Source of the DNA: Haliotis asinina
Lineage: Eukaryota; Mollusca; Gastropoda; Lepetellida; Haliotidae
NCBI RefSeq assembly: GCF_037392515.1
Contig: NC_090287.1
Coordinates: 9,717,501 to 9,781,500 of the forward strand
Length of the DNA: 64,000 nucleotides
Direction: 5' to 3'
Shown in pieces: positions 1 through 64,000 of this stretch. The stretch's first letter is position 1. Every line of letters begins with the position of its first letter. Position numbers and translations under genes: made by a program. A model generated the notes under the pieces. That model saw only the letters and a list, made by a program, of their open reading frames with translations. It ran no database searches and was not told where the DNA came from.

Positions 1-327
1 ATTAGCGTAAACCCCAGACGGTGGCTAAGGCTATAATAGCATACAGTCGAAACCCTGTTTATCCGGACCTTTTGGTTCTATTCGAAAATCGTCCGGATAG
101 CGAGGCGTCCGGTTAACTGAATCAAACATGAAAAACGTGTTCATGATGTATATTGAACATTTATTCATGGAATTCATTAATAGTAAAAACAGTAAATCAT
201 AACATATAACATACGCATAAATGCACCGCCAATACTTTCCGTATGCTGACATTACATGTGCACATTATACATGTACAACTTGCATCACATGTTACCTATG
301 TAGCATATCATTTCCGGAAAAAGTCTG

Positions 328-770
328 TCACAGTTGTTTGTTTTCTTGGTTTGATGTCTTCCAGTTTTTTTTAACTAAGTCTATAACCAAATTCACCGTT
401 GATTCGTCTCCACTGCCCTCGTAGAATGGGAGCAAATTGTTAGTGTTTTCAAAAGCTTGAGATACTGTCGGAAAAACAACTGTTTCTGTTTCATCATCCT
501 CAGACTGGTCGTCTGTCGGCTGTACTTTGGTGATGATTTCTTCATCAGTCAGCTCTTGACTGGTTTCCACGACTGTGTCTTCATCCACATATTGTTCAAC
601 AGTTGGAATGTCATCACCATCACTCTGGGGTAACTGCGCAATAAAATCCCACAGCTCGGCAAGGGGGATATCATCCTCGTCTTCGTCCATAGTAACAGTT
701 GGTAACGGAATTATATCAGCATGTGTAAAACAATTGCTAATACTCTTTGCACTGACATCATCCCAGGCTT
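328..770 (-). pseudogene. C-terminal part of the Tigger transposase
   Basis: One open frame reads AWDDVSAKSISNCFTHADI and runs into an Asp/Glu-rich tail ending at 328. This is the usual end of Tigger/jerky transposases: a WDDV..TI.NCF motif followed by an acidic tail. It continues upstream (higher coordinates) to the edge of the mariner insertion with LVPPNNTAHIQP. Confidence 0.7.
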
Positions 771-899
771 ACTTCACAAACCGGAATGCTAACCTTAAAG
801 TTAGTGTCTGCAGTTGTTCTCTCTCGGCACAGATGATATAATGTTTCACCAAAGAATTCTTGTAGATAGGCTGTATGTGGGCAGTGTTGTTGGGTGGTA

Positions 900-1969
900 C
901 GAGGGTTGACTGAAAAGTTCTCAGTCTGAGTGTTTTTTCCCCACCAGGTAGAGACAGGTGTTTGCCACCAATGAGGACAATCATCTAGTGAATCATAGAC
1001 ACAAGAACTACAAACGTACTAATAGTTTTATCTCAACTACAGCTCTTTTGGTAAACCTACCCTCTGAAATCATCAGAAATGGACAAAACTGAATACAGGG
1101 CAGTCATCAAGTACTTGCAAAAGAAAGGGATGTCACAACACAGATACATGCTGACATGGTCTCCACTCTAGGGGATGATGCTCCTTCATTTTCCACAGTA
1201 ATGAACTGGGCTGCAGAATTTAAGCGTGGCAGACAAAGCCTTGATGATGACCCACGCTCAGGAAGGCCTTCAACAGCAACCACTGAAGAAAACATCACAC
1301 GAGTGCTCGATATGTTGATGGATGATCGACGATTGACTACTCGACATATTGCTAGTGTAGTGGGCATCTCTCATGAGAGGGTTGAGCATATTATCACCAG
1401 CGAATTAGGAATGACTAAAGTTTCTGCAAGATGGCAGAAGGTGATGGCATCAGTCTTTTGGGATTCCAGGGGTATTCTGCTCATTGATTATCTTGAAAAA
1501 GTTAAACTATCAACGGCAGATACTATGCTGATCTACTGAACCAGTTGCGAGAAGCAATCAAAGCCAAACGACGAGGGATGATCGCTAAAGGTGTCCTCTT
1601 CCACCAAGACAATGCGCCTGTTCACAAATCGGTGGTGGCCATGTCAACAATCCGCGATTGTGGCTTTGAACTCATTGACCATCCTCCTTATTCACCTGAT
1701 TTGGCTCCTTCTGACTTCCACCTGTTCCCCAAAATGAAAAGGGAACTCGCCGGTCGCCATTTTGCAAGTAATGATGACGTCATTTCCGCTGTGACTGATT
1801 TTTTTAGGGTAGCTGAAGAAGATTTCTTCCTGACCGGGATTCGGGCCTTTCAGCATCGCTGGCAAAAGTGTGTGAACTTGGAAGGGGACTATGTAGAAAA
1901 ATAAATTACAAACGTGGACTTTGTAACTTTTTTTCACATGGAGGCTTAGAACTTTTCAGCCAACCCTCG
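900..1969 (+). mobile_element. mariner element nested in Tigger, internally deleted
   Basis: Inverted termini CGAGGGTTGACTGAAAAGTT at 900 and its near-perfect complement ending at 1969 are flanked by TA target duplications (898-899, 1970-1971). The transposase starts at ATG 1079 (MDKTEYRAVIKYLQKKGM), loses one base near 1135, and resumes in the frame from 1156 with the GRPSTATTEENI and DRRLTTRHIA helix-turn-helix blocks. After KVSARW the reading jumps to KVMASVFWD, so about 80-90 residues with the first catalytic Asp are missing. A further shift near 1500 leads to HQDNAPVHKS and YSPDLAPSDFHLF, the second and third Asp of the DD34D triad, ending at 1904. It cannot encode a working transposase, although both ends look intact. 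Confidence 0.92.
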
Positions 1970-1970
1970 T

Positions 1971-2838
1971 AGGTAGTGCACCCTGACATTGGTTAGTCGA
2001 ACATCCTTGTTATTGTGGCTGGCAGCATTGTTTAACAGTAGGACAACAATACGGCCTTTAAGACGCATGGTCTTGTCAAAACATCTCAGCCTGTCAGTGA
2101 ACAATTCACTGGTCATCCATGCGTTGGTGTTTGGCGATAACAGACATAGACTTCGGGGTTAAAATCTTGACCAAAGCACCTCGGTCGCCTTGCCTTGCCA
2201 ATGACAAATGCTCTCATCTTCATTGTCCCACTGGCATTGGAACAAAGTGCTACTGTGATACGCTCTTTTGACCTTTTGATGCTTGAGCAAGCCTTTGAAG
2301 CAAGAGTGTAATTTATAAAATAAACCTGTCTCATCAAAATTGAAAATATCATCAGGCCTGTAATTCCTCAGCACTGATTTTAACTCTTCTCTCCCTTTAG
2401 ACATTGCTGTTTTGTCTGCTTCGCCCTGATAGTTTTTCTTGGAGAGAGAGAAACGAGATTTGAAATGTGACAGCCAACGTGAATATGAAAAATCCAAAAC
2501 GCCAAGTTGTGTGCCAGACAATTCCGCTTTCTGAACAATCAATGCATCATTTACTGCTGCATTTTTGCTATTCAAGCCATTAATCCAAAGAATTAGGGCT
2601 TCTTCCAAATTTTGGTGTTTTGTATTTCTGGCATGAGAAATAGAGGCCAAATCTTCTGATAGTCCTAACCATTTATCTCAAGACTTAAAGATGTCCACCA
2701 TTGGTAGATTTACCAATGGCATCTCCAAATGGCTTCTCGAAATGTTTGCTGACGTGGTCTAAACTGGCTGAAGGATGGTTTTCTTTAAATTTGGAAATTT
2801 CACACTTCTTGGCTGTGTTTGGCAGGTTGACTCGCCAT
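1971..2838 (-). pseudogene. N-terminal and catalytic part of the Tigger transposase
   Basis: The longest open stretch, 2159-2650, holds the CENP-B-type DNA-binding segment (WLSHFKSRFSLSKKNYQGEA) and the first catalytic Asp (DDIFNFDETGLF). Frameshifts separate it from the helix-turn-helix start near 2838 and from the second catalytic block at about 1975-2120, where Asn replaces Asp. The reading continues on the other side of the mariner insertion, which shows that the mariner arrived later. Confidence 0.75.
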
Positions 2839-4046
2839 TATGCCAAATGCCTGTCTACAGAAATGTGACGGGATGTTATATACAGTAAAATGTGTTTTCG
2901 TAACTGATGAGATGTTCTCACACCTGCCATAACTCAAGTGACATGTCTCCCTAGTGTTTTGATGGGTAAGTAACAAATTCACATCAAAACACCTGCCAAC
3001 AGATTAACAGGCGTCCCTAATGTTTTGGTAGGTAACTGCTCAGTTCACATCAAATGCCTCCAGAGAGATTAACAGTCAATACACTTAGTCATGTGGAAAA
3101 GAGTACTGACATGTGCACAGATACTTCCGTCCGGATAAGTGGATCATTTTCAAATGGAAATATACAAGAATGGGTTGAAAATTTGTCGTCCGGGTCCGGA
3201 AGCGCAAGGTCCAGCTTAGAGAGTACCATGACTGAAGGAAAGTTTCATTTCACCTAAATTTCGTCCGGAAAGGCGGGGTTTCTTTGGGTGTCACAATGAA
3301 TCATACGCTAGTCAATTTAGTTAACTGAGTAAAGTACACAAGGTATTTTTAGACCTAATGGGTTTTAGGTGATTCTGGAGTGTTTTTTTGGATTCCCAGA
3401 TTTGTAATTAATGAAGTAAATGTGACTTTTTTTTTGAGTAAAATATGCAAATGTGCAAGTTATCTGGAGCTCTGGTATGGAAAATCAAGACATTCTGTAA
3501 ACATGAAGCCATCTCCATGAGTTTCTGATGTTTGGTTACTACTCATATATTTGTCCATTAGGATAAATCTTGAAGTCATACTTTCCCTAAAATGTTGTTT
3601 CATCCAATGAACACATATTCGAAACGAACACATATTCGAAACGAAGCCAAAGTGTTGTCAATTGCTTTAAGCAACAAAGTCAACAAGGTAACAAAAAGAC
3701 ATATTAGTAAAAGCTTGTATAAGCATTAATATATACAAAGCATAGCTAAATGACACATCTGAAAGTGGCGTTGCATAACAGAATGCTGGATGTTAAAAAG
3801 AGGATGAGGTAAAACATTTTATACCATGGTGAAGATGCCATGATAAGGAAATACTTTGATAATGATGCCAAGGACAAACTGATTGGATGACTGGATGAAC
3901 AGGACAATGAAGGTTGAAGGTCAGAGGATTGACTTTCAGCAGGTGAATGATTTGTGCCTTAAACTCTGTTTCAGTTCCTGAGCTGATACAGATTTTAGAC
4001 GTTCACCACTTTACATGTTAGTGGTGATAAACCAGGGACACTGATG

Positions 4047-4200
4047 AGGAGTGAGTTTAGTTTTACGCCACTTTTAGCAATATTTCAGCAATATTACGAT
4101 AGAAATGGGCTTCACACATTGTACCAATGTAGGGACTAGAACTCACGTCTCCGGCTTTACAAGTGAACACTCTAACCACTAGGCTACCCCACTGCCCCTC
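4047..4200 (-). repeat. tRNA-derived SINE
   Basis: Read on the minus strand it starts GGGGCAGTGGGGTAGCC, has an A-box (TAGCCTAGTGG) and a B-box (GTTCTAGTCC), and ends with ATATTGCTAAAAGTGGCGTAAAACTAAACTCACTCC. That is a pol III promoter head plus the 3' tail found in the other SINEs here. Confidence 0.7.
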
Positions 4201-4589
4201 ACAAATTAGGCTGAACCAATCAGATCATGGCACATCAACGAGACACAACTCTACACCAAACATTGCAGTAACAACTCAGCCATCATTCTGACAGAGTTGA
4301 TTTGGATCATTTCTGACCTAAAATCTCAGGAATCCAAAATTTACATTAAACTTGTGAGAGAGTATATTGGTGAATATTGATCAGAAAACTCAAGGACCTT
4401 CGATTTTACATATCCAAGTTCTAAATCAGAAGCAGCAGAATCTGACTTAATGCGCTTTCAAACCAGACATGGAAAGAATTTGAGGGTTTTTCCAGCATGT
4501 ATGAATGCAGAGGGGTAACAGTTGTGATCATCATGAATCTGCATTGTCTGTACTCTCAGTCTACACTGGAGGTAGACCTGAAGCAAGAA

Positions 4590-4737
4590 GAGTGAGGTAG
4601 TTTAAACCACTTTCAGCAATACTCCAGCAATATCATGGGGGAAAACCAGAAATGATCTTCATATATTGAACCCATGTGAGGAATCAACCCGGGTCTTTGG
4701 GGTGACGAGCGAACACTTTCACCACCAGGCTAGAAGA
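4590..4737 (-). repeat. Degraded tRNA-derived SINE
   Basis: This has the same organisation as the copy at 4047. On the minus strand a CTAGCCTGGTGGTGAAAG A-box region, a CCCGGGTTGATTCC B-box and a degraded ATATTGCTGGAGTATTGCTG tail can be made out. Confidence 0.55.
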
Positions 4738-5673
4738 AGTAGAGGAAAATGGGGCTGAGGACAAAGGATCAAGCTGGTGATATAAGATACTGAAAGTTAA
4801 AATAATCTCACATGTCAGTCATCGCTGACATAATAACCTTCAATAAAGGTTTGTAGAGACTGGACACAAAGCAGGCATGACAGATCAAGATCCCATATAA
4901 TGAACTGTTTCTAACTTTCTTGTGAACAACTTGAGGAATGTTGGAATAATTACTGTATTATCTGTGTGTAATTGTGAAGGGAATAAAAGATCCAATTTCC
5001 TAAAACCACAAGCTAGGGACTCTACAAGACAATACAGCATGCAGGGATTCATTTCAGATCAATTACCATGATAATGCAGAAATCAGGGATGAGAATGGGT
5101 ATGAGTGAAAAAAGAAGAAAATGAGCCAGGGTCTTGGGGGCTGCAGGTCCACATGCCATATCCAAGATTTACAAGAATGACCACAGTGTGATCAAATGTG
5201 AGAGATGTAGAAAATTCTCATCATCAAGAAATATATCAACAGAAATTTGGAAAGACAGTGTCCCTTATTTCACTGAAGGCCATCAGAAGGCCATCAGCTA
5301 AATCATTTCTAAGTAAGGACAAGGAGAATGACAAGGGCAATGACAAAGACCATTTTACACATTTCCTTAGTTTCGAAGCAACACAAAAAAAAGATTATAT
5401 GAACTAGGGAAATACAGGAAGTCTGAGAGTCAAACCATTCTGTGTACCCTAACAATGTACCCCAAGTGGTACCCAGTACAACAATGATCCCTTCAGCATG
5501 GGTTAAGGGGATGATATGTTAAATGAAAATCTACACTAGTTCCAACAAACTGTAGAAGCAACAAACTGCACCAGACACAACCTGAGCAACTGAACACCCA
5601 TAAGATGCTGGGCTAAAATCTGCTTCACATGCATAAGTGTCAGTGAGACAAGATCTAGGCAAAACAGCATTAC

Positions 5674-5736
5674 ATGTGTATAGTCTCTGCTCATCTCCCA
5701 GCCTTTGGCAAATTCGTATTCAAAACCTTCTGCACC
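5674..5736 (-). CDS. MAP4K3: Possible MAP4K3 exon 14
   Basis: Acceptor catgttgcag|GGTGC, donor ACAT|gtaatg, phase 0 at both ends, encoding [21 protein letters not shown] cannot align it to the linker of other MAP4K3 proteins, so it is supported only by splice signals and phase. Confidence 0.35.
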
Positions 5737-8700
5737 CTGCAACATGTGCAATGTTAGTTTAACAGTAACGCAGTGATGATTCAACATCCTTATTATTCCG
5801 ATTTAATCATCACAATATGCAGTAATCACATGAAAGGTAAATCATTTTTTTTGTCATTTGTTTTTTGTTTCAGGTAAGATGAAAAAAAGATCACAGTGAA
5901 ATATCTACTTACATAATAAAAGAATCTGAAAGATCTTTTTTGTTTGATTTCCCACCAACAACAGAGATTTTTTCACAAAATAATCTGTGAACCACTGAAT
6001 AGGGAATAATAGTACTGCATCTTTTCTTGAATGTAGATGGAGTGTATTATATTCATGTAGTCAAACATCCTGCTCTCTTGTTAGTGTGCTGATGTACCTG
6101 GTCAAACATTTATCAGCAACACTGAACTGTTCAGACTGAAGTCAAGTATCCATATCTCTTTCATATGTCATCCAATATTAACTACAGAGCATAATCAGGT
6201 GCATCTTGGATTCAAACCCATGATCAGCAGATCCTGGCATGACCAAGGGAAGCAACTCTTCACACTGCAAGGCTGTGTTTGTTGTTAAGTTCAGACATAG
6301 ATAACATTGTTAGATGCTAAAGCCTGTATTTCAACAAACTCAGTCCATAGTTTCATGCTACATGCACAGATCTCTGTCTATAACTAAACTAACCATACAA
6401 TGGTACTTGATAAAATATCTTAAATATGCTGTCAAAACTGATTCAGTTACTTCCAGCACAATAACAATTACTGTCAATATGTCAAGTTAAAAGACAGAAT
6501 CAAACAATCATGAACTATCTAGGCTGGCAACACTGTCAATTTTCCTTTCATGAACTGTTCCAAGGCATTCATGCTAACCTGTCATGCTTTAGATTTTATC
6601 AAATCAAAGAAGAAAATCTTATGTTATTATTCAAAATTGAAATAGGAAAGAAAACAAGTACATACCTTGGGCGAATCAAAGTTCAAATTTACTGAAAAGA
6701 AACACAGGATATCATTAACCACTGGATATGAATACAGACAGGTAAGTGATTCATGTTTCATAATGCCATGTTGACGCCTATAAAGAGGGTGTTGAGGTAT
6801 TGAGCTTGAAAGTTTCAACAACCACATCATCACAATTTTGGACTGTTTCCGTCATTCTACAACAAAGGGAAGTTTGGCACAGTACACCTGCAGAACTACT
6901 GTTGAACTTGGACTTTTGATCAAATAATACACTTACTGTAATTATTTTCAAGATGAATGATGTCCACGGAATTACCAAAAAATTAAAAAAATTAATTCTG
7001 ACTTTCTTATGGTCATGTGACTACAGAGACTAATTAGCATTGAACTATAGATAGTGATGGTATTTTCATTCTGAAAGGCAACTGTTTTGTGGCCTGACCA
7101 CTTTATCTTCCTGTTACGACAAGTATGGAGAGCTAAAATCCACTTATTTACAGATGGATACATTCTGACTTTAGATCTCACCTTTCAATTCAATACTATT
7201 TGTAGCTTGACTTTGGCGGGCAGTTTTCTTGGATGATATCCTCCGAGGCGCATCCTGTAGGAACTGTACAGAGACAATAAAGAATAGAGTATCTACATGT
7301 ACTATATACAGGTTATGTTGAGGCCTTGGTAACATTCTAAATAGTTTCCAGTTCCATGCAGTAATATGATGAAGATACGACAGATGTCTCTGAATGAATG
7401 ATTGAATCCAAATCAGACAAACACACTATTGATTTAGCAAGCATATTGTAAAAAAATTCATAACTGTAGATCTGACATTCCTCAACTGCTTCTCAAGCGA
7501 TAACCTGAAAATATGGCAAATCATGTTGCATGGACATCTGCATTATAAGTTGTTCACTGGTCACAATGGGACCATGGGCTGATGTACCCTCGATGTTTGT
7601 TTATGTACATGAACCCATGGGCCCCGAGGGACATGTGATAAATGCATTTATCTTACCAAACACCTCAAAGTTAATTCTAGACTGTTTTAAGCATGGTTAT
7701 CGGATCATACACTTCAGCAAACCAGTGTGAATAAAACAATTTGAATATTGCATCCTATTGGAATGCAAGGCAAATCTTTTCGTAGCCATTGCTAGATTTT
7801 GCAGACGACGCAAGAAAAGAACATTTAGAGTTATCTCCCTTCCATCAACTTGAATTTGCAAAACGTCAGTAATTTCCGTACAACATACCTGAGTCAATGT
7901 TATTCGAGATAAAGAATTAAAATCACGAAATGCTGAATGAGTTACAATTGACAACAGAGTGCACTGCAATGCACATTGCTTGTAAGCAGGGTACATTGAA
8001 AAAAATAGAAGAGTGCTCCGCCAATAAGAAAGTGACATTTATATGTGAGGTAAGATAATATGATACGGTACAGTTATAATATGAAGACACAGTCATCAAT
8101 ATCCTCTGCATTACCTCCAATTTCAGTTGAAGTCAAACTTGTTGCAGTGTTCGCGAATAGTGTCTGTCCCTCTGACAAATCTGGCAGATTCCCCAGTGGT
8201 CAGATAGAAATCATGAACCCACCAGTCCCAGTGTCTGACTGAATATTTCACAATGTCTTTGTGTGAAGTAGTTATTTGTGGCATGTGACACTTGTTTGCT
8301 GTTTATAAATCTTATGTTTGTTATCATATAATGTAAAAAATTTCAATGTCAGTCATAAGAAATGTTAAATATATAATGTTTGTTTAACCTAATTCTGTGG
8401 GTCCTGTGAATTTTCAGTGGGTCGGACAGACATCTGAAACTTACAGGACCCAGTGTCCTGTTACTTTGAAACACCACCGTGAACACTGTTGTTGCCATGG
8501 AAACGCAGGTGCTGCTACCGAAAAAGATAAACGTGCACAGACGGATAGACGGGGTGGATTTTAATACCCCTGCAAAACGCGTTGCTGGGGATAACAAACC
8601 ATCACACTATTTTCGCAACAGTAATAACTTACACAATAAGAGGTCCCATAAATACTTTAGTACTGTGGATATAGTCAAGTGATAAGTCATTGTTATTATC

Positions 8701-11700
8701 CTTACCCCATCATCATCTTCTGACATCTCATAATGGTTGGTTGTGGTAGGGTTCCTTGACTTCTCCAACAAGTCTTTTATTACGCGTCTACTTATATCAA
8801 GCTGCAGGAACGGATGCTGCAACAGAAACAGACTGACATTACTAGAAGTAACAAAACAAGTACCTCACCTGTCTTCTTGTGGAAGACTATTTCATGTTAA
8901 CTGTCAGCTGATGGCAGATAAGGAAATATGATTCTGGTGCATAGTATCATAGTCAACATCTTATTTGATATTTTAAGTGAGTGCATGAATCAAGTTTTAC
9001 ACCACACTCAGCAATATTGCCGCCACATGGCGGCGGTATGTAAATAATTGAATCTGGAACAGAAGATCCAGCATGAGCATCGATCAGCACAATTGGGAAC
9101 CAATGACATGTCAATCAGTCAGTGAGCGTGACCAACCAATCCCGTTGGTCACCTCTTGTGACAGTCATTTGCCTTTTGTGGCAAGTATGGACTGCTGAAG
9201 ACCTATTCTGCCCCCGGTATTCATGGGTCTGACATTTTAAGGCACAACAGGAACTACAACATAAGCATCTGTGTGGTCATGTACCTCAGTAAGTCATGCT
9301 TTAAAATGGCAGTGATGTCACCATTAAAGCACCACACATAAAGAAAATGTACTATCAACTACTGAGTCTAACAAAACCTTATGGGAGGTCGTGTCAGGTA
9401 ACCTTTAAGACTGACCAATCAGAACACAGCTTACCAAATTGCGAAAGTGCACATTCACACATACCTTTTGAACTTTTTATCTCGAAAAGGTTCGTACCCG
9501 AACGATTCCAAATGCTATTTGCGTACGCTCGCTTCCAGGTGATGAACATGGTGCACGTACAAGCATGACAAACAGTTGCTGAATATAGTGTTTTGCCAAT
9601 ATTCATGGATGTTATCTTGCGGAAATATTAGCTAATGGTAACCATGTCAACAGAAACCCAAAAGTGTATATACTGCAGGTCCAATAACTGTGTTATATGC
9701 AGATTTTTGTTTGTGGACAGATGTGTGTCAGTGACCTGAATATTTTGAAAGTCCCTCCGATCTCTAAATAGTAGTCGATGTCTGGTTGGTTAAATCTATT
9801 TATGTGTCTCGCGTTTGATTGGACGGTCATTGGTCGCTCAAAGGTTACCAGATGCGACCTTCTACTGGGTTTTGTTAGACTCAGTGGTGGAGTGTAATGT
9901 TATACACTGAGACAAAGTTTACTTAGACTGACAAATGCAGTGACATACAGGCAGTGGCACACAGAGTTAAAAACAAAGTATGATATAGTGATATGCAGAG
10001 AGTAGCAGACACACATACACACGTGACAGAGGCAGACAGACAGTGACATACAGAGCCATACAGATGCAGATATACAAATGCAACGACACAATGTAAGTTG
10101 TTCACAGGTCACGAGTGGGAGATGGATTGATGTACCCTCAATATTTCGTTTCCCTGAGTCCGAAGGCCACGGGAAAGACAGGCAGACAGACAGACATATG
10201 TACATACAGAAACACAGAAATGTAGAAATACACAGATACAGGCATACATATACCAATGCAATGACATAAAGACGTATGCACACAGATATACTATGTGCAT
10301 TGAGTGAGTTTCATTTTACACCCCACCTGCCAAATTGCCAGTTACATGGCGATAGTCTGAAAATAATCCAGTCTGGACCAGACAATCAAATGATCAACAG
10401 CATCAGCATCAATCTATGCAAATGGGATACAATGACATGCCAACCAAGACAGCGAACCTGACCACCCGATCCTTTTAGTCAGCTCTTACGACAAGCATGG
10501 GTAACTGAAGATCAATTCTAATCGTAATCTTCATAGGTTCTACAGCATACAAATACACGTAGGGAGACATTCAATGACTTACAGAGACACAGATGCAGAC
10601 AAAGTGGTATACAAATGTACAGTATCAGTACAGACATGCAACAACATACAGATATCCATAACGAGACACACCATGACACACACAAGACATACAGACATGC
10701 AATGATATATACAGACATACAGTGACATACAGAGACCTACATACAGATAACATATAGTAAACAATGACAGACTGTTTCTCTCACAGAGGTACAGCCATAC
10801 AGTGACATACCTCTAACAACTTATCAGCTGGGGGCCTCTTCTTTGGATTCTTAGTCAGAGTAACTTTGACAAAATGTTGAAAGACTGTGGTCCTGTGAAC
10901 AACAGATGAATGAACAGTCTTAGCATTTACTGGTAGTTTTGGATTGGTCATTCATTAACAAGGATTTCAGTCAGTACCTGGGACACACATAAATGTAGCT
11001 AACATTACAGGGATTGAAATGGCAAGGTTAAATTATTATCTGTGTGCCCTTATGGCACACTTGATTTGTTTGTGAAAGTGCATTTAAGAATGAATAAACT
11101 CTTTTAACAATTACGTATGAAAAACTTACGAAGAGTCTTAAGCGGAACACCAAAGTCTTTCTTAAACAATGTCTGGTTAAATAATACTGAGCGATTAAAA
11201 GTTGACGAAGAGCAGTCTGCTTGACTCTCGCCCGCCAATGAAACCACAGACAGGTTACATAACTCTGTCGCCAGAGCCCTGCAGTGATGTCATTTAAGGA
11301 AGGATTTTCAGTTAGTTGTATATAAACTCAGTAACAAGTTTGTCAATTTGCTGATTTCCCAACGAAAAAAAAGACATGCTGAATTGTTGTGTTGCTGTCA
11401 TATGCTCCCAGCTGTCAGGTGGTGATGTTACCATGCCAAGATTTAGACCAGCATTATTTTATTACTCATGAAGTGAATGTTACAATCACAACATATGCAT
11501 TCATGTAATGTTTAAAGTGAGAGTCGTGGTGACCTTGAAACTAAGACAACGGTCACCCAAATCTACTGGTGTCTGCGCATTCCCCCAATGTAGTCTGTCA
11601 CCAAATGTGAAGACACTGGGTATAACAGTTCATGAGATATCACATCAACAAGAGTTTGAAAAGCCGTCAAAGAGTTGTGGTGACCTTGAAAATAAGGTCA

Positions 11701-14700
11701 ACATCACACAAATCGACTGGTGTCTGCATAATCCCCCAATGTAGCCTGTCACCAGATTTGAACATATTAAATACTGCAGTTCATGAGATAATGCGATAAC
11801 AAGAAACGGGACATACATACAGACACTGAATACATAGTACCCCCTTCCGTACGACAGGGGACAAAAGTGAGGGTAAAGTAGTGATTCTTGTTATCATACT
11901 TACCATTTGTTTTTATCTTTGAGCTGAGGAGGTTTAAAGCCACTTTTGGACATCAAAAACAATGCCCTGGAATGAGAAGATGCAATTAAGTGATGTCAAG
12001 TTCAAACAGAAACTAACTGAAAAAATATAATCCTCCCAAACTTATCAGCTTCATCTATATAGATATAGATGCCTTGAAAATTATAAATATTTACACACAA
12101 AATGGAAAATAGCTCACTGTCAAAATAAGTTGGCAGAGACTTGGTTAAATATATTTATTGTGAGTTAATAATACTGGAATTAAAAAGGAATAGATACCTC
12201 ATGGGATGAAGATCAAACATGGGTGGCTGCAACTCAGCAAACTCTATGGCTGTGATGCCCACAGCCCAGATGTCACACTGCTGATTGTAGCCCCCTTTCC
12301 TCTCCACAGCAGCCACCTCGGGGGCCATCCTGAACACACACAACAGCAGAACATGTAAACATGTATGTGGCTGCATGCTGAGGTTGCGGGTGTGACTGTA
12401 TGTCCTCGTTTGATGCACATGTATGTGACCATGTGGCCTCGTTTGATGCATGTGTTTAACCGTATGTCTTTGTTAATTGATGCACATGTCCACGTTTGAT
12501 GCACATGTGATCAATGTCCTTGTTGGATACACCAATGACTGTATGTCCTTGTTGGATGAAAATGTGTGACCGTATGACCTTGTTGGATGTACTAGTGACC
12601 GTATGTCCTTGTTTAATGCACATGTGACTGTATGTCCTTGTTGGATGCACATGTGATCATATGTCCTTGTTTGATGCACATGTGACTGTATGTCCTTGTT
12701 TAATGCACATGTGACTGTATGTCCTTGTTGGATGCACATGTGACTGTATGTCCTTGTTTGATGCACATGTGACTATGTCCTTATTGGACGAACATTCGAC
12801 TATATTTCCTTATCAGATGCACATGTGACTGGATATCCTTGTTGGATGTACTTGTGACTGTATGTCCTTGTTGTTTCACATGTAGCAGCATGTCCTTGTT
12901 GGGTTCACATGCCTCGTCTGGACTTTGTCATATTTACAATGCCAGCTCACTTTGTTACCAAGGATATTTTCATCATATCAATATTTCTCTGAGGCAAAAT
13001 TATTCATTACAAGAACTCTCTTCATTTTACACCGTATGTTAAATATGATACACTATATGGGAAGATTTCAGTAGAAATGCAGAGAGACGGAAATCAAAGC
13101 TTCTATTTTAACACTGGACTGATATTTGTCCAATGATAAATGATATTAATATTGATTCCACTTGCTGTGAAAACTCACCAGTAAGGTGTCCCAATGAAAG
13201 ATTTTCTTTTACACATAGTTGCAGTTATCTGGGCCGACACACCAAAGTCAGCTGAAACACAATGTCTTTCTGTTAATCCCTGTCATTATTTTCAGTAGAA
13301 TATAGTTCTACATCCACTCTAGACCGGTCTTAATCATGTGGGGATTTCAACTCAGAATAGATACTTAGTGAGTGAGTGAGTGAGTGAGTTTAGTTTTACG
13401 CCGCACTCAGCAATATTCTAGCCATATGGTGGCGGTCTGTAAATAATTGAGTCTGGACCAGACAATCCAGTGATCAACAACATGAGCATCGATCTGTGCA
13501 ATTGGGAGCCAATGACATGTGTCAACCACCTGATCCACCCAAGTCTGACCACCTGATCCTGTTAGTCGCCTCTTACGACAAGCATAGTCGCCTTTTATGA
13601 AAAGCATGGGTTGCTGAAGGCCTATTCTACCGCGGGACCTTCACAGGTCATACTTAGTAAGCTATGAATACTTTCAAAAGATGATTAAAGTGGACTCTCT
13701 GCGGTGGGGTGGGTTGCGGGGTGGGTGGGTCAGACTTTATTGTAGTGGACCAATGAATATGTATATGTAGCAGGGCATGGAGTCATCCCACTGATGACAT
13801 CCTTACCTTGTGAGCTTGCTCACAGGGTTAACCTCTTTGGTCATGTAGACATGATGATGATGACTTTGGATCAGAAGGTCAGTGGTTCAAATCAAAGTAT
13901 AGGACTCCATGGGTATTGATATAGCCACTGCTTTGCCTGGTCCAGACTCACAAATTCAGTGGCTGCTAGAAAACTGCTTGAATGCACAAAACCACAAACT
14001 CGCACAGATCTCCAGCTATGAAATATGGCTTTTAAAAACCCTTCACATATCTTGGCCAGGATTTGTCAGCACCAGATCTGTGCTCCAGTTTCTTTAAAGA
14101 GGTTGACAACAGATATTTAACATATTTTTGGCAATTCTGGTTTCCCTTTCCCAATAAGCTGACAGGCTATGATAGAACATAAATACAGCTCAAAACAGCA
14201 GTATTCCTAATTCACACTCTTGTGCAGGAACAAAGTGAGGGAACTTTCTGTAACACTTACCAAGTTTGACATCACCTTCATCTGTTAGTAAAATATTAGC
14301 ACCCTGAAAAACAGAGATATTTTAGTGGTATGCTACAATAGTCAGGATAATAACAAGAATGGTAACACTACATGTTGACAAACTATCTTTATTACCTGAT
14401 TCTTCAAGCTTTCACAGGTTCAATGATTCTAAATACCTTCCATGCAAGACATCCCAACACTATTAACACTACTAACCACGAGCCTGTTAACATGAGGTAC
14501 CATACGAATTCCTACAGTTTGCATTTCCAGTGGGTAACATAGAAAATGTTGCTCCTTATACGCGCAGAACATTGACTGACTCAGCCAATCAGAAAATGAC
14601 ATTTGTGTGTGAGGTAAGATAAACGATTTTAAGGAACTGTTCACAATTTATGGCAAGGAGGGTGATGATGATATTTATGGAGAAGAATGTATTATGTGAA

Positions 14701-17700
14701 TGACCCTACAGAAAATTTATGCACACAGTAAGTAACACCCCTTGCATCACATGTACAAAATCATTGACACCCCCTCCCCTAGTAAGAGAGTTAAAGAACT
14801 GATCACTCCCATCCCATTTACATCAATAGAATAAAATGGGAGAACACTCCCTACCCCCAATTTCTTTGCAAAAAAGACAATGAATACTTCAAAGAATAGC
14901 CTACTCAACATGCTTAACGCAGGATATGAAGACTTAAGTCCCTTGTGAATGAAAGCTGTCCTTTACCAATTCAAACACTCCAATTGTGACCCAACAGTGT
15001 CATACTTTGGGGTAGACAAGTAAATGATGTGATAAAGACAAGCAAAGCTATGTACCAGTCAGATCACAGTCAGACAAGTAAGTGATGACATAAAGACAAG
15101 CAAAACTATGTAGCAGTCAGACTACAGACAAGTAACTGATGATATAGAGACAAGCAAAACTATGTACCAGTCAGATCACAGTCAGACAAGTAACTGATGA
15201 TATAGAGACAAGCAAAGCTATGTACCGGTCAGATCACAGTCAGACAAGTAACAGATGATATAAAGACAATCAAAACTATGTTAGTATGTATAAGTCAGAT
15301 TACAGTCAGACAAGTAACTGATGATACAGAGACAAGCAAAACTATGTACCAGTCACATTACTGTAATCCCAGAGTGGAAGCTGCATTTGTGACATTTAGA
15401 GATTAAAACAGTCTGTCAGAAAAAATGTGTGAAGTCATGACATTCTCATGGTTGGAGAGAAACAATTTCTTTGTCAAACTCATGTCTCTCATACCACGAC
15501 ATCTTCTTGATTGCTGCATAAGGTCCAAATGTACTAGTATGATGTTCTATAAATGTATTCAGCAATACACTGATGCTCTATCAGGAACCACATGTTGTGA
15601 TCTGTTGCTTACCTTGATATCTCTATGCATCTTCCCCCGACTGTGAAGATACTTCAGTCCCTTCAGTGTTTCTCTGCATATAAACGCTATCTGTGGCTCA
15701 GCCAGGGGGCCAGTCACTAAATAAGAAACACAAGTTTCTGGTGCAAATAAGATAAGCAAGGGATGGCTAAACAGAAGGGCTGTAATAATTCAGTTCGATT
15801 CACCGGAAATCTAACGACACCTTCATTTTGATTTTTTATAACCATTACCACTATGTCAATTTCAAATTTGAATACCTATTTAAATTATTTCCACACAGCA
15901 AGAATGTACTTTTGGCTCCAACTTGTGCAGTTTCGAGCTTCAAATTTCGAAAGCAAAATGGGACTGGTTGACACCAGGCTAATTATCCAATGAGAACTGT
16001 TAGACAGTGCCAAGATGACGATGGATTTAACACTGAAAATGCTGACCCTGAGAGTTAAATGAAATCTGATGTTTTCACTTGTATGAAGAATCGAATTGAA
16101 ATGATCAAATCAGGGTTCCAATATCAAATCCAAATGAAACAAGGCCTGGGTGAATCAATGCAGACCTAATAATCAGCAATATCAATGATTCTAAATATGA
16201 TTAATGATTATTGTCAAGAAAACTGTGTTGTTGATAATCTTACATAACTAATGTGAGGAAATATAACTGAAAAAATACAGACAAAATACACAAAGTTACA
16301 TCTACATTCATGCCTCATTTCTGTATTATGTCAAGAATGCTGTCTTTATTAGTAGTATATGTTTAAGAAATATGTCACCACTTTAGGTCTGATGCATAAT
16401 GCTGCACTCAGTAATTTTACAGCTATGTGACAGCAGTCTGTATTTAATCTAGTATGGACCATACAATCCAGTGATTGATATCACGAGCATTGATGTATGC
16501 AACTGTGAAATGATGACATGTTCAAAGCAAGTCAGTGAGCCTGACCACCTGATCCTGTTAGTCCCATCTTACGACAAATATGGGTTAATGAAGACCCATT
16601 CATAGGGGGTTACCACTGACCGGTGAGTCAGTAACATGAAATATGGGACAAGTCGGCTTTCATTTCTGGCAATCAAATAATAGTATCTTACTTGTCCATG
16701 GACTACTCGATAATTTCTGCTTACAGTTTCTAACTGCAAAAAAACTTAGATTTCATTTTATATCTGCTCAAAAATGTAGCTATTAAATTTTACAGTGATA
16801 GTAAAGTTGAGATATTTTTCTTTGCTATTTATTTCTCAATAATTACTTCACTAAACAAATACCATCTTGATTTATTCTTTCACAATTACATCATCATGTT
16901 TATGACAAAAAAATCAGGGCAAGTGGAAAAGTTACTTTCTAAAAGTCACTTGCACGGTGGCAAGTGGGTTTACAAAAATAACTTGAACCCCTGCAGTTGT
17001 CTGTAATATTTATCAATTGTTGATCTCTACAATCTATATTGATGGCCAGCCCTACAATCAAATACAAGATTCACCAACTGTAAACAGAAAGTACAACCTG
17101 CTTATTCCATTCATAACATCAGATAAGATGTATGCCCAGGCATTGAAAAGGTAATTTGTGAATATAATGCATTATCACAAGACTTAGACTACCATTTTAT
17201 TTGTGCCAACTTCCTGGAAGCACCAATGTGCACACAGTTGTCAGGATACTTTAAGCTGATACTTTAAGTTTCATGCAACTAATTCAATCCTGTTGAGGAC
17301 AGAAATATACTTAAATCTGATCAGGTAATTCAGAAAATGGGATTAGTCCTGTGCTTTTGTTCTTATAAACACCAGGAAGCAAAACATCCTAACAGTTTCA
17401 ACTTAAGTTTTTCAATCCAACAGATAAAATAGGCCCCCTGTTGCTATAAATACACCAAACCAAGACAGAACACCAGGGGACCTATAAAATCTGTAACTGC
17501 AACCAAATAGTGCTCTCAACTTACACATTGGAAGATTTCCATTGCAACAGAATCTGATTTTCTTTGGTCCAAACTTTGGTAATTAAATTTATCTCGAAAT
17601 AGATCCAACTTTGAAATCAGAGTACACAAAATATAATTTCCTCTGATAACTCAGAATAGGCTATGTATAGTACTAATAAATAGGGCTGCAACAATTCACC

Positions 17701-20700
17701 CAGACCACAATTCAATTTGATTTTTGATAGTGGACCCTCGATTTGATTCTTTGATCAACTAAAATTATCAGATTATGTGTAACACTGAGTCAGCGTTTTT
17801 AACATGAAATCCACTGTCAACTTGGTAATGTGTGCTAACTACAATTTTCCAAGGATAATTAGCCTTGTGTCAACCTATCATGTTTCTCTTTATTCCACCA
17901 CTCAGTCACCACTGGAGTCAAACTTATGTTCTGGTTACATGGAAATAATTCAAATAGGTATTCAAACACCAAATTGAAATAGTGAAAACAGTTATCGAAA
18001 ATAGAAACTAAGGTGTCCCATTAAGTTTTGATGAATCAAACCAAACTGTTGCAGCCCAACAAACAAATCCAGAGAAATGAGATAAATACATGAGCTAATA
18101 AACTAGATCGTGACACTGACCATGATAGATATCCTGCATGGATCCACCTCCACAATATTCCATTGCAATCCACAATTTCTCCCTCCTGCAACAGAATACA
18201 AACATGAAACATCATGATATAATACAGCTGGGAAATAATTAAGTTATTATCATAAGTGCATATTTCAATGAAAGCAACACAAATAATGTGGTCATGGATC
18301 ACTAATAGTACGATAGTACGCAATGCCCAACTTCAGTTGTACAACAATCAACAAAAGCTTATCCTTGACAAAAATTTGCACTGAACACAATCCAACTGAT
18401 ATACACTTTTCAACAAAATATTTGTCTGAGAAATAGTTTACTAAATATGACTAACCTTCAGCATCTTCAGTAAATCATCAAACAATATTAACAAACATGA
18501 TGAACACAATAAATTGTCCTGGAGTGAGTGAATATTTCCACTATCCTAATACAGGCCTGTCACTAGTAACACTAAATGCATAAAAAGAGGCCATGTGATG
18601 CACAGGGCAGATGTTTACAAATGTCAAAGAAACAACTGAATCTTGAATTTCATCTCACAACATGTGGATCCTGACATAAGTGAGGGAGACAACTACTGTT
18701 TTTCACTTACCTAATGTAACTGCCATAGTAAGCTACGATGTTGGGATGTTTGCAGTCTTTCATCATGATTATCTCTTGTTGAATGATGGCAAAATCATCA
18801 CCTGTAAGAAGACAACAAACCTACATTTTAAACATTCTACAATCAAAGAAACCTCTCTGTCTGCATGATCATTATTTGTGTGCCATAGTTACCACTGCTT
18901 ACTTGGGATGAATTAAAACCACAAATACACCATATACATCGACATGTGTCTCAGACTGATCAATGGTCATTTATACTGCTTATAATTTTCATCGTCATGA
19001 TTACACAAATCTCCCAAATTTCTTTTCCAGTTTAATAGGCTGATAACGATCATGATAACATGGAAAACTGCCCTATCTGATGAAAAAAAATGATTTAACT
19101 CAAACACAAGCCCCAAAATTTAACTACCCCAATTTCTTCCCACTAAGTATATATGTGATGAAGGGAGCCATTAGACTCTGAATAGAGTCAGCACAAGGCT
19201 GACAAAACCTTGAAACTTAATCAAGGCAAAACAGGATTCAAACCCACAATTATTAGTTAGTGGCACAACCAAGGAATGCAACTCTGCACTCCACATTGCT
19301 GGGCCTTTGATAAATGAACCATGTAAAACTATGACATAGATTTGTTTACAACAGGTGTTGAGCATTACTGTAGACATTACCTGGCTCCAGTTTGATCACT
19401 TTCATGGCGGCAAGTGATCCTGTGTCCAGACTCTTGGCCTAGTGACAGCATTAACAGAAACAGAATATTAAAATGATGCACATTCCTCATAAACACAATA
19501 CATGTTTCCTATCTCAGCCCCAGAGGAGTAGACTAGTGGTCAAAGCAGTAAATTGTCACACCAAAGACTTGGGTTGCATTAGTCATATGGGTACAATGTG
19601 TGAAGCCCTTTTCTGTAGTTCACTGATGTGATACTGTTGGAATCTTGCTAAAAACTGCATATAACTAAACACACTCACTCCTATATCAGCCCATTCCAAA
19701 AAAGCATTTGTAACAATGTGTCTGACCAGACATGCACACATGAGTACTGAAAGTTTAAGCATTGTATGTCAGTGTGGTCTTTTCCAAACTGGGAGAATGG
19801 TGAGACTTGTAATTAATCCATTACATTAATTTGTACTACCCTCCATGAATCTGCATTAGTCCAGGCAGGAGGGCTAGAGCAAGCATGCTAACTTCCAACC
19901 CTGTTTGGTATATACAAAAACATAAAAATGTCTGTACCTGCATTCAATGTTAATCTTATTGCTAGTCATAATCATCATCATAATTATTATTCCACTTTGA
20001 CTCATCTTTAATAACTGTCTTACAAAGAAAAGAAAAATCTTAAAAGTGTCAACAAATATATTCCATGCACCACTAACATGTTCTCAATGTCAATGTTTAT
20101 GTAATCAGTCTTTGCTTGAAACATACAATATAAATAACAATCATGTTGGCATGCATGAGTGATCACAACAATGACTCAGTGTTATGTTGGGATTGTTCAT
20201 GAGTAACATAGTACATGCATCAGGATAACCTTGATCTGCATTCATAACACTATTTGGGAATCTTGTAATTGTCCTATTTTAGTGATCTATACACATTGTA
20301 CGCCCTGAACGTTTTGTTGATCAATGATTCAATATCAACATTAGGGTTATGACAGTGATCTCTTGTGTTTTCTGTTTGACTGTGAATAGTGATGCAACAG
20401 TAGGAAATTATACAGAATTCCATAAATCTTTTACTGGGACTAATCAAATGATGGTGGTAACAAACAGAGTTATCTCTTTTGTAAATAATTCAATAAACTA
20501 ATGTACATGTACAGAGTAGAACAGGTAGGCCCTATTGGTTTGTTAATACATATATTTCAATAACACACAGTAACTGCTAACCTGTAACTCATACAGAATG
20601 TAACATATACAGAAGAGAACAATAGTTTTTTTTCAGTACAACTTCAATTTAGTTATTTACCATCAGAAAGTGAGTGGTGAGAAATAAACATAACACTATT

Positions 20701-21379
20701 TTACAAATTATAGCATGTAAATTTGTCACTGCCATACAACTGGTTCAAAATGTTTTTCTCACTTTCTTAATTCTGTAAAATGTTTTGATAGCTTCTGAGA
20801 TAAACTGAAGTATGTGATGTATTTAATGTATCTCACATAATTTCTGACTGACTATTGCTGACAATCAACTGACAGTTGACGTTGTTAGTAATGTTACACA
20901 GACACAGGGCGAACTGTCAGCCATGACAATTCTGACACAACAGCTACAAAACACCCGAAGTCCCCTCAAAACAACATACGAAAACTACTCTCTGGACAAG
21001 GTAAATACTTACTTCATCAATACTTACACAGGTAAAAGAAATATCACTGACAGTTGTGACATTTCGGATGAGTTATCTTCGTGGACTTCCACTCTGAGTG
21101 AAAGACGTCTTACACATTTCTAACATATTTAGCCGAAACAGGGCACACATATTACCAGGCATCGCACATGACGTACATACGTCTCTTTTTGACATACAAC
21201 CAACTTAGACGACCGTGTTTACATGAAGGAAACAGGAGGAAATTATTCAATATTTGTGTCAAATATTCATGTCAAGTTTGCCATACAACCTTGTATACAT
21301 CCCCGTATGTTCCGCTTCCCACTCTTTGGATAAGTTCAAAGTCATCCTGAGGGTTCCTACGAAGAATATCCGCTGACAT
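5674..21379 (-). CDS. MAP4K3: MAP4K3-like serine/threonine kinase, 5' part (14 exons)
   Basis: Coding exons in transcript order: 21379-21290, 19438-19381, 18801-18711, 18185-18121, 15716-15613, 14303-14261, 13251-13179, 12329-12198, 11966-11904, 10892-10811, 8816-8706, 7254-7182, 6691-6666, and less surely 5736-5674. All joins keep phase, giving 358 codons. The protein has the glycine loop [10 protein letters not shown] (21-30), catalytic Lys43 (AAMKVIK), alpha-C Glu59, hinge [11 protein letters not shown] at 132-134, DFG at 152-154 and APE at 177-179. It matches germinal-centre kinases of the MAP4K3/MAP4K5 group. [28 protein letters not shown] and GVSAQITAT favour MAP4K3. This family acts in the cytoplasm in JNK and amino-acid/mTORC1 signalling. 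The proline-rich linker and citron-homology domain are not in the window, so the gene must run off the left edge. Start: first ATG, directly before the conserved N-terminus. Confidence 0.9.
6666..6691 (-). CDS. MAP4K3: MAP4K3 exon 13 (26-bp microexon)
   Basis: Acceptor ttcttttcag|TAAATT, donor CAAG|gtatgt. It encodes VNLNFDSPK in the right phase, comparable with the KFDPP motif of vertebrate MAP4K3. It is very short, so the call rests on phase plus this motif. Confidence 0.6.
7182..7254 (-). CDS. MAP4K3: MAP4K3 exon 12 (linker)
   Basis: Acceptor tcctacag|GATGC, donor AAAG|gtgaga, phase fitting exon 11. It encodes [20 protein letters not shown]. This resembles the HRI.S.....EKT.SEI stretch that follows the kinase domain in vertebrate MAP4K3. 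Confidence 0.7.
8706..8816 (-). CDS. MAP4K3: MAP4K3 exon 11 (end of kinase domain)
   Basis: Acceptor gttgcag|CATCC, donor TGGG|gtaagg. It encodes [20 protein letters not shown] and an acidic end, EMSEDDDG, as in the family where NNPD...DDDD follows the kinase domain. Confidence 0.88.
8977..9231 (-). repeat. Degraded copy of the ~270-bp Haliotis SINE-like repeat
   Basis: It matches the copies at 13369, 34686, 49709 and 50757 along its whole length (GCAATATTG, GTAAATAATTGA, GAGCATCGATC, AATGACATGT, CTATTCT.CCC) with about one change in six bases. Minus strand is given because the (TCAC)n tail then lies at the 3' end. Confidence 0.8.
9905..10760. repeat. Degenerate GACATACAG-type short tandem repeat
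   Basis: The stretch is built from variants of acagacatacagtgacatac. It is split by a single-copy segment at about 10090-10180 and by a SINE at 10296-10540. It lies in the MAP4K3 intron between exons 11 and 10. Confidence 0.6.
10296..10540 (-). repeat. Degraded ~270-bp SINE-like repeat
   Basis: Recognisable blocks are GAGTGAGTTTCATTTTACACC, CAGTCTGGACCAGACAATC, AGCATCAATCTATGCAA, GACCACCCGATCC and CTTACGACAAGCATGGG. Confidence 0.75.
10811..10892 (-). CDS. MAP4K3: MAP4K3 exon 10
   Basis: Acceptor gttcacag|GACC, donor AGAG|gtatgt. It encodes [20 protein letters not shown] then PPADKLLE, the end of the kinase core. Confidence 0.9.
11512..11800 (+). repeat. Two-copy tandem repeat (~168 bp)
   Basis: GGTGACCTTGAAA...TAAG.CAAC..TCAC.CAAATC.ACTGGTGTCTGC...CCCCCAATGTAG.CTGTCACCA occurs at about 11527 and about 11680. 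It is followed by GAAACGGGACATACATACAGACA and CCCTTCCGTACGACAGG, a sequence type I recall as an interspersed mollusc repeat. Confidence 0.6.
11904..11966 (-). CDS. MAP4K3: MAP4K3 exon 9
   Basis: Acceptor cattccag|GGCAT, donor AATG|gtaagt. It encodes [20 protein letters not shown]. Confidence 0.9.
12198..12329 (-). CDS. MAP4K3: MAP4K3 exon 8 (APE, subdomain IX)
   Basis: Acceptor gtgttcag|GATGG, donor TGAG|gtatct. It encodes [20 protein letters not shown] and then [18 protein letters not shown], almost identical to vertebrate MAP4K3/5. Confidence 0.95.
12360..12915 (+). repeat. 29-bp minisatellite in MAP4K3 intron 7
   Basis: The unit is TGTATGTCCTTGTTTGATGC followed by ACATGTGAC, in roughly 18 diverged copies. 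It begins within about 60 bp of the acceptor of exon 8. On the minus strand the copies give runs of the peptide [12 protein letters not shown], a by-product of the repeat. Confidence 0.85.
13179..13251 (-). CDS. MAP4K3: MAP4K3 exon 7 (DFG and activation loop)
   Basis: Acceptor gtttcag|CTGAC, donor ACTG|gtgagt. It encodes [19 protein letters not shown] and IGTPYW. The activation-loop Ser168 lies in [11 protein letters not shown]. Confidence 0.92.
13369..13650 (-). repeat. ~270-bp SINE-like repeat, full length
   Basis: It starts (GTGA)n GTTTAGTTTTACGCCGCACT and ends CGCGGGACCTTCACAGGTCA. It is nearly the same as the copies at 34686, 49709 (inverted) and 50757. Confidence 0.88.
14261..14303 (-). 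CDS. MAP4K3: MAP4K3 exon 6
   Basis: Acceptor tttttcag|GGTGC, donor CTTG|gtaagt. It encodes [14 protein letters not shown], just before the DFG motif. Confidence 0.9.
15009..15360 (+). repeat. ~58-bp tandem repeat, about six copies
   Basis: The unit is CAGACAAGTAACTGATGATA TAGAGACAAGCAAAACTATG TACCAGTCAGATCACAGT. The copies are close to each other and lie in the MAP4K3 intron between exons 6 and 5. Confidence 0.8.
15613..15716 (-). CDS. MAP4K3: MAP4K3 exon 5 (catalytic loop)
   Basis: Acceptor cttatttag|TGACTG, donor AAG|gtaagc. It encodes [19 protein letters not shown] and [15 protein letters not shown], containing the HRD motif. Confidence 0.92.
15775..16155 (-). mobile_element. hAT-like non-autonomous element (copy A)
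   Basis: It starts GGGCTGTAATAATTCA. It is related, in inverted orientation, to 17682-18058: the block ACACCTTCATTTTGATTTTT with TTTGAATACCTATTTAAATTATTTCC matches the reverse complement of that copy. It has no coding capacity. Confidence 0.6.
16388..16620 (-). repeat. Degraded ~270-bp SINE-like repeat
   Basis: Surviving blocks are GCTGCACTCAGTAAT, CAATCCAGTGATTGATATCA, GCCTGACCACCTGATCCTGT and TCTTACGACAAATATGGGTT. Confidence 0.7.
17682..18058 (+). mobile_element. hAT-like non-autonomous element (copy B)
   Basis: It is bounded by GGGCTGCAACAATTCA at the left and TGTTGCAGCCC at the right, the GGGCTGCAAC terminus typical of hAT elements. About 375 bp, AT-rich, no open frame. No clear 8-bp target duplication can be read. 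Confidence 0.65.
18121..18185 (-). CDS. MAP4K3: MAP4K3 exon 4 (hinge)
   Basis: Acceptor ctgttgcag|GAGG, donor CATG|gtcagt. It encodes [20 protein letters not shown], which includes the hinge. Confidence 0.9.
18711..18801 (-). CDS. MAP4K3: MAP4K3 exon 3 (alpha-C helix)
   Basis: Acceptor cttacag|GTGATG, donor TTAG|gtaagt. It encodes [19 protein letters not shown] and [11 protein letters not shown], with Glu59 as the salt-bridge partner of Lys43. Confidence 0.92.
19381..19438 (-). CDS. MAP4K3: MAP4K3 exon 2 (catalytic lysine)
   Basis: Acceptor ctgtcactag|GCC, donor CCAG|gtaatg. It encodes [19 protein letters not shown] with the ATP-binding Lys43. Confidence 0.9.
19525..19680 (+). repeat. Degraded tRNA-derived SINE
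   Basis: GAGTAGACTAGTGGTCAAAG (A-box) and TTGGGTTGCATTAGTC (B-box remnant) are followed by GGGTACAATGTGTGAAGCCC and a tail CTAAACACACTCACTC. Confidence 0.6.
21290..21379 (-). CDS. MAP4K3: MAP4K3 exon 1 (start codon, glycine loop)
   Basis: ATG at 21379. It encodes residues 1-30, [14 protein letters not shown] through [10 protein letters not shown], ending in phase 0. The donor is AAG|gttgta, which is weak at position +3. Confidence 0.85.
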
Positions 21380-23018
21380 TTTGGCAATCAGCAAGCCCAA
21401 AACCTGCTTAATTGAGTTATTTAACCACTTTTCTTTGCGTTTTCATGGTTAACTGTCTCTCAGAGGGCTGATCATACACTTCCGGACATGCGCAGTGGAA
21501 CGTTAAAGTGCTTGGGCAATCATTCAGGGCATGCACCGGACTGCCTCATGTGTCATGTGCACATTGTGATGTATGACGTTTAACAACAACAGCATGCATC
21601 AGTGACAGTGGGAATTATATATATCGAAAGCAGTTTCGTCGCGTTGAATTTTCCTATCGTAGTAACTCGGTAAAAGGCGATATTACAATTTTGTATGGCC
21701 CTAGACAGTCGACTCGCCTATCTTATTACGCGTAATTTATCTTATCAGTGCAGTAACCGAGGAGCGTTATCACGTCATGATTCCCAGTGAAGCGAAAAGC
21801 CAAGTTACCCCGCACACATTGAGTTTACATGATTAAAATACCTTCAGAGAGATACTTTATTTACGATATGGCAAGTGCCCGTATCAATGTGACGTAACGC
21901 AATATGCCTATATTCAGAATAAGGGATAAAATTGTTTGAAAATTCTTCTTTTTTTCAGATTTCTTTATATAAAACCCGTTTATGGATACCTTCGTATAAC
22001 GTTTTGCCCAAGTCATATGTATTTTTCATGACTTAAAATGTGTCTAATGCTTGAATCAATGCTCCGTCTCTGGTCCTCGTGATTGGCTACTGGTTTGTAC
22101 AAACCCGATCACGTAAAATGCGTGCGCTTCTACATGAATGATAAGAAACTGCACACAGTGAGTGAAGCCCCAGTCGATATTTGTCTTCGGTGTCCTATCA
22201 GGAATAATCCACGTCCCTATCAAACTATATGTATTATCAAGTGTAATATTCATATCGGTGAGAAAAATGTAGGTCTGGTAAATTGCTGCATATTGCTGTA
22301 TTATTACAGAATGCTTTGATAATCTCGATTTATTCATGGAGTAGTGCAGAGCTGATTTCGCCCATCTATATTACATCTCAATTACTATGATGTCAGTCAC
22401 TGGATTGTCAGGTTCAGATCAGATTACTTCAATGGCGTCGTTCTTTTACACGAATATCATGTTACTGCAACTAATAAGGCGTCCAACAAATCCTACCCGC
22501 ACCAGCCCCGACTCAAGCCTAAACTCCCACCCTCATCAGTGTACAAACATGCGCCCTCTCCCCTAACAGTCACCGCCATGGACTCTCACCAGGATGTTTT
22601 CATATCATAGCCACGTGTTTAAAGGTTTACCCGGTTATATAATGCCGTCCGCGCAATAACGTTTTATGGGTTTCAACCATTATTGCACACCCCGTTGTGG
22701 TACGGGTTAGATGACATCACGGTTCTCAGTATCCTACGCACATGGTAGGACGAAACAGACAGCCGCGTTATTTATGTCTCATCTTACAATGTCTTGTCAC
22801 GATTCGGGTATTTCGGGAACCTCGTGAGAGCCGGATTGTTGGTGACTTTAGTGCTTTGAAATCCACACGTAGTTTTATATGCGCTTTTTTGTTCACCTGC
22901 ACGACTTTGTTTACTTTAAGTAAGACTTTATTCATTTTCGATTATTTTAGTTTTTTATTGCATTACTGAAAGACTTACATTCCATTATATTGCCGAACGT
23001 ATAAATCTCTTTCACACA

Positions 23019-23079
23019 ATGGCTTCTCTCCGTTACCTATCTGGTTTGTTAAAGGACCCGACACTCGATATCGTGCTCA
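23019..23079 (+). CDS. Possible first exon of an unknown gene
   Basis: CACAATGG gives a reasonable start context, followed by 20 codons, MASLRYLSGLLKDPTLDIVL, and a good donor (CTCA|gtaagt). No downstream exon was recognised; the next kilobase is a Tc1-like transposon. The call is speculative. Confidence 0.15.
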
Positions 23080-23282
23080 GTAAGTAAACTGTTCTTTAAT
23101 CTGAAGGTCCTTTCCATGCAATTATAAAATACATGTACGGGAACGCTGATTCACCCATAGAACAGTTGAGAAAAGATAAACGGACTACTTTTCAGATTTT
23201 ACGAACGCTTCTATCAGGATGAACCGTATTGATTAGCATTTTTATAAATAAGCTGTTAATAACAGTAAATATCTAACCAATG

Positions 23283-23434
23283 ACAATTGCTTTAATCCAC
23301 TTTGAAGTGATCCTTATACTGCTGTCAAACAAAAGGGACAGCGATATAAGCATCTATACAATTTCTTTAATCCACTTTGAAGTGATCCTTATACTGCTGT
23401 CAAACAAAAGGGACAGCGATATAAGCATCTATAC
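23283..23434 (+). repeat. 75-bp tandem duplication
   Basis: CTTTAATCCACTTTGAAGTG through CGATATAAGCATCTATAC occurs at 23290 and again at 23365 without a difference over about 70 bp, which points to a recent event. Confidence 0.9.
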
Positions 23435-23771
23435 GGACACGTAGCATTCATTATAATATGATAAAGAAGCCGTTATCCATATCTAGCACATAGTGTTTCA
23501 TGCATCTGTGAGATCAGACCGGTGACATCAGCTAACTCTCCTAGAGGCCTTGTTTAGAAAACGTTAAATTTGTCGTCCTCTGCAAATACCCTTCAAGACA
23601 CATAGGATTCCAGTCTGACGAGTAAGTTTTCGGTCTTATTAGCGCTGGCTTACAAAGATTTTTGTCAGAAAGGTCTGGATGTTCTCGGAAGTTTCATGCG
23701 TTGAAAACGGTGGCATGGATGCTTTGATTAATATTTGAGTTAATTCTGACTTATCATTACGTTTAACTATA

Positions 23772-25352
23772 CTACCCATCAAAAGTTTAGACTCACTTAA
23801 TACAATGTAGATATCTTGGAGGGAAAAGGCATATGTGTTATAAAATAATCGTTCCTTTATTTCTTTAGTCAGTGTATAATATCGGCGGTTATGATGACCC
23901 AGATTTAAACATTGAGCACTAAAGAGTACTACCCTCAAAACGTGAATGACAAAAAGTCAATATCGGGTGTGGCCACCCCTGGCTGCAACACAGGCATTGC
24001 ATCGACGTGACATACCACGCATCAACAGTCCAATCTGTCTCTGGGGAATGTTTCTCCACTCCTGCAACAACGCATTTCGAAGCTGGTCAAGGGTGGCAGG
24101 GGGAGGAACTCTGGTGTACACGCGACGTCCCAAAATATCCCATACATGCTCAATCGGGCTCATATCGGGGGATAGTGCCGGCCATTCCATGTGATTGACA
24201 CCATTCTGCTGCAAACAGGCTGTCACGATGCGAGCTCTGTATGGTCTGGCATTGTCGTCTTGAAAAGCAACACGTCCTGGCATGGCTCTAAGGAATGGAA
24301 TGACAACTGGAATGAGAATTTCATCTTGGTACCTCTGGCCGGTCAGATTACCACCCACCACCACTAAATCACTTCTGCCATTCATTGTGATCCCGCCCCA
24401 CACCATAACTGACCCTCCTCCAAAGAGATCATGTTCAACAACGTTAGCGTCAGCGAAACGTTCACCCTGACGTCTGTAAACGGGGATTCGACCATCCTTG
24501 AAGTGCAGGTTAAATCTTGATTCATCCGTGAACAGAACACGTGACCATCTGCGTGCATCCCATGGCAAATGCCCATTTGCCCAATTCAATCGATCCTGAC
24601 GGTAGCGTGGTGTAAGATGGGGTCTAACGGCTGGACGTCGCGCCCGCAGTCTATAGTCACGTAATCGGCGCCGTATTGTTGATACAGATACACAGTGTCC
24701 AGAAGCCTGTCTAAATTTACGCATTATTGACTGCAGTCTCGGTGACTAGTCTGCTCCTGAGAGCAATCAAACGAATGTACCTGTCATCCTGTTGTGACGT
24801 CACTTTTGACCTACCGGATCTTGGTCGATCCTTGTCCGAGTTTGTCTGCTGGAACCGTATCCATAGGTTGGAAATTGCCTTTTGGGATACACAAAGACGT
24901 CCGGCAACATATCGTTGTGATCTCCCATCTTGCAGGAGTGCTAAGGCTTGATGTCGTTGATCAATTGTTAAACTTCTTCCACGACCCATGGTCACTTCAA
25001 GGATAAATTTTGCCACTAACTCAAAGGAATCAACTGCAAACCTTATAAAGGTGAATTGCACGAGGATCATGCTGCAAATTGCCGAAGTGCACATGAAAAT
25101 TGCATGCATGTCAGCAGCTGCGTTTCGATGTGATGTTTTGTGAAAACTTTACCATTTTTCAAAAACGTTAATTCTGTATGGAACTCAAGATAGTGAGGGA
25201 AGCGGTGTTACGAATTTGCTTTACGTTACGTCAAGACCTGTGTAAACGATACACCTAAATAGTTCAGTATAATTTGACAATTTCAGTAGTGAAAATTTGG
25301 TCGAACAAATCTACTACAAATACACTAGTGAGTCTAATCATTTGATGGGTAG
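23772..25352 (-). mobile_element. Tc1-like transposon, almost whole
   Basis: Inverted termini CTACCCATCAAAAGTTTAGA at 23772 and CTACCCATCAAATGATTAGA (inverted) ending at 25352 are flanked by TA on both sides. The length, 1581 bp, is normal for the family. The transposase is on the minus strand between the ends. The internal parts of the termini differ slightly, so the copy is not brand new. Confidence 0.93.
23957..24989 (-). pseudogene. Tc1-like transposase (DD34E), one frameshift
   Basis: ATG at 24989 starts MGRGRSLTIDQRHQALALLQ and a paired-like helix-turn-helix ending SQQDDRYIRLIALRSRLVTE. At about 24720 the frame moves by one base and continues RKFRQASGHCVSVSTIRRRL. The catalytic residues are present: Asp in FTDESRFN, Asp in FQDDNARPYRA, Glu in SPIEHVWD, with the MVWGGI motif between. 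It ends at 23957. One shift separates it from a full-length frame, so it was active in the recent past or works only as a substrate. Confidence 0.9.
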
Positions 25353-25555
25353 TATGCTTCAAATAATTATTCATTGTGTAATGTGCCTTTTAACAATTTG
25401 ATATATTCTCGTGTGATTGTCTTTTTTCAAACTGGAAACATCTTATTTATATCAGAATGCATACACACTGGCTATCGGACTTCAGAATATACATGTAGTG
25501 GTTTCTTACTTTTTAGATTACAATTAATGGAAGCACAGATGACTTTTGTTTTGGT

Positions 25556-25606
25556 GTGAACTTTGTGTGAACTTTGTGTGATCTTTGTGTGATCTTTGTG
25601 TGTGAA
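25556..25606 (+). repeat. Short tandem repeat (CTTTGTGTGAT)
   Basis: Four to five copies of an 11-bp unit, CTTTGTGTGAA/T, in a row. Confidence 0.8.
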
Positions 25607-25639
25607 AAAGGTGTGATCCATTATGTCTCCTTTAATTTA

Positions 25640-26520
25640 GCACATGTTGAATTAGCAATATCCACTTCCAAAACCTTCACCGTTTATCTCTACGTTCTCA
25701 TCACTGGTTGTCATGATGTATATCTTACATAAAACTGGTTTGACAGTACCCCCGAAGCCTTCAACAAGAGTTTCAGGGTTTTCAGTCTGTACCACTACCC
25801 CAAGGTGCGTTTGCCTGTACATCGTTATTCCTCACTTAATGCAGTTACAGAGAAGTTTACTAGGCGTAGACAGTCTGACCACAGTAAATGCATCATCATC
25901 CCCCGAAACTGTTTCTCTGACAAACGCGGACGCTTTTTCAGAAGCTGTTGTTTTTCTCCCTGGTTTACATTTGGCCACAGATTGTTTAGCCAAACCATTT
26001 TTTGAGACCCTGATATTTGTAACAAGTTATTGGTTCACCACGGGGCTGGGCAGAGGAACGCTGTCGAAAGCTGTTACATTGTCGAGCAGAATGACTTTGT
26101 TTCTTACAAAGCTGGCATTTCGGTAGGTTTGGAACGTCCCGTCTATTTAAGCGTTAGTGCTTGTCCCAACGGTATGCTGACGAAGGGCAATGAGAAATCT
26201 GATCCTGTTATGAACTCACGTTGGAACACAGTTTTGCAACTACAGACTGGTTTTCCGTTTTTGATACAGCGTGGAATTCGTTGACTACTCTTGCATCACT
26301 GAATGATATATGTCTGTGTTGTATAACCGAAGGTTGAATGAAAGGGACAGGCCCCGAATGAAAATGGAAAGTTTTTCCTGGTCACTCTTGTTCAAGCGAG
26401 TACACTTGGCTTCTATGTCCATGGTATATGTTACATCTTCAATATCTGACATGCGTCTGTCCCACAACTGTTGCTCCGAAAGCCATGTTGGTTAGTTGTC
26501 GATAAAATATGTTGTAGAAT
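25640..26520 (-). mobile_element. Gag-like fossil of an LTR-type retroelement
   Basis: On the minus strand the stretch at 26285-26467 reads like a retrotransposon Gag core (MDIEAKCTRLNKSDQEKL then FIRGLSLSF), and further Gag-like basic segments follow to about 25825. No LTRs, protease or polymerase could be seen. The copy is broken several times over and looks old. Family assignment (Gypsy-like) is inference. Confidence 0.35.
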
Positions 26521-27049
26521 GGTAATATAGTCTATCAGACTGATTCTGTATTTGACCTGGTAATGATTGGAACCACATGGGATCGGATCCTGTCATATAT
26601 ACCATCATACTGGGCCAGTTTGGTCATTCCTTAGTCTCTGTTGAGTTGCACATGCTTAACATTTTGACAACCAGGTGACAGCGCCTTCACATGGCAAGCT
26701 ATGAAATGTCTCTAATTTCACACTTGAGGAATTCATGACGTCAATTGGTGTATTAATTTGTAACGAGGAACGAACGGTATCTCCACCATGTGTTGCGTGC
26801 CCGCTACGTACTGCAAAAGGGTTGTTAGTGTCACAATCACAGGAAAGAAGAACATACTAGACGATCTTCCTTAGACGCTTTTGGCTGAGGAAGTTTGAGA
26901 CTAAGAGTTAAAACACAGTTTCTTAATGAAAGTCGTTACCGGATGACACGGAGAGGATTTCTAGCCAGTATTTATAAGGCCACAGACCGCACACAGTACT
27001 ACAGAACATTCCACTGGATTGTGTTCCTCACAAAGTCCCCTGCAAAGTA

Positions 27050-28263
27050 CACTCTTCAAAAGAAGAAACGCAAAACACAAATATCAATGCAAATTTGGTG
27101 TTATTCAAGGACGTGTAGATCTGCGGAAAACTAAGCTACGTGAATGAAGTTCCTACCAGTCATCACAGCCATTACTGCTGTCCACCAGGTGGTGTTGAAG
27201 TCAGTTCCTCGTATGACCACCTCCAGCTGCTACCACTGCCCGACACCTCCTGGGCACAGATCGAATCAGTCGTTGGATTTTTGCTGTGGAATCCTTCTCC
27301 ATTCCTCCTGCAGCATGTGGAACAACTGTTGAAGATTCTGTGGTGGATCGATTTAGTGTGGTGTGGTTCGATTTAGATCCGGGAATCTGAAGATACAGAG
27401 GAGGGTACTGATATTGTTATTGGCTAGGTAGTCCACGGTGGCACATGCTGTGTGGGGCCTGGCGTTGTCCTGTTGGAAGAGCTGCCGTTGACGGCCAACA
27501 AGGGGAAGGACGTGCGGAATCTGGTCGATGTATCGATTGACCGTCAGATTGCCTTGGACAAGCACAAGTTCCTGCTAGTGTATGAGATCGCCCCCTGCAC
27601 CATAACACTCTATTCAACGAAACTTTCCACCTGTTTGATGCAGTTAGGAGCAATATGTTCATGACGTTGTCTGTAAACACGGTCCCTACCATCGCGTCGC
27701 CTGAGGAGATAACGAGATTCATCGCTAAATCATATACGCATCCAGTTTGCCAGGTTCCATGGCAGCACCGTGTTGCACCATCTGACTCGTCGACGTCGAT
27801 GTAGTCGTGTCAAGGAGGGGGCAACTTTGGGACGCATGGCACGTATTTCTACCTCTCGGAGATGGTTCGGGCTCCAAACTGTTTTTGTGCTGTGTCCCGG
27901 GCGGTGCGATGGTGGTCACGTAGGTGGGTTACCCGTACGTACCGATCTTGGGTAGGTGTGGTGACTCTAGGTCTTCCTGATCTTGGACGGTCATTTGTCG
28001 AATTTGTTTGACGAAACCGATCCCACAATCGAGTTATTTTGTGCTTGGGTGAACGTTGAAGATCCTTGCCACCTCACTCATTGATTCACCAGCTTGCAGT
28101 CGTCCAAATTGCCTGATTTCGATGGGCAGCGTTGAGACGTCCCATTTTCGTGTACAACACTTGCAAAGATCGTGGGTGAAAATCCACGCACATTATGACA
28201 ATCCTGATTGGCAAAACCATTCACAGTCATTTTTGGTTTCATTTTGGGTTTTTCTAAAGAGTG
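27050..28263 (-). mobile_element. Tc1-like transposon, badly decayed
   Basis: Left end CACTCTTCAAAAGAAGAAAC after a TA and right end (inverted) CACTCTTTAGAAAAACCC before a TA bound a 1214-bp element. Minus-strand fragments show a DRPRSGRPRVT linker (about 27960-28000), RRRDGRDRVYRQRHE (about 27665-27700), and FQQDNARPHTA, the second catalytic Asp, at about 27460. The frame changes many times, so it is inactive. It is a different family from the 23772 element because the termini differ. Confidence 0.8.
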
Positions 28264-30053
28264 TATTTGACTTAGAAAGAGTCACACAAACTTAGAATTG
28301 AACAAAAGCGCCAACAAATCAACAAATTTGTATAATTTGCGATTAACATAAATGCAGATTGTATGGTTTTACCTGTATGTGAAAGTTAGTTGGATAGTGG
28401 AAACAAAACCTTTTCGCCTTGTCCCATTTAGATACTGGCGTTAATCTCTAATCACCAACACTCCATTGTCTCTCAGATACCTGAGTAAAGGGTGTAAATC
28501 AAAGTTGCCAAAGACTATCTACCATGATATTCCTAGTGAGGTGTAAATTGTCTGATATTGTGTCTCCTAACAAAATGCAGATATTATTTTTCAAAGTGGA
28601 TATTCTTAGTTTAGTGTAAAATTGTCTAGTCATACTCGGTTTTCCTTTAAGATGGGACAACAGCTAATCCGTGTGTTAGTTGCACGGAGGACATTGCATG
28701 GTTGTAAATGTCTGAGTCCTAGCCTTCTCTCCTCTGAGATACTGCAAAAACTCCTTCTTCGCTTGTAGTTCTGAGTGTGAGTATAACTCCGGGACCAAGG
28801 GGAAAGTTTGACTTATCCCAATGTTCGACACATCCGTCAGCTTAGAAATGACCAAGAACCTACGCGACTAAACTTGTTCCACCATTGTTTTCTACAGTAA
28901 GCTATACATACGAACAATACATCTTTGCAACAACCGTTAACTGCAGTACTGATCATCAAATTAAAATATATAAAACTGTAAGTTAATCCAATCATTTTAT
29001 TAATCATGAAAAATAAATATGCACCCAAAATGATAAGAACATATGTATTATAACAATCTCACAAGCTATCTCATTTAACTGACTACTGCAGCAAAACCTG
29101 TTGTGTCGAATTCGTCGGGACTAAGGGGGAAGTTCGTCTTATCCGACCTTTGGGGACCCTAAATTCGGTTTGAGACATCGAGGTAAGCATAATGATAAAT
29201 ATCAGGAAAACGACTGGTACCGAGAGACATTGGTGTTCGACTGTGTAATGTAGCTGAAAAGGTGTGCTTAAGTGATTATATATGCCATGTCTTGCAATCA
29301 ATGTTATCGAGCCCAACGTACCGAGCCTGCTTGTCGCCCAATACAACAAACTGATGTTTCAGAAGGATTTCTCCTAGCAGCATAAACATTCATTGTGTAA
29401 TTTGAAGTCCGCACTTTATTTATTCCTGTCTTTTCCACTGTATCTCCTTCGCTTTCTTGATGCCACATCGAGGGCTTTGTTGACGCATCTGCACCGAATC
29501 CCGGATTTGTGTTTACATATCTGAATAATACGTTTCCTTGTGTTCTTTTTTTTCAATTTTTTCAATTTTTTTTTATTTTCATGAAACGTTGGATATTGAA
29601 CATGCGCATTTTATTTAAGTTCTGTACTTACATTGCACTTAATCGGGAACATGTAACTTACAATAAGAATACATACAAAAACGACCAGTAACCAAATATT
29701 TTATACAAAAAAATAATGAACGCAAATGCTGTGAACAAGGATAATTAAATCAAACCATGGGAGCAACTGGAAGCAATTGGATAGAATGTCTATGAATCTT
29801 ATGTCAAATAAAGCCGAAGTAATCTAAAATACGACTTCATATTTTAGAATATATACAAAAGATTAGTATGTTTCCGTTATCTTATGTATGTTCATTCATT
29901 AAAATATTTATCTTGCTTAAGAAAGAAAACAGTCCCTTGAGTCAAGTTGATGAAGACATGCACAGACACTGAGCACAATCCGAAGAATTACTGGATTTCC
30001 TGCGTCTCTTCTGCGTCGGTTGTTTCAAGCACAGTGCAAGCGGCGGCGATACA
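28264..30053. other. Intergenic, no gene recognised
   Basis: Two similar segments, GGGACCAAGGGGAAAGTTTG at about 28793 and GGGACTAAGGGGGAAGTTCG at about 29117, each near GTTCGACA or GTGTCGAA, look like remnants of one pogo-type terminus. An oligo-T stretch lies at 29548-29577. Nothing else is supported. Confidence 0.4.
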
Positions 30054-30303
30054 TTAACATACATACGGATACTGGGATGCTGTGAGATATCCCACATCAA
30101 TGTCTGGACACGTAGATGGCAATTCTACTTCTTTGCTTGTGTTAGTCACGGGAGATGGCCAGAGGGATTGTGCTGGATAGCAACACAGTGGGCTGAGACC
30201 ATGGTCCCAGCTGTAAGTGGACTGGCCGGAAACAGGAGTTTGTGGGTGATGGGTAGGGGTATAGGAGGTTGGACGCTGTAGCGAGCTTGGGAGTCCTATG
30301 GTC
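30054..30303 (-). CDS. Possible terminal exon of an unknown gene
   Basis: Read on the minus strand, a strong acceptor (ccctttctctttgaccatag) opens an 83-codon frame rich in Pro, Ser, Thr and Tyr. It contains SYTPTHHPQTPVSGQSTYSW and ends VGYLTASQYPYVC, stop at 30054. The composition is like the C-terminal region of a transcription factor, but I recognise no family and found no upstream exon. Confidence 0.3.
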
Positions 30304-30305
30304 AA

Positions 30306-32199
30306 AGAGAAAGGGCTGAAGGAGGTGTATTACACTGCTGTTTCAGACCTGAGTAATAATAGAATTAAAGCTCCTTGAAAATATTTTGTGTAACGTTTTA
30401 CAAATGACATAATCATAATAATTTTACAAATCATAAATAATTTATGGTTAACCTATTGATTATGATGACTAAGATTGGGATTCAGTGAAAGCGTCAAGCA
30501 GATTAGTAAAACGATCCCTATAAGCACCAGCTGGGTACAATCAGACCAAACTAACAAAGCTCAAAAATTAAAATCTAAACTGGAAGGCTGTACTATATTT
30601 TGGTTTCTTTGCTTTGTTCTTTTTGCCGTGTAAATATATCTGAAATAGACATTTGCTGATGAACAATAAACTCCATGCCACCGACACAAGATGCCAGAAT
30701 GCCTGTATGATGACCTACTGGAAGGGGAACGGGCGTGTCAGACTGGGGGAAAAGCCGGGCTGTCTCTCTGAATGATGTTTAGCTCATCCCGAGCTGTCAG
30801 TTTAAAACAAAAATATGTAGAATTGCACACAAACGCACCAGCCCTCGGAGGATTCGAACCTCCTCGGCTCATCAGACATCAGTGGAAGCCAAAACAGACT
30901 CCTTTGTGTCAGTCACTTCTTTGTAAGTCATTATTTGTCAGGTTCTACCGGCCAGGCCTATGTGTTTACTTGCTGCTTTGCGAGTATTTAGGGGATTTCA
31001 TCCTTGGAAGTGCATGTTTGTTAAATTGTACACACACTTCATATATATTAGAGTGAGTCTGTTTAAGACTTAAGAGAGTGCAGTGGTCATTTAATACATT
31101 ATCAGGACAAAGGTGTGTGTGTGTGTGCTTGCGTGCGCGAGTGTAAGGGGTGGGGTGGTGTGGGTCTGGATCCACTTACGGTGATCTTCACGCTTCAAAT
31201 ATATGGGAGCTTTTGCAAGAAGAATCATCTGGAGTCATATAAAAGCATATAAATATACATGCTTCTTCTTCACGAAAATCGCGTTGTGATTATTTCAGAA
31301 ACTACTTGTTATATGTGTGTTACTGTATTCTCTTTACTTATGGCTTGTCACTCAAATCCGCTCATCCGCCCCAAGGTCTACTGAGTAAACTGGTTCAGGT
31401 TCTGCTGTTTAGTGCGTATTCATTTCAATAGACAGGAGCCTAGTCAAAGGTGTTATAATAGAGAGTTACCCCCCGTTCCAAAGGTAGGCAACTCTTGCCC
31501 ATTTGCTTGCACGTGTGTATGTTTTGGTTAATTTCTAGCTGGAAGGAGGTTTGGCCTGAGACGCCTGTTACGGTCAGAAGGTGTTATTGTACAATTCACA
31601 GACCATAACCCATGTATGTTTACAGTTTGAGAAGCATGATTCGTTTCTGTATGATTGGAAACATGCTCGGTAGAGGTAGAGATCAGGCGTCAAATGTCGG
31701 AGTGTCTGGCTACTAGATAATAACTATAGTTCTAGAGACCCGCGCCGTTTATATTCGTACACATGACGTAATTTCCATTGACTTACATCTTAATTGAATC
31801 TAATAATAAATAACTTTCATGAATGTAATTTTCATAAAGGTCTGTCAAGTTTTGTACATTCGTGAGGAATTGGCTAAATCACATAATTTCGGTTTAATTT
31901 TCCGATATAAAATAAAAACATATATTTAAATATTGAATTAAGTGTATTCCAAAGATTTAAAAGATCTAACACATTGTGATTTGCCTCAGACATGCTGCTG
32001 ATGCATGCTGGTCTGGACGAATATTCGTTTGATGCTGTAATTATTTGATTAAACTCCCAGTTTGCCCACTCCTATCAGGAAGACAACCTTCTATAAGGTC
32101 AGTTATTTCTAATGTACATGTAGATAAACACTCCTCTTCAAATGTTTATGTAGCTAAATGGATGCAGCAATTTTGTACTTGTATCATGTTTGTCAACAG
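30306..32199. other. Intergenic / upstream of RBM34
   Basis: It holds a tRNA T-arm-like hairpin at 30845-30872 and a short (TG)n run at 31112-31126. The RBM34 promoter and any untranslated first exon should be here. A tract with acceptor tttgtcaacag|G at 32199 suggests that the coding start lies in the second exon. Confidence 0.4.
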
Positions 32200-35100
32200 G
32201 AAACAAATGGCAGACAATAAGTATTTTGTTGGCCAAGTTGCTGATTTGCTAGGAGGCAAGAAGATAAAATCAAACTCAGCGACTCCACCAAAAACAAAAC
32301 TTGAAGCTCTCTTTGATGTCAAGACAAAAGGAAAAACTGAACACAGAGAAAAGACTCGCACAGAAAAGAAGACCAAAAATGTTACAAAACCAAAAACAGT
32401 AAAAAATGAAATCAAGACAGAAAAAGATGTGAAGGCAGAAAAGGTAAATATCATGATTCCTCTATGAAGGTCCTGTAACATTCTTAAAGAGGGGCATTCT
32501 CTAAGTAAGGCATTCTCTTCCCACAAATATTACTTGTCATATCTTCCTTCAAACCTCTGTACTAATACGACCTTTCATGGTGCAATTGTTCAGGATTCGT
32601 GGTTGGTTGCAATCATATTTAGTTGTGCAACCAGCATTGTTGGTATACGTGATGATTTGTAAGGCCTTAGTAATATGGGAAAACTAGAAAACCTTACCAC
32701 AGCTCGATACACAAATGTTTTTTCTAGACATAACTCAGTCATGGCTGGGTCAATAGCATCACCATAACCGTCTTGGACAACGGTCATGCTAGCCATTAGA
32801 TTCTCGTGTGTCACATCAACACAAATCCACGGTGGAGGAGGAATATTTGTGGCCCCAGATTTGCTTCTGTTAGACAAGTTGGATCTAAGTCGATGTAACG
32901 CACATTCTGATTGGATAGAAAGAACAGAGATAATTTGTGCCACAATTCTATGTTTGTCTGTTGAAGTCACAGGTTTGTGAAGATTTTTATTCTGTGTCAC
33001 CACCACCATGCCCATGCTAGTGGATTTACCAAAGTTTTAAATGTCCCAAGACCAGCAGGTTTTTTTTAATGCATTGACAAAACTGTTCAAAGTGCACGAA
33101 GATGTACTCTTTCTCAGTTATAACAGTGAATTAAAGGTGGACGTAAAGGTGGTGGGCTACTCAACACTGATCACTGTGAAGATAATGATCATTAACATTG
33201 TGTCTTCATCATTATAACCTCAACTGGTTGGATCTTTTAATGTGAAAGGGTGTACCTTTGCCATTTGATAGTCAGCATGTCCAAACAGCGGAGACAAGGT
33301 CACTGTTTGACATTTCAGTGTCAAGAAATTGTCAGCAGTGTCCCAGCTTTCTCTAAACAAGAAGCTAAAGATGGTATAATAATAGTGATAGCGAAAGTGA
33401 ATCAGATTGTGAAAGTAAGTGACGTCTGTATTTAGTAGTCCAAACTAAGGGGCATGTGACTGTATAAACCATTAAACATAAAATGATTGCTTTTCAGAAG
33501 TGTTGTTTTCCGGAACATAATTATATCCGTTTCGCACAGACGCAACAGCAGCAACATTCTCTGCTCCCCTCTTCAGTGAAGTTAACTCGACCAGCCGTTT
33601 GTGCCATTTGACCTCCCTGTAGAGTAGATTTGACCTCCCTGGTCCTGTATACATTGAGTTGATTTGACCTCCCTGGTCCTGCATACGTAGACTAGATTTG
33701 ACCTCCATGGTCCTGCATATGGAGAGTTGATTTGACCTCCCTGGTCCTGCATACGTAGACTAGATTTGACCTCCATGGTCCTGCATATGTAGAGTAGATT
33801 TGACCTCCCTGGTCCTGCATACATAGAGTAGATTTGACCTCCCTGGTCCTGCATATGGAGAGTAGATTTGACCTCCCTGGTCTTGCATATGGAGAGTAGA
33901 TTTGACCTCCCTGGTCCTGCATATGGAGAGTAGATTTGACCTCCCTGGTCTTGCATATGTAGAGTAGATTTGACCTCCCTGGTCCTGCATATGTAGAGTA
34001 GATTTGAGATCCCTGGTCCTGCATATGTCGAGTAGATTTGACCTCCCTGGTCCTGCATATGCCGAGTAGCTCAGATCAAGATGACGAGGCTATAAGCTTT
34101 TGGGAATCATCGTAATGTTTATATGAAGCCGTTTATTGAGGATCAGAAAGGTTATGTGATTTAACTGTTCCTGTGTCGGGGTACCACAGAGGTATGCTGA
34201 GTGCTTTTTGTTTCCCCTCCACCCCCACTCACTCTTTCACTCACTCACTTTGTCCAGGTCATTCTGTTACAAGGCATGGTCAGAAAATGTTTGGTTTAAA
34301 GAATACATTAAAATCATATCTTATCCCTTAATTTCAGAAGACAGGCCCAGCTTCTGAAGATCAGAAGCCCAAGGAAGCATTAGAGAAGAAGAAAAAGAAG
34401 AAGAAAGAAAAGAAGGCAAAAGAAGAGGGATTCTGTCCTCCCAAGGGAATTGTTCATGAATCTTTGAAGGAAAGTTCAGAGAAAGAAAAACTACAGTTAG
34501 TATCAATTTGGTATCTTTTTGTCAATTCAATGGCTGTGAATCATTTTGAAAGAGAAGAAATTTGGATTTATTTCTATGAATACATGATGTGAAGGTTTCT
34601 TGTCCAAAAACATTTTAGATATCTATTACAATGATTAATATTAACCTTCATTTCTTTTTAAGAGTTTCACAAGAGAAAGCATACGAGTGAGTGAGTGAGT
34701 TTAGTTTTACGCCGCACTCAGCAATATTCCAGCTATATGGCGGCGGTCTGTAAATAATCGAGTCTGGACCAGACAATCCAGTGATCAACATCATGAGCAT
34801 CGATCTGCGCAATTGGGAACCGATGACATGTGTCAACCAAGTCAGCGAGCCTGACCACCCGATCCCGTTAGTCGCCTCTTACGACAAGCATAGTCGCCTT
34901 TTATGGCAAGCATGGGTTGCTGAAGGCCTATTCTACCCCGGGACCTTCACGGGTCAGAAAGCATACGAATGACAACCATTCCTGCTTCACGTTTGGTGTT
35001 GATGCTATGGAAGCATCAGAAGTTGTGGGTTATTCTTATTCTCCATTCCTCTGATCTTGGTTCTTCCATGTCATTGCAGAAAACCAAAGAAGAGGAAGAA

Positions 35101-38100
35101 GGAGAAAGAATCTGATGATGAAACTGAAACTGCTCCCAAGAAGAGAAGAACAAAGTACAAGAGAGATAAGACAAAAGACAAGAGAACTGTCTTCATTGGG
35201 AACCTCCCTTTGGACGTCAAGAAATCAGTTGAGTTATTTGCAACAGACGACGCTGTTGAACATGTTGATCATTTACCATGAGTATACTTGTGTTATCAAT
35301 TATAACAGATATTGCCACTATGAGTTACCTTGTATCTACATCAGTGGTATATTATGGTTTCAGGATAGTTTGTGTGTGGACTTATTTCTGATGCCTCACT
35401 ATGCAACAGTGTACAGAATCGTGAAAACCAGTAAAATGACACAGTTTTATCACCATCCTGTTATATACTGCTAAGACACCTTCAATGAAAGTAAATTCCT
35501 TGATGCCAATTTTTGGCGTTTTAAGCCTTACCTGTTCAAGTGGATTTTGAGAAAATTACCATCAAAGGAACAAAGGCCATAAGTGTGATAAACCATTCAG
35601 AATACGTCATTCGAGAAACTTAGTAAATATACACCATTTTCAAGCGTGGCTTTGAGTCCCTCACCACAGCTTGTAACATTCAAGATTTTGTTTATGACAA
35701 GATCCCCATCACATCCAGTCTTAGATTTTGAACACTGCTCACAATGTATTTTTCAGGCCATAAAAGCCCTGTTTGCAGAGTTTGGCACAATTCAAAGTGT
35801 ACGATACCGGTGTCCAGTAAGTATAGTTGTCTTTGGGATACCACTGTTGGTCAGGACGTAATGGAATGTAAATCTATCCTGTAGACGGCTTAACAGTCAC
35901 ATGCAACCAAAAAATCAAACATAATTAAAGCAGTTATCACTTGTTTATGATATGTAAAATACATTGGTGATCGTGAAAAACAAATAAACAGAATTATAAG
36001 CGTATAATCGCAAATCAAAAGTGCAATAATTTGTTCTTGATTTTCATGTTTTCATGGGTTTTTTATGTAATGAGTAGATTGTTTACTTGTTTATGTACAC
36101 AACCAAGATTAGACTACTGCTCACAACCCCATACTCGGGGCATGCATACTGGTTCAAGCTCCCTGCACATACATTATGAATGCTGCACAGCATAGCTGTT
36201 GAAACCAATTTTTCCCCAAGGACTGGGAGAAAATTAGTGAAACGTTGTAACTCTGATTTGTGAGCTTTTTTTCGTCATGTTTTTTTTTTTCAACTTTATA
36301 GGTTTAATTGACAGTTTTGATGATTTGTTCCGGTAAGTGAAAGGTATCAGAATCTGCAAAGTTGTGTTTTACGTTGCATGTGACCTATAAGATTCAAGCA
36401 TTATCAGTATTTTTGGTATTTTAAATTATTTTCGGATTTTTATGACTTTTTATTCTCATAGTATTGATTTTTTTCCAGCCTGTTTCTGACCCAAAGGTTT
36501 CAAAGAAAGTCACCTTCATTAAGTAAGTATTGATAATCAGAGGTTGTATTTAATTTTTTAAGTTATGATCATTGAGAAAAATTGTAAGCAAATAATCTGA
36601 CTTTAAATAGTATCTGTTCCTTTTGCACCATTTAAAATGGAAATAAATGATTAGCCATGGAGTATTGGAATCCATTGCTCCCTGTTACAAACGGGTAATA
36701 AATGCTGAGCGACAGTCAAAACACATCAATTATATTATTATGTAAATTATGATTGTGTTCAAGAAACCTACAGGCAAAATGAAATGACATGCCAGAGATA
36801 AGTATTTGAATCCTTGGCTGAGAAATCGGCCATCACTTCTGGCATACCTTGAGTGTTACTGTTAGAACACAACCAGGGAGTCTCTATCTGGGTCCTATTC
36901 CACGAAGCAGTCACAGGACCTGACATGATTGTAACTCCTTTACTTTTGCAATAGCGTATAACTGTCATGCACTGTTATAAGCTTGTAGAACAGAGCAGTG
37001 AGCAGCAGCATGTAACTAGTAATGTACAACTAAGAGTGACTGAGAGAGTGCTTTTGGTTTCACACCACTTTTAGCAATAATTCCAGCAATACGACAGCAG
37101 GAGACACCAGAAATGGGCTTCACACACTGTACCCATGTTGGTAAGAGTCTTCGGCTTGATGAATGAACCCAGCAACCACTATGCTGGCCTATCGCCCTGT
37201 ACGCCAAAGAACTTGTACATACCATTGCACCTCTCTCTGTCTGTCAGCTGGTAACCATTCATGACAAGTTTCCTTAATTAGCATTTAGTGGAAAGATGGG
37301 GCAGGCATTACTTGACACCCATTACCAAAAACAATCTGAAATACATGAATCTGAAATGATACCATTAGATGAGCTTCAGTAAATGAGTCAAGAAAATTAC
37401 ACAGACACTGGTTGATATCAACAACTTCTTGTTAGCCTGCCAGTGTTTATTTGGTCACAGATGACATGGCCATGTGGAAGCTTGAGACTTAAGCGTCTTG
37501 TATCTTGACATGAGTATCTTGATATGTATTGATACATGCCTGTTGTTGCATGCGACATGTTGCAAGGACATGTCTGTTGTGTTGTCTGACAGCAGAATTC
37601 TAGCAACATGGCACTGACCAAGCTGTTCATAACTGTGCCTGAAATATTGATGCTAAATTATAACTCTCTTGCAATGTGACCATGTGACATTGAATAGAGA
37701 GAATACTTTACTTTTTGGTTTTACTTGCAGGAAAAGTTTTCACCCTAACAGAAGTAATATCGTATGTTTTGTGTGCTTTGAGGATGAAGTGGCTGCAAAA
37801 ACGGCATTGAAATTGTAAGTTTTGTTTCTTACTGTCAGAAAGGCAACCATGTACCGTATGAAACGCTGGAAGTATTGTGGCCATAATTTTAATTTGAAAA
37901 GCACATTTAATTAACAATATAGCAGGACCAACACACAAACTATTTTCAAATATTCAAAAGATGTTTGTCATTTTACATATGGGACAGGTAGATTTGTCGC
38001 AATTAATGAGTTACAGAAGCTTTCAATAAAACCATGTGAAAAGGGGATTTGATTGTTACACTATGAGTACCATGGCAATAATAGATCATTACTCTGGTTT

Positions 38101-41100
38101 GTCAGGACATTAGACTCTGTGAATATCATGGCAACCATTGATCATTCTTCATGCTATCAAACACTGGTTTGTCAGGACATTACACTCTGTGAATACATGA
38201 CAACCATTGATCATTCCTCATGCTATCAACCACTAGTTTGTCAAGTTTGGATCTGAGTAATCAACAGGTGATACCAATGTATAGTGTTGAGTGTGAAAAT
38301 ATCATTACTGTACATACTTAAGATATCTGACAGGTATTAATATGTCTACCATATATCAAATGTATATGAAGTAAATGGGTTCTTGATTCTTATTTTCCTA
38401 GAAATGGCCATGAACTGAATGGATACCATTTGAGAGTTGACCTTTCATCCAACAACAAAAAGGTAAGTATGCTTACCGTTCAAATTCACTATGGTTTACT
38501 TGCAGACATAAAAGCTCCTTCCTGTCTTCTCTCTTCACCTCCTTGGCAGTTGGTTTGGCTCCAAATGGACCTAACACTGACATAAAAAAAAATCAGAAAC
38601 TAATGAACTACAATATAAACAAGAATTTAGTCAATATGTACTGAATATAATGCATATAAATTCTTATTTACAGATGGATCCAAGGATGGTGGCTCTGTAG
38701 CTTGTGCCACTGTCATTGGATCCAGAACAATATCATCCTGATTGCCTGATAACAGCTCTATCTCCCAGTGGAAGCAAATGCCATATTAACAGCCTTAAAA
38801 TATATTAATAGACACCCTAAGTATAAACAATATATCATCTTTGCAGACTCTCTTTCTTGCCTTCAGACTATTAAAAACATATCATGTAAACATCCACTTT
38901 CACTAGAACTTATTGAATTGTCTCATGATCTTGTTACTGGTCAATACGACATCGTCTTCTGTCGGTTAACCAGCCACGTACGAATCTCTGGTAACACATT
39001 GGCTGACCTTGCTGCTAAAGCAGCACTCAACAAATCTGTATCACCACTTTTTATTCCTTACACTTATTATAATTAGATCTTTCATCCATGCTCTGATGCA
39101 GAAAAAGTGGGACTCCCAAGTAGGTATAAGCAAATTACATGTGATAAAACCTTATATTGTTGTATCTACTTAGGTTTTCAGTCCAGATTTCAAACATATC
39201 CTGCTTTACTGTGTTGAGTATTCCACCACAAGGGACAGCTATTTCAAATTACTAACTATGAAGGATCTTTTTAACAATGCCAGTTCTCATTTAATTATTG
39301 CATTTTTAAAAAATTAGATCTGTTAACGGATTTGTAAATAGGTAAATATTTTATACTTGAAAGTTTAAATTAGTAACTCAAATTGTTAGTGACTGTACCC
39401 TCAAAGGTGGTTAAAAGTACTGTGAAATAATTGTCCTCCTGAGAGGGTACATTGGTCCCAAAACATTTGAAGTAAAGTTAAGTTTTCCTGGTTTATTTTT
39501 AATCATAGTGTTTTTGTTATTTTAATGTATGGCTAATTCTCTGCATAAAGGCCATTGGCTGAGGGGATGGTGTAAATCCAGCAAGGCTCCATGTAGGTAG
39601 CAAAAGTAAGTTTATCCCCATGGTCCCTAGTGTGGTGATCTACCTTCAGTTGTTGGCAATCTATGGCCCATTTTTATATTGTATTGTCCTCAATAGTTAA
39701 ACTGTTTTAATTTAATTACTAGTCTTAAATGGATATCTGTGATATACTAGTGGTTTTACTGTTCTTCATCAACAGGGTTTGAGTTTCTAATTTTCTTGAT
39801 CTACAATGAAATTATTAGTTGTTCTCATCATAACATGCAATATTGCTGATATGACGATAAATATTAACTCACTCATTCACTCACTTTCAGATATATTTGT
39901 AGCTAGCAAGTCGAGAATTCCAACCTGTTCTTAGACTGTCAACTATATATGTACTACTGATACATATGACTTTGCTATCTTGATTCTAATGTGCAATCAG
40001 TATATATAAATCTGATTTGAAATAGATGATTGCATGTTTTGTTGCACAGCTGTTGAGGGAGAAGTGCATGTACTGTTGGAATACAACATAATAGTTGATT
40101 GAGAGAATTAGATGGTCAAGTCACTATTGATTGTCTGTGCCAGACTGGAGTTTTTACTGGAAGCCGCCATATAGTAGGAATATTGTGAGTGAGTGTGTTG
40201 AACTACAAGCAAATTTGTGGACCCTTGACATGAACATTGATTATCTCTCTTTGATCACTGTGCAGTTTGGGGATTATAAGATCAGTAAAAGGTACTTGCA
40301 AGAATGTTTATTAATTGGGTTATTTATTCTAAAATAAGGACCTTGACAAGAGTTGGAATCCTGTTTTTTCTGCTCAGTGTAAACTGACTTGTCCATTACA
40401 AAACTAAAATGAAACCAAAAAGTGACTCTGATGGAATGGTGAATTATTGAGGTTACTTTTGAACATGTTGAGCAAAATAAATGATGTCTGAATGTAATGA
40501 TTGTACAATCCATGCTACCCATGTTTGACAAAAGAGGCAATTAACGATATTGTGTGGTCAGGCTCGCTGACTTGGTTGACACATGTCATCATATCCCAGT
40601 TGCATAGATAGGTTTGGTGACTGGATAGTCTGGTTCAGGCTTGATAATTTACAGACCACGGCCATATAGTGTGGTGATAATCAACAAACAAACAAATGAT
40701 TGTCACGGATTTAACAGGTCTGCTCATTTCTGGTGCCCCCTACTGTGATATGGCTGGAATATTGCTGAAATCAGTGTAAAAATAATCTCATTCACTCACA
40801 ACCAGATTTGTAACAAAAAAATTCAGAGAAGTACAGTTGTGATGTTTGAAAGTTTGTCTGTACATGTGATGTTTCAACCAATGGATAGCTGTGTGTTCAC
40901 TAGTCACCAACCAGCATTATTATATTGATGCGGGTATGGTCAGGATGACTTCTTATCAGCAATATAAATATTAATTACCACAATTATGATATTTTTGTTT
41001 TGAAATACAATAATACTATATACCTGCATAATTGTTGTTTCATTTATCATTGTTTTCTTCTAACAGCACAACAAAAATAATTCGGTCTATGTTGGGAACC

Positions 41101-44100
41101 TTTCCTATGGTAAGTTTGTTTTGTCCTAAAGGACTCAGTACCCAACCAAGATGTCAAAGTTAGCATATATGTTTGGAAGGACCATTCCATCGCCGGTTGT
41201 GATTACTTTAACTTGTATCTGTGAAGGGATAACATGGTATAAAGTGCCACAATGCAGAGTTACCTCCCCTTATCTGTTTGGAACCCAGTAGCATGAGGTC
41301 ATAAATTAAAGATTTAGAGCTAATATCATTCTGTTATATGCCCCTGATTTTTCATAACAGTATGTTTATCTCAATGTGTTCTTAAGATTAAACAAATACA
41401 TTATGCACTTCTGGAAAATCATAGGTTGATATTATGATCATATACCTCTGAATGACTTTGTTTAACCATTCGCAGTCTAGTATTTATTGGTAAAAGGTCA
41501 GGGTAAAATGCTTTTTGTACCCTTTGTCTCCTTGTGATGAATCTTGTGATATCTGTCAATGTGTTCTGAGCTCTCCATTGCTTGTCTCTCTGTCCTAGCA
41601 TCATGTACATCTTATAGTAATGGCAGTCGTAGTGCTATGACTGGTGTGTGGAACAGGGCCCCGGTCTTCTTGTGATATATCTAAATGTGTTCTGAGTACT
41701 CTATGCCTGTCTTCATGTTGGGAATATGGTGATGTTATGTTTACAAGCATCTTGTATCTGTCCTCCTGCGAGGAGTCTAGATGGCAACAAGGCGTTCTCA
41801 TTAGGTGACTCAAAAGTGTCAGAAGATAGAAGATATGTCATACAAGTTCTTGGACAAGCTTGCCACCCACACTGTAGGTGCTATTATGCATTATTGTGAT
41901 CTTATTCTTCAGATATTGAAGAAAACATGATGTGGAAGCACTTTGAACAGTGTGGATCGATCGAAAATGTTCGGATCATCAGGGATCGACAGACAGGATT
42001 GGGCAAAGGATTTGGCTATGTGTTGTTTTCTGTAAGGGTAGTTAAGAAGTGTTTGATGCTTAATGTTATTGTAACTTGTCAAATGAGTAGTAGTTCTTCA
42101 TCAGGCAATGTAAAGTGTATGTGTTTTTTCACTCGCTCACATGGGCCAGTGGGAATGACAAGTGGCTTAACATGTCTGAGGTGTGGGAAAGTTGAAAAAT
42201 ATTTTTGATGTTTGGTTCGTTTGTTGTTTAACACTGTACTCAGCAATATTCCAGGCATATAGTGGTGGTCTGTAAATAATTTAGTCAAGACTAAACAATC
42301 CAGTCATCAGCAGCATGACCATCAGTCTACAATCACATCTCATTTGCATGGATCACTGGATTGTCTGATCCAGTCTCCATAATTTACAAGCCAGGATTAT
42401 GTAGCCAGAATATTGCTAAGTGAGGCATTAAACAACCATACAAAAGTAGTGAATATCCCAGACCTCCATCATTATGCGCTGATCTCCCAACGGACTCTGT
42501 TCACACAGATTAAATACAGCACACTCATCCTCTATTAATGCAGGAAATATATTCTGCACATGGTAATTTATTTTTCCAGGAGAAGTCCTCAGTAGACTTG
42601 GCCCTTCAACTACATAAGTCTGTGCTGAACGGGAGGAAGATCAGAGTTACTAACTGCACAAGTGTGCAAAAGAAAGATTCCTTGAAAATATCCTTTTATA
42701 TCATTTCGATGCTGAAACACTATCAAGTCTTGGCACAACACTTGTCAGCTAAATATCAGTCAAGGTCATGTGTGGTCTTGGGATTGGCCTTGGATGGTCC
42801 TAGTAGTTGTCACCATCATTTGCCAATGCTTGTCTTTGGGGATGGCAATAGGTGGTCCTTATGAATGGGTGTCCTGGCAATAGATGGTCCTCTGGATGCA
42901 CATGGGTGGTCAAGTAGTTAGTAAGTTCTACTGAGTGCCATTGCTGGTCTTCAGAGATGGCAAAAGGGTGGTCCTTAGGAATGGGTGATCCTGTTGGTTG
43001 GCCATGGATGGTCCAGTAGTTAGTGCTACTGTTTGCCTATTGGTGGTCTTCATGCTTGGTAGAAGCTGGTCCTTGGGTTTGTCATTGGGTTGGCAATCGG
43101 AAGCCATCAGGACCTTGTCTTTGGTGGTTAAGAAATGGCCATGGATGATGTGCTGGAGGTTGTAAAAGAGTTGTACATGAGTTGTACATGAGTTGTACAT
43201 GAGTTTTATGAGTCCTAAGTTTGTCGATGGAGGGTACTGTTTGTTTGAAATCAACAGCCTTATGAATAAACTTTTGGTCAGGCTCTGTGACTATGCAGAT
43301 TTACAAACCAAGAATGATTCCACTGCAACCAGCAAACTGAGGCTTAAACAACAATAAGTACCTCTCTCTACTCAGTAGAAGTATCACCATGTCTTGGATC
43401 ATCTGTGAGTTGTGTGTTATGCTCCTTAATTCTGTTGTACAAACATCCTGTGAGACAGAGACTGCTGAAGAAGGCCAAGAAGATGGGGATGAAGCCGACC
43501 AACCTGCGTCCAGGCGAGATTAGGAAACCCAAGTCCATAAAGGACAGGTCTAAGAAACCCCGCCACCGAGACCAAGTCAAGCAGGCCTTTGCTGCTGCCC
43601 CTCCTGCCACACCTCAAACCCCACAATCTCACAACAGAAAACACATTAAGTTCGACTGAGTTCGGGGTGCTCAGGAGTGTCTGTAAGATCATTTTGAACG
43701 GGCATGCCTTTGGGCAGGTGCATGCAGTGAAACGTTCCTCCTGTGGGCCATCCAATGGGATATCAGTTTGGTTAGACAACACTTGGGTTTTCCATCAGGA
43801 CAGAATGGGTTCCAAGGAAATGAGAATGCAACAAATTGATGCCGCATTACAGTGTTATCTGAGTGTTCAGTCTTGTGGATGCAGTGTCGCCATATAGTGT
43901 TGCCATGTTGTGACAGTACAATAACCCATATTCTGTCCACTGTGAATAAATGTTTATATGGATGGGGGATTCTACGCAATCAGTTTACTCAGTTTTCACA
44001 TAGTCTATATTCCCCATCACTTGTTTTTCAAAAGCAGATGTAAATTATGTGAAATGTTATTCCACAGGGAAACTTGGTTTGATCCAGAGATTTCATTGAC

Positions 44101-44330
44101 AGTATGTGACATCATATCTGATTGTTCACAACAATGATGCAAATGAGCAAATATACAGTGACAGTTCCACAAATATATTGCTACTTTAATGGAAATGAAA
44201 TGTAGTTTGTGACTGTTTGCTGTAAATATGTAGTGTGTACATAATCATTAAAGACAATTTGCTCCAAGTTCTCTTTTGCAGGTAACATATTTTACAGTTC
44301 ATTTGGTTAATGAAGAAATAAATGAATAAA
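32200..44330 (+). CDS. RBM34: RBM34, RNA-binding protein 34 (11 coding exons)
   Basis: Coding exons: 32207-32443, 34338-34495, 35080-35227, 35757-35816, 36479-36522, 37731-37814, 38402-38462, 41067-41109, 41913-42031, from 42580 (end uncertain, near 42700), and about 43455-43659. Phases agree through exon 9. The protein starts [17 protein letters not shown], resembling the human RGQV..L start, then has a Lys/Glu-rich region. RRM1 follows (RNP2 VFIGNL 169-174, RNP1-like NIVCFVCF 225-232) and RRM2 (RNP2 VYVGNL 271-276, RNP1 KGFGYVLF 310-317). A basic tail ends NRKHIKFD. The long insert before RNP1 of RRM1 is typical of RBM34 and yeast Nop12, nucleolar proteins of 60S ribosome assembly. Stop at 43659; polyadenylation signals AATAAA at 43945, 44317 and 44325. 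Confidence 0.93.
32207..32443 (+). CDS. RBM34: RBM34 exon with start codon
   Basis: The exon probably begins at 32200 (acceptor gtcaacag|G) with the ATG at 32207. It encodes residues 1-79, including [20 protein letters not shown] and a Lys-rich run. Donor AAAG|gtaaat, phase 0. Confidence 0.85.
32590..33015 (-). other. Unassigned 141-codon open frame in RBM34 intron 1
   Basis: It is open without interruption on the minus strand and contains [21 protein letters not shown] recognise no family. It could be a piece of an interspersed repeat; coding status is open. Confidence 0.2.
33595..34070 (+). repeat. 34-bp minisatellite in RBM34 intron 1
   Basis: The unit is TTTGACCTCCCTGGTCCTGC ATATGTAGAGTAGA, in about 14 copies with few changes. 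On the minus strand all three frames stay open through several copies ([10 protein letters not shown]...), which explains long overlapping open frames there. Confidence 0.95.
34338..34495 (+). CDS. RBM34: RBM34 exon 2 (basic region)
   Basis: Acceptor taatttcag|AAGAC, donor TACA|gttagt. It encodes a Lys/Glu-rich segment with [16 protein letters not shown], a likely nucleolar targeting signal. Confidence 0.85.
34686..34957 (-). repeat. ~270-bp SINE-like repeat, full length
   Basis: This is the best preserved copy. It runs from (GTGA)n TTTAGTTTTACGCCGCACTC to CTACCCCGGGACCTTCACGG, in RBM34 intron 2. Confidence 0.9.
35080..35227 (+). CDS. RBM34: RBM34 exon 3 (RNP2 of RRM1)
   Basis: Acceptor tcattgcag|AAAAC, donor ATCA|gttgag. 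It encodes [20 protein letters not shown] and [18 protein letters not shown]. Here RRM1 begins. Confidence 0.9.
35757..35816 (+). CDS. RBM34: RBM34 exon 4
   Basis: Acceptor tttttcag|GCCAT, donor TCCA|gtaagt. It encodes [20 protein letters not shown], the first helix and second strand of RRM1. Confidence 0.92.
36479..36522 (+). CDS. RBM34: RBM34 exon 5
   Basis: Acceptor tttttccag|CCTGT, donor TTAA|gtaagt. It encodes [14 protein letters not shown], the RBM34-specific insert of RRM1. Confidence 0.88.
37030..37203 (-). repeat. Degraded tRNA-derived SINE
   Basis: On the minus strand it reads AGGGCGATAGGCCAGCATAG TGGTTGC (A-box remnant) and continues ACCAACATGGGTACAGTGTG TGAAGCCC to a tail TGTGAAACC...CTCTCAGTCACT. 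It lies in RBM34 intron 5. Confidence 0.6.
37731..37814 (+). CDS. RBM34: RBM34 exon 6 (RNP1 of RRM1)
   Basis: Acceptor tacttgcag|GAAAA, donor AATT|gtaagt. It encodes [20 protein letters not shown] and VAAKTALK. Confidence 0.92.
38070..38245 (+). repeat. ~66-bp tandem repeat, about 2.5 copies
   Basis: GGTTTGTCAGGACATTAGAC TCTGTGAATATCATGGCAAC CATTGATCATTC occurs twice, with a third partial copy ending ACTAGTTTGTCAAG. Confidence 0.75.
38402..38462 (+). CDS. RBM34: RBM34 exon 7 (end of RRM1)
   Basis: Acceptor ttttcctag|AAATG, donor AAAG|gtaagt. It encodes [20 protein letters not shown]. Confidence 0.92.
38650..39890 (+). mobile_element. 5'-truncated LINE fragment with RNase H domain
   Basis: [19 protein letters not shown] (first catalytic Asp) and, after an interruption near 38750, [20 protein letters not shown] (Glu), [14 protein letters not shown] (Asp) and [19 protein letters not shown] form an RNase H domain of the kind found at the end of ORF2 in I/Nimbus/Loa-type LINEs. 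About 800 bp of AT-rich 3' tail follow, ending CAATATTGCTGATATGACGA and then CTCACTCATTCACTCAC. It sits in sense orientation in RBM34 intron 7. At least one stop makes it non-functional. Confidence 0.75.
40555..40799 (+). repeat. Degraded ~270-bp SINE-like repeat, 5' truncated
   Basis: GTGGTCAGGCTCGCTGACTT GGTTGACACATGTCAT and, further on, GGCTGGAATATTGCTG with a tail CTCATTCACTCAC. A small insertion or rearrangement lies at about 40675-40735. Confidence 0.75.
41067..41109 (+). CDS. RBM34: RBM34 exon 8 (RNP2 of RRM2)
   Basis: Acceptor ttcttctaacag|CACAA, donor TATG|gtaagt. It encodes [14 protein letters not shown]. Confidence 0.92.
41913..42031 (+). CDS. RBM34: RBM34 exon 9 (core of RRM2)
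   Basis: Acceptor tattcttcag|ATATT, donor TTCT|gtaagg. It encodes [20 protein letters not shown] and [20 protein letters not shown] with RNP1. Confidence 0.95.
42222..42440. repeat. Fold-back pair of SINE 3' halves
   Basis: The left arm (42222-42324, minus orientation: ACTCAGCAATATTCCAGGCA ... CAATCCAGTCATCAG) is followed after about 25 bases by a right arm (42349-42440, plus orientation: GGATCACTGGATTGTCTGAT ... AGAATATTGCTAAGTGAGGC). The arms pair over about 90 bp. It lies in RBM34 intron 9. Confidence 0.75.
42580..42700 (+). CDS. RBM34: RBM34 exon 10 (end of RRM2, 3' border unclear)
   Basis: Acceptor atttttccag|GAGAA. It encodes [20 protein letters not shown] and IRVTNC, the last helix and strand of RRM2. 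No convincing donor follows. Candidates are ACAA|gtgtgc, TCAA|gtcttg and CAAG|gtcatg, and the hydrophobic residues after about 42690 look non-coding. Confidence 0.8.
42790..43160 (+). repeat. Loose TGGTCC-type minisatellite
   Basis: Diverged copies of GGCAATAGRTGGTCCTYRGG ATG with irregular spacing, between RBM34 exons 10 and 11. Confidence 0.5.
43165..43206 (+). repeat. 12-bp tandem repeat
   Basis: GTTGTACATGAG is repeated three times, with a fourth, altered copy. Confidence 0.85.
43455..43659 (+). CDS. RBM34: RBM34 last exon (basic tail, stop)
   Basis: The reading frame [20 protein letters not shown] continues to HNRKHIKFD and stops at 43659. Lys/Arg-rich as expected. The acceptor is either 43454 (tgtgag) or 43458 (gacag); both are weak because a pyrimidine tract lies only further upstream. 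Confidence 0.75.
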
Positions 44331-44345
44331 TGTTGTTATCATGTG
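43660..44345 (+). other. RBM34: RBM34 3' untranslated region with poly(A) signals
   Basis: AATAAA occurs at 43945-43950, 44317-44322 and 44325-44330. The last pair, close together, is the likeliest cleavage signal. Confidence 0.55.
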
Positions 44346-44780
44346 TAAATAAATCTAAACAATGCAAAAACAAACTAGAATTGTCACTTTCTGTTTGGCT
44401 GAATGTCTTCACATATGATTGTTTGATTAAGTATACACATTTGGACAGTTTTCACAAGTGAATAATATACATATGCGCAGCCTTTTGTTTTCATTTTCAA
44501 GATCAACCCTCTATTGTGTGCGTGGACAGGTATTTACATGTTGGAAACAAAACTGTTTACAAGCAGAGGGTTTTGATTACAACATTTCTCAAATGTTGAA
44601 TGTCCAGTGCTTACATCACTCATGCTTCACATCGCAGGTGTCCCTGCCATTGCAGTGTCCTCTCATTCACTGATACCACTGATTGGACAGATGTGGAGTT
44701 CTAATAGAGAATAAGCTCTTCAAGAAAGCAACCCTCACCCAGCTTAAAATCAAGTATTTGTCACTGAGCTTTAGAGTGTA
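44346..44780. other. Intergenic, nothing recognised
   Basis: The stretch between the RBM34 poly(A) signals and the next transposon remnant. No exon or repeat stands out. Confidence 0.4.
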
Positions 44781-44799
44781 ACCGTCTTCTCATAGAGCG

Positions 44800-45577
44800 T
44801 CTCAATATTGTTTCAAACGGGTATGGCACTATCGGAACAGCACTATCCCTAAAACCCTGTGGTTACAGGGTAGGACGATATCTTCACGAACCATCAGAAA
44901 TAGGCTGAAGGCGGCGGGATACAGGGCTGGAAGACGTCAGACGTTTCATGTTGAACATGAACCATTGTGCAGCTCGTTTAGAATGGTCTAGACAACGCCA
45001 ACGCTGGAATCTCGCGTCATGGAGAAGAGGCCATTTCTCTGATGAGAGTAGGTTTTTATTGCACGTTGTTGACGACCGTTCACTGTCTGGAGACGATCAA
45101 AGACGGCAATGGCAGAACGAAACATTGCAGAGACCATTTCATGCGGTGGAGATTCAGTCATGGTATGGGGTTGTATCTCCCATGACTGCAAACTTGATTT
45201 GGTCACAGTGCAGGGGAATTTAAACGCTACTTCGATATCAATGTGAGATCTTGCAAGTAAGTGTTGTTCCACATTTTGACTATCACGTGTTGGCAGACCG
45301 TCCAATTTTCATCGATGACAGCGCCAGACCCTACAAAGCACATGCCGTCATTGAATTTTTACATCGAAACGCTGTAGAGACAATTCCCGGGCCTGCCAGA
45401 AGTCCTGATCTCAATCCGATAGAGCATATTTGGGATATCTCAGGCTGTTGAGTTTGACAAAGAGACCCTCCTGTACAAACTTTACGTGAACTGGAAGCTG
45501 TCCTGCATGAAGAATGGGCTTGGCTCCCTCAGCGTCAGATTCAAAGACTGATCCAGGAAATGAGGAGACGACTGTAA
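44800..45577 (+). pseudogene. Tc1-like transposase remnant
   Basis: After ISSRTIRNRLKAAGYRAGRR, the plus strand carries HFSDESRFLLHVVDDR (first catalytic Asp), FIDDSARPYKAHAVIEFLH (second Asp) and SPDLNPIEHIWD (Glu), ending near QIQRLIQEMRRRL. The helix-turn-helix half is missing and the frame changes at least three times. No terminal repeats were found. Sequence and termini differ from the other Tc1-like copies here. Confidence 0.85.
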
Positions 45578-45689
45578 CTATGCTTTCTGACTCTTAAGAC
45601 ACTATTCAAGGATTGCAGCATGGCTTTTGCACCCAGAACCATGTCAAATTCTGCGTAGTTACCCAATCGTGGAAACTTGGGTGGCGCTT

Positions 45690-46390
45690 GATTAATTTCC
45701 AGGTGTATACAACGGTCAAGAATGATGTGACATCTGTATATACAGTGGTCAAGAATGATGTGATATCTGTATGCACAGTGGTCAAGAATGATGTAGCATC
45801 TGTATACACAATGGTCCAGAATGATGTGACATCTGTATTTAGAGTGATCAATCAGCATGTCACATCTTTATATACAGCTATCAAGAAGCATTTAACATCC
45901 ATATATGCAGTGATCAAGTAGCATGTAGCATCCGTATATACAGTGACCACGAACAATCATCAAGAAGCATGTAACATCTGTATATACATTGATCAAGTAG
46001 TATGTAATATCCATACTAAACAATGATTAAGCAGCATGTAACATCCGAATATACAGTAATCAAGAAGAACGTAACATCCGTAAATACGATGGTCAAGAAG
46101 CATGTAACATCCGCATATACCATGGTCTAGAAGTTTGTAACATCCGTATATACCATGGTGAAAAAGCATGTAACATCTGTGTATACCCTGGTAAAGAAGC
46201 ATGTAACATTCTTTATATACAATGATTAAGCAGCATGTAACATCCGTATATACAATGATTAAGCAGCATGTAACATCCGTATATACAATGATTAAGCAGC
46301 ATGTAACATCCGTATATACAATGATTAAGCAGCATGTAACATCCGTATATACAATGATTAAGCAGCATGTAACATCCGTTTATAGTGCCT
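45690..46390 (+). repeat. 33-bp minisatellite
   Basis: The unit is GATTAAGCAGCATGTAACAT CCGTATATACAAT; the rightmost five copies are almost identical and the left ones diverge. Period 33 is eleven codons, so both strands show long open frames (KQHVTSVYTMI / MLLNHCIYGCY) without coding meaning. Confidence 0.95.
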
Positions 46391-47458
46391 GTTGGACAAG
46401 TAGCTTGCAGAAACCGATTGGGGTGACTACTCGAAAACAAGTTACAGACAGAAGGAGCAGTCTTTGTGTTTGCTTTCTTGCTTAAAATGTGTGTGATAAA
46501 ACGATTGTTAACTAATAAGATTTGGAATGTCAAAATATACCCCCGCTTGACTGACGCGCGCGAACTCACGCACCCACGCACACAGACACACAAACCATTT
46601 GGTTGGGCCATCACGAAACGGGCCGGTTGCGGTGATTTTTAATACATCAAGCGTGTTCACATTATTTTCCTTTGATACACTGTAGTAGTATCAGGGCAAT
46701 GTCAGGAGAGATATGGGGCTTATTTGCCTCCAACGCCATGTCCCTGTACCCGGGACACTGTGGAAGTTGATAGGGGAGTCTTCACGAAGGAACTTGACTC
46801 CATTGATCATACATGGCAGCTCGAATAGCAGAAAACCAATAAGGACGTGATGAGATACCTGATTACCATCATGACCGGCGGCCAACCCGGTAGTTATGGT
46901 GACTTTAATAACGTCTAACACGTCTTGTAGTGAAGTTAGCTTGACAAAATACAACTTTACTAGGGTAATGTTCTTACTGCATTTCGTTTTCCTTTCATTA
47001 ATTTTCATCCATGTTCCTGAGGTCTTTTCTAATCTCTTTGGAAGCAAACATGGCTTACTTTGTCGAGCCGATCACTAGGGTCGTATGGCGGTAACAGGCA
47101 CTGCCATTTTTACGAATCTAGCATACAGTCCCCAAGAAATCACATAAGTAGGGACAATGACTCCGTATAAGTGCCAACTTTCGCCAACTACTATAATTAA
47201 ACCTCTCAGCCTGTACTTATCATTGACTAAATAAGACGTTGTAATATGACATTGGGTATTCTTGATTGAGGGTTTGTTAATAGAAACATTATACTCTCAT
47301 GATGTCTTACTTATATATATAGATAATATTAAGAATAAGAATTGAATTCCTGGTTGGGCATGGTAGAGTTTGCTACGGCTTGTTCACTGAGGGCGTCACA
47401 GGTCGACAACCGGGTACGTCATGAGTGTTTTCCAGCTATGCATATCGTCCTATATATA
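46391..47458. other. Intergenic, no gene recognised
   Basis: A 118-codon minus-strand frame at 46691-47047 resembles nothing I know and has no splice context that I can defend. A purine/pyrimidine alternating stretch ACGCGCGCGAACTCACGCAC lies at about 46553. Confidence 0.35.
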
Positions 47459-48921
47459 CTGAGTCAAAAAAGAAACTTCACATTCTTTCTTCAGGGCACA
47501 ACAAAAGAACAAGAGATGGTAAGATGTTAAATTGTTTTATTTCATTGCTGAGATCCGTGTGATGTACTCGATATACTGACAGTGCCACAATCAGTTCCAT
47601 TAGGCTACACCGCCGTTCTAAAACATGGGTATACAGAATGTCAAGTCACAAGAATAAGAATTCGAAATTTCTCTGTTCAGTATTGTGTATGTCCACCCCA
47701 CGCATTCACCACTGACCAAACACCGTCTCCTCATCGACTGTCTGATGCTTGTGAACACGTGGTTGGAGATTCTGCACCATTGCTCTTGCAAGGCAGCGCC
47801 AAGTTCCTGCAAATTCAGAGTTTGGTTCCTAAGACCACGAAGCCTTCTCCCAAGTGCATCCCAAGCGTGCTCTATTGGATTAAGGTCAGGGGACCTCGAT
47901 GGTAAGTCCGTGACGTTGATTCCAGCGCTTTGAAGGACATTTCTTGTCAACATCACGGTGTGCGGCCGAGTATTATCTTGCTGGAACTGTAGACCTGGGC
48001 CATGAGCCGCCATGAAATGAATGAGTTCAGGGGTGAGCACCTGGTCGCGGTAAGCAGCAGCTCTGAGGTTTCCACGGATGACCAAAAGTCGGGAACGGTT
48101 GTTCCCACGGAAAGCACCCCACACCATGCAACTTCCGCCCCCGAATCTGTCGACCTCTGTACACAGTATTGGGCATACCGTTCACGACGTCGTTTCCAGA
48201 CTCTATGCCTGCCGTCCGCGAATCTGAGGGTAAACCTGAGACAACGCGATTCCAGTCTCTCTGGGTCTATCGGGGGTGACGTTGGGCCCACAGCAGAACA
48301 TGACTTTGATGAAACGGCGTCAATATTGGCCCACGATATGGACGGCGAGAATAGAGATTGGCAGCCCGCAACCGATTTCGAATGGTCTGTGAGGACAGTC
48401 AACCTCTAAACATCTCAGCCCTGGTACGTGCAGCCGGCAGAAATCTGTCACGTAGGTGACGTAGGATGATTTGACGGTCTTCTGCTCGTGACGTCACACG
48501 TGAACGACCCGACTATGGGCGATCAGAAGTGGTGCCGACTTCGCAAGTCATACACAGTACGACGGTTCATCCCATTTCTCTTGCGACGTCAATAACTGAT
48601 CTTCCCGCAAACATGCCAACGGCACCTTTAACATTGCACATTTCACAATCGTGGTATTCAAAGTACCGTTAGAACTGTAGTTTAAAAGTGTTTCTTTTTC
48701 AAACTTCGATGCGAAGATCACGTGATCGACTACACGTGCAAAACCTGATTTGGCACGAACGTCATTTGCACGACGAATGGATGGGTTTGAGTGGGTTTTG
48801 CTAACGTTATTCTAGAGTCGAAAGACAGGGATCCCATTTCGGATACAGAGATGTATGATCAGAGAAAAATTATTCATTATTTTTAAAAATTACATTTTGT
48901 GGAGTTTCTTTTTTGACTCAG
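47459..48921 (-). mobile_element. Tc1-like transposon with intact ends, broken transposase
   Basis: Termini CTGAGTCAAAAAAGAAACT at 47459 and its exact complement ending at 48921, each next to TA, give a 1463-bp element. The minus strand has MVWGAFRGNNRSRLLVIRGN, FQQDNTRPHTVML (second catalytic Asp) and SPDLNPIEHAWD (Glu) in one frame (47618-48127). The N-terminal half (48130-48600) is in shifted frames. It is a further family, distinct from the 23772 and 27050 elements. Confidence 0.9.
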
Positions 48922-49708
48922 TATATAAGAGATGATCTTGTGTTTCTGTGTACATTAAGATGTCTGGAAGATTTGTCATAACTGTGCGCAGCATACTGCA
49001 TAGACGATGAGTTTTAAGAAACTGGCATTTCGTATTCGACCACCACCACCACAAACACGCAAACCCATAGATTGTGTGGTACAGTATGATCTGGTCATTG
49101 ATATGGCATACTGAAAATGCATCGGGAAGTTGTGAATCACGACCTACAAGTCGAGCATATTTTTCCATGCTCGATGTGTTAAAAGACCAGTTATTTCAGG
49201 ACATTTAATTTGGAATCCAGTTACAGTTTTTGTAAGGTACATATACCTTTCCGAGGAATGTGTGGAACGGAGGTTATGTTTTAGTCCACCCGCAGATGTT
49301 ACCATTTAGAAGTACTATTAACATGTTTGTGCCATTCGGTGTCCTGCAATGGGATTTTTTTGACATTACCTTGAAATAAAGCATGTGTGTTGGTAAAGGG
49401 TGAGTGAGTTTAGTAACACACAGTTGTTAGTTGTATTTGTTGTATAGGGGCTGAAATAAACAGTTATTCGCCATGTTTTTTCATGTCGTCATCGAACACG
49501 TGTGACCTCATTAGTCATAGACTAGTCTAAAACCATAGCCTTATGATGACCTTTGAGAACACCTTGTTGGTGACTTATCTGGCTGACACCCCGTGGGAAA
49601 CGGGTTCGGGGTGACTCGCGTTGACTGAAGGGTTAAATGAGAGCGGGCCCCGTGGAAAACGGGTTCGGGGAAGGGGGCTATGTCCATCTTAACCCCTTGC
49701 TTCTCGTG
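48922..49708. other. Intergenic with a CCCCGTGG..AACGGGTTCGGGG doublet
   Basis: No gene seen. Two copies of a 22-23 bp GC-rich motif lie at about 49591 and 49648 in otherwise AT-rich DNA. Confidence 0.5.
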
Positions 49709-49977
49709 ACCCGTGAAGGTCAGGGATAGAATAGGCCTTCAGCAACCCATACTTGCCATAAAAGGCGACTATGCTTGTCGTAAGAGGCGACTCACAGGAT
49801 CGGGTGGTCAGGCTCGCTGACTTGATTCACACATGTCATCGGTTCACAGTTGCGCAGATCGATGCTCATGTTGTTGGTCACTGGATTGTCTGGTCCAGAC
49901 TCGATTATTTACAGACCGCCGCCATATAGCTGGAATATTGTTGAGTTGAGTGCGGCGTAAAACCAAACTCACTCACA
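49709..49977 (+). repeat. ~270-bp SINE-like repeat, full length
   Basis: It reads GACCCGTGAAGGTCAGGGAT AGAATAGGCC to GCGGCGTAAAACCAAACTCA CTCAC. Inverted relative to the copy at 50757. Confidence 0.9.
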
Positions 49978-50756
49978 CTTGCTTCTCGTAGTAGATCACA
50001 TAATCACCCACGTTAGTAAAGGGATTGGGATAGCCTTTGGCCTGCAAATAGTAATATTTGGTCCATTTCTGAGGCTCAGATCATCACATAAAACAAAGCA
50101 TACCGTCCACAGGTTTTACTGTTTTTACTTTGAAGTAGCCATGTATTGTGTTCGAAAAACGCACCATTCCTTGGTAGAAATGTATGGAATGTCCTTTGAT
50201 AATACTCAGACTCATTTGGTCACTTACTTTGTACAGAAATTTGTGGGGTGTCACTCATATTGTACATGCGTCTCCATAAAAATCATCATTACCATCCACA
50301 CCTGGACTGACCCATCATCTCTTGTGATGAATCGACCTGGACATCCATTGTGGGTATGAATATGAATTGGTCATTAACAGAGATCTCAGATCTCAAATTA
50401 GTCGTGGAAGCATGTGAGATCGGGATTACGGATGTAGTAGGAAGCTTCTTTTCCAAGTAAATGGCCCGAGAAGGTTCCTAATGAGGCTTGCAACAAACAA
50501 ACACAAGCACAATCTCACACTCCTGAGACATCCATGGGGAATATTCAGCACAAACAAAGACTACTTATCAACATAGCAGCGTCCTCGGAGCATAGACTGG
50601 TACTAATTACAACATTGTGAAACCTTTCACTCGTCTTCCGCGTGTTGGAAATAGTGTTCTCGTTCTTGGACATTTGATGTTTTGCGTGTTGATTAAACTG
50701 GTTTCACTTATAAGTTTTAGATACTTGACATTCAACATAGTAGTGATGCTGTTTCA

Positions 50757-51029
50757 GTGAGTGAGTGAGTGAGTTTAGTTTTCCCCGGACTCAGCAATAT
50801 TCCAGCTATATGGCGGTGGTCTGTAAATAATCGAGTCTTGACCAGACAATCCAGTGATCAGCAGCATGAGCATCGATCTGCGCAATTGGGAACCGATGAC
50901 TTGTCAACCAAATCAGCGAGCCTGACCACCCGATCCCGTGAGTCGCCTCTTACGACAAGCATAGTCGCCTTTTATGGCAAGTCTGGGTTGCTGAAGGCCT
51001 ATTCTATCCCGGACCTTCACGGGCCAATA
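50757..51029 (-). repeat. ~270-bp SINE-like repeat, full length
   Basis: It starts (GTGA)n TTTAGTTTTCCCCGGACTCA and ends CTATCCCGGACCTTCACGGG. Confidence 0.9.
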
Positions 51030-51366
51030 CTCTTTAGATACTGGCGATACGCGTGTTAATAAAACCGTTGTATTTATTATTGCGTGTTGATTCAAAAGTT
51101 GAAGCTAAACTTTAAACGAAAATCAGCATGTAAATAATCTGACGCAAAGCATTAACAATTGACAATTAACAATTGCATTCTAAGATTAACTAAGCTTACA
51201 AATTAATACAAATCACAACGAAAGTAGTACAAACAGTATAAATTGGAGTACAAATTCAAGGGCAATGAAACACAAAAGCAGAGATGCTATTATATACACC
51301 TCATCAATGACCAATTGGGCGAGGCTGGGTAACCAGGGTAAGAACGATCTCTACAAAATACTAGCT

Positions 51367-51450
51367 TCCTTGTAATCTGAGAGGTGTCTCCTTGTAATCT
51401 GAGAGGTGTCTCCTTGTAACCTGAGATGTGTCTCCTTGTAACCTGAGATA
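51367..51450 (+). repeat. 22-bp tandem repeat, four copies
   Basis: CCTTGTAATCTGAGAGGTGT CT is repeated four times with single changes. Confidence 0.9.
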
Positions 51451-54400
51451 ATAATTCATAAAGATATGAAATGAGAAGTTATGCCTCCTTATGTACTTGA
51501 ATCAAAAAATACTCTTGATGATTCTCCAGATCCCTGGGTTAGAAAACCCAGTATATTCCAGAATTGTTGCTACATGTAGCACAAGCCTAAAGACGGTATA
51601 CCACAGACCTTCACTGAATATCCAGTATCCGAAGCCCATTTCTGGAGACCCCTTTCGTGATATTCTTGAAATATTACTAAAGGCGCTGTACAATTAAAAC
51701 TCGCTCATCCATAGCGAGGAATCGATCACTAAAAATATTTGGTTGGGATATTTGTTAGAAACCGATTATGTTGTGCTTAGTGCTTCAAAATATTCACTTG
51801 ATAAGGAGGTATCGAACAAAAATATATATATTTCAGTCACATATGCTACATGTAGCATATCGCCTACGGCGACGCAGTTCACTACACAGAATTTTGTCCC
51901 TCTCACTGTACCCACTTTGATGCCGACTTTGAGTTACCGACATCCTCGCGATTTTAAAAAATGCTTATTCTTCAAAACATAGACATTAATACGCAGATTC
52001 AGTGGATGAATGCATTTGCACCATGAAAGTTTGTCAATGTTCTCAATACTTTTCACTGCATATACCCTTGGAAGACTGTTAATTCGAGGGGAATGATCGC
52101 CAAGCGATCTTTCTGCCGCCATGTTTGGATACTAGTAACACAGGTTACCAGCATCACCCCAGGTACAGTGCCTCTGGTTTTGGACTCGGAATCCGCTTCT
52201 CCCGGGTTAGGCTTCCAGGCTTTTCTGCAAGATATCACAAATGGTGGGTTTCACCAAGGAGAACTGCTCTCACTCGCTCACTCACTCACTCACTCGCTCG
52301 CTCGCTCACTCACTCACTCACTCACTCACTCACTCACTCGACCCGCCAGACACTCACTCGACCCGCCAGACACTGACCAAACACAATGACGCTGTAATAA
52401 GACCTGGACACATATGGATGAAGTATCGATTAAATGAGGCAGCATCCCCCATCTTTTCACCGGAACAGCTGATCATGTGATGAACTGTAGGAAAGAAGAG
52501 GCGTGACATCGCAGCTCTCTATGGCATTTGTAATTTTACCTTTAATCAAGCGACAGGTGTCACTGCCGGTTTTCCTTCTTGCAGGATCTACAGGTGAGAT
52601 TATATGTGATTTTCAAGTCCCTGAAACCCACTAGGAAAAAGGTTACTCTAAACAGATATACGTCCTTGTTGAATAGTTATTTAAGAAATTGGTTCTAGTT
52701 CTTCACGTGCAATAAATATAGATATTTAGAAAATGAAATTCAACGTCCAGTAAATATTTGGCATCAGATCAACATGTAAAAGTTACATGTTAGTTTACGA
52801 TACAACTAATTTAGGATGGTGCTTCCATGTTTCCAGGTGTATATTTTCTTGTATATGCTCGTATATGTTTAATACATGTGCAAGAGCAATCTATATCCCA
52901 TATCACCTGACTGGACGTTTGTGATGGACTTACCTGCTTTCATTGTTATATTGTTGTCTGGTACTCATGTCGGGTGCAGGGAAATAGCACTAGCGATGAT
53001 TTGTTATACTTTGCCTTGGGGTATAGCTTACTATTGCGAACCTCTGCTAATATTGCCGTTTTTCGGATACAGGGGTTGATGCAGCTTTTTGAGAAAGGCG
53101 TGGTGGTGGGGTGGGATGAAGATTTGCACAGTTTTCTGTTGATCCATTTTCACGACAGTTTGGACGGTCATTTAAAAAACTTTCAGGACACAAGGGGAGG
53201 TGCGCACCCCTGCACGTACCCCACTCCCCGCCCCAGCCTATGGGATGTGGGTGGATCCAGGTTGTGTTTATAAATACGTTGGTGAGGGTGAAGGTGAGAC
53301 TGTATTGTAGTGAGGGGTTCCACTGAAGAAAGAGAAAAGGGTAAAGCACATCTTACCTCTGTATTGTCTCTTTGAGACCTGTTCCAACGGGCGATTAACA
53401 TTGTTTACGACGCTGCGTCGATGTTTCTTGTTGTTTACTCCAGAGAATATTATACGACAGTGTTTTACATGTACACATCTACATAATCGTATTATATGAG
53501 GGATGTATCGGTATCTGGATTTAACTGTTGAGATATAGCAGTAGGTATGACAATGAAATAAACAATAACAAATGTGATAAAACACTTACAGTGAATGAAG
53601 TAAAAAAGGCTGATCTTTTAAGACTTAATATTTGAACGCATCGACAAAACCTCATTTCCCTTGGTATTTTAAAAAACAGAAACAAAACAAAATTGTTCAG
53701 ATTCAAAACTGATATTTTTCTAGTACTTCCGCTTCATCATGGCATGAAGAAGGACACAAGAACATCGCCATGGTCGAGTGTCCACAACCATTTTTTCATA
53801 ACACGTCCTTTCAAAAACACAAGCACAAAATCATGTTATTTGCTTGTGGATGAAATAAGGTATGCATCTAGTACATATAACGTCAAAGCCAGAAAACAAC
53901 CAGTCTCCATTATCCGCAGGATTTCCTTGAGAGTCAACGGCAAACTAGCGGTGACGGCTGTGTGAGTAAATCACTGAAGCTCGGTTGTGACAACAGGTGT
54001 TCGGTGACGTGCAAGCACACAAGATTCACCCTAGCATGATTGTTGGAGACCGTTTATAACTTATGGCTGGGGGGCCATGATGATTTTAGTGGAGCTTGTA
54101 ACCCACATTGTTCTGGGGAGACAGGGGTCATCAGTTTTGTACACATATACTGGGGTGGTAAGAGGGGGTCAGCATGTTTGTACAGATCAATATTCAAAAA
54201 TTATGCTTACGGTTGTGAGACGGGGGGCGTGTAATTGATTTCGTACATGATTTGCAGATGGGGGTGTCACTTACTTTGTACATGAATCGTACATGTTTTT
54301 TGGTATGTCGCACGGTCGTGAGTGTTCCGACACGGTAAACGAAAGAGACATGCGTTTCATCTAACGTTTTTTCCTCACCAAACCAGTGCAATACTTTTCG

Positions 54401-55089
54401 AATAAGCGCCACTGTACTCAGTGCCAGTATGGTGTTCTCACGGAAAGGTTATTCGTCCTTCTATCCGATCAGGTAATTCTGCACAGAAGCAGGTACTGTA
54501 AGCTATATACTGTAGTGATATTATGCCAGACATGAGGGCGCAGAGAGAGTTCGCGAACTAGTTTCAAACTTATGCTGTCCCATAGGTCTAGCTATGCCTG
54601 GTAGTTACTATTCCACAACATAATTCACTAGCCCGAAATTTGAATGTGGATACTAGTTTCCTAGTCATGTTGATAATATGATGAACATGTTTATCAGGCC
54701 ATAACCTTGTATGATTTAAAAGTGTATTGAAACTTAATATGGCGGAGAGAGTTATGCATTTACAAAGTGACCCCATGAAAATTTACCGGCCGGTCGGGCC
54801 AGTGACTGTGGAGATTTACTTTCCTGAGTGGATTTTACTAGACATGGGCTAGCGGGCCAAAGGCCGTTTCTCACATTGTTTACGGATCATCAAAATACAC
54901 CTTTTCCTAATCATTCACGTATTTCCTATGACCAAGGTTTGATGAATTGAGTTTCTTCTATTTATTTGAAATGTACATATGCCTGACGACACTAAATCAC
55001 TCACTATTATCAAGTGTCTGAAACAAGTATGTATTGGCATAGCTATCATATGTATTTCTTGTTCAGCGATTTTTCCGATTCGTTTTCAG
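51451..55089. other. Intergenic, upstream of the opsin
   Basis: Apart from the CTCACT repeat at 52268-52342 I see no gene or known element. Short open frames here have neither family resemblance nor convincing splice sites. The opsin promoter and any untranslated first exon should be in the right part. Confidence 0.4.
52268..52342 (+). repeat. (CTCACTCG)n microsatellite
   Basis: CTCACTCACTCGCTCGCTCA and similar; followed by a 16-bp duplication CACTCGACCCGCCAGA. Confidence 0.9.
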
Positions 55090-55095
55090 TCCGGA

Positions 55096-55204
55096 ATGAA
55101 AGAGGGCATCATGGCGTCCAACGTAACAGACAACGTCGACTTCTACAGGGGACCGCTCAGCCATCGTGCCTACTTTGTCATGGGCATGTATATGACCATA
55201 TTAG
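55096..55204 (+). CDS. Opsin exon 1
   Basis: Two in-frame ATGs, 55096 and 55111; a pyrimidine-rich acceptor (cgttttcag) just before, at 55089, suggests an upstream untranslated exon. It encodes MASNVTDNVDFYRGPLSHRA and YFVMGMYMTIL. Donor TTAG|gtaaca. Confidence 0.8.
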
Positions 55205-58200
55205 GTAACAACAACGTCCACGTGATAAATCTCCTAGTTTAATACTTTTGACTCTTAGTCAGGATGTCATATTTCATCTTATGGCTTCTCGACACATGCA
55301 CCATTTTGGAGAGAACTCAGAAAATCTAATCAAATCAAACCCTCCTCCTTTTCCTCCTCAACGTCATCAGCAGGAACGCTGCTATGAGAGAGAGAGAGAG
55401 AGAGAGAGAGAAACAGAGAGACAGAGACAGAGGGAAAGAGAGAAAGGGGGGAGATTCGGGGGACAGAGAGGGAGGGAGCAAAAGGGAGGGACAGCGAAAG
55501 AGAGAACGACAGAGAGAAATGGAGAGGGGGAGAGACAGAGCAACACAGATTGGGTTAGAAGGGGAAGTGAAAGAGCAAAAGAGAGAGAGAGAGGCTGTCT
55601 GCACGATGGACTTCGCGCACTATCGGTTTAATTTTAAATGTTATTTATGGGGTTTCATGTTTGTATTACGTACGAAAGTGAGTATAGTAACCCAACCTAT
55701 TCATCCAGCGTTGATGCTTCTTCAGATCGAGAACAGACCCAAAACCAATGGACACATGCCACTTCATATAATATGTGAACACCGACGAGTTGACTCACAC
55801 ATCTTCACTGACTAAACCACTGAACAGACCATTCTCATTTGCTTTCGTTTCAAACAATTTTGCAAAGCTCTGCACGCACAAACACATCTGCTCGCTTTGA
55901 TAAATTTGTTCTAAAGTTAATTTTCCTCATTTGTCGAGTATTCTGAGATCAGCAGATCTCGGGGTATCGATCTTGGCAGCACTAGCACAGGTTATTAGGC
56001 ATACAGTCATCATACCTACAAGTTGTAATGAGAATCCGACACTAATTATTAGCTACATTTCAGGCGGCGAGGCAATCACAGAATACATATGCTATGCTTC
56101 CACATATAATGAGATGTGTCATCCTGTACAAATAACGACAGTTCCTCTGACTTAAATTACATACATGAGTCAAGAATTACCGGCTAATCCAGCTTGTCAG
56201 CGAAATGTAGCAGTTGCCTAGTCACAAACAGAGTTCATGTATCAGCCTAGTCGGTGTGTTGATAGAATGAGGCAAGATAAAGTCGTCTTTCGTGAAACCG
56301 TAGAGCATCTTCGAATATTTACTATGTTGTCGCGTTATCGGTATAGTTAGCGTGAAGCATCTAGTCAGCGATGTATGGGTAATATGAAATTAAGTTTGTT
56401 TGGTTTAATTACCAACTCTCCGACCCGAGGTAGAATGTGTGACAGCATTTCATTGTTGATCTTAAGATGCTACGAAATTCTTTCCCCGTAAAGATTCTGG
56501 TTAGACTGATCTTCACTAACTGACGATTATCTTAAAAGGCGATCGGGATCGAATGTTCAGACTGGCTGACTTAGTTATTGTACCTTCTCATCCCATTTAT
56601 GCAGATCGATGCTTTTTCTGTCAAAAGCTACCTGGACTAGATTCAGTTATTTGCAGACTGCCCTCATATACATGCATCTAGTTTACTGATGAATATCAAG
56701 CTAAACAAACAAATACATGCACCCCAAAGGGTTTTTCATCTTCCTGACATTGCCACAAAAGAGCTAGTTCCTTGGATCGATTACATCAAAATATATTATG
56801 CTATCATACGTATCGTAAAGGTTGTGATCGATATATTGTTGTCCATTAGAAATGTTTCCCCACTTCAAAAGACGCGTTTCAAAAGTTTCATGTTTGACTT
56901 TCACTCATCTTCGTCCTCTGTATACATCGACACTGTCTCAGAAAACAGGTGCTTCCTGGTCTAAACAGGTGGTCTAATGAGGTGATTTCTGGTCTAAACA
57001 GGTGGTCTAATGAGGTGATTTCTGGTCTAAACAGGTGGTCTAATGAGGTGCTTTCTGGTCTAGCCACACTGCTCATGATCATACCAATAACTAACATTCA
57101 AGTTTGACTGTCGACGAGAGTCTTACTTCTCTAAGTGGCATTTTAGAAGTTGGTATGATGAGGATGAGGACTTATATGGATAGACAACTTCTGCCTTGCA
57201 GTGGATGCAACGTTTCGAAATTAATGTTTCATAAACTTATAACGCTGTGTCAGTTGTGAAGCCTAGTGATATTATCTGAATATGCATCCAGTGAGAAAGT
57301 AACTTTGATGACATGTTGTCCATACGTGGCCCAAGATACAGGCGCTAAAAACATCTTTCATTTATATTTCTCACATATGCAATTCTTTATATGAAAAATT
57401 AATGTAGTGAGTGAAACATGACAACTCTTTAAGGCCATTATCATGGCGTTATAAATGAGCCGTCTTTGTTGTGTCTCTCTTTTGAAGCCTGATGAAGACT
57501 GAAGAGAACTGTGAAAGCGAGTGAATTAGTATGATTATTATTATTTAATGTGTCACGATTTCTGCTGAAGTTTCTGTTTTGGTTTTCTAGCAAATATCCG
57601 TATTGTTTTCCAAGTCAATTAACAAAGGGGATAATAAAGAGCTAGATCGAAAAAGAAACTTTCTAAGTGGATTTTATTTCATTTTATCTTAAAGACTATG
57701 TTGCTGTCTATGCGTCAGCAATCAATGAATATTTATGCATTGTTTGTTTAATTTTAAAAGTTATTTTTCCAACATATTTTCGTATAATGCACAACTGCTG
57801 ATGGGTTTCGTGGACATTGTAACGTTAAAAATATGGGAGGAGTCAAACAGGTTCAAATTCATTTCTTGCTCTAGTGTCCATGTATTAATGTACGATAATT
57901 ACACAACGTCACCAAGTCACGTATTACCATGAACACATTCTAGCAGACTTATACAGGGAGGAGTTATGGATGCATTAAACAAATATGGCCGCAATTCTTT
58001 CACTTTTCAATTACGTAGACAAACTAACAACATTTAGACAACCACAGTGTTTACAGGTTTACAGTCATCCTTTATCGAATAGTGCGCAAACATGGCTTCA
58101 AGCTTTCAAGCGTACCATTTAAGTTACACGCATTGCCAAGACGAATTGCAAGGTAGTGCGGAGGCAAATTTGTGCAAGTGTCAGGATGGCATAACACAGT

Positions 58201-61200
58201 CATATGTGTAACTCATACCATATCTAATGATATTTATCCAAGTAAGTCACAAACTGTGTTGTCGACTGTCGATATGTAAACACTTATATCTATGGCTTAA
58301 TCAACCACATCCCAATAATGTTCTTATTTTCCTGGTGAAATTGTGATGTACAGAAAGAAAGCTGTAATCTTCTAATAACATTTATGTGAAGTTTCATGTT
58401 CATGCCTTAAAAGGGCTTATTCTTTTTTCAAACCTAGAAATGATATTTGCAAACAAAAGTGATTGTTACAGAGAGAAATATATGGAGGTTGTCCTAGACT
58501 AAACCTGGGGCCCAGAATATATATATACATAGTTTAATACACTTAAAGTGATGCCATCTTCGTGTATGTTAATTAGCATCTCCTTCATTTACTGTCGTTG
58601 CCACACTTGCTGATGACGAAGATCAAGTTTAAATTAATGTTTCTCAAAAATGATGATGATGAGGACGATGACGATGACGATGGTGACGATGACGATGACG
58701 ATGACGATGACGACGACGACGATGATGATGACGATGATGATGATGATGATGATGATGATGATATACATATTTCAGGTTTTGCAGCTTATATAGGAAATGG
58801 ACTGATTCTTTTCCTGTTCTTTAAAAACAAGCTTTTCCGTCAAGCTCATATCAACCTTTTCATCGTCAATATCGTTGTTTGCAACATCGGGGAGTCTCTG
58901 TTGGGTTTCCCGTTCGGCGTTGCTTCACATTTCTCATATAGGTAGGTGTGACATATACACTGCTTCACATTTCTCACACGCCACACATACGTAGGTCTTA
59001 ATAAAGCATGTGCACTGCTTCACATTTCTCATATATTGGCCAAAAATAGTAAAGGATATTTGTAAAGTTTGAAATCATGAATTATATTGTATATTCATTG
59101 ACATATTGATACAATATCAGTCACACGAATACCAATATCCCTAACTTTATTTGTCCAGTATATATGTAGATCTGAGTGCAGCATGTACACAGCTTCACAT
59201 TTTTCATACAAATATGTAGGTCTTACTGTAACAGGCACACTGCTTCACATTTCCCATAAAGGTAGGTCTGAATTTATAGTATGTACACTGCTTCACATTT
59301 CTCATAAAGGTAGGTCTGACTTTATAGTATGTACACTGCTTCACATTTCTCATATAGGTAGGTCTGACTTTATAGTATGTACACTGCTTCACATTTCTCA
59401 TAAAGGTAGGTCTGACTTTATAGTATGTACACTGCTTCACATTTCTCATATAGGTAGGTCTGACTTTATAGTATGTACACTGCTTCACATTTCTCATATA
59501 GGTAGGTCTGACTTTATAGTATGTACACTGCTTCACATTTCTCATATAGGTAGGTCTGAATTTATAGTATGTACACTGCTTCACATTTCTCATATAGGTA
59601 GGTCTGACTTTATAGTATGTACACTGCTTCACATTTCTCATATAGGTAGGTCTGACTTTATAGTATGTACACTGCTTCACATTTCTCATATAGGTAGGTC
59701 TGACTTTATAGTATGTACACTGCTTCACATTTCTCATATAGGTAGGTCTGACTTTATAGTATGTACACTGCTTCACATTTCTCATATAGGTAGGTCTGAC
59801 TTTATAGTATGTACACTGCTTCACATTTCTCATAAAGGTAGGTCTGACTTTATAGTATGTACACTGCTTTACATTTCTCATATAGGTAGGTCTGACTTTA
59901 TAGTATGTACACTGCTTCACATTTCTCATATAGGTAGGTCTGACTTTATAGTATGTACACTGCTTCACATTTCTCATAAAGGTAGGTCTGACTTTATAGT
60001 ATGTACACTGCTTCACATTTCTCATAAAGGTAGGTCTGAATTTATAGTATGTACACTGCTTCACATTTCTCATATAGGTAGGTCTGACTTTATAGTATGT
60101 ACACTGCTTCACATTTCTCATAAAGGTAGGTCTGACTTTATAGTATGTACACTGCTTCACATTTCTCATACAAATATGTAGGTCTTACTGGAACATGTAC
60201 CCTGCTTCACATTTGTCATGTAGGTAGATCTCACTTTAGACCGTACACGGCTTTACATTTGTCATGTAGGTAGATCTCACTTTAGACCGTACACGGCTTT
60301 ACATTTGTCATGTAGGTAGATCTCACTTTAGACCGTACACGGCTTTACATTTGTCATGTAGGTAGATCTCACTTTAGACCGTACACGGCTTTACATGTCA
60401 TGTAGGTAGATCTCACGTTAGACTTTTACTGGGTAGGCATGATAATAGCATGCACAACGCTACACGTGGTAATTCGACTCGTTCGCAGATGGATATTTGG
60501 CGACATTGGCTGCAGATTCTACGGCTTCGTCTGCTTTGCCTGCTGTCTGTCCAGCATGTGTACCTACGTTGCCATCAGTGTCTACCGCTACATCGCAATC
60601 TGCCAACCAGCGCTTCGTGAGTAAAGCTGTACTTGTACACACAATATGAATAACGACTTCTATCACGTTTCGGGGCGGTGGAATAGCCAAGTGGTTAAAG
60701 CTTTCGCTCGTCACGCCCCAAACCCGGGTTCGTTTCCCCAAATGTATGATGCCCGTGTCTGATGTCACCTGCCTTGATATTGCTGAAAGCTGCGTAAAAC
60801 TAAACTCACTCACTCACCATACGTTGTTTGGCATGAACATATGTTTGGCAAGACGTGTCCGTTCATTTTGTTAACAACATGACCAAATGATTATATTTTA
60901 TAGCACCAAGACTCAAGTAAAGCTGTATAACTGTTTCAGTCGGACGACTTCTGAAAGGCAACCGGATACCCTTTGTGTTGGTTGTGATCTGGGCGTATTC
61001 ACTCTTCTGGGCAGTCAGTCCTTTTTTCGGTTGGGGAAAATACGCACCAGAACCTTTCAAGACTACATGTAGTCTTGCCTGGACCGATCGCAGCCTTTCG
61101 TCAGTCACCTTCATCATCAGCGTCCTAATCTTCATCCTCGCCATCCCAGTGACCGTTATGATGGCAGCCTACATCAGGATCCTGCACGTAACCCGCTCAC

Positions 61201-62252
61201 AGGTGTCGGGGGGTGCTCTGCCTCAGGAAATGGTACAACTGCCCACTGGCCATGCCAAACATGGCGTACACTGCATCCGGGACATTGAATCGCGGACCAC
61301 CACGGTAAGACTACATATACAACTGCTCTTCGGATTTACGTACCGAGGGCGTTCTATTCTTGTCAAGCGGACATAGCCAGATGTAATTTATATGTGTTCA
61401 AAGTGGTGTTGTTCACTACAGTATTGCTCTTTAAACCATAACTATGAAGAAATAGGTATTGATGGTTTTCCATCATCTGTGTCCAACATTTTATTTTGAT
61501 TTTATTTGGAAAATAAACAGGGGGTTACATTTGAACCTTCTTTGTCAGAATTACCCCCATCCACCTGTGACAATTGTCCCGTGCTAGGGGTCCGTTGCAA
61601 CACTTGCAGTCATTGCATTTAACACGTAATAACTTTGTAACGACAGTGAACCTCAAATTACACTGAATTGTAAAGCCTTTGACAATTCACATATTAGAAA
61701 GCAAAATTAAATTTCCTAACACCCGCTTCTTTAACTGATGGGTCAGGACTAGATGTGTCCAGTAAGCTGCTGTTTGACCAGTCTTAAGACTGGTCATATT
61801 CTCTACGTTGCGCAACCCCAATTGTGCTACAGTTTGCCTGTGGCTTAAGAAAGTGGGTATCAGATCTTGTTGCTCATAGACATCCAATTAGCTTTGAGAT
61901 GGCATGAACCTTGTGTAACCTTTTCATTTAGCTGAACCAGGACATGTTATACATGAAATAACAATCAAATGTATGTATCTTGTTTCAGATTGTCTTCGTT
62001 ACTGTCGCATTGTACGTGATTGCCTGGGCTCCATATGCTATCATGTCCTTCTTGTCTGTGTGCGGGATTCGAATCCCGGTCGAGGCGACCCCCATTCCAA
62101 CCATGTTTGCCAAGTCCAACTGCGCTTACAACCCTATCATCTATTTCGTGTCTCACCGTCGATTCCGTACATCGTTGATGGAGCTGTTCGGAATTTCGCC
62201 CTCCTTTGATGCACCTGTAGCCAAGGAGACCAACTCAGTCCAAAAAACGTAG
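55096..62252 (+). CDS. Tetraopsin (Opn5/peropsin-like), five coding exons
   Basis: Exons 55111-55204 (or start at ATG 55096), 58776-58941, 60489-60616, 60940-61304, 61989-62252. All phases agree, giving 338 residues from the second ATG. It is a seven-helix receptor: NVT glycosylation site at 4-6, helix-1 Asn39 (GNG), Cys95-Cys173 disulfide pair, WAPY in helix 6 (264-267), retinal Schiff-base Lys293 in FAKSNCAYNPIIY, and NPIIY 299-303. Glu167 in APEPFKTTC falls at the place of rhodopsin Glu181, the ancestral counterion, while Tyr98 takes the place of Glu113. The YAPEPF.T.C block is close to Opn5, and the helix-5 region recalls peropsin, so I assign the tetraopsin group and leave the exact class open. 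Oddities: YRY (119-121) for D/ERY, and Asn68 for the helix-2 Asp. Likely a membrane photopigment or retinal isomerase. Confidence 0.92.
55384..55590 (+). repeat. (GA)n-rich purine tract in opsin intron 1
   Basis: About 200 bases almost purely of A and G, GAGAGAGAGAGAGAGAGAAA and variants with GACAGA and GGGAGG, on the sense strand. Confidence 0.9.
56540..56672 (+). repeat. Remnant of the ~270-bp SINE-like repeat
   Basis: AAAAGGCGATCGGGATCG, GACTGGCTGACTTAGTTATT, GCAGATCGATGCTTTTTCTG and TTATTTGCAGACTGCCCTCA are recognisable. Confidence 0.55.
56956..57061 (+). repeat. 33-bp tandem repeat, three copies
   Basis: CTGGTCTAAACAGGTGGTCT AATGAGGTGATTT is repeated three times with one or two changes. 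Confidence 0.92.
58650..58762 (+). repeat. (GAT/GAC)n microsatellite before opsin exon 2
   Basis: About 37 GAY triplets in a row, ending 13 bases before the acceptor AG of exon 2. In one frame they give a poly-Asp run. Confidence 0.95.
58776..58941 (+). CDS. Opsin exon 2 (helices 1-2)
   Basis: Acceptor tacatatttcag|GTTTT directly after a (GAY)n microsatellite; donor ATATAG|gtaggt. It encodes GFAAYIGNGLILFLFFKN through GFPFGVASHFSY. Its last 20 or so bases and donor recur as the unit of the following array. Confidence 0.92.
58919..59212 (+). repeat. Seed copies of the exon-2-border repeat
   Basis: TGCTTCACATTTCTCATATA G ends exon 2, and TGCTTCACATTTCTCA recurs at 58961 and 59016. A diverged copy at about 59190 (AGCTTCACATTTTTCATACA) begins the dense array. 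Spacing here is irregular, with single-copy sequence at 59035-59170. Confidence 0.85.
59190..60185 (+). repeat. 48-bp minisatellite made of exon 2 end plus splice donor
   Basis: The unit is TGCTTCACATTTCTCATATA GGTAGGTCTGACTTTATAGT ATGTACAC, in about 19 nearly identical copies, some with CATAAAGG in place of CATATAGG. The first 21 bases equal the end of opsin exon 2 and the next ones its donor. Period 48 is 16 codons, so both strands have long open frames (332 and 321 codons) that are not genes. Read in the exon 2 frame, the intron stops at once (TAT AGG TAG). Confidence 0.97.
60186..60425 (+). repeat. 46-bp sister array
   Basis: The unit is CTTTACATTTGTCATGTAGG TAGATCTCACTTTAGACCGT ACACGG, four to five near-identical copies. 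It aligns with the 48-bp unit but has its own fixed differences, so it spread separately. Confidence 0.93.
60489..60616 (+). CDS. Opsin exon 3 (helix 3)
   Basis: Acceptor ctcgttcgcag|ATGGA, donor CTTC|gtgagt. It encodes WIFGDIGCRFYGFVCFACCL and SSMCTYVAISVYRYIAICQP, with YRY in place of DRY. Confidence 0.93.
60672..60818 (+). repeat. tRNA-derived SINE, well preserved
   Basis: GGGGCGGTGGAATAGCCAAG TGG (A-box) and CCCGGGTTCGTTTCC (B-box) form the tRNA-like head. The body ends GATATTGCTGAAAGCTGCGT AAAACTAAACTCACTCACTC. It lies in opsin intron 3, sense orientation. Confidence 0.88.
60940..61304 (+). CDS. Opsin exon 4 (helices 4-5, third cytoplasmic loop)
   Basis: Acceptor ctgtttcag|TCGGA, donor CACG|gtaaga. 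It encodes GRLLKGNRIPFVLVVIWAYS, FFGWGKYAPEPFKTTCSLAW and the helix-5 segment SSVTFIISVLIFILAIPVTV, then a long loop. Confidence 0.95.
61989..62252 (+). CDS. Opsin exon 5 (helices 6-7, retinal lysine, stop)
   Basis: Acceptor ttgtttcag|ATTGT. It encodes IVFVTVALYVIAWAPYAIMS, PTMFAKSNCAYNPIIYFVSH and a short cytoplasmic tail ending SVQKT, stop TAG at 62250. Confidence 0.95.
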   Translation: MVFVTVALYVIAWAPYAIMSFLSVCGIRIPVEATPIPTMFAKSNCAYNPIIYFVSHRRFRTSLMELFGISPSFDAPVAKETNSVQKT

Positions 62253-64000
62253 GCGTCATGCGGAGCCATAGGGAAGAGAAGGTTTCCATCAAAAAAGTAT
62301 GAAAAACTGTCAGCTGCGTTCCTAGCCCTCTCGCGCGGAACAGGTTACCAATGTGTCCACATTCCTTATCTGTTTTCAGATTCGACTAGATGCAGTCTAA
62401 GTGAACTATTGCCCAGCATTATTCGTTACTCTGCTATGTAACGATTAATATACAGTCTACGTGTACTTAGACTGGAGTTAGATGGTTAGACTTTGATGGC
62501 ATCGCCATACCTGAAGATTGACAATAAGATGCACCTAGTTAGTTAGTTTAGGCGTTCTAACCATTTAATGACTTTATGAACTTAGTGAGTACGTTAGGGT
62601 ATCTTTATGACGGGTGCCACCCGTGTGGCAGAAACGCTCACCATTTCGCGAAACCCTGGTATCATTACTATTTCTTCATGTTTCATAAACACATACTGTC
62701 ATTGTATGGCATAGTGATCATTACTGGATTGTCTGGTTCAGACCCCTTTGTTTGCAAACAACACCATACAGCTGTAATACCTATAAAGTATTTTGTTGCT
62801 TCTATTTTAACAGTATTCCAGCGTGAATGAGACAAAGCTTGACGAAAGAAAGCACGCAGGGGGCCCAGGTTTCAGAAACCCTGCCAATTGGCATTCGAAC
62901 TCACGACCGTGGGTTTCCAGCATGCCCAAGGGTTCCAACTCGCACACACCATCATCCTCCGTAGAGAATCCGTGCCGACTGCTGAAACTGGAATTGTTGG
63001 AACAGTTTTAGCATCTATTTTCAAATAGCTGTACTAAGATCATTGTTTAGGTTCAGGGCCTTTTCGAAGCTGTCTTAGCGCTAAGATAGTCGTAGGTTAA
63101 TGTTAAAGTATGGCAATTACGACTATCTTAAATGTCAAATGAGCTTCGATAAATGAGCTTCGATAATCTAGGCCCAGGTTGCGATTGTCAGTAGTTAAAA
63201 GGAATGTGCAAGTTGAAGATGGTGTGAGTGTGACTTTGATGGGCAGTATTTGCAAATGTATTATTTCTCGAGGTCCCTCTCCGCACTTTGCACCGGCAGA
63301 CGGCATCCTCCTGTTGATGTAAAATGACCTAGACAATAGAAATAGCGTTATCACAATTTGTATAATGCTTACTAGATAGTTCCCGGAACAGGTGAAAATC
63401 TGACGGTGTCAGATCTGATGCATGTTCAGTGTGTTCAGAACCTCAGTCAGACAGTGGGCAACGGCGATAACAGACTTGCCTTGACTGAACAACACGCCCT
63501 TAATGAGTTTCCACTAGATTTTTTTTTATAGTATCAGGTACCTAAAAGATCCCTTTGCAAAACTTTGCTTCCTTGATAAGAGACGTTGATGTGGACATTA
63601 CTTAGACTTTGGCGGATAGTTGTGAACCCAAGACTCATTCTGGACTATACATCAGACAGATTTGTCCAAAACAACGTCTATTCCCAAGCGTTTCTTAACA
63701 GGGGTCATAATAACTGGCACCTTTGTTCTGGAAGCATTGGCTATGCTCAGGTCACTCCTCAAAACGTTTGCCTCGTGTGAAATATTTGCAGTCAGGATAG
63801 ATGACAGGTGTCGGCCCTTGGTCATCCATAAATATATCATGCATTTTATCAGCATTTTCCTCAGTGGTATCAATTTGAAGAGCCTCCGAAACTAGGGTCA
63901 TCTTCAAGGCTCTCTTCTCCGCTCCTGAACTCTGTTGTCATAAAGGTACACGTTAGTATGTCCTCCTCTAACGTTGGCACCGTGTCAGCATGGGTTGCTG
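62253..64000. other. Downstream of the opsin; no further gene supported
   Basis: A weak SINE remnant (ATTACTGGATTGTCTGGTTC) lies at 62720. The last bases (AGCATGGGTTGCTG) match the repeat family at 34686 and may be the start of another copy cut by the window edge. A 78-codon minus frame near 63652-63890 is unassigned. Confidence 0.4.

Follow-up and report, generated by a model that had tools for sequence, protein, structure and literature searches.

Tandem repeats that copy an exon-intron border, termed mirages, are described in the amphioxus genes Adh3, TnC and PGBD5 and in the amphioxus globin genes BflGb6 and BflGb9 (PMC3087553, PMC3902484). These genes are reported to be spliced regularly even with AG and GT signals in many of the repeats, and the authors of those reports propose that mirages create introns, which are then predicted to contain repeats (PMC3087553, PMC3902484). 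In human IFI6 (6-16/G1P3) a minisatellite is described that carries several donors in use (PMC4526556). Among the matches listed for the open-licence literature (titles and the first parts of abstracts) no border minisatellite of a mollusc was found, and no paper in the open-licence literature was found to treat molluscs and recursive splicing together.

The window analysed here is a 64,000-nucleotide stretch of the genome of the abalone Haliotis asinina (NC_090287.1, positions 9,717,501 to 9,781,500 of the forward strand), and the positions given below are counted from its first base. It contains a predicted opsin gene with an array of tandem repeats in its second intron. The repeats span the exon-intron boundary and carry AG and GT signals, two of the features of mirages. 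Our preferred reading, with a probability of about 0.7, is that the array is a mirage, that is, an exon-intron border minisatellite, with splicing from the first donor and near-neutral copies.

A predicted opsin gene and the repeats of its second intron

The gene is predicted on the + strand with five exons and 338 aa, and reads intact without an internal stop. Its parts are as follows, with a slash at each splice site.

55111–55204, + strand, predicted exon 1, starting MASNVTDN; donor TAG/GTAACA, phase 1
58776–58941, + strand, exon 2; 3′ end TCATATAG/GTAGGT, with the donor G at 58942
58942–60488, + strand, intron 2 (1,547 bp)
60489–60616, + strand, exon 3; acceptor TTCGCAG/ATGG
60940–61304, + strand, exon 4
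61989–62252, + strand, exon 5, including the stop codon

Exons 2–5 match the Pfam family 7tm_1 (8.9e-43) and squid rhodopsin (2.3e-39). Of three scan candidates for exon 1, the one whose hydrophobic end joins TM1 of exon 2 in frame was taken; further in-frame ATGs lie upstream at 55096 and 54979. No close paralog of the gene was seen in the genome, the top identity outside the locus being 48% over a short stretch.

A GATGAC-type microsatellite (58650–58762) adjoins the exon 2 acceptor with 13 bases between repeat and exon, and intron 3 contains a tRNA-derived SINE-like stretch (60675–60810, recognised by eye). Remnant ORFs resembling Tc1/mariner-type transposases were noted by eye at 23957–24724 and 47618–48127 (-). 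Outside the window, a tandem cluster of seven protein-kinase matches, 2.5–3 kb apart and with equal or almost equal scores, is present at C5:13406869-13423781. The Egg_lysin family (PF01303), which is typical of abalone, has six matches in the genome, against none in 14 control genomes, those named among them being prokaryotic. A published Pacific abalone minisatellite gave one forward and one reverse match with two mismatches, no more informative than the zero and one of its control.

Exon 2 closes with the 21 bases TGCTTCACATTTCTCATATAG, which together with the GTAGGT that opens intron 2 form a 27-mer, TGCTTCACATTTCTCATATAGGTAGGT. The window has 12 occurrences of this 27-mer, one at the exon (58921) and the other 11 in the array. 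Tandem Repeats Finder reports a repeat at 59183–60376 with a period of 48, 24.9 copies and 93% matches. The units of intron 2 comprise 19 with a length of 48 bp, five of ~46 bp and four that are more diverged. Border-derived sequence accounts for 1,391 of the 1,547 bp of the intron (~90%), and a MITE of 127 bp makes up most of the remainder.

58921–58960, + strand, founder copy, 40 bp (21 exon and 19 intron bases)
58961–59015, + strand, diverged unit 2, 55 bp; GTAGGT without a preceding AG
59016–59190, + strand, diverged unit 3, ~44 bp, interrupted by the MITE
59034–59160, no strand assigned, MITE, 127 bp; TA target duplication at 59032–59033 and 59161–59162
59191–59240, + strand, first 50-bp (B-type) unit; GTAGGT retained, without a preceding AG
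59241–60152, + strand, main array of 19 48-bp units; AG/GTAGGT in each
60153–60202, + strand, second 50-bp (B-type) unit
60203–60425, + strand, sister array of five ~46-bp units, the last shortened; TAG/GTAGAT
60430–60465, + strand, probable decayed unit, close to where the intron ends (8.1 bits and E 1.6e-4 by nhmmer over 91 bp)

This map agrees with the initial annotation, which had described about 19 48-bp units with stray copies before them and a 46-bp sister array after. Its claim that the end of exon 2 and the 5′ splice site are the exact start of the unit is borne out by the exact 27-mers in the array, and its claim that nearly every unit offers the same donor holds with one common variant: 12 of the 48-bp units have ATAG/GTAGGT (with an exact 27-mer in 11), and the remaining seven of the 19 have AAAG/GTAGGT. 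GTAGRT is present in all 29 units, founder included. There is no AG before the donor in the four diverged units or in the decayed unit, and in the part downstream of the border the exon copy differs from the units by a private gap of 6–8 bp and a private base at +7.

The decayed unit lies ~23 bases from the exon 3 acceptor. In pairwise comparisons shuffled sequences are as good in 8 of 500 cases against the 48-bp unit, 21 of 500 against unit 2 and 481 of 500 against the 46-bp unit; the 48-bp unit compared with the rest of exon 2 also gives 14 of 500, and such pairwise values are weak by themselves.

Long open frames cross the array on both strands, of 332 aa at 59183–60181 (+) and 321 aa at 59204–60169 (-), both out of the exon 2 frame; they arise because 48 = 3 x 16. 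Further minisatellites with units of 29–34 bp are located in the window at 33618–34069, 45706–46384 and 12486–12911, so an intronic array is by itself not rare in this minisatellite-rich stretch.

Source of the array and position of intron 2

A search of the 1.14-Gb genome with the array gives two matches, both at the opsin locus, and no other copies were found by this method, which skips very common words. The 22-base border has 22 matches genome-wide with up to two mismatches, 20 at the opsin locus and the other two with two mismatches, and a backward control of the same border has none. When 20 distinct donor borders were compared with their own downstream sequence, the exon 2 border matched at 22 of 22 bases and the other 19 at 14 of 22 or fewer, in what is a small set of four borders from the opsin gene and 16 putative borders from opsin/GPCR loci (41 forward HSPs, minus 23 without a donor-like end and one with too short a flank, leave 17 rows and 16 distinct borders). 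An assembly error that makes the number or placement of the repeats artificial is extremely unlikely; a 48-bp unit present 19 times can be miscounted, but the array is unique, its variant units are ordered, a MITE is nested in it and the contig (C8) is 67 Mb long.

The exon-like part of the unit aligns gap-free and in register with squid rhodopsin (GFPLMTISCFLKKWIFG versus GFPFGVASHFSYRWIFG) and with the paralogs. It is thus ordinary opsin sequence, and the exon therefore most likely predates the array. This supports the view of the initial annotation that exon sequence seeded the repeats, the most likely source being the border of exon 2 and intron 2. The sequence reads as a tandem duplication of a segment in which the closing 21 bases of exon 2 are followed by the first ~20–27 bases of intron 2. 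The copies would then have diverged into several types, with the MITE inserting into one of them, and one type, of 48 bp, would have grown into the 19 near-identical units that now stand between two older 50-bp ones, an order suggested by the divergence of the units.

The MITE has terminal inverted repeats of the TATACTGGACAAA type, and its ends were set by eye on the alignment. Genome-wide, 40 of 1,749 first-look candidates were scored as the element, the intron 2 copy among them, and this copy differs from a five-copy consensus at 16 of 130 sites. Its nesting in unit 3 together with this divergence indicates that the founding units are of some age. The near identity of the 48-bp units, by comparison, makes their expansion look young and suggests recent turnover.

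Divergence is unevenly spread along the unit. Comparison of the diverged unit types gives 0.093 differences per site over GTAGGT together with the first 16 exon-derived bases, and 0.308 over the distal part. Of 5000 column permutations, 27 reach this contrast; they were run on seven representatives, the exon copy excluded, and as two pairs of these are close kin the seven are not independent. The linker, which holds the last five exon bases, lies outside the permutation test and is as variable as the distal part (0.323 per site, exon copy included). Simple neutral decay does not predict the contrast between core and distal part. Two readings are at hand: the types arose at different times from a border with a constrained exon and donor, or the well-kept parts are under selection within the array. 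The variable linker is a poor match to both. The lack of AG before the donor in five units, the four diverged ones and the decayed one, argues against selection for recursive splicing.

Intron 2 lies at residues 55/56. Two of the 21 genes in the tree set do not extend to this position; the remaining 19, which include five other GPCRs, all read through it in one exon and have no intron there. The same holds for four GPCR loci outside the tree (L023, L025, L027 and L030). In seven opsin-like paralogs (L014–L019 and L026) a single exon spans the equivalents of exons 2 and 3, and the same seven have cag/g and a donor-like site at the matching outer places (by eye; phase checked in L014). The loci compared are the best of 121 genome matches plus two that were added. 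We would guess that the seven paralogs are Go-opsins; the Vetigastropoda, abalone among them, are reported to have the highest numbers of Go-opsins, 8–10 (PMC10733189). In two loci, an opsin relative (L061, C1:85196000-85201999) and an r-opsin-like gene (L006), an intron is located 20 nt downstream of the intron 2 position and, unlike intron 2, in phase 1. Introns offset in this manner correspond to what PMC2891723 calls a ‘near intron pair’.

The paralogs being intron-free at this position, intron 2 was either gained in the lineage of the opsin or lost in the others, and it may be lineage-specific. The opsin tree gives the gene no firm placement: FastTree groups it with C1_85 at 0.64, and IQ-TREE gives 42 for a different grouping. 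It is possible, if doubtful, that intron 2 itself was born from duplication of the border, by the tandem-duplication or mirage route of intron gain, and such an origin is compatible with the preferred reading of the array. The intron-free position in all 19 covering genes and the four additional GPCR loci, the outer borders of exons 2 and 3 shared (by eye) with the seven paralogs, and the ~90% of the intron that consists of units all favour it, as does the prediction in the amphioxus globin report that mirage repeats lie within mirage-born introns (PMC3087553). The ends of the intron argue the other way. Under the Rogers model the exon 2 side is clear, and the exon 3 start and the 3′ end of the intron are unrecognisable as copies. 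Derivation of the unit from exon 3 sequence is unproven, since shuffles are as good in 75 of 500 cases for the unit against the exon 3 start and in 106 of 500 for the 5′ end of the intron against the exon 3 start. The 3′ end of the intron is not supported as a copy of the exon 2 end (370 of 500). The weak tree placement also leaves an old intron that was lost in the other genes as the alternative. Gained introns with a traceable source sequence are reported to be few (PMC4974935), and the locus may match the predicted passage from mirage to intron, in having a border-repeat intron at a position where the paralogs have none.

Splice signals in the array

Intron 2 contains 34 GTAGRT motifs, of which 25, true donor included, are preceded by AG. 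Donor strength was scored by pairing with U1. At a threshold of at least seven of nine pairs, intron 2 has 25 GTs (24 without the true donor, or 15.5 per kb) and introns 3 and 4 have none; the window outside intron 2 has 69 (1.11 per kb), which makes strong decoy donors ~14 times denser in intron 2. These 24 decoys, and the retention of GTAGRT in every unit from the founder onwards, are what might be expected if the array tuned or lowered opsin output in some other way, as a field of U1-binding decoys or an enhancer-like DNA tract. Most units are near-identical, however, so that their conservation is uninformative, and we consider such a role very unlikely.

The predicted U1 duplex of the true donor has an energy of -12.1 kcal/mol, compared with -10.2 or -10.3 (seven of nine pairs) for the donors of the 48-bp units and -10.3 for the best of any copy; the stronger pairing of the true donor is put down to its private +7 base. 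The other donors of the opsin are weaker, with -7.4 for exon 3 (five pairs) and -8.2 for exon 4 (six pairs), and the array donors outscore them, which speaks against easy discrimination. The array RNA folds no better than shuffles (z 1.22 and -0.22), and the border piece has a z of -1.57 with 14 of 200 shuffles as good; by these values RNA structure does not conceal the donors. No known RNA family was found in the window at gathering scores.

The sites also resemble recursive splice sites, as the initial annotation had pointed out. A pyrimidine tract followed by AG/GTAGGT is found in 19 of 19 48-bp units, and the pyrimidine fraction upstream of AG is 0.71 in these units and 0.59–0.65 in the 46-bp units, with 0.53–0.65 for the four acceptors of the opsin. 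That much of the proposed layout stands. A CTGAC branch-like motif also lies 38 nt upstream of AG in 15 of the 19 48-bp units; less in keeping with the layout, another AG, at 30 nt, separates this motif from the site. The proposal that use of a downstream donor brings an immediate in-frame stop is correct for all 24 downstream dual-site donors, since in each case the first codon that is wholly intronic is a stop. If the donor slipped to one of these sites, the retained piece would begin with GT and end with AG in all 24 cases, and its removal in a further splice would give back the exact mRNA; the predicted lengths of these pieces are 320 + 48n up to 1184, then 1282–1464. In 19 of 24, a recursive step would recreate the same 27-nt border.

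Repeats that function in splicing, as a ladder of recursive sites that removes intron 2 stepwise or makes errors repairable, are possible, though we judge them unlikely. A ladder could draw on the 25 AG/GTAGRT sites, on their GT…AG pieces and restored borders, and on AGs in the 48-bp units that are more pyrimidine-rich upstream than the opsin's own acceptors; the best-kept parts of the unit are also its first 16 exon-derived bases and its GTAGGT. Recursive splice sites are typical of long introns, and intron 2 is short (1.5 kb). The acceptor half is not kept in the five units without AG, and the intervening AG falls between branch-like motif and site. The repair property follows logically from any AG/GT repeat and is no proof of use. 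Dual sites in a tandem repeat are reported to be in use in human UBC (PMC10809524). Less probable again is the combined case, in which a lineage-specific intron 2 was born from its own border, still consists of it and is removed at least in part by stepwise or self-correcting use of 24 near-identical dual sites. Were that so, the repeats would buffer splicing errors and not cause them.

A near-neutral mirage is the default reading because the true donor pairs best with U1 and the amphioxus genes with such repeats splice normally. The spliceosome would take the first donor, which has the real exon attached and the strongest predicted U1 pairing, and the 24 downstream dual AG/GT sites would be passed over or would serve only as harmless recursive steps. 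A slip to a downstream site would lead to a stop and expected nonsense-mediated decay, or to a GT/AG-bounded piece that could be removed. Against this reading, the array donors are strong decoys that RNA folding does not hide, the founder match is imperfect downstream of the border, and the core is conserved relative to the distal part, with an equally variable linker that is also a poor fit to re-seeding.

Comparison with known border repeats

The locus is in effect a natural assay in which the spliceosome chooses one donor among two dozen look-alikes within 1.5 kb. Copy number may well differ between individuals, which would provide natural alleles to compare. An intronic minisatellite with copy-number variation between individuals is reported for the TSSK1-like gene of the Pacific abalone (PMC6905558); the available text of that report gives no link of the repeat to an exon-intron border.

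Relative to the amphioxus mirages, the mollusc array involves the 5′ border only and has 28 copies of ~46–55 bp, where BflGb6 is described with up to six copies of 150–160 bp and Adh3 with units of 10–72 bp; splicing is reported for the amphioxus genes and predicted for the opsin. Two downstream repeats of IFI6 serve as donors and yield isoforms, whereas any downstream donor of the opsin array would bring an immediate stop. The array resembles UBC, for which a tandem AGGT array usable as 5′ or 3′ site is described (PMC10809524), but the UBC repeats are coding, whereas those of the opsin lie in an intron and meet stops when read on from exon 2 in frame. In reported intron gain by duplication of AGGT segments (ATP2A1, 24-bp repeats in fission yeast and potato RdRp) the duplicated segment likewise turns intronic (PMC4974935); the opsin unit differs from these cases in that the exon 3 start is unrecognisable in it. 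Border minisatellites are thus already known, if rarely reported, and the opsin array is a further case, unusual in its copy number, in making up nearly all of intron 2 and in the absence of this intron from the paralogs.
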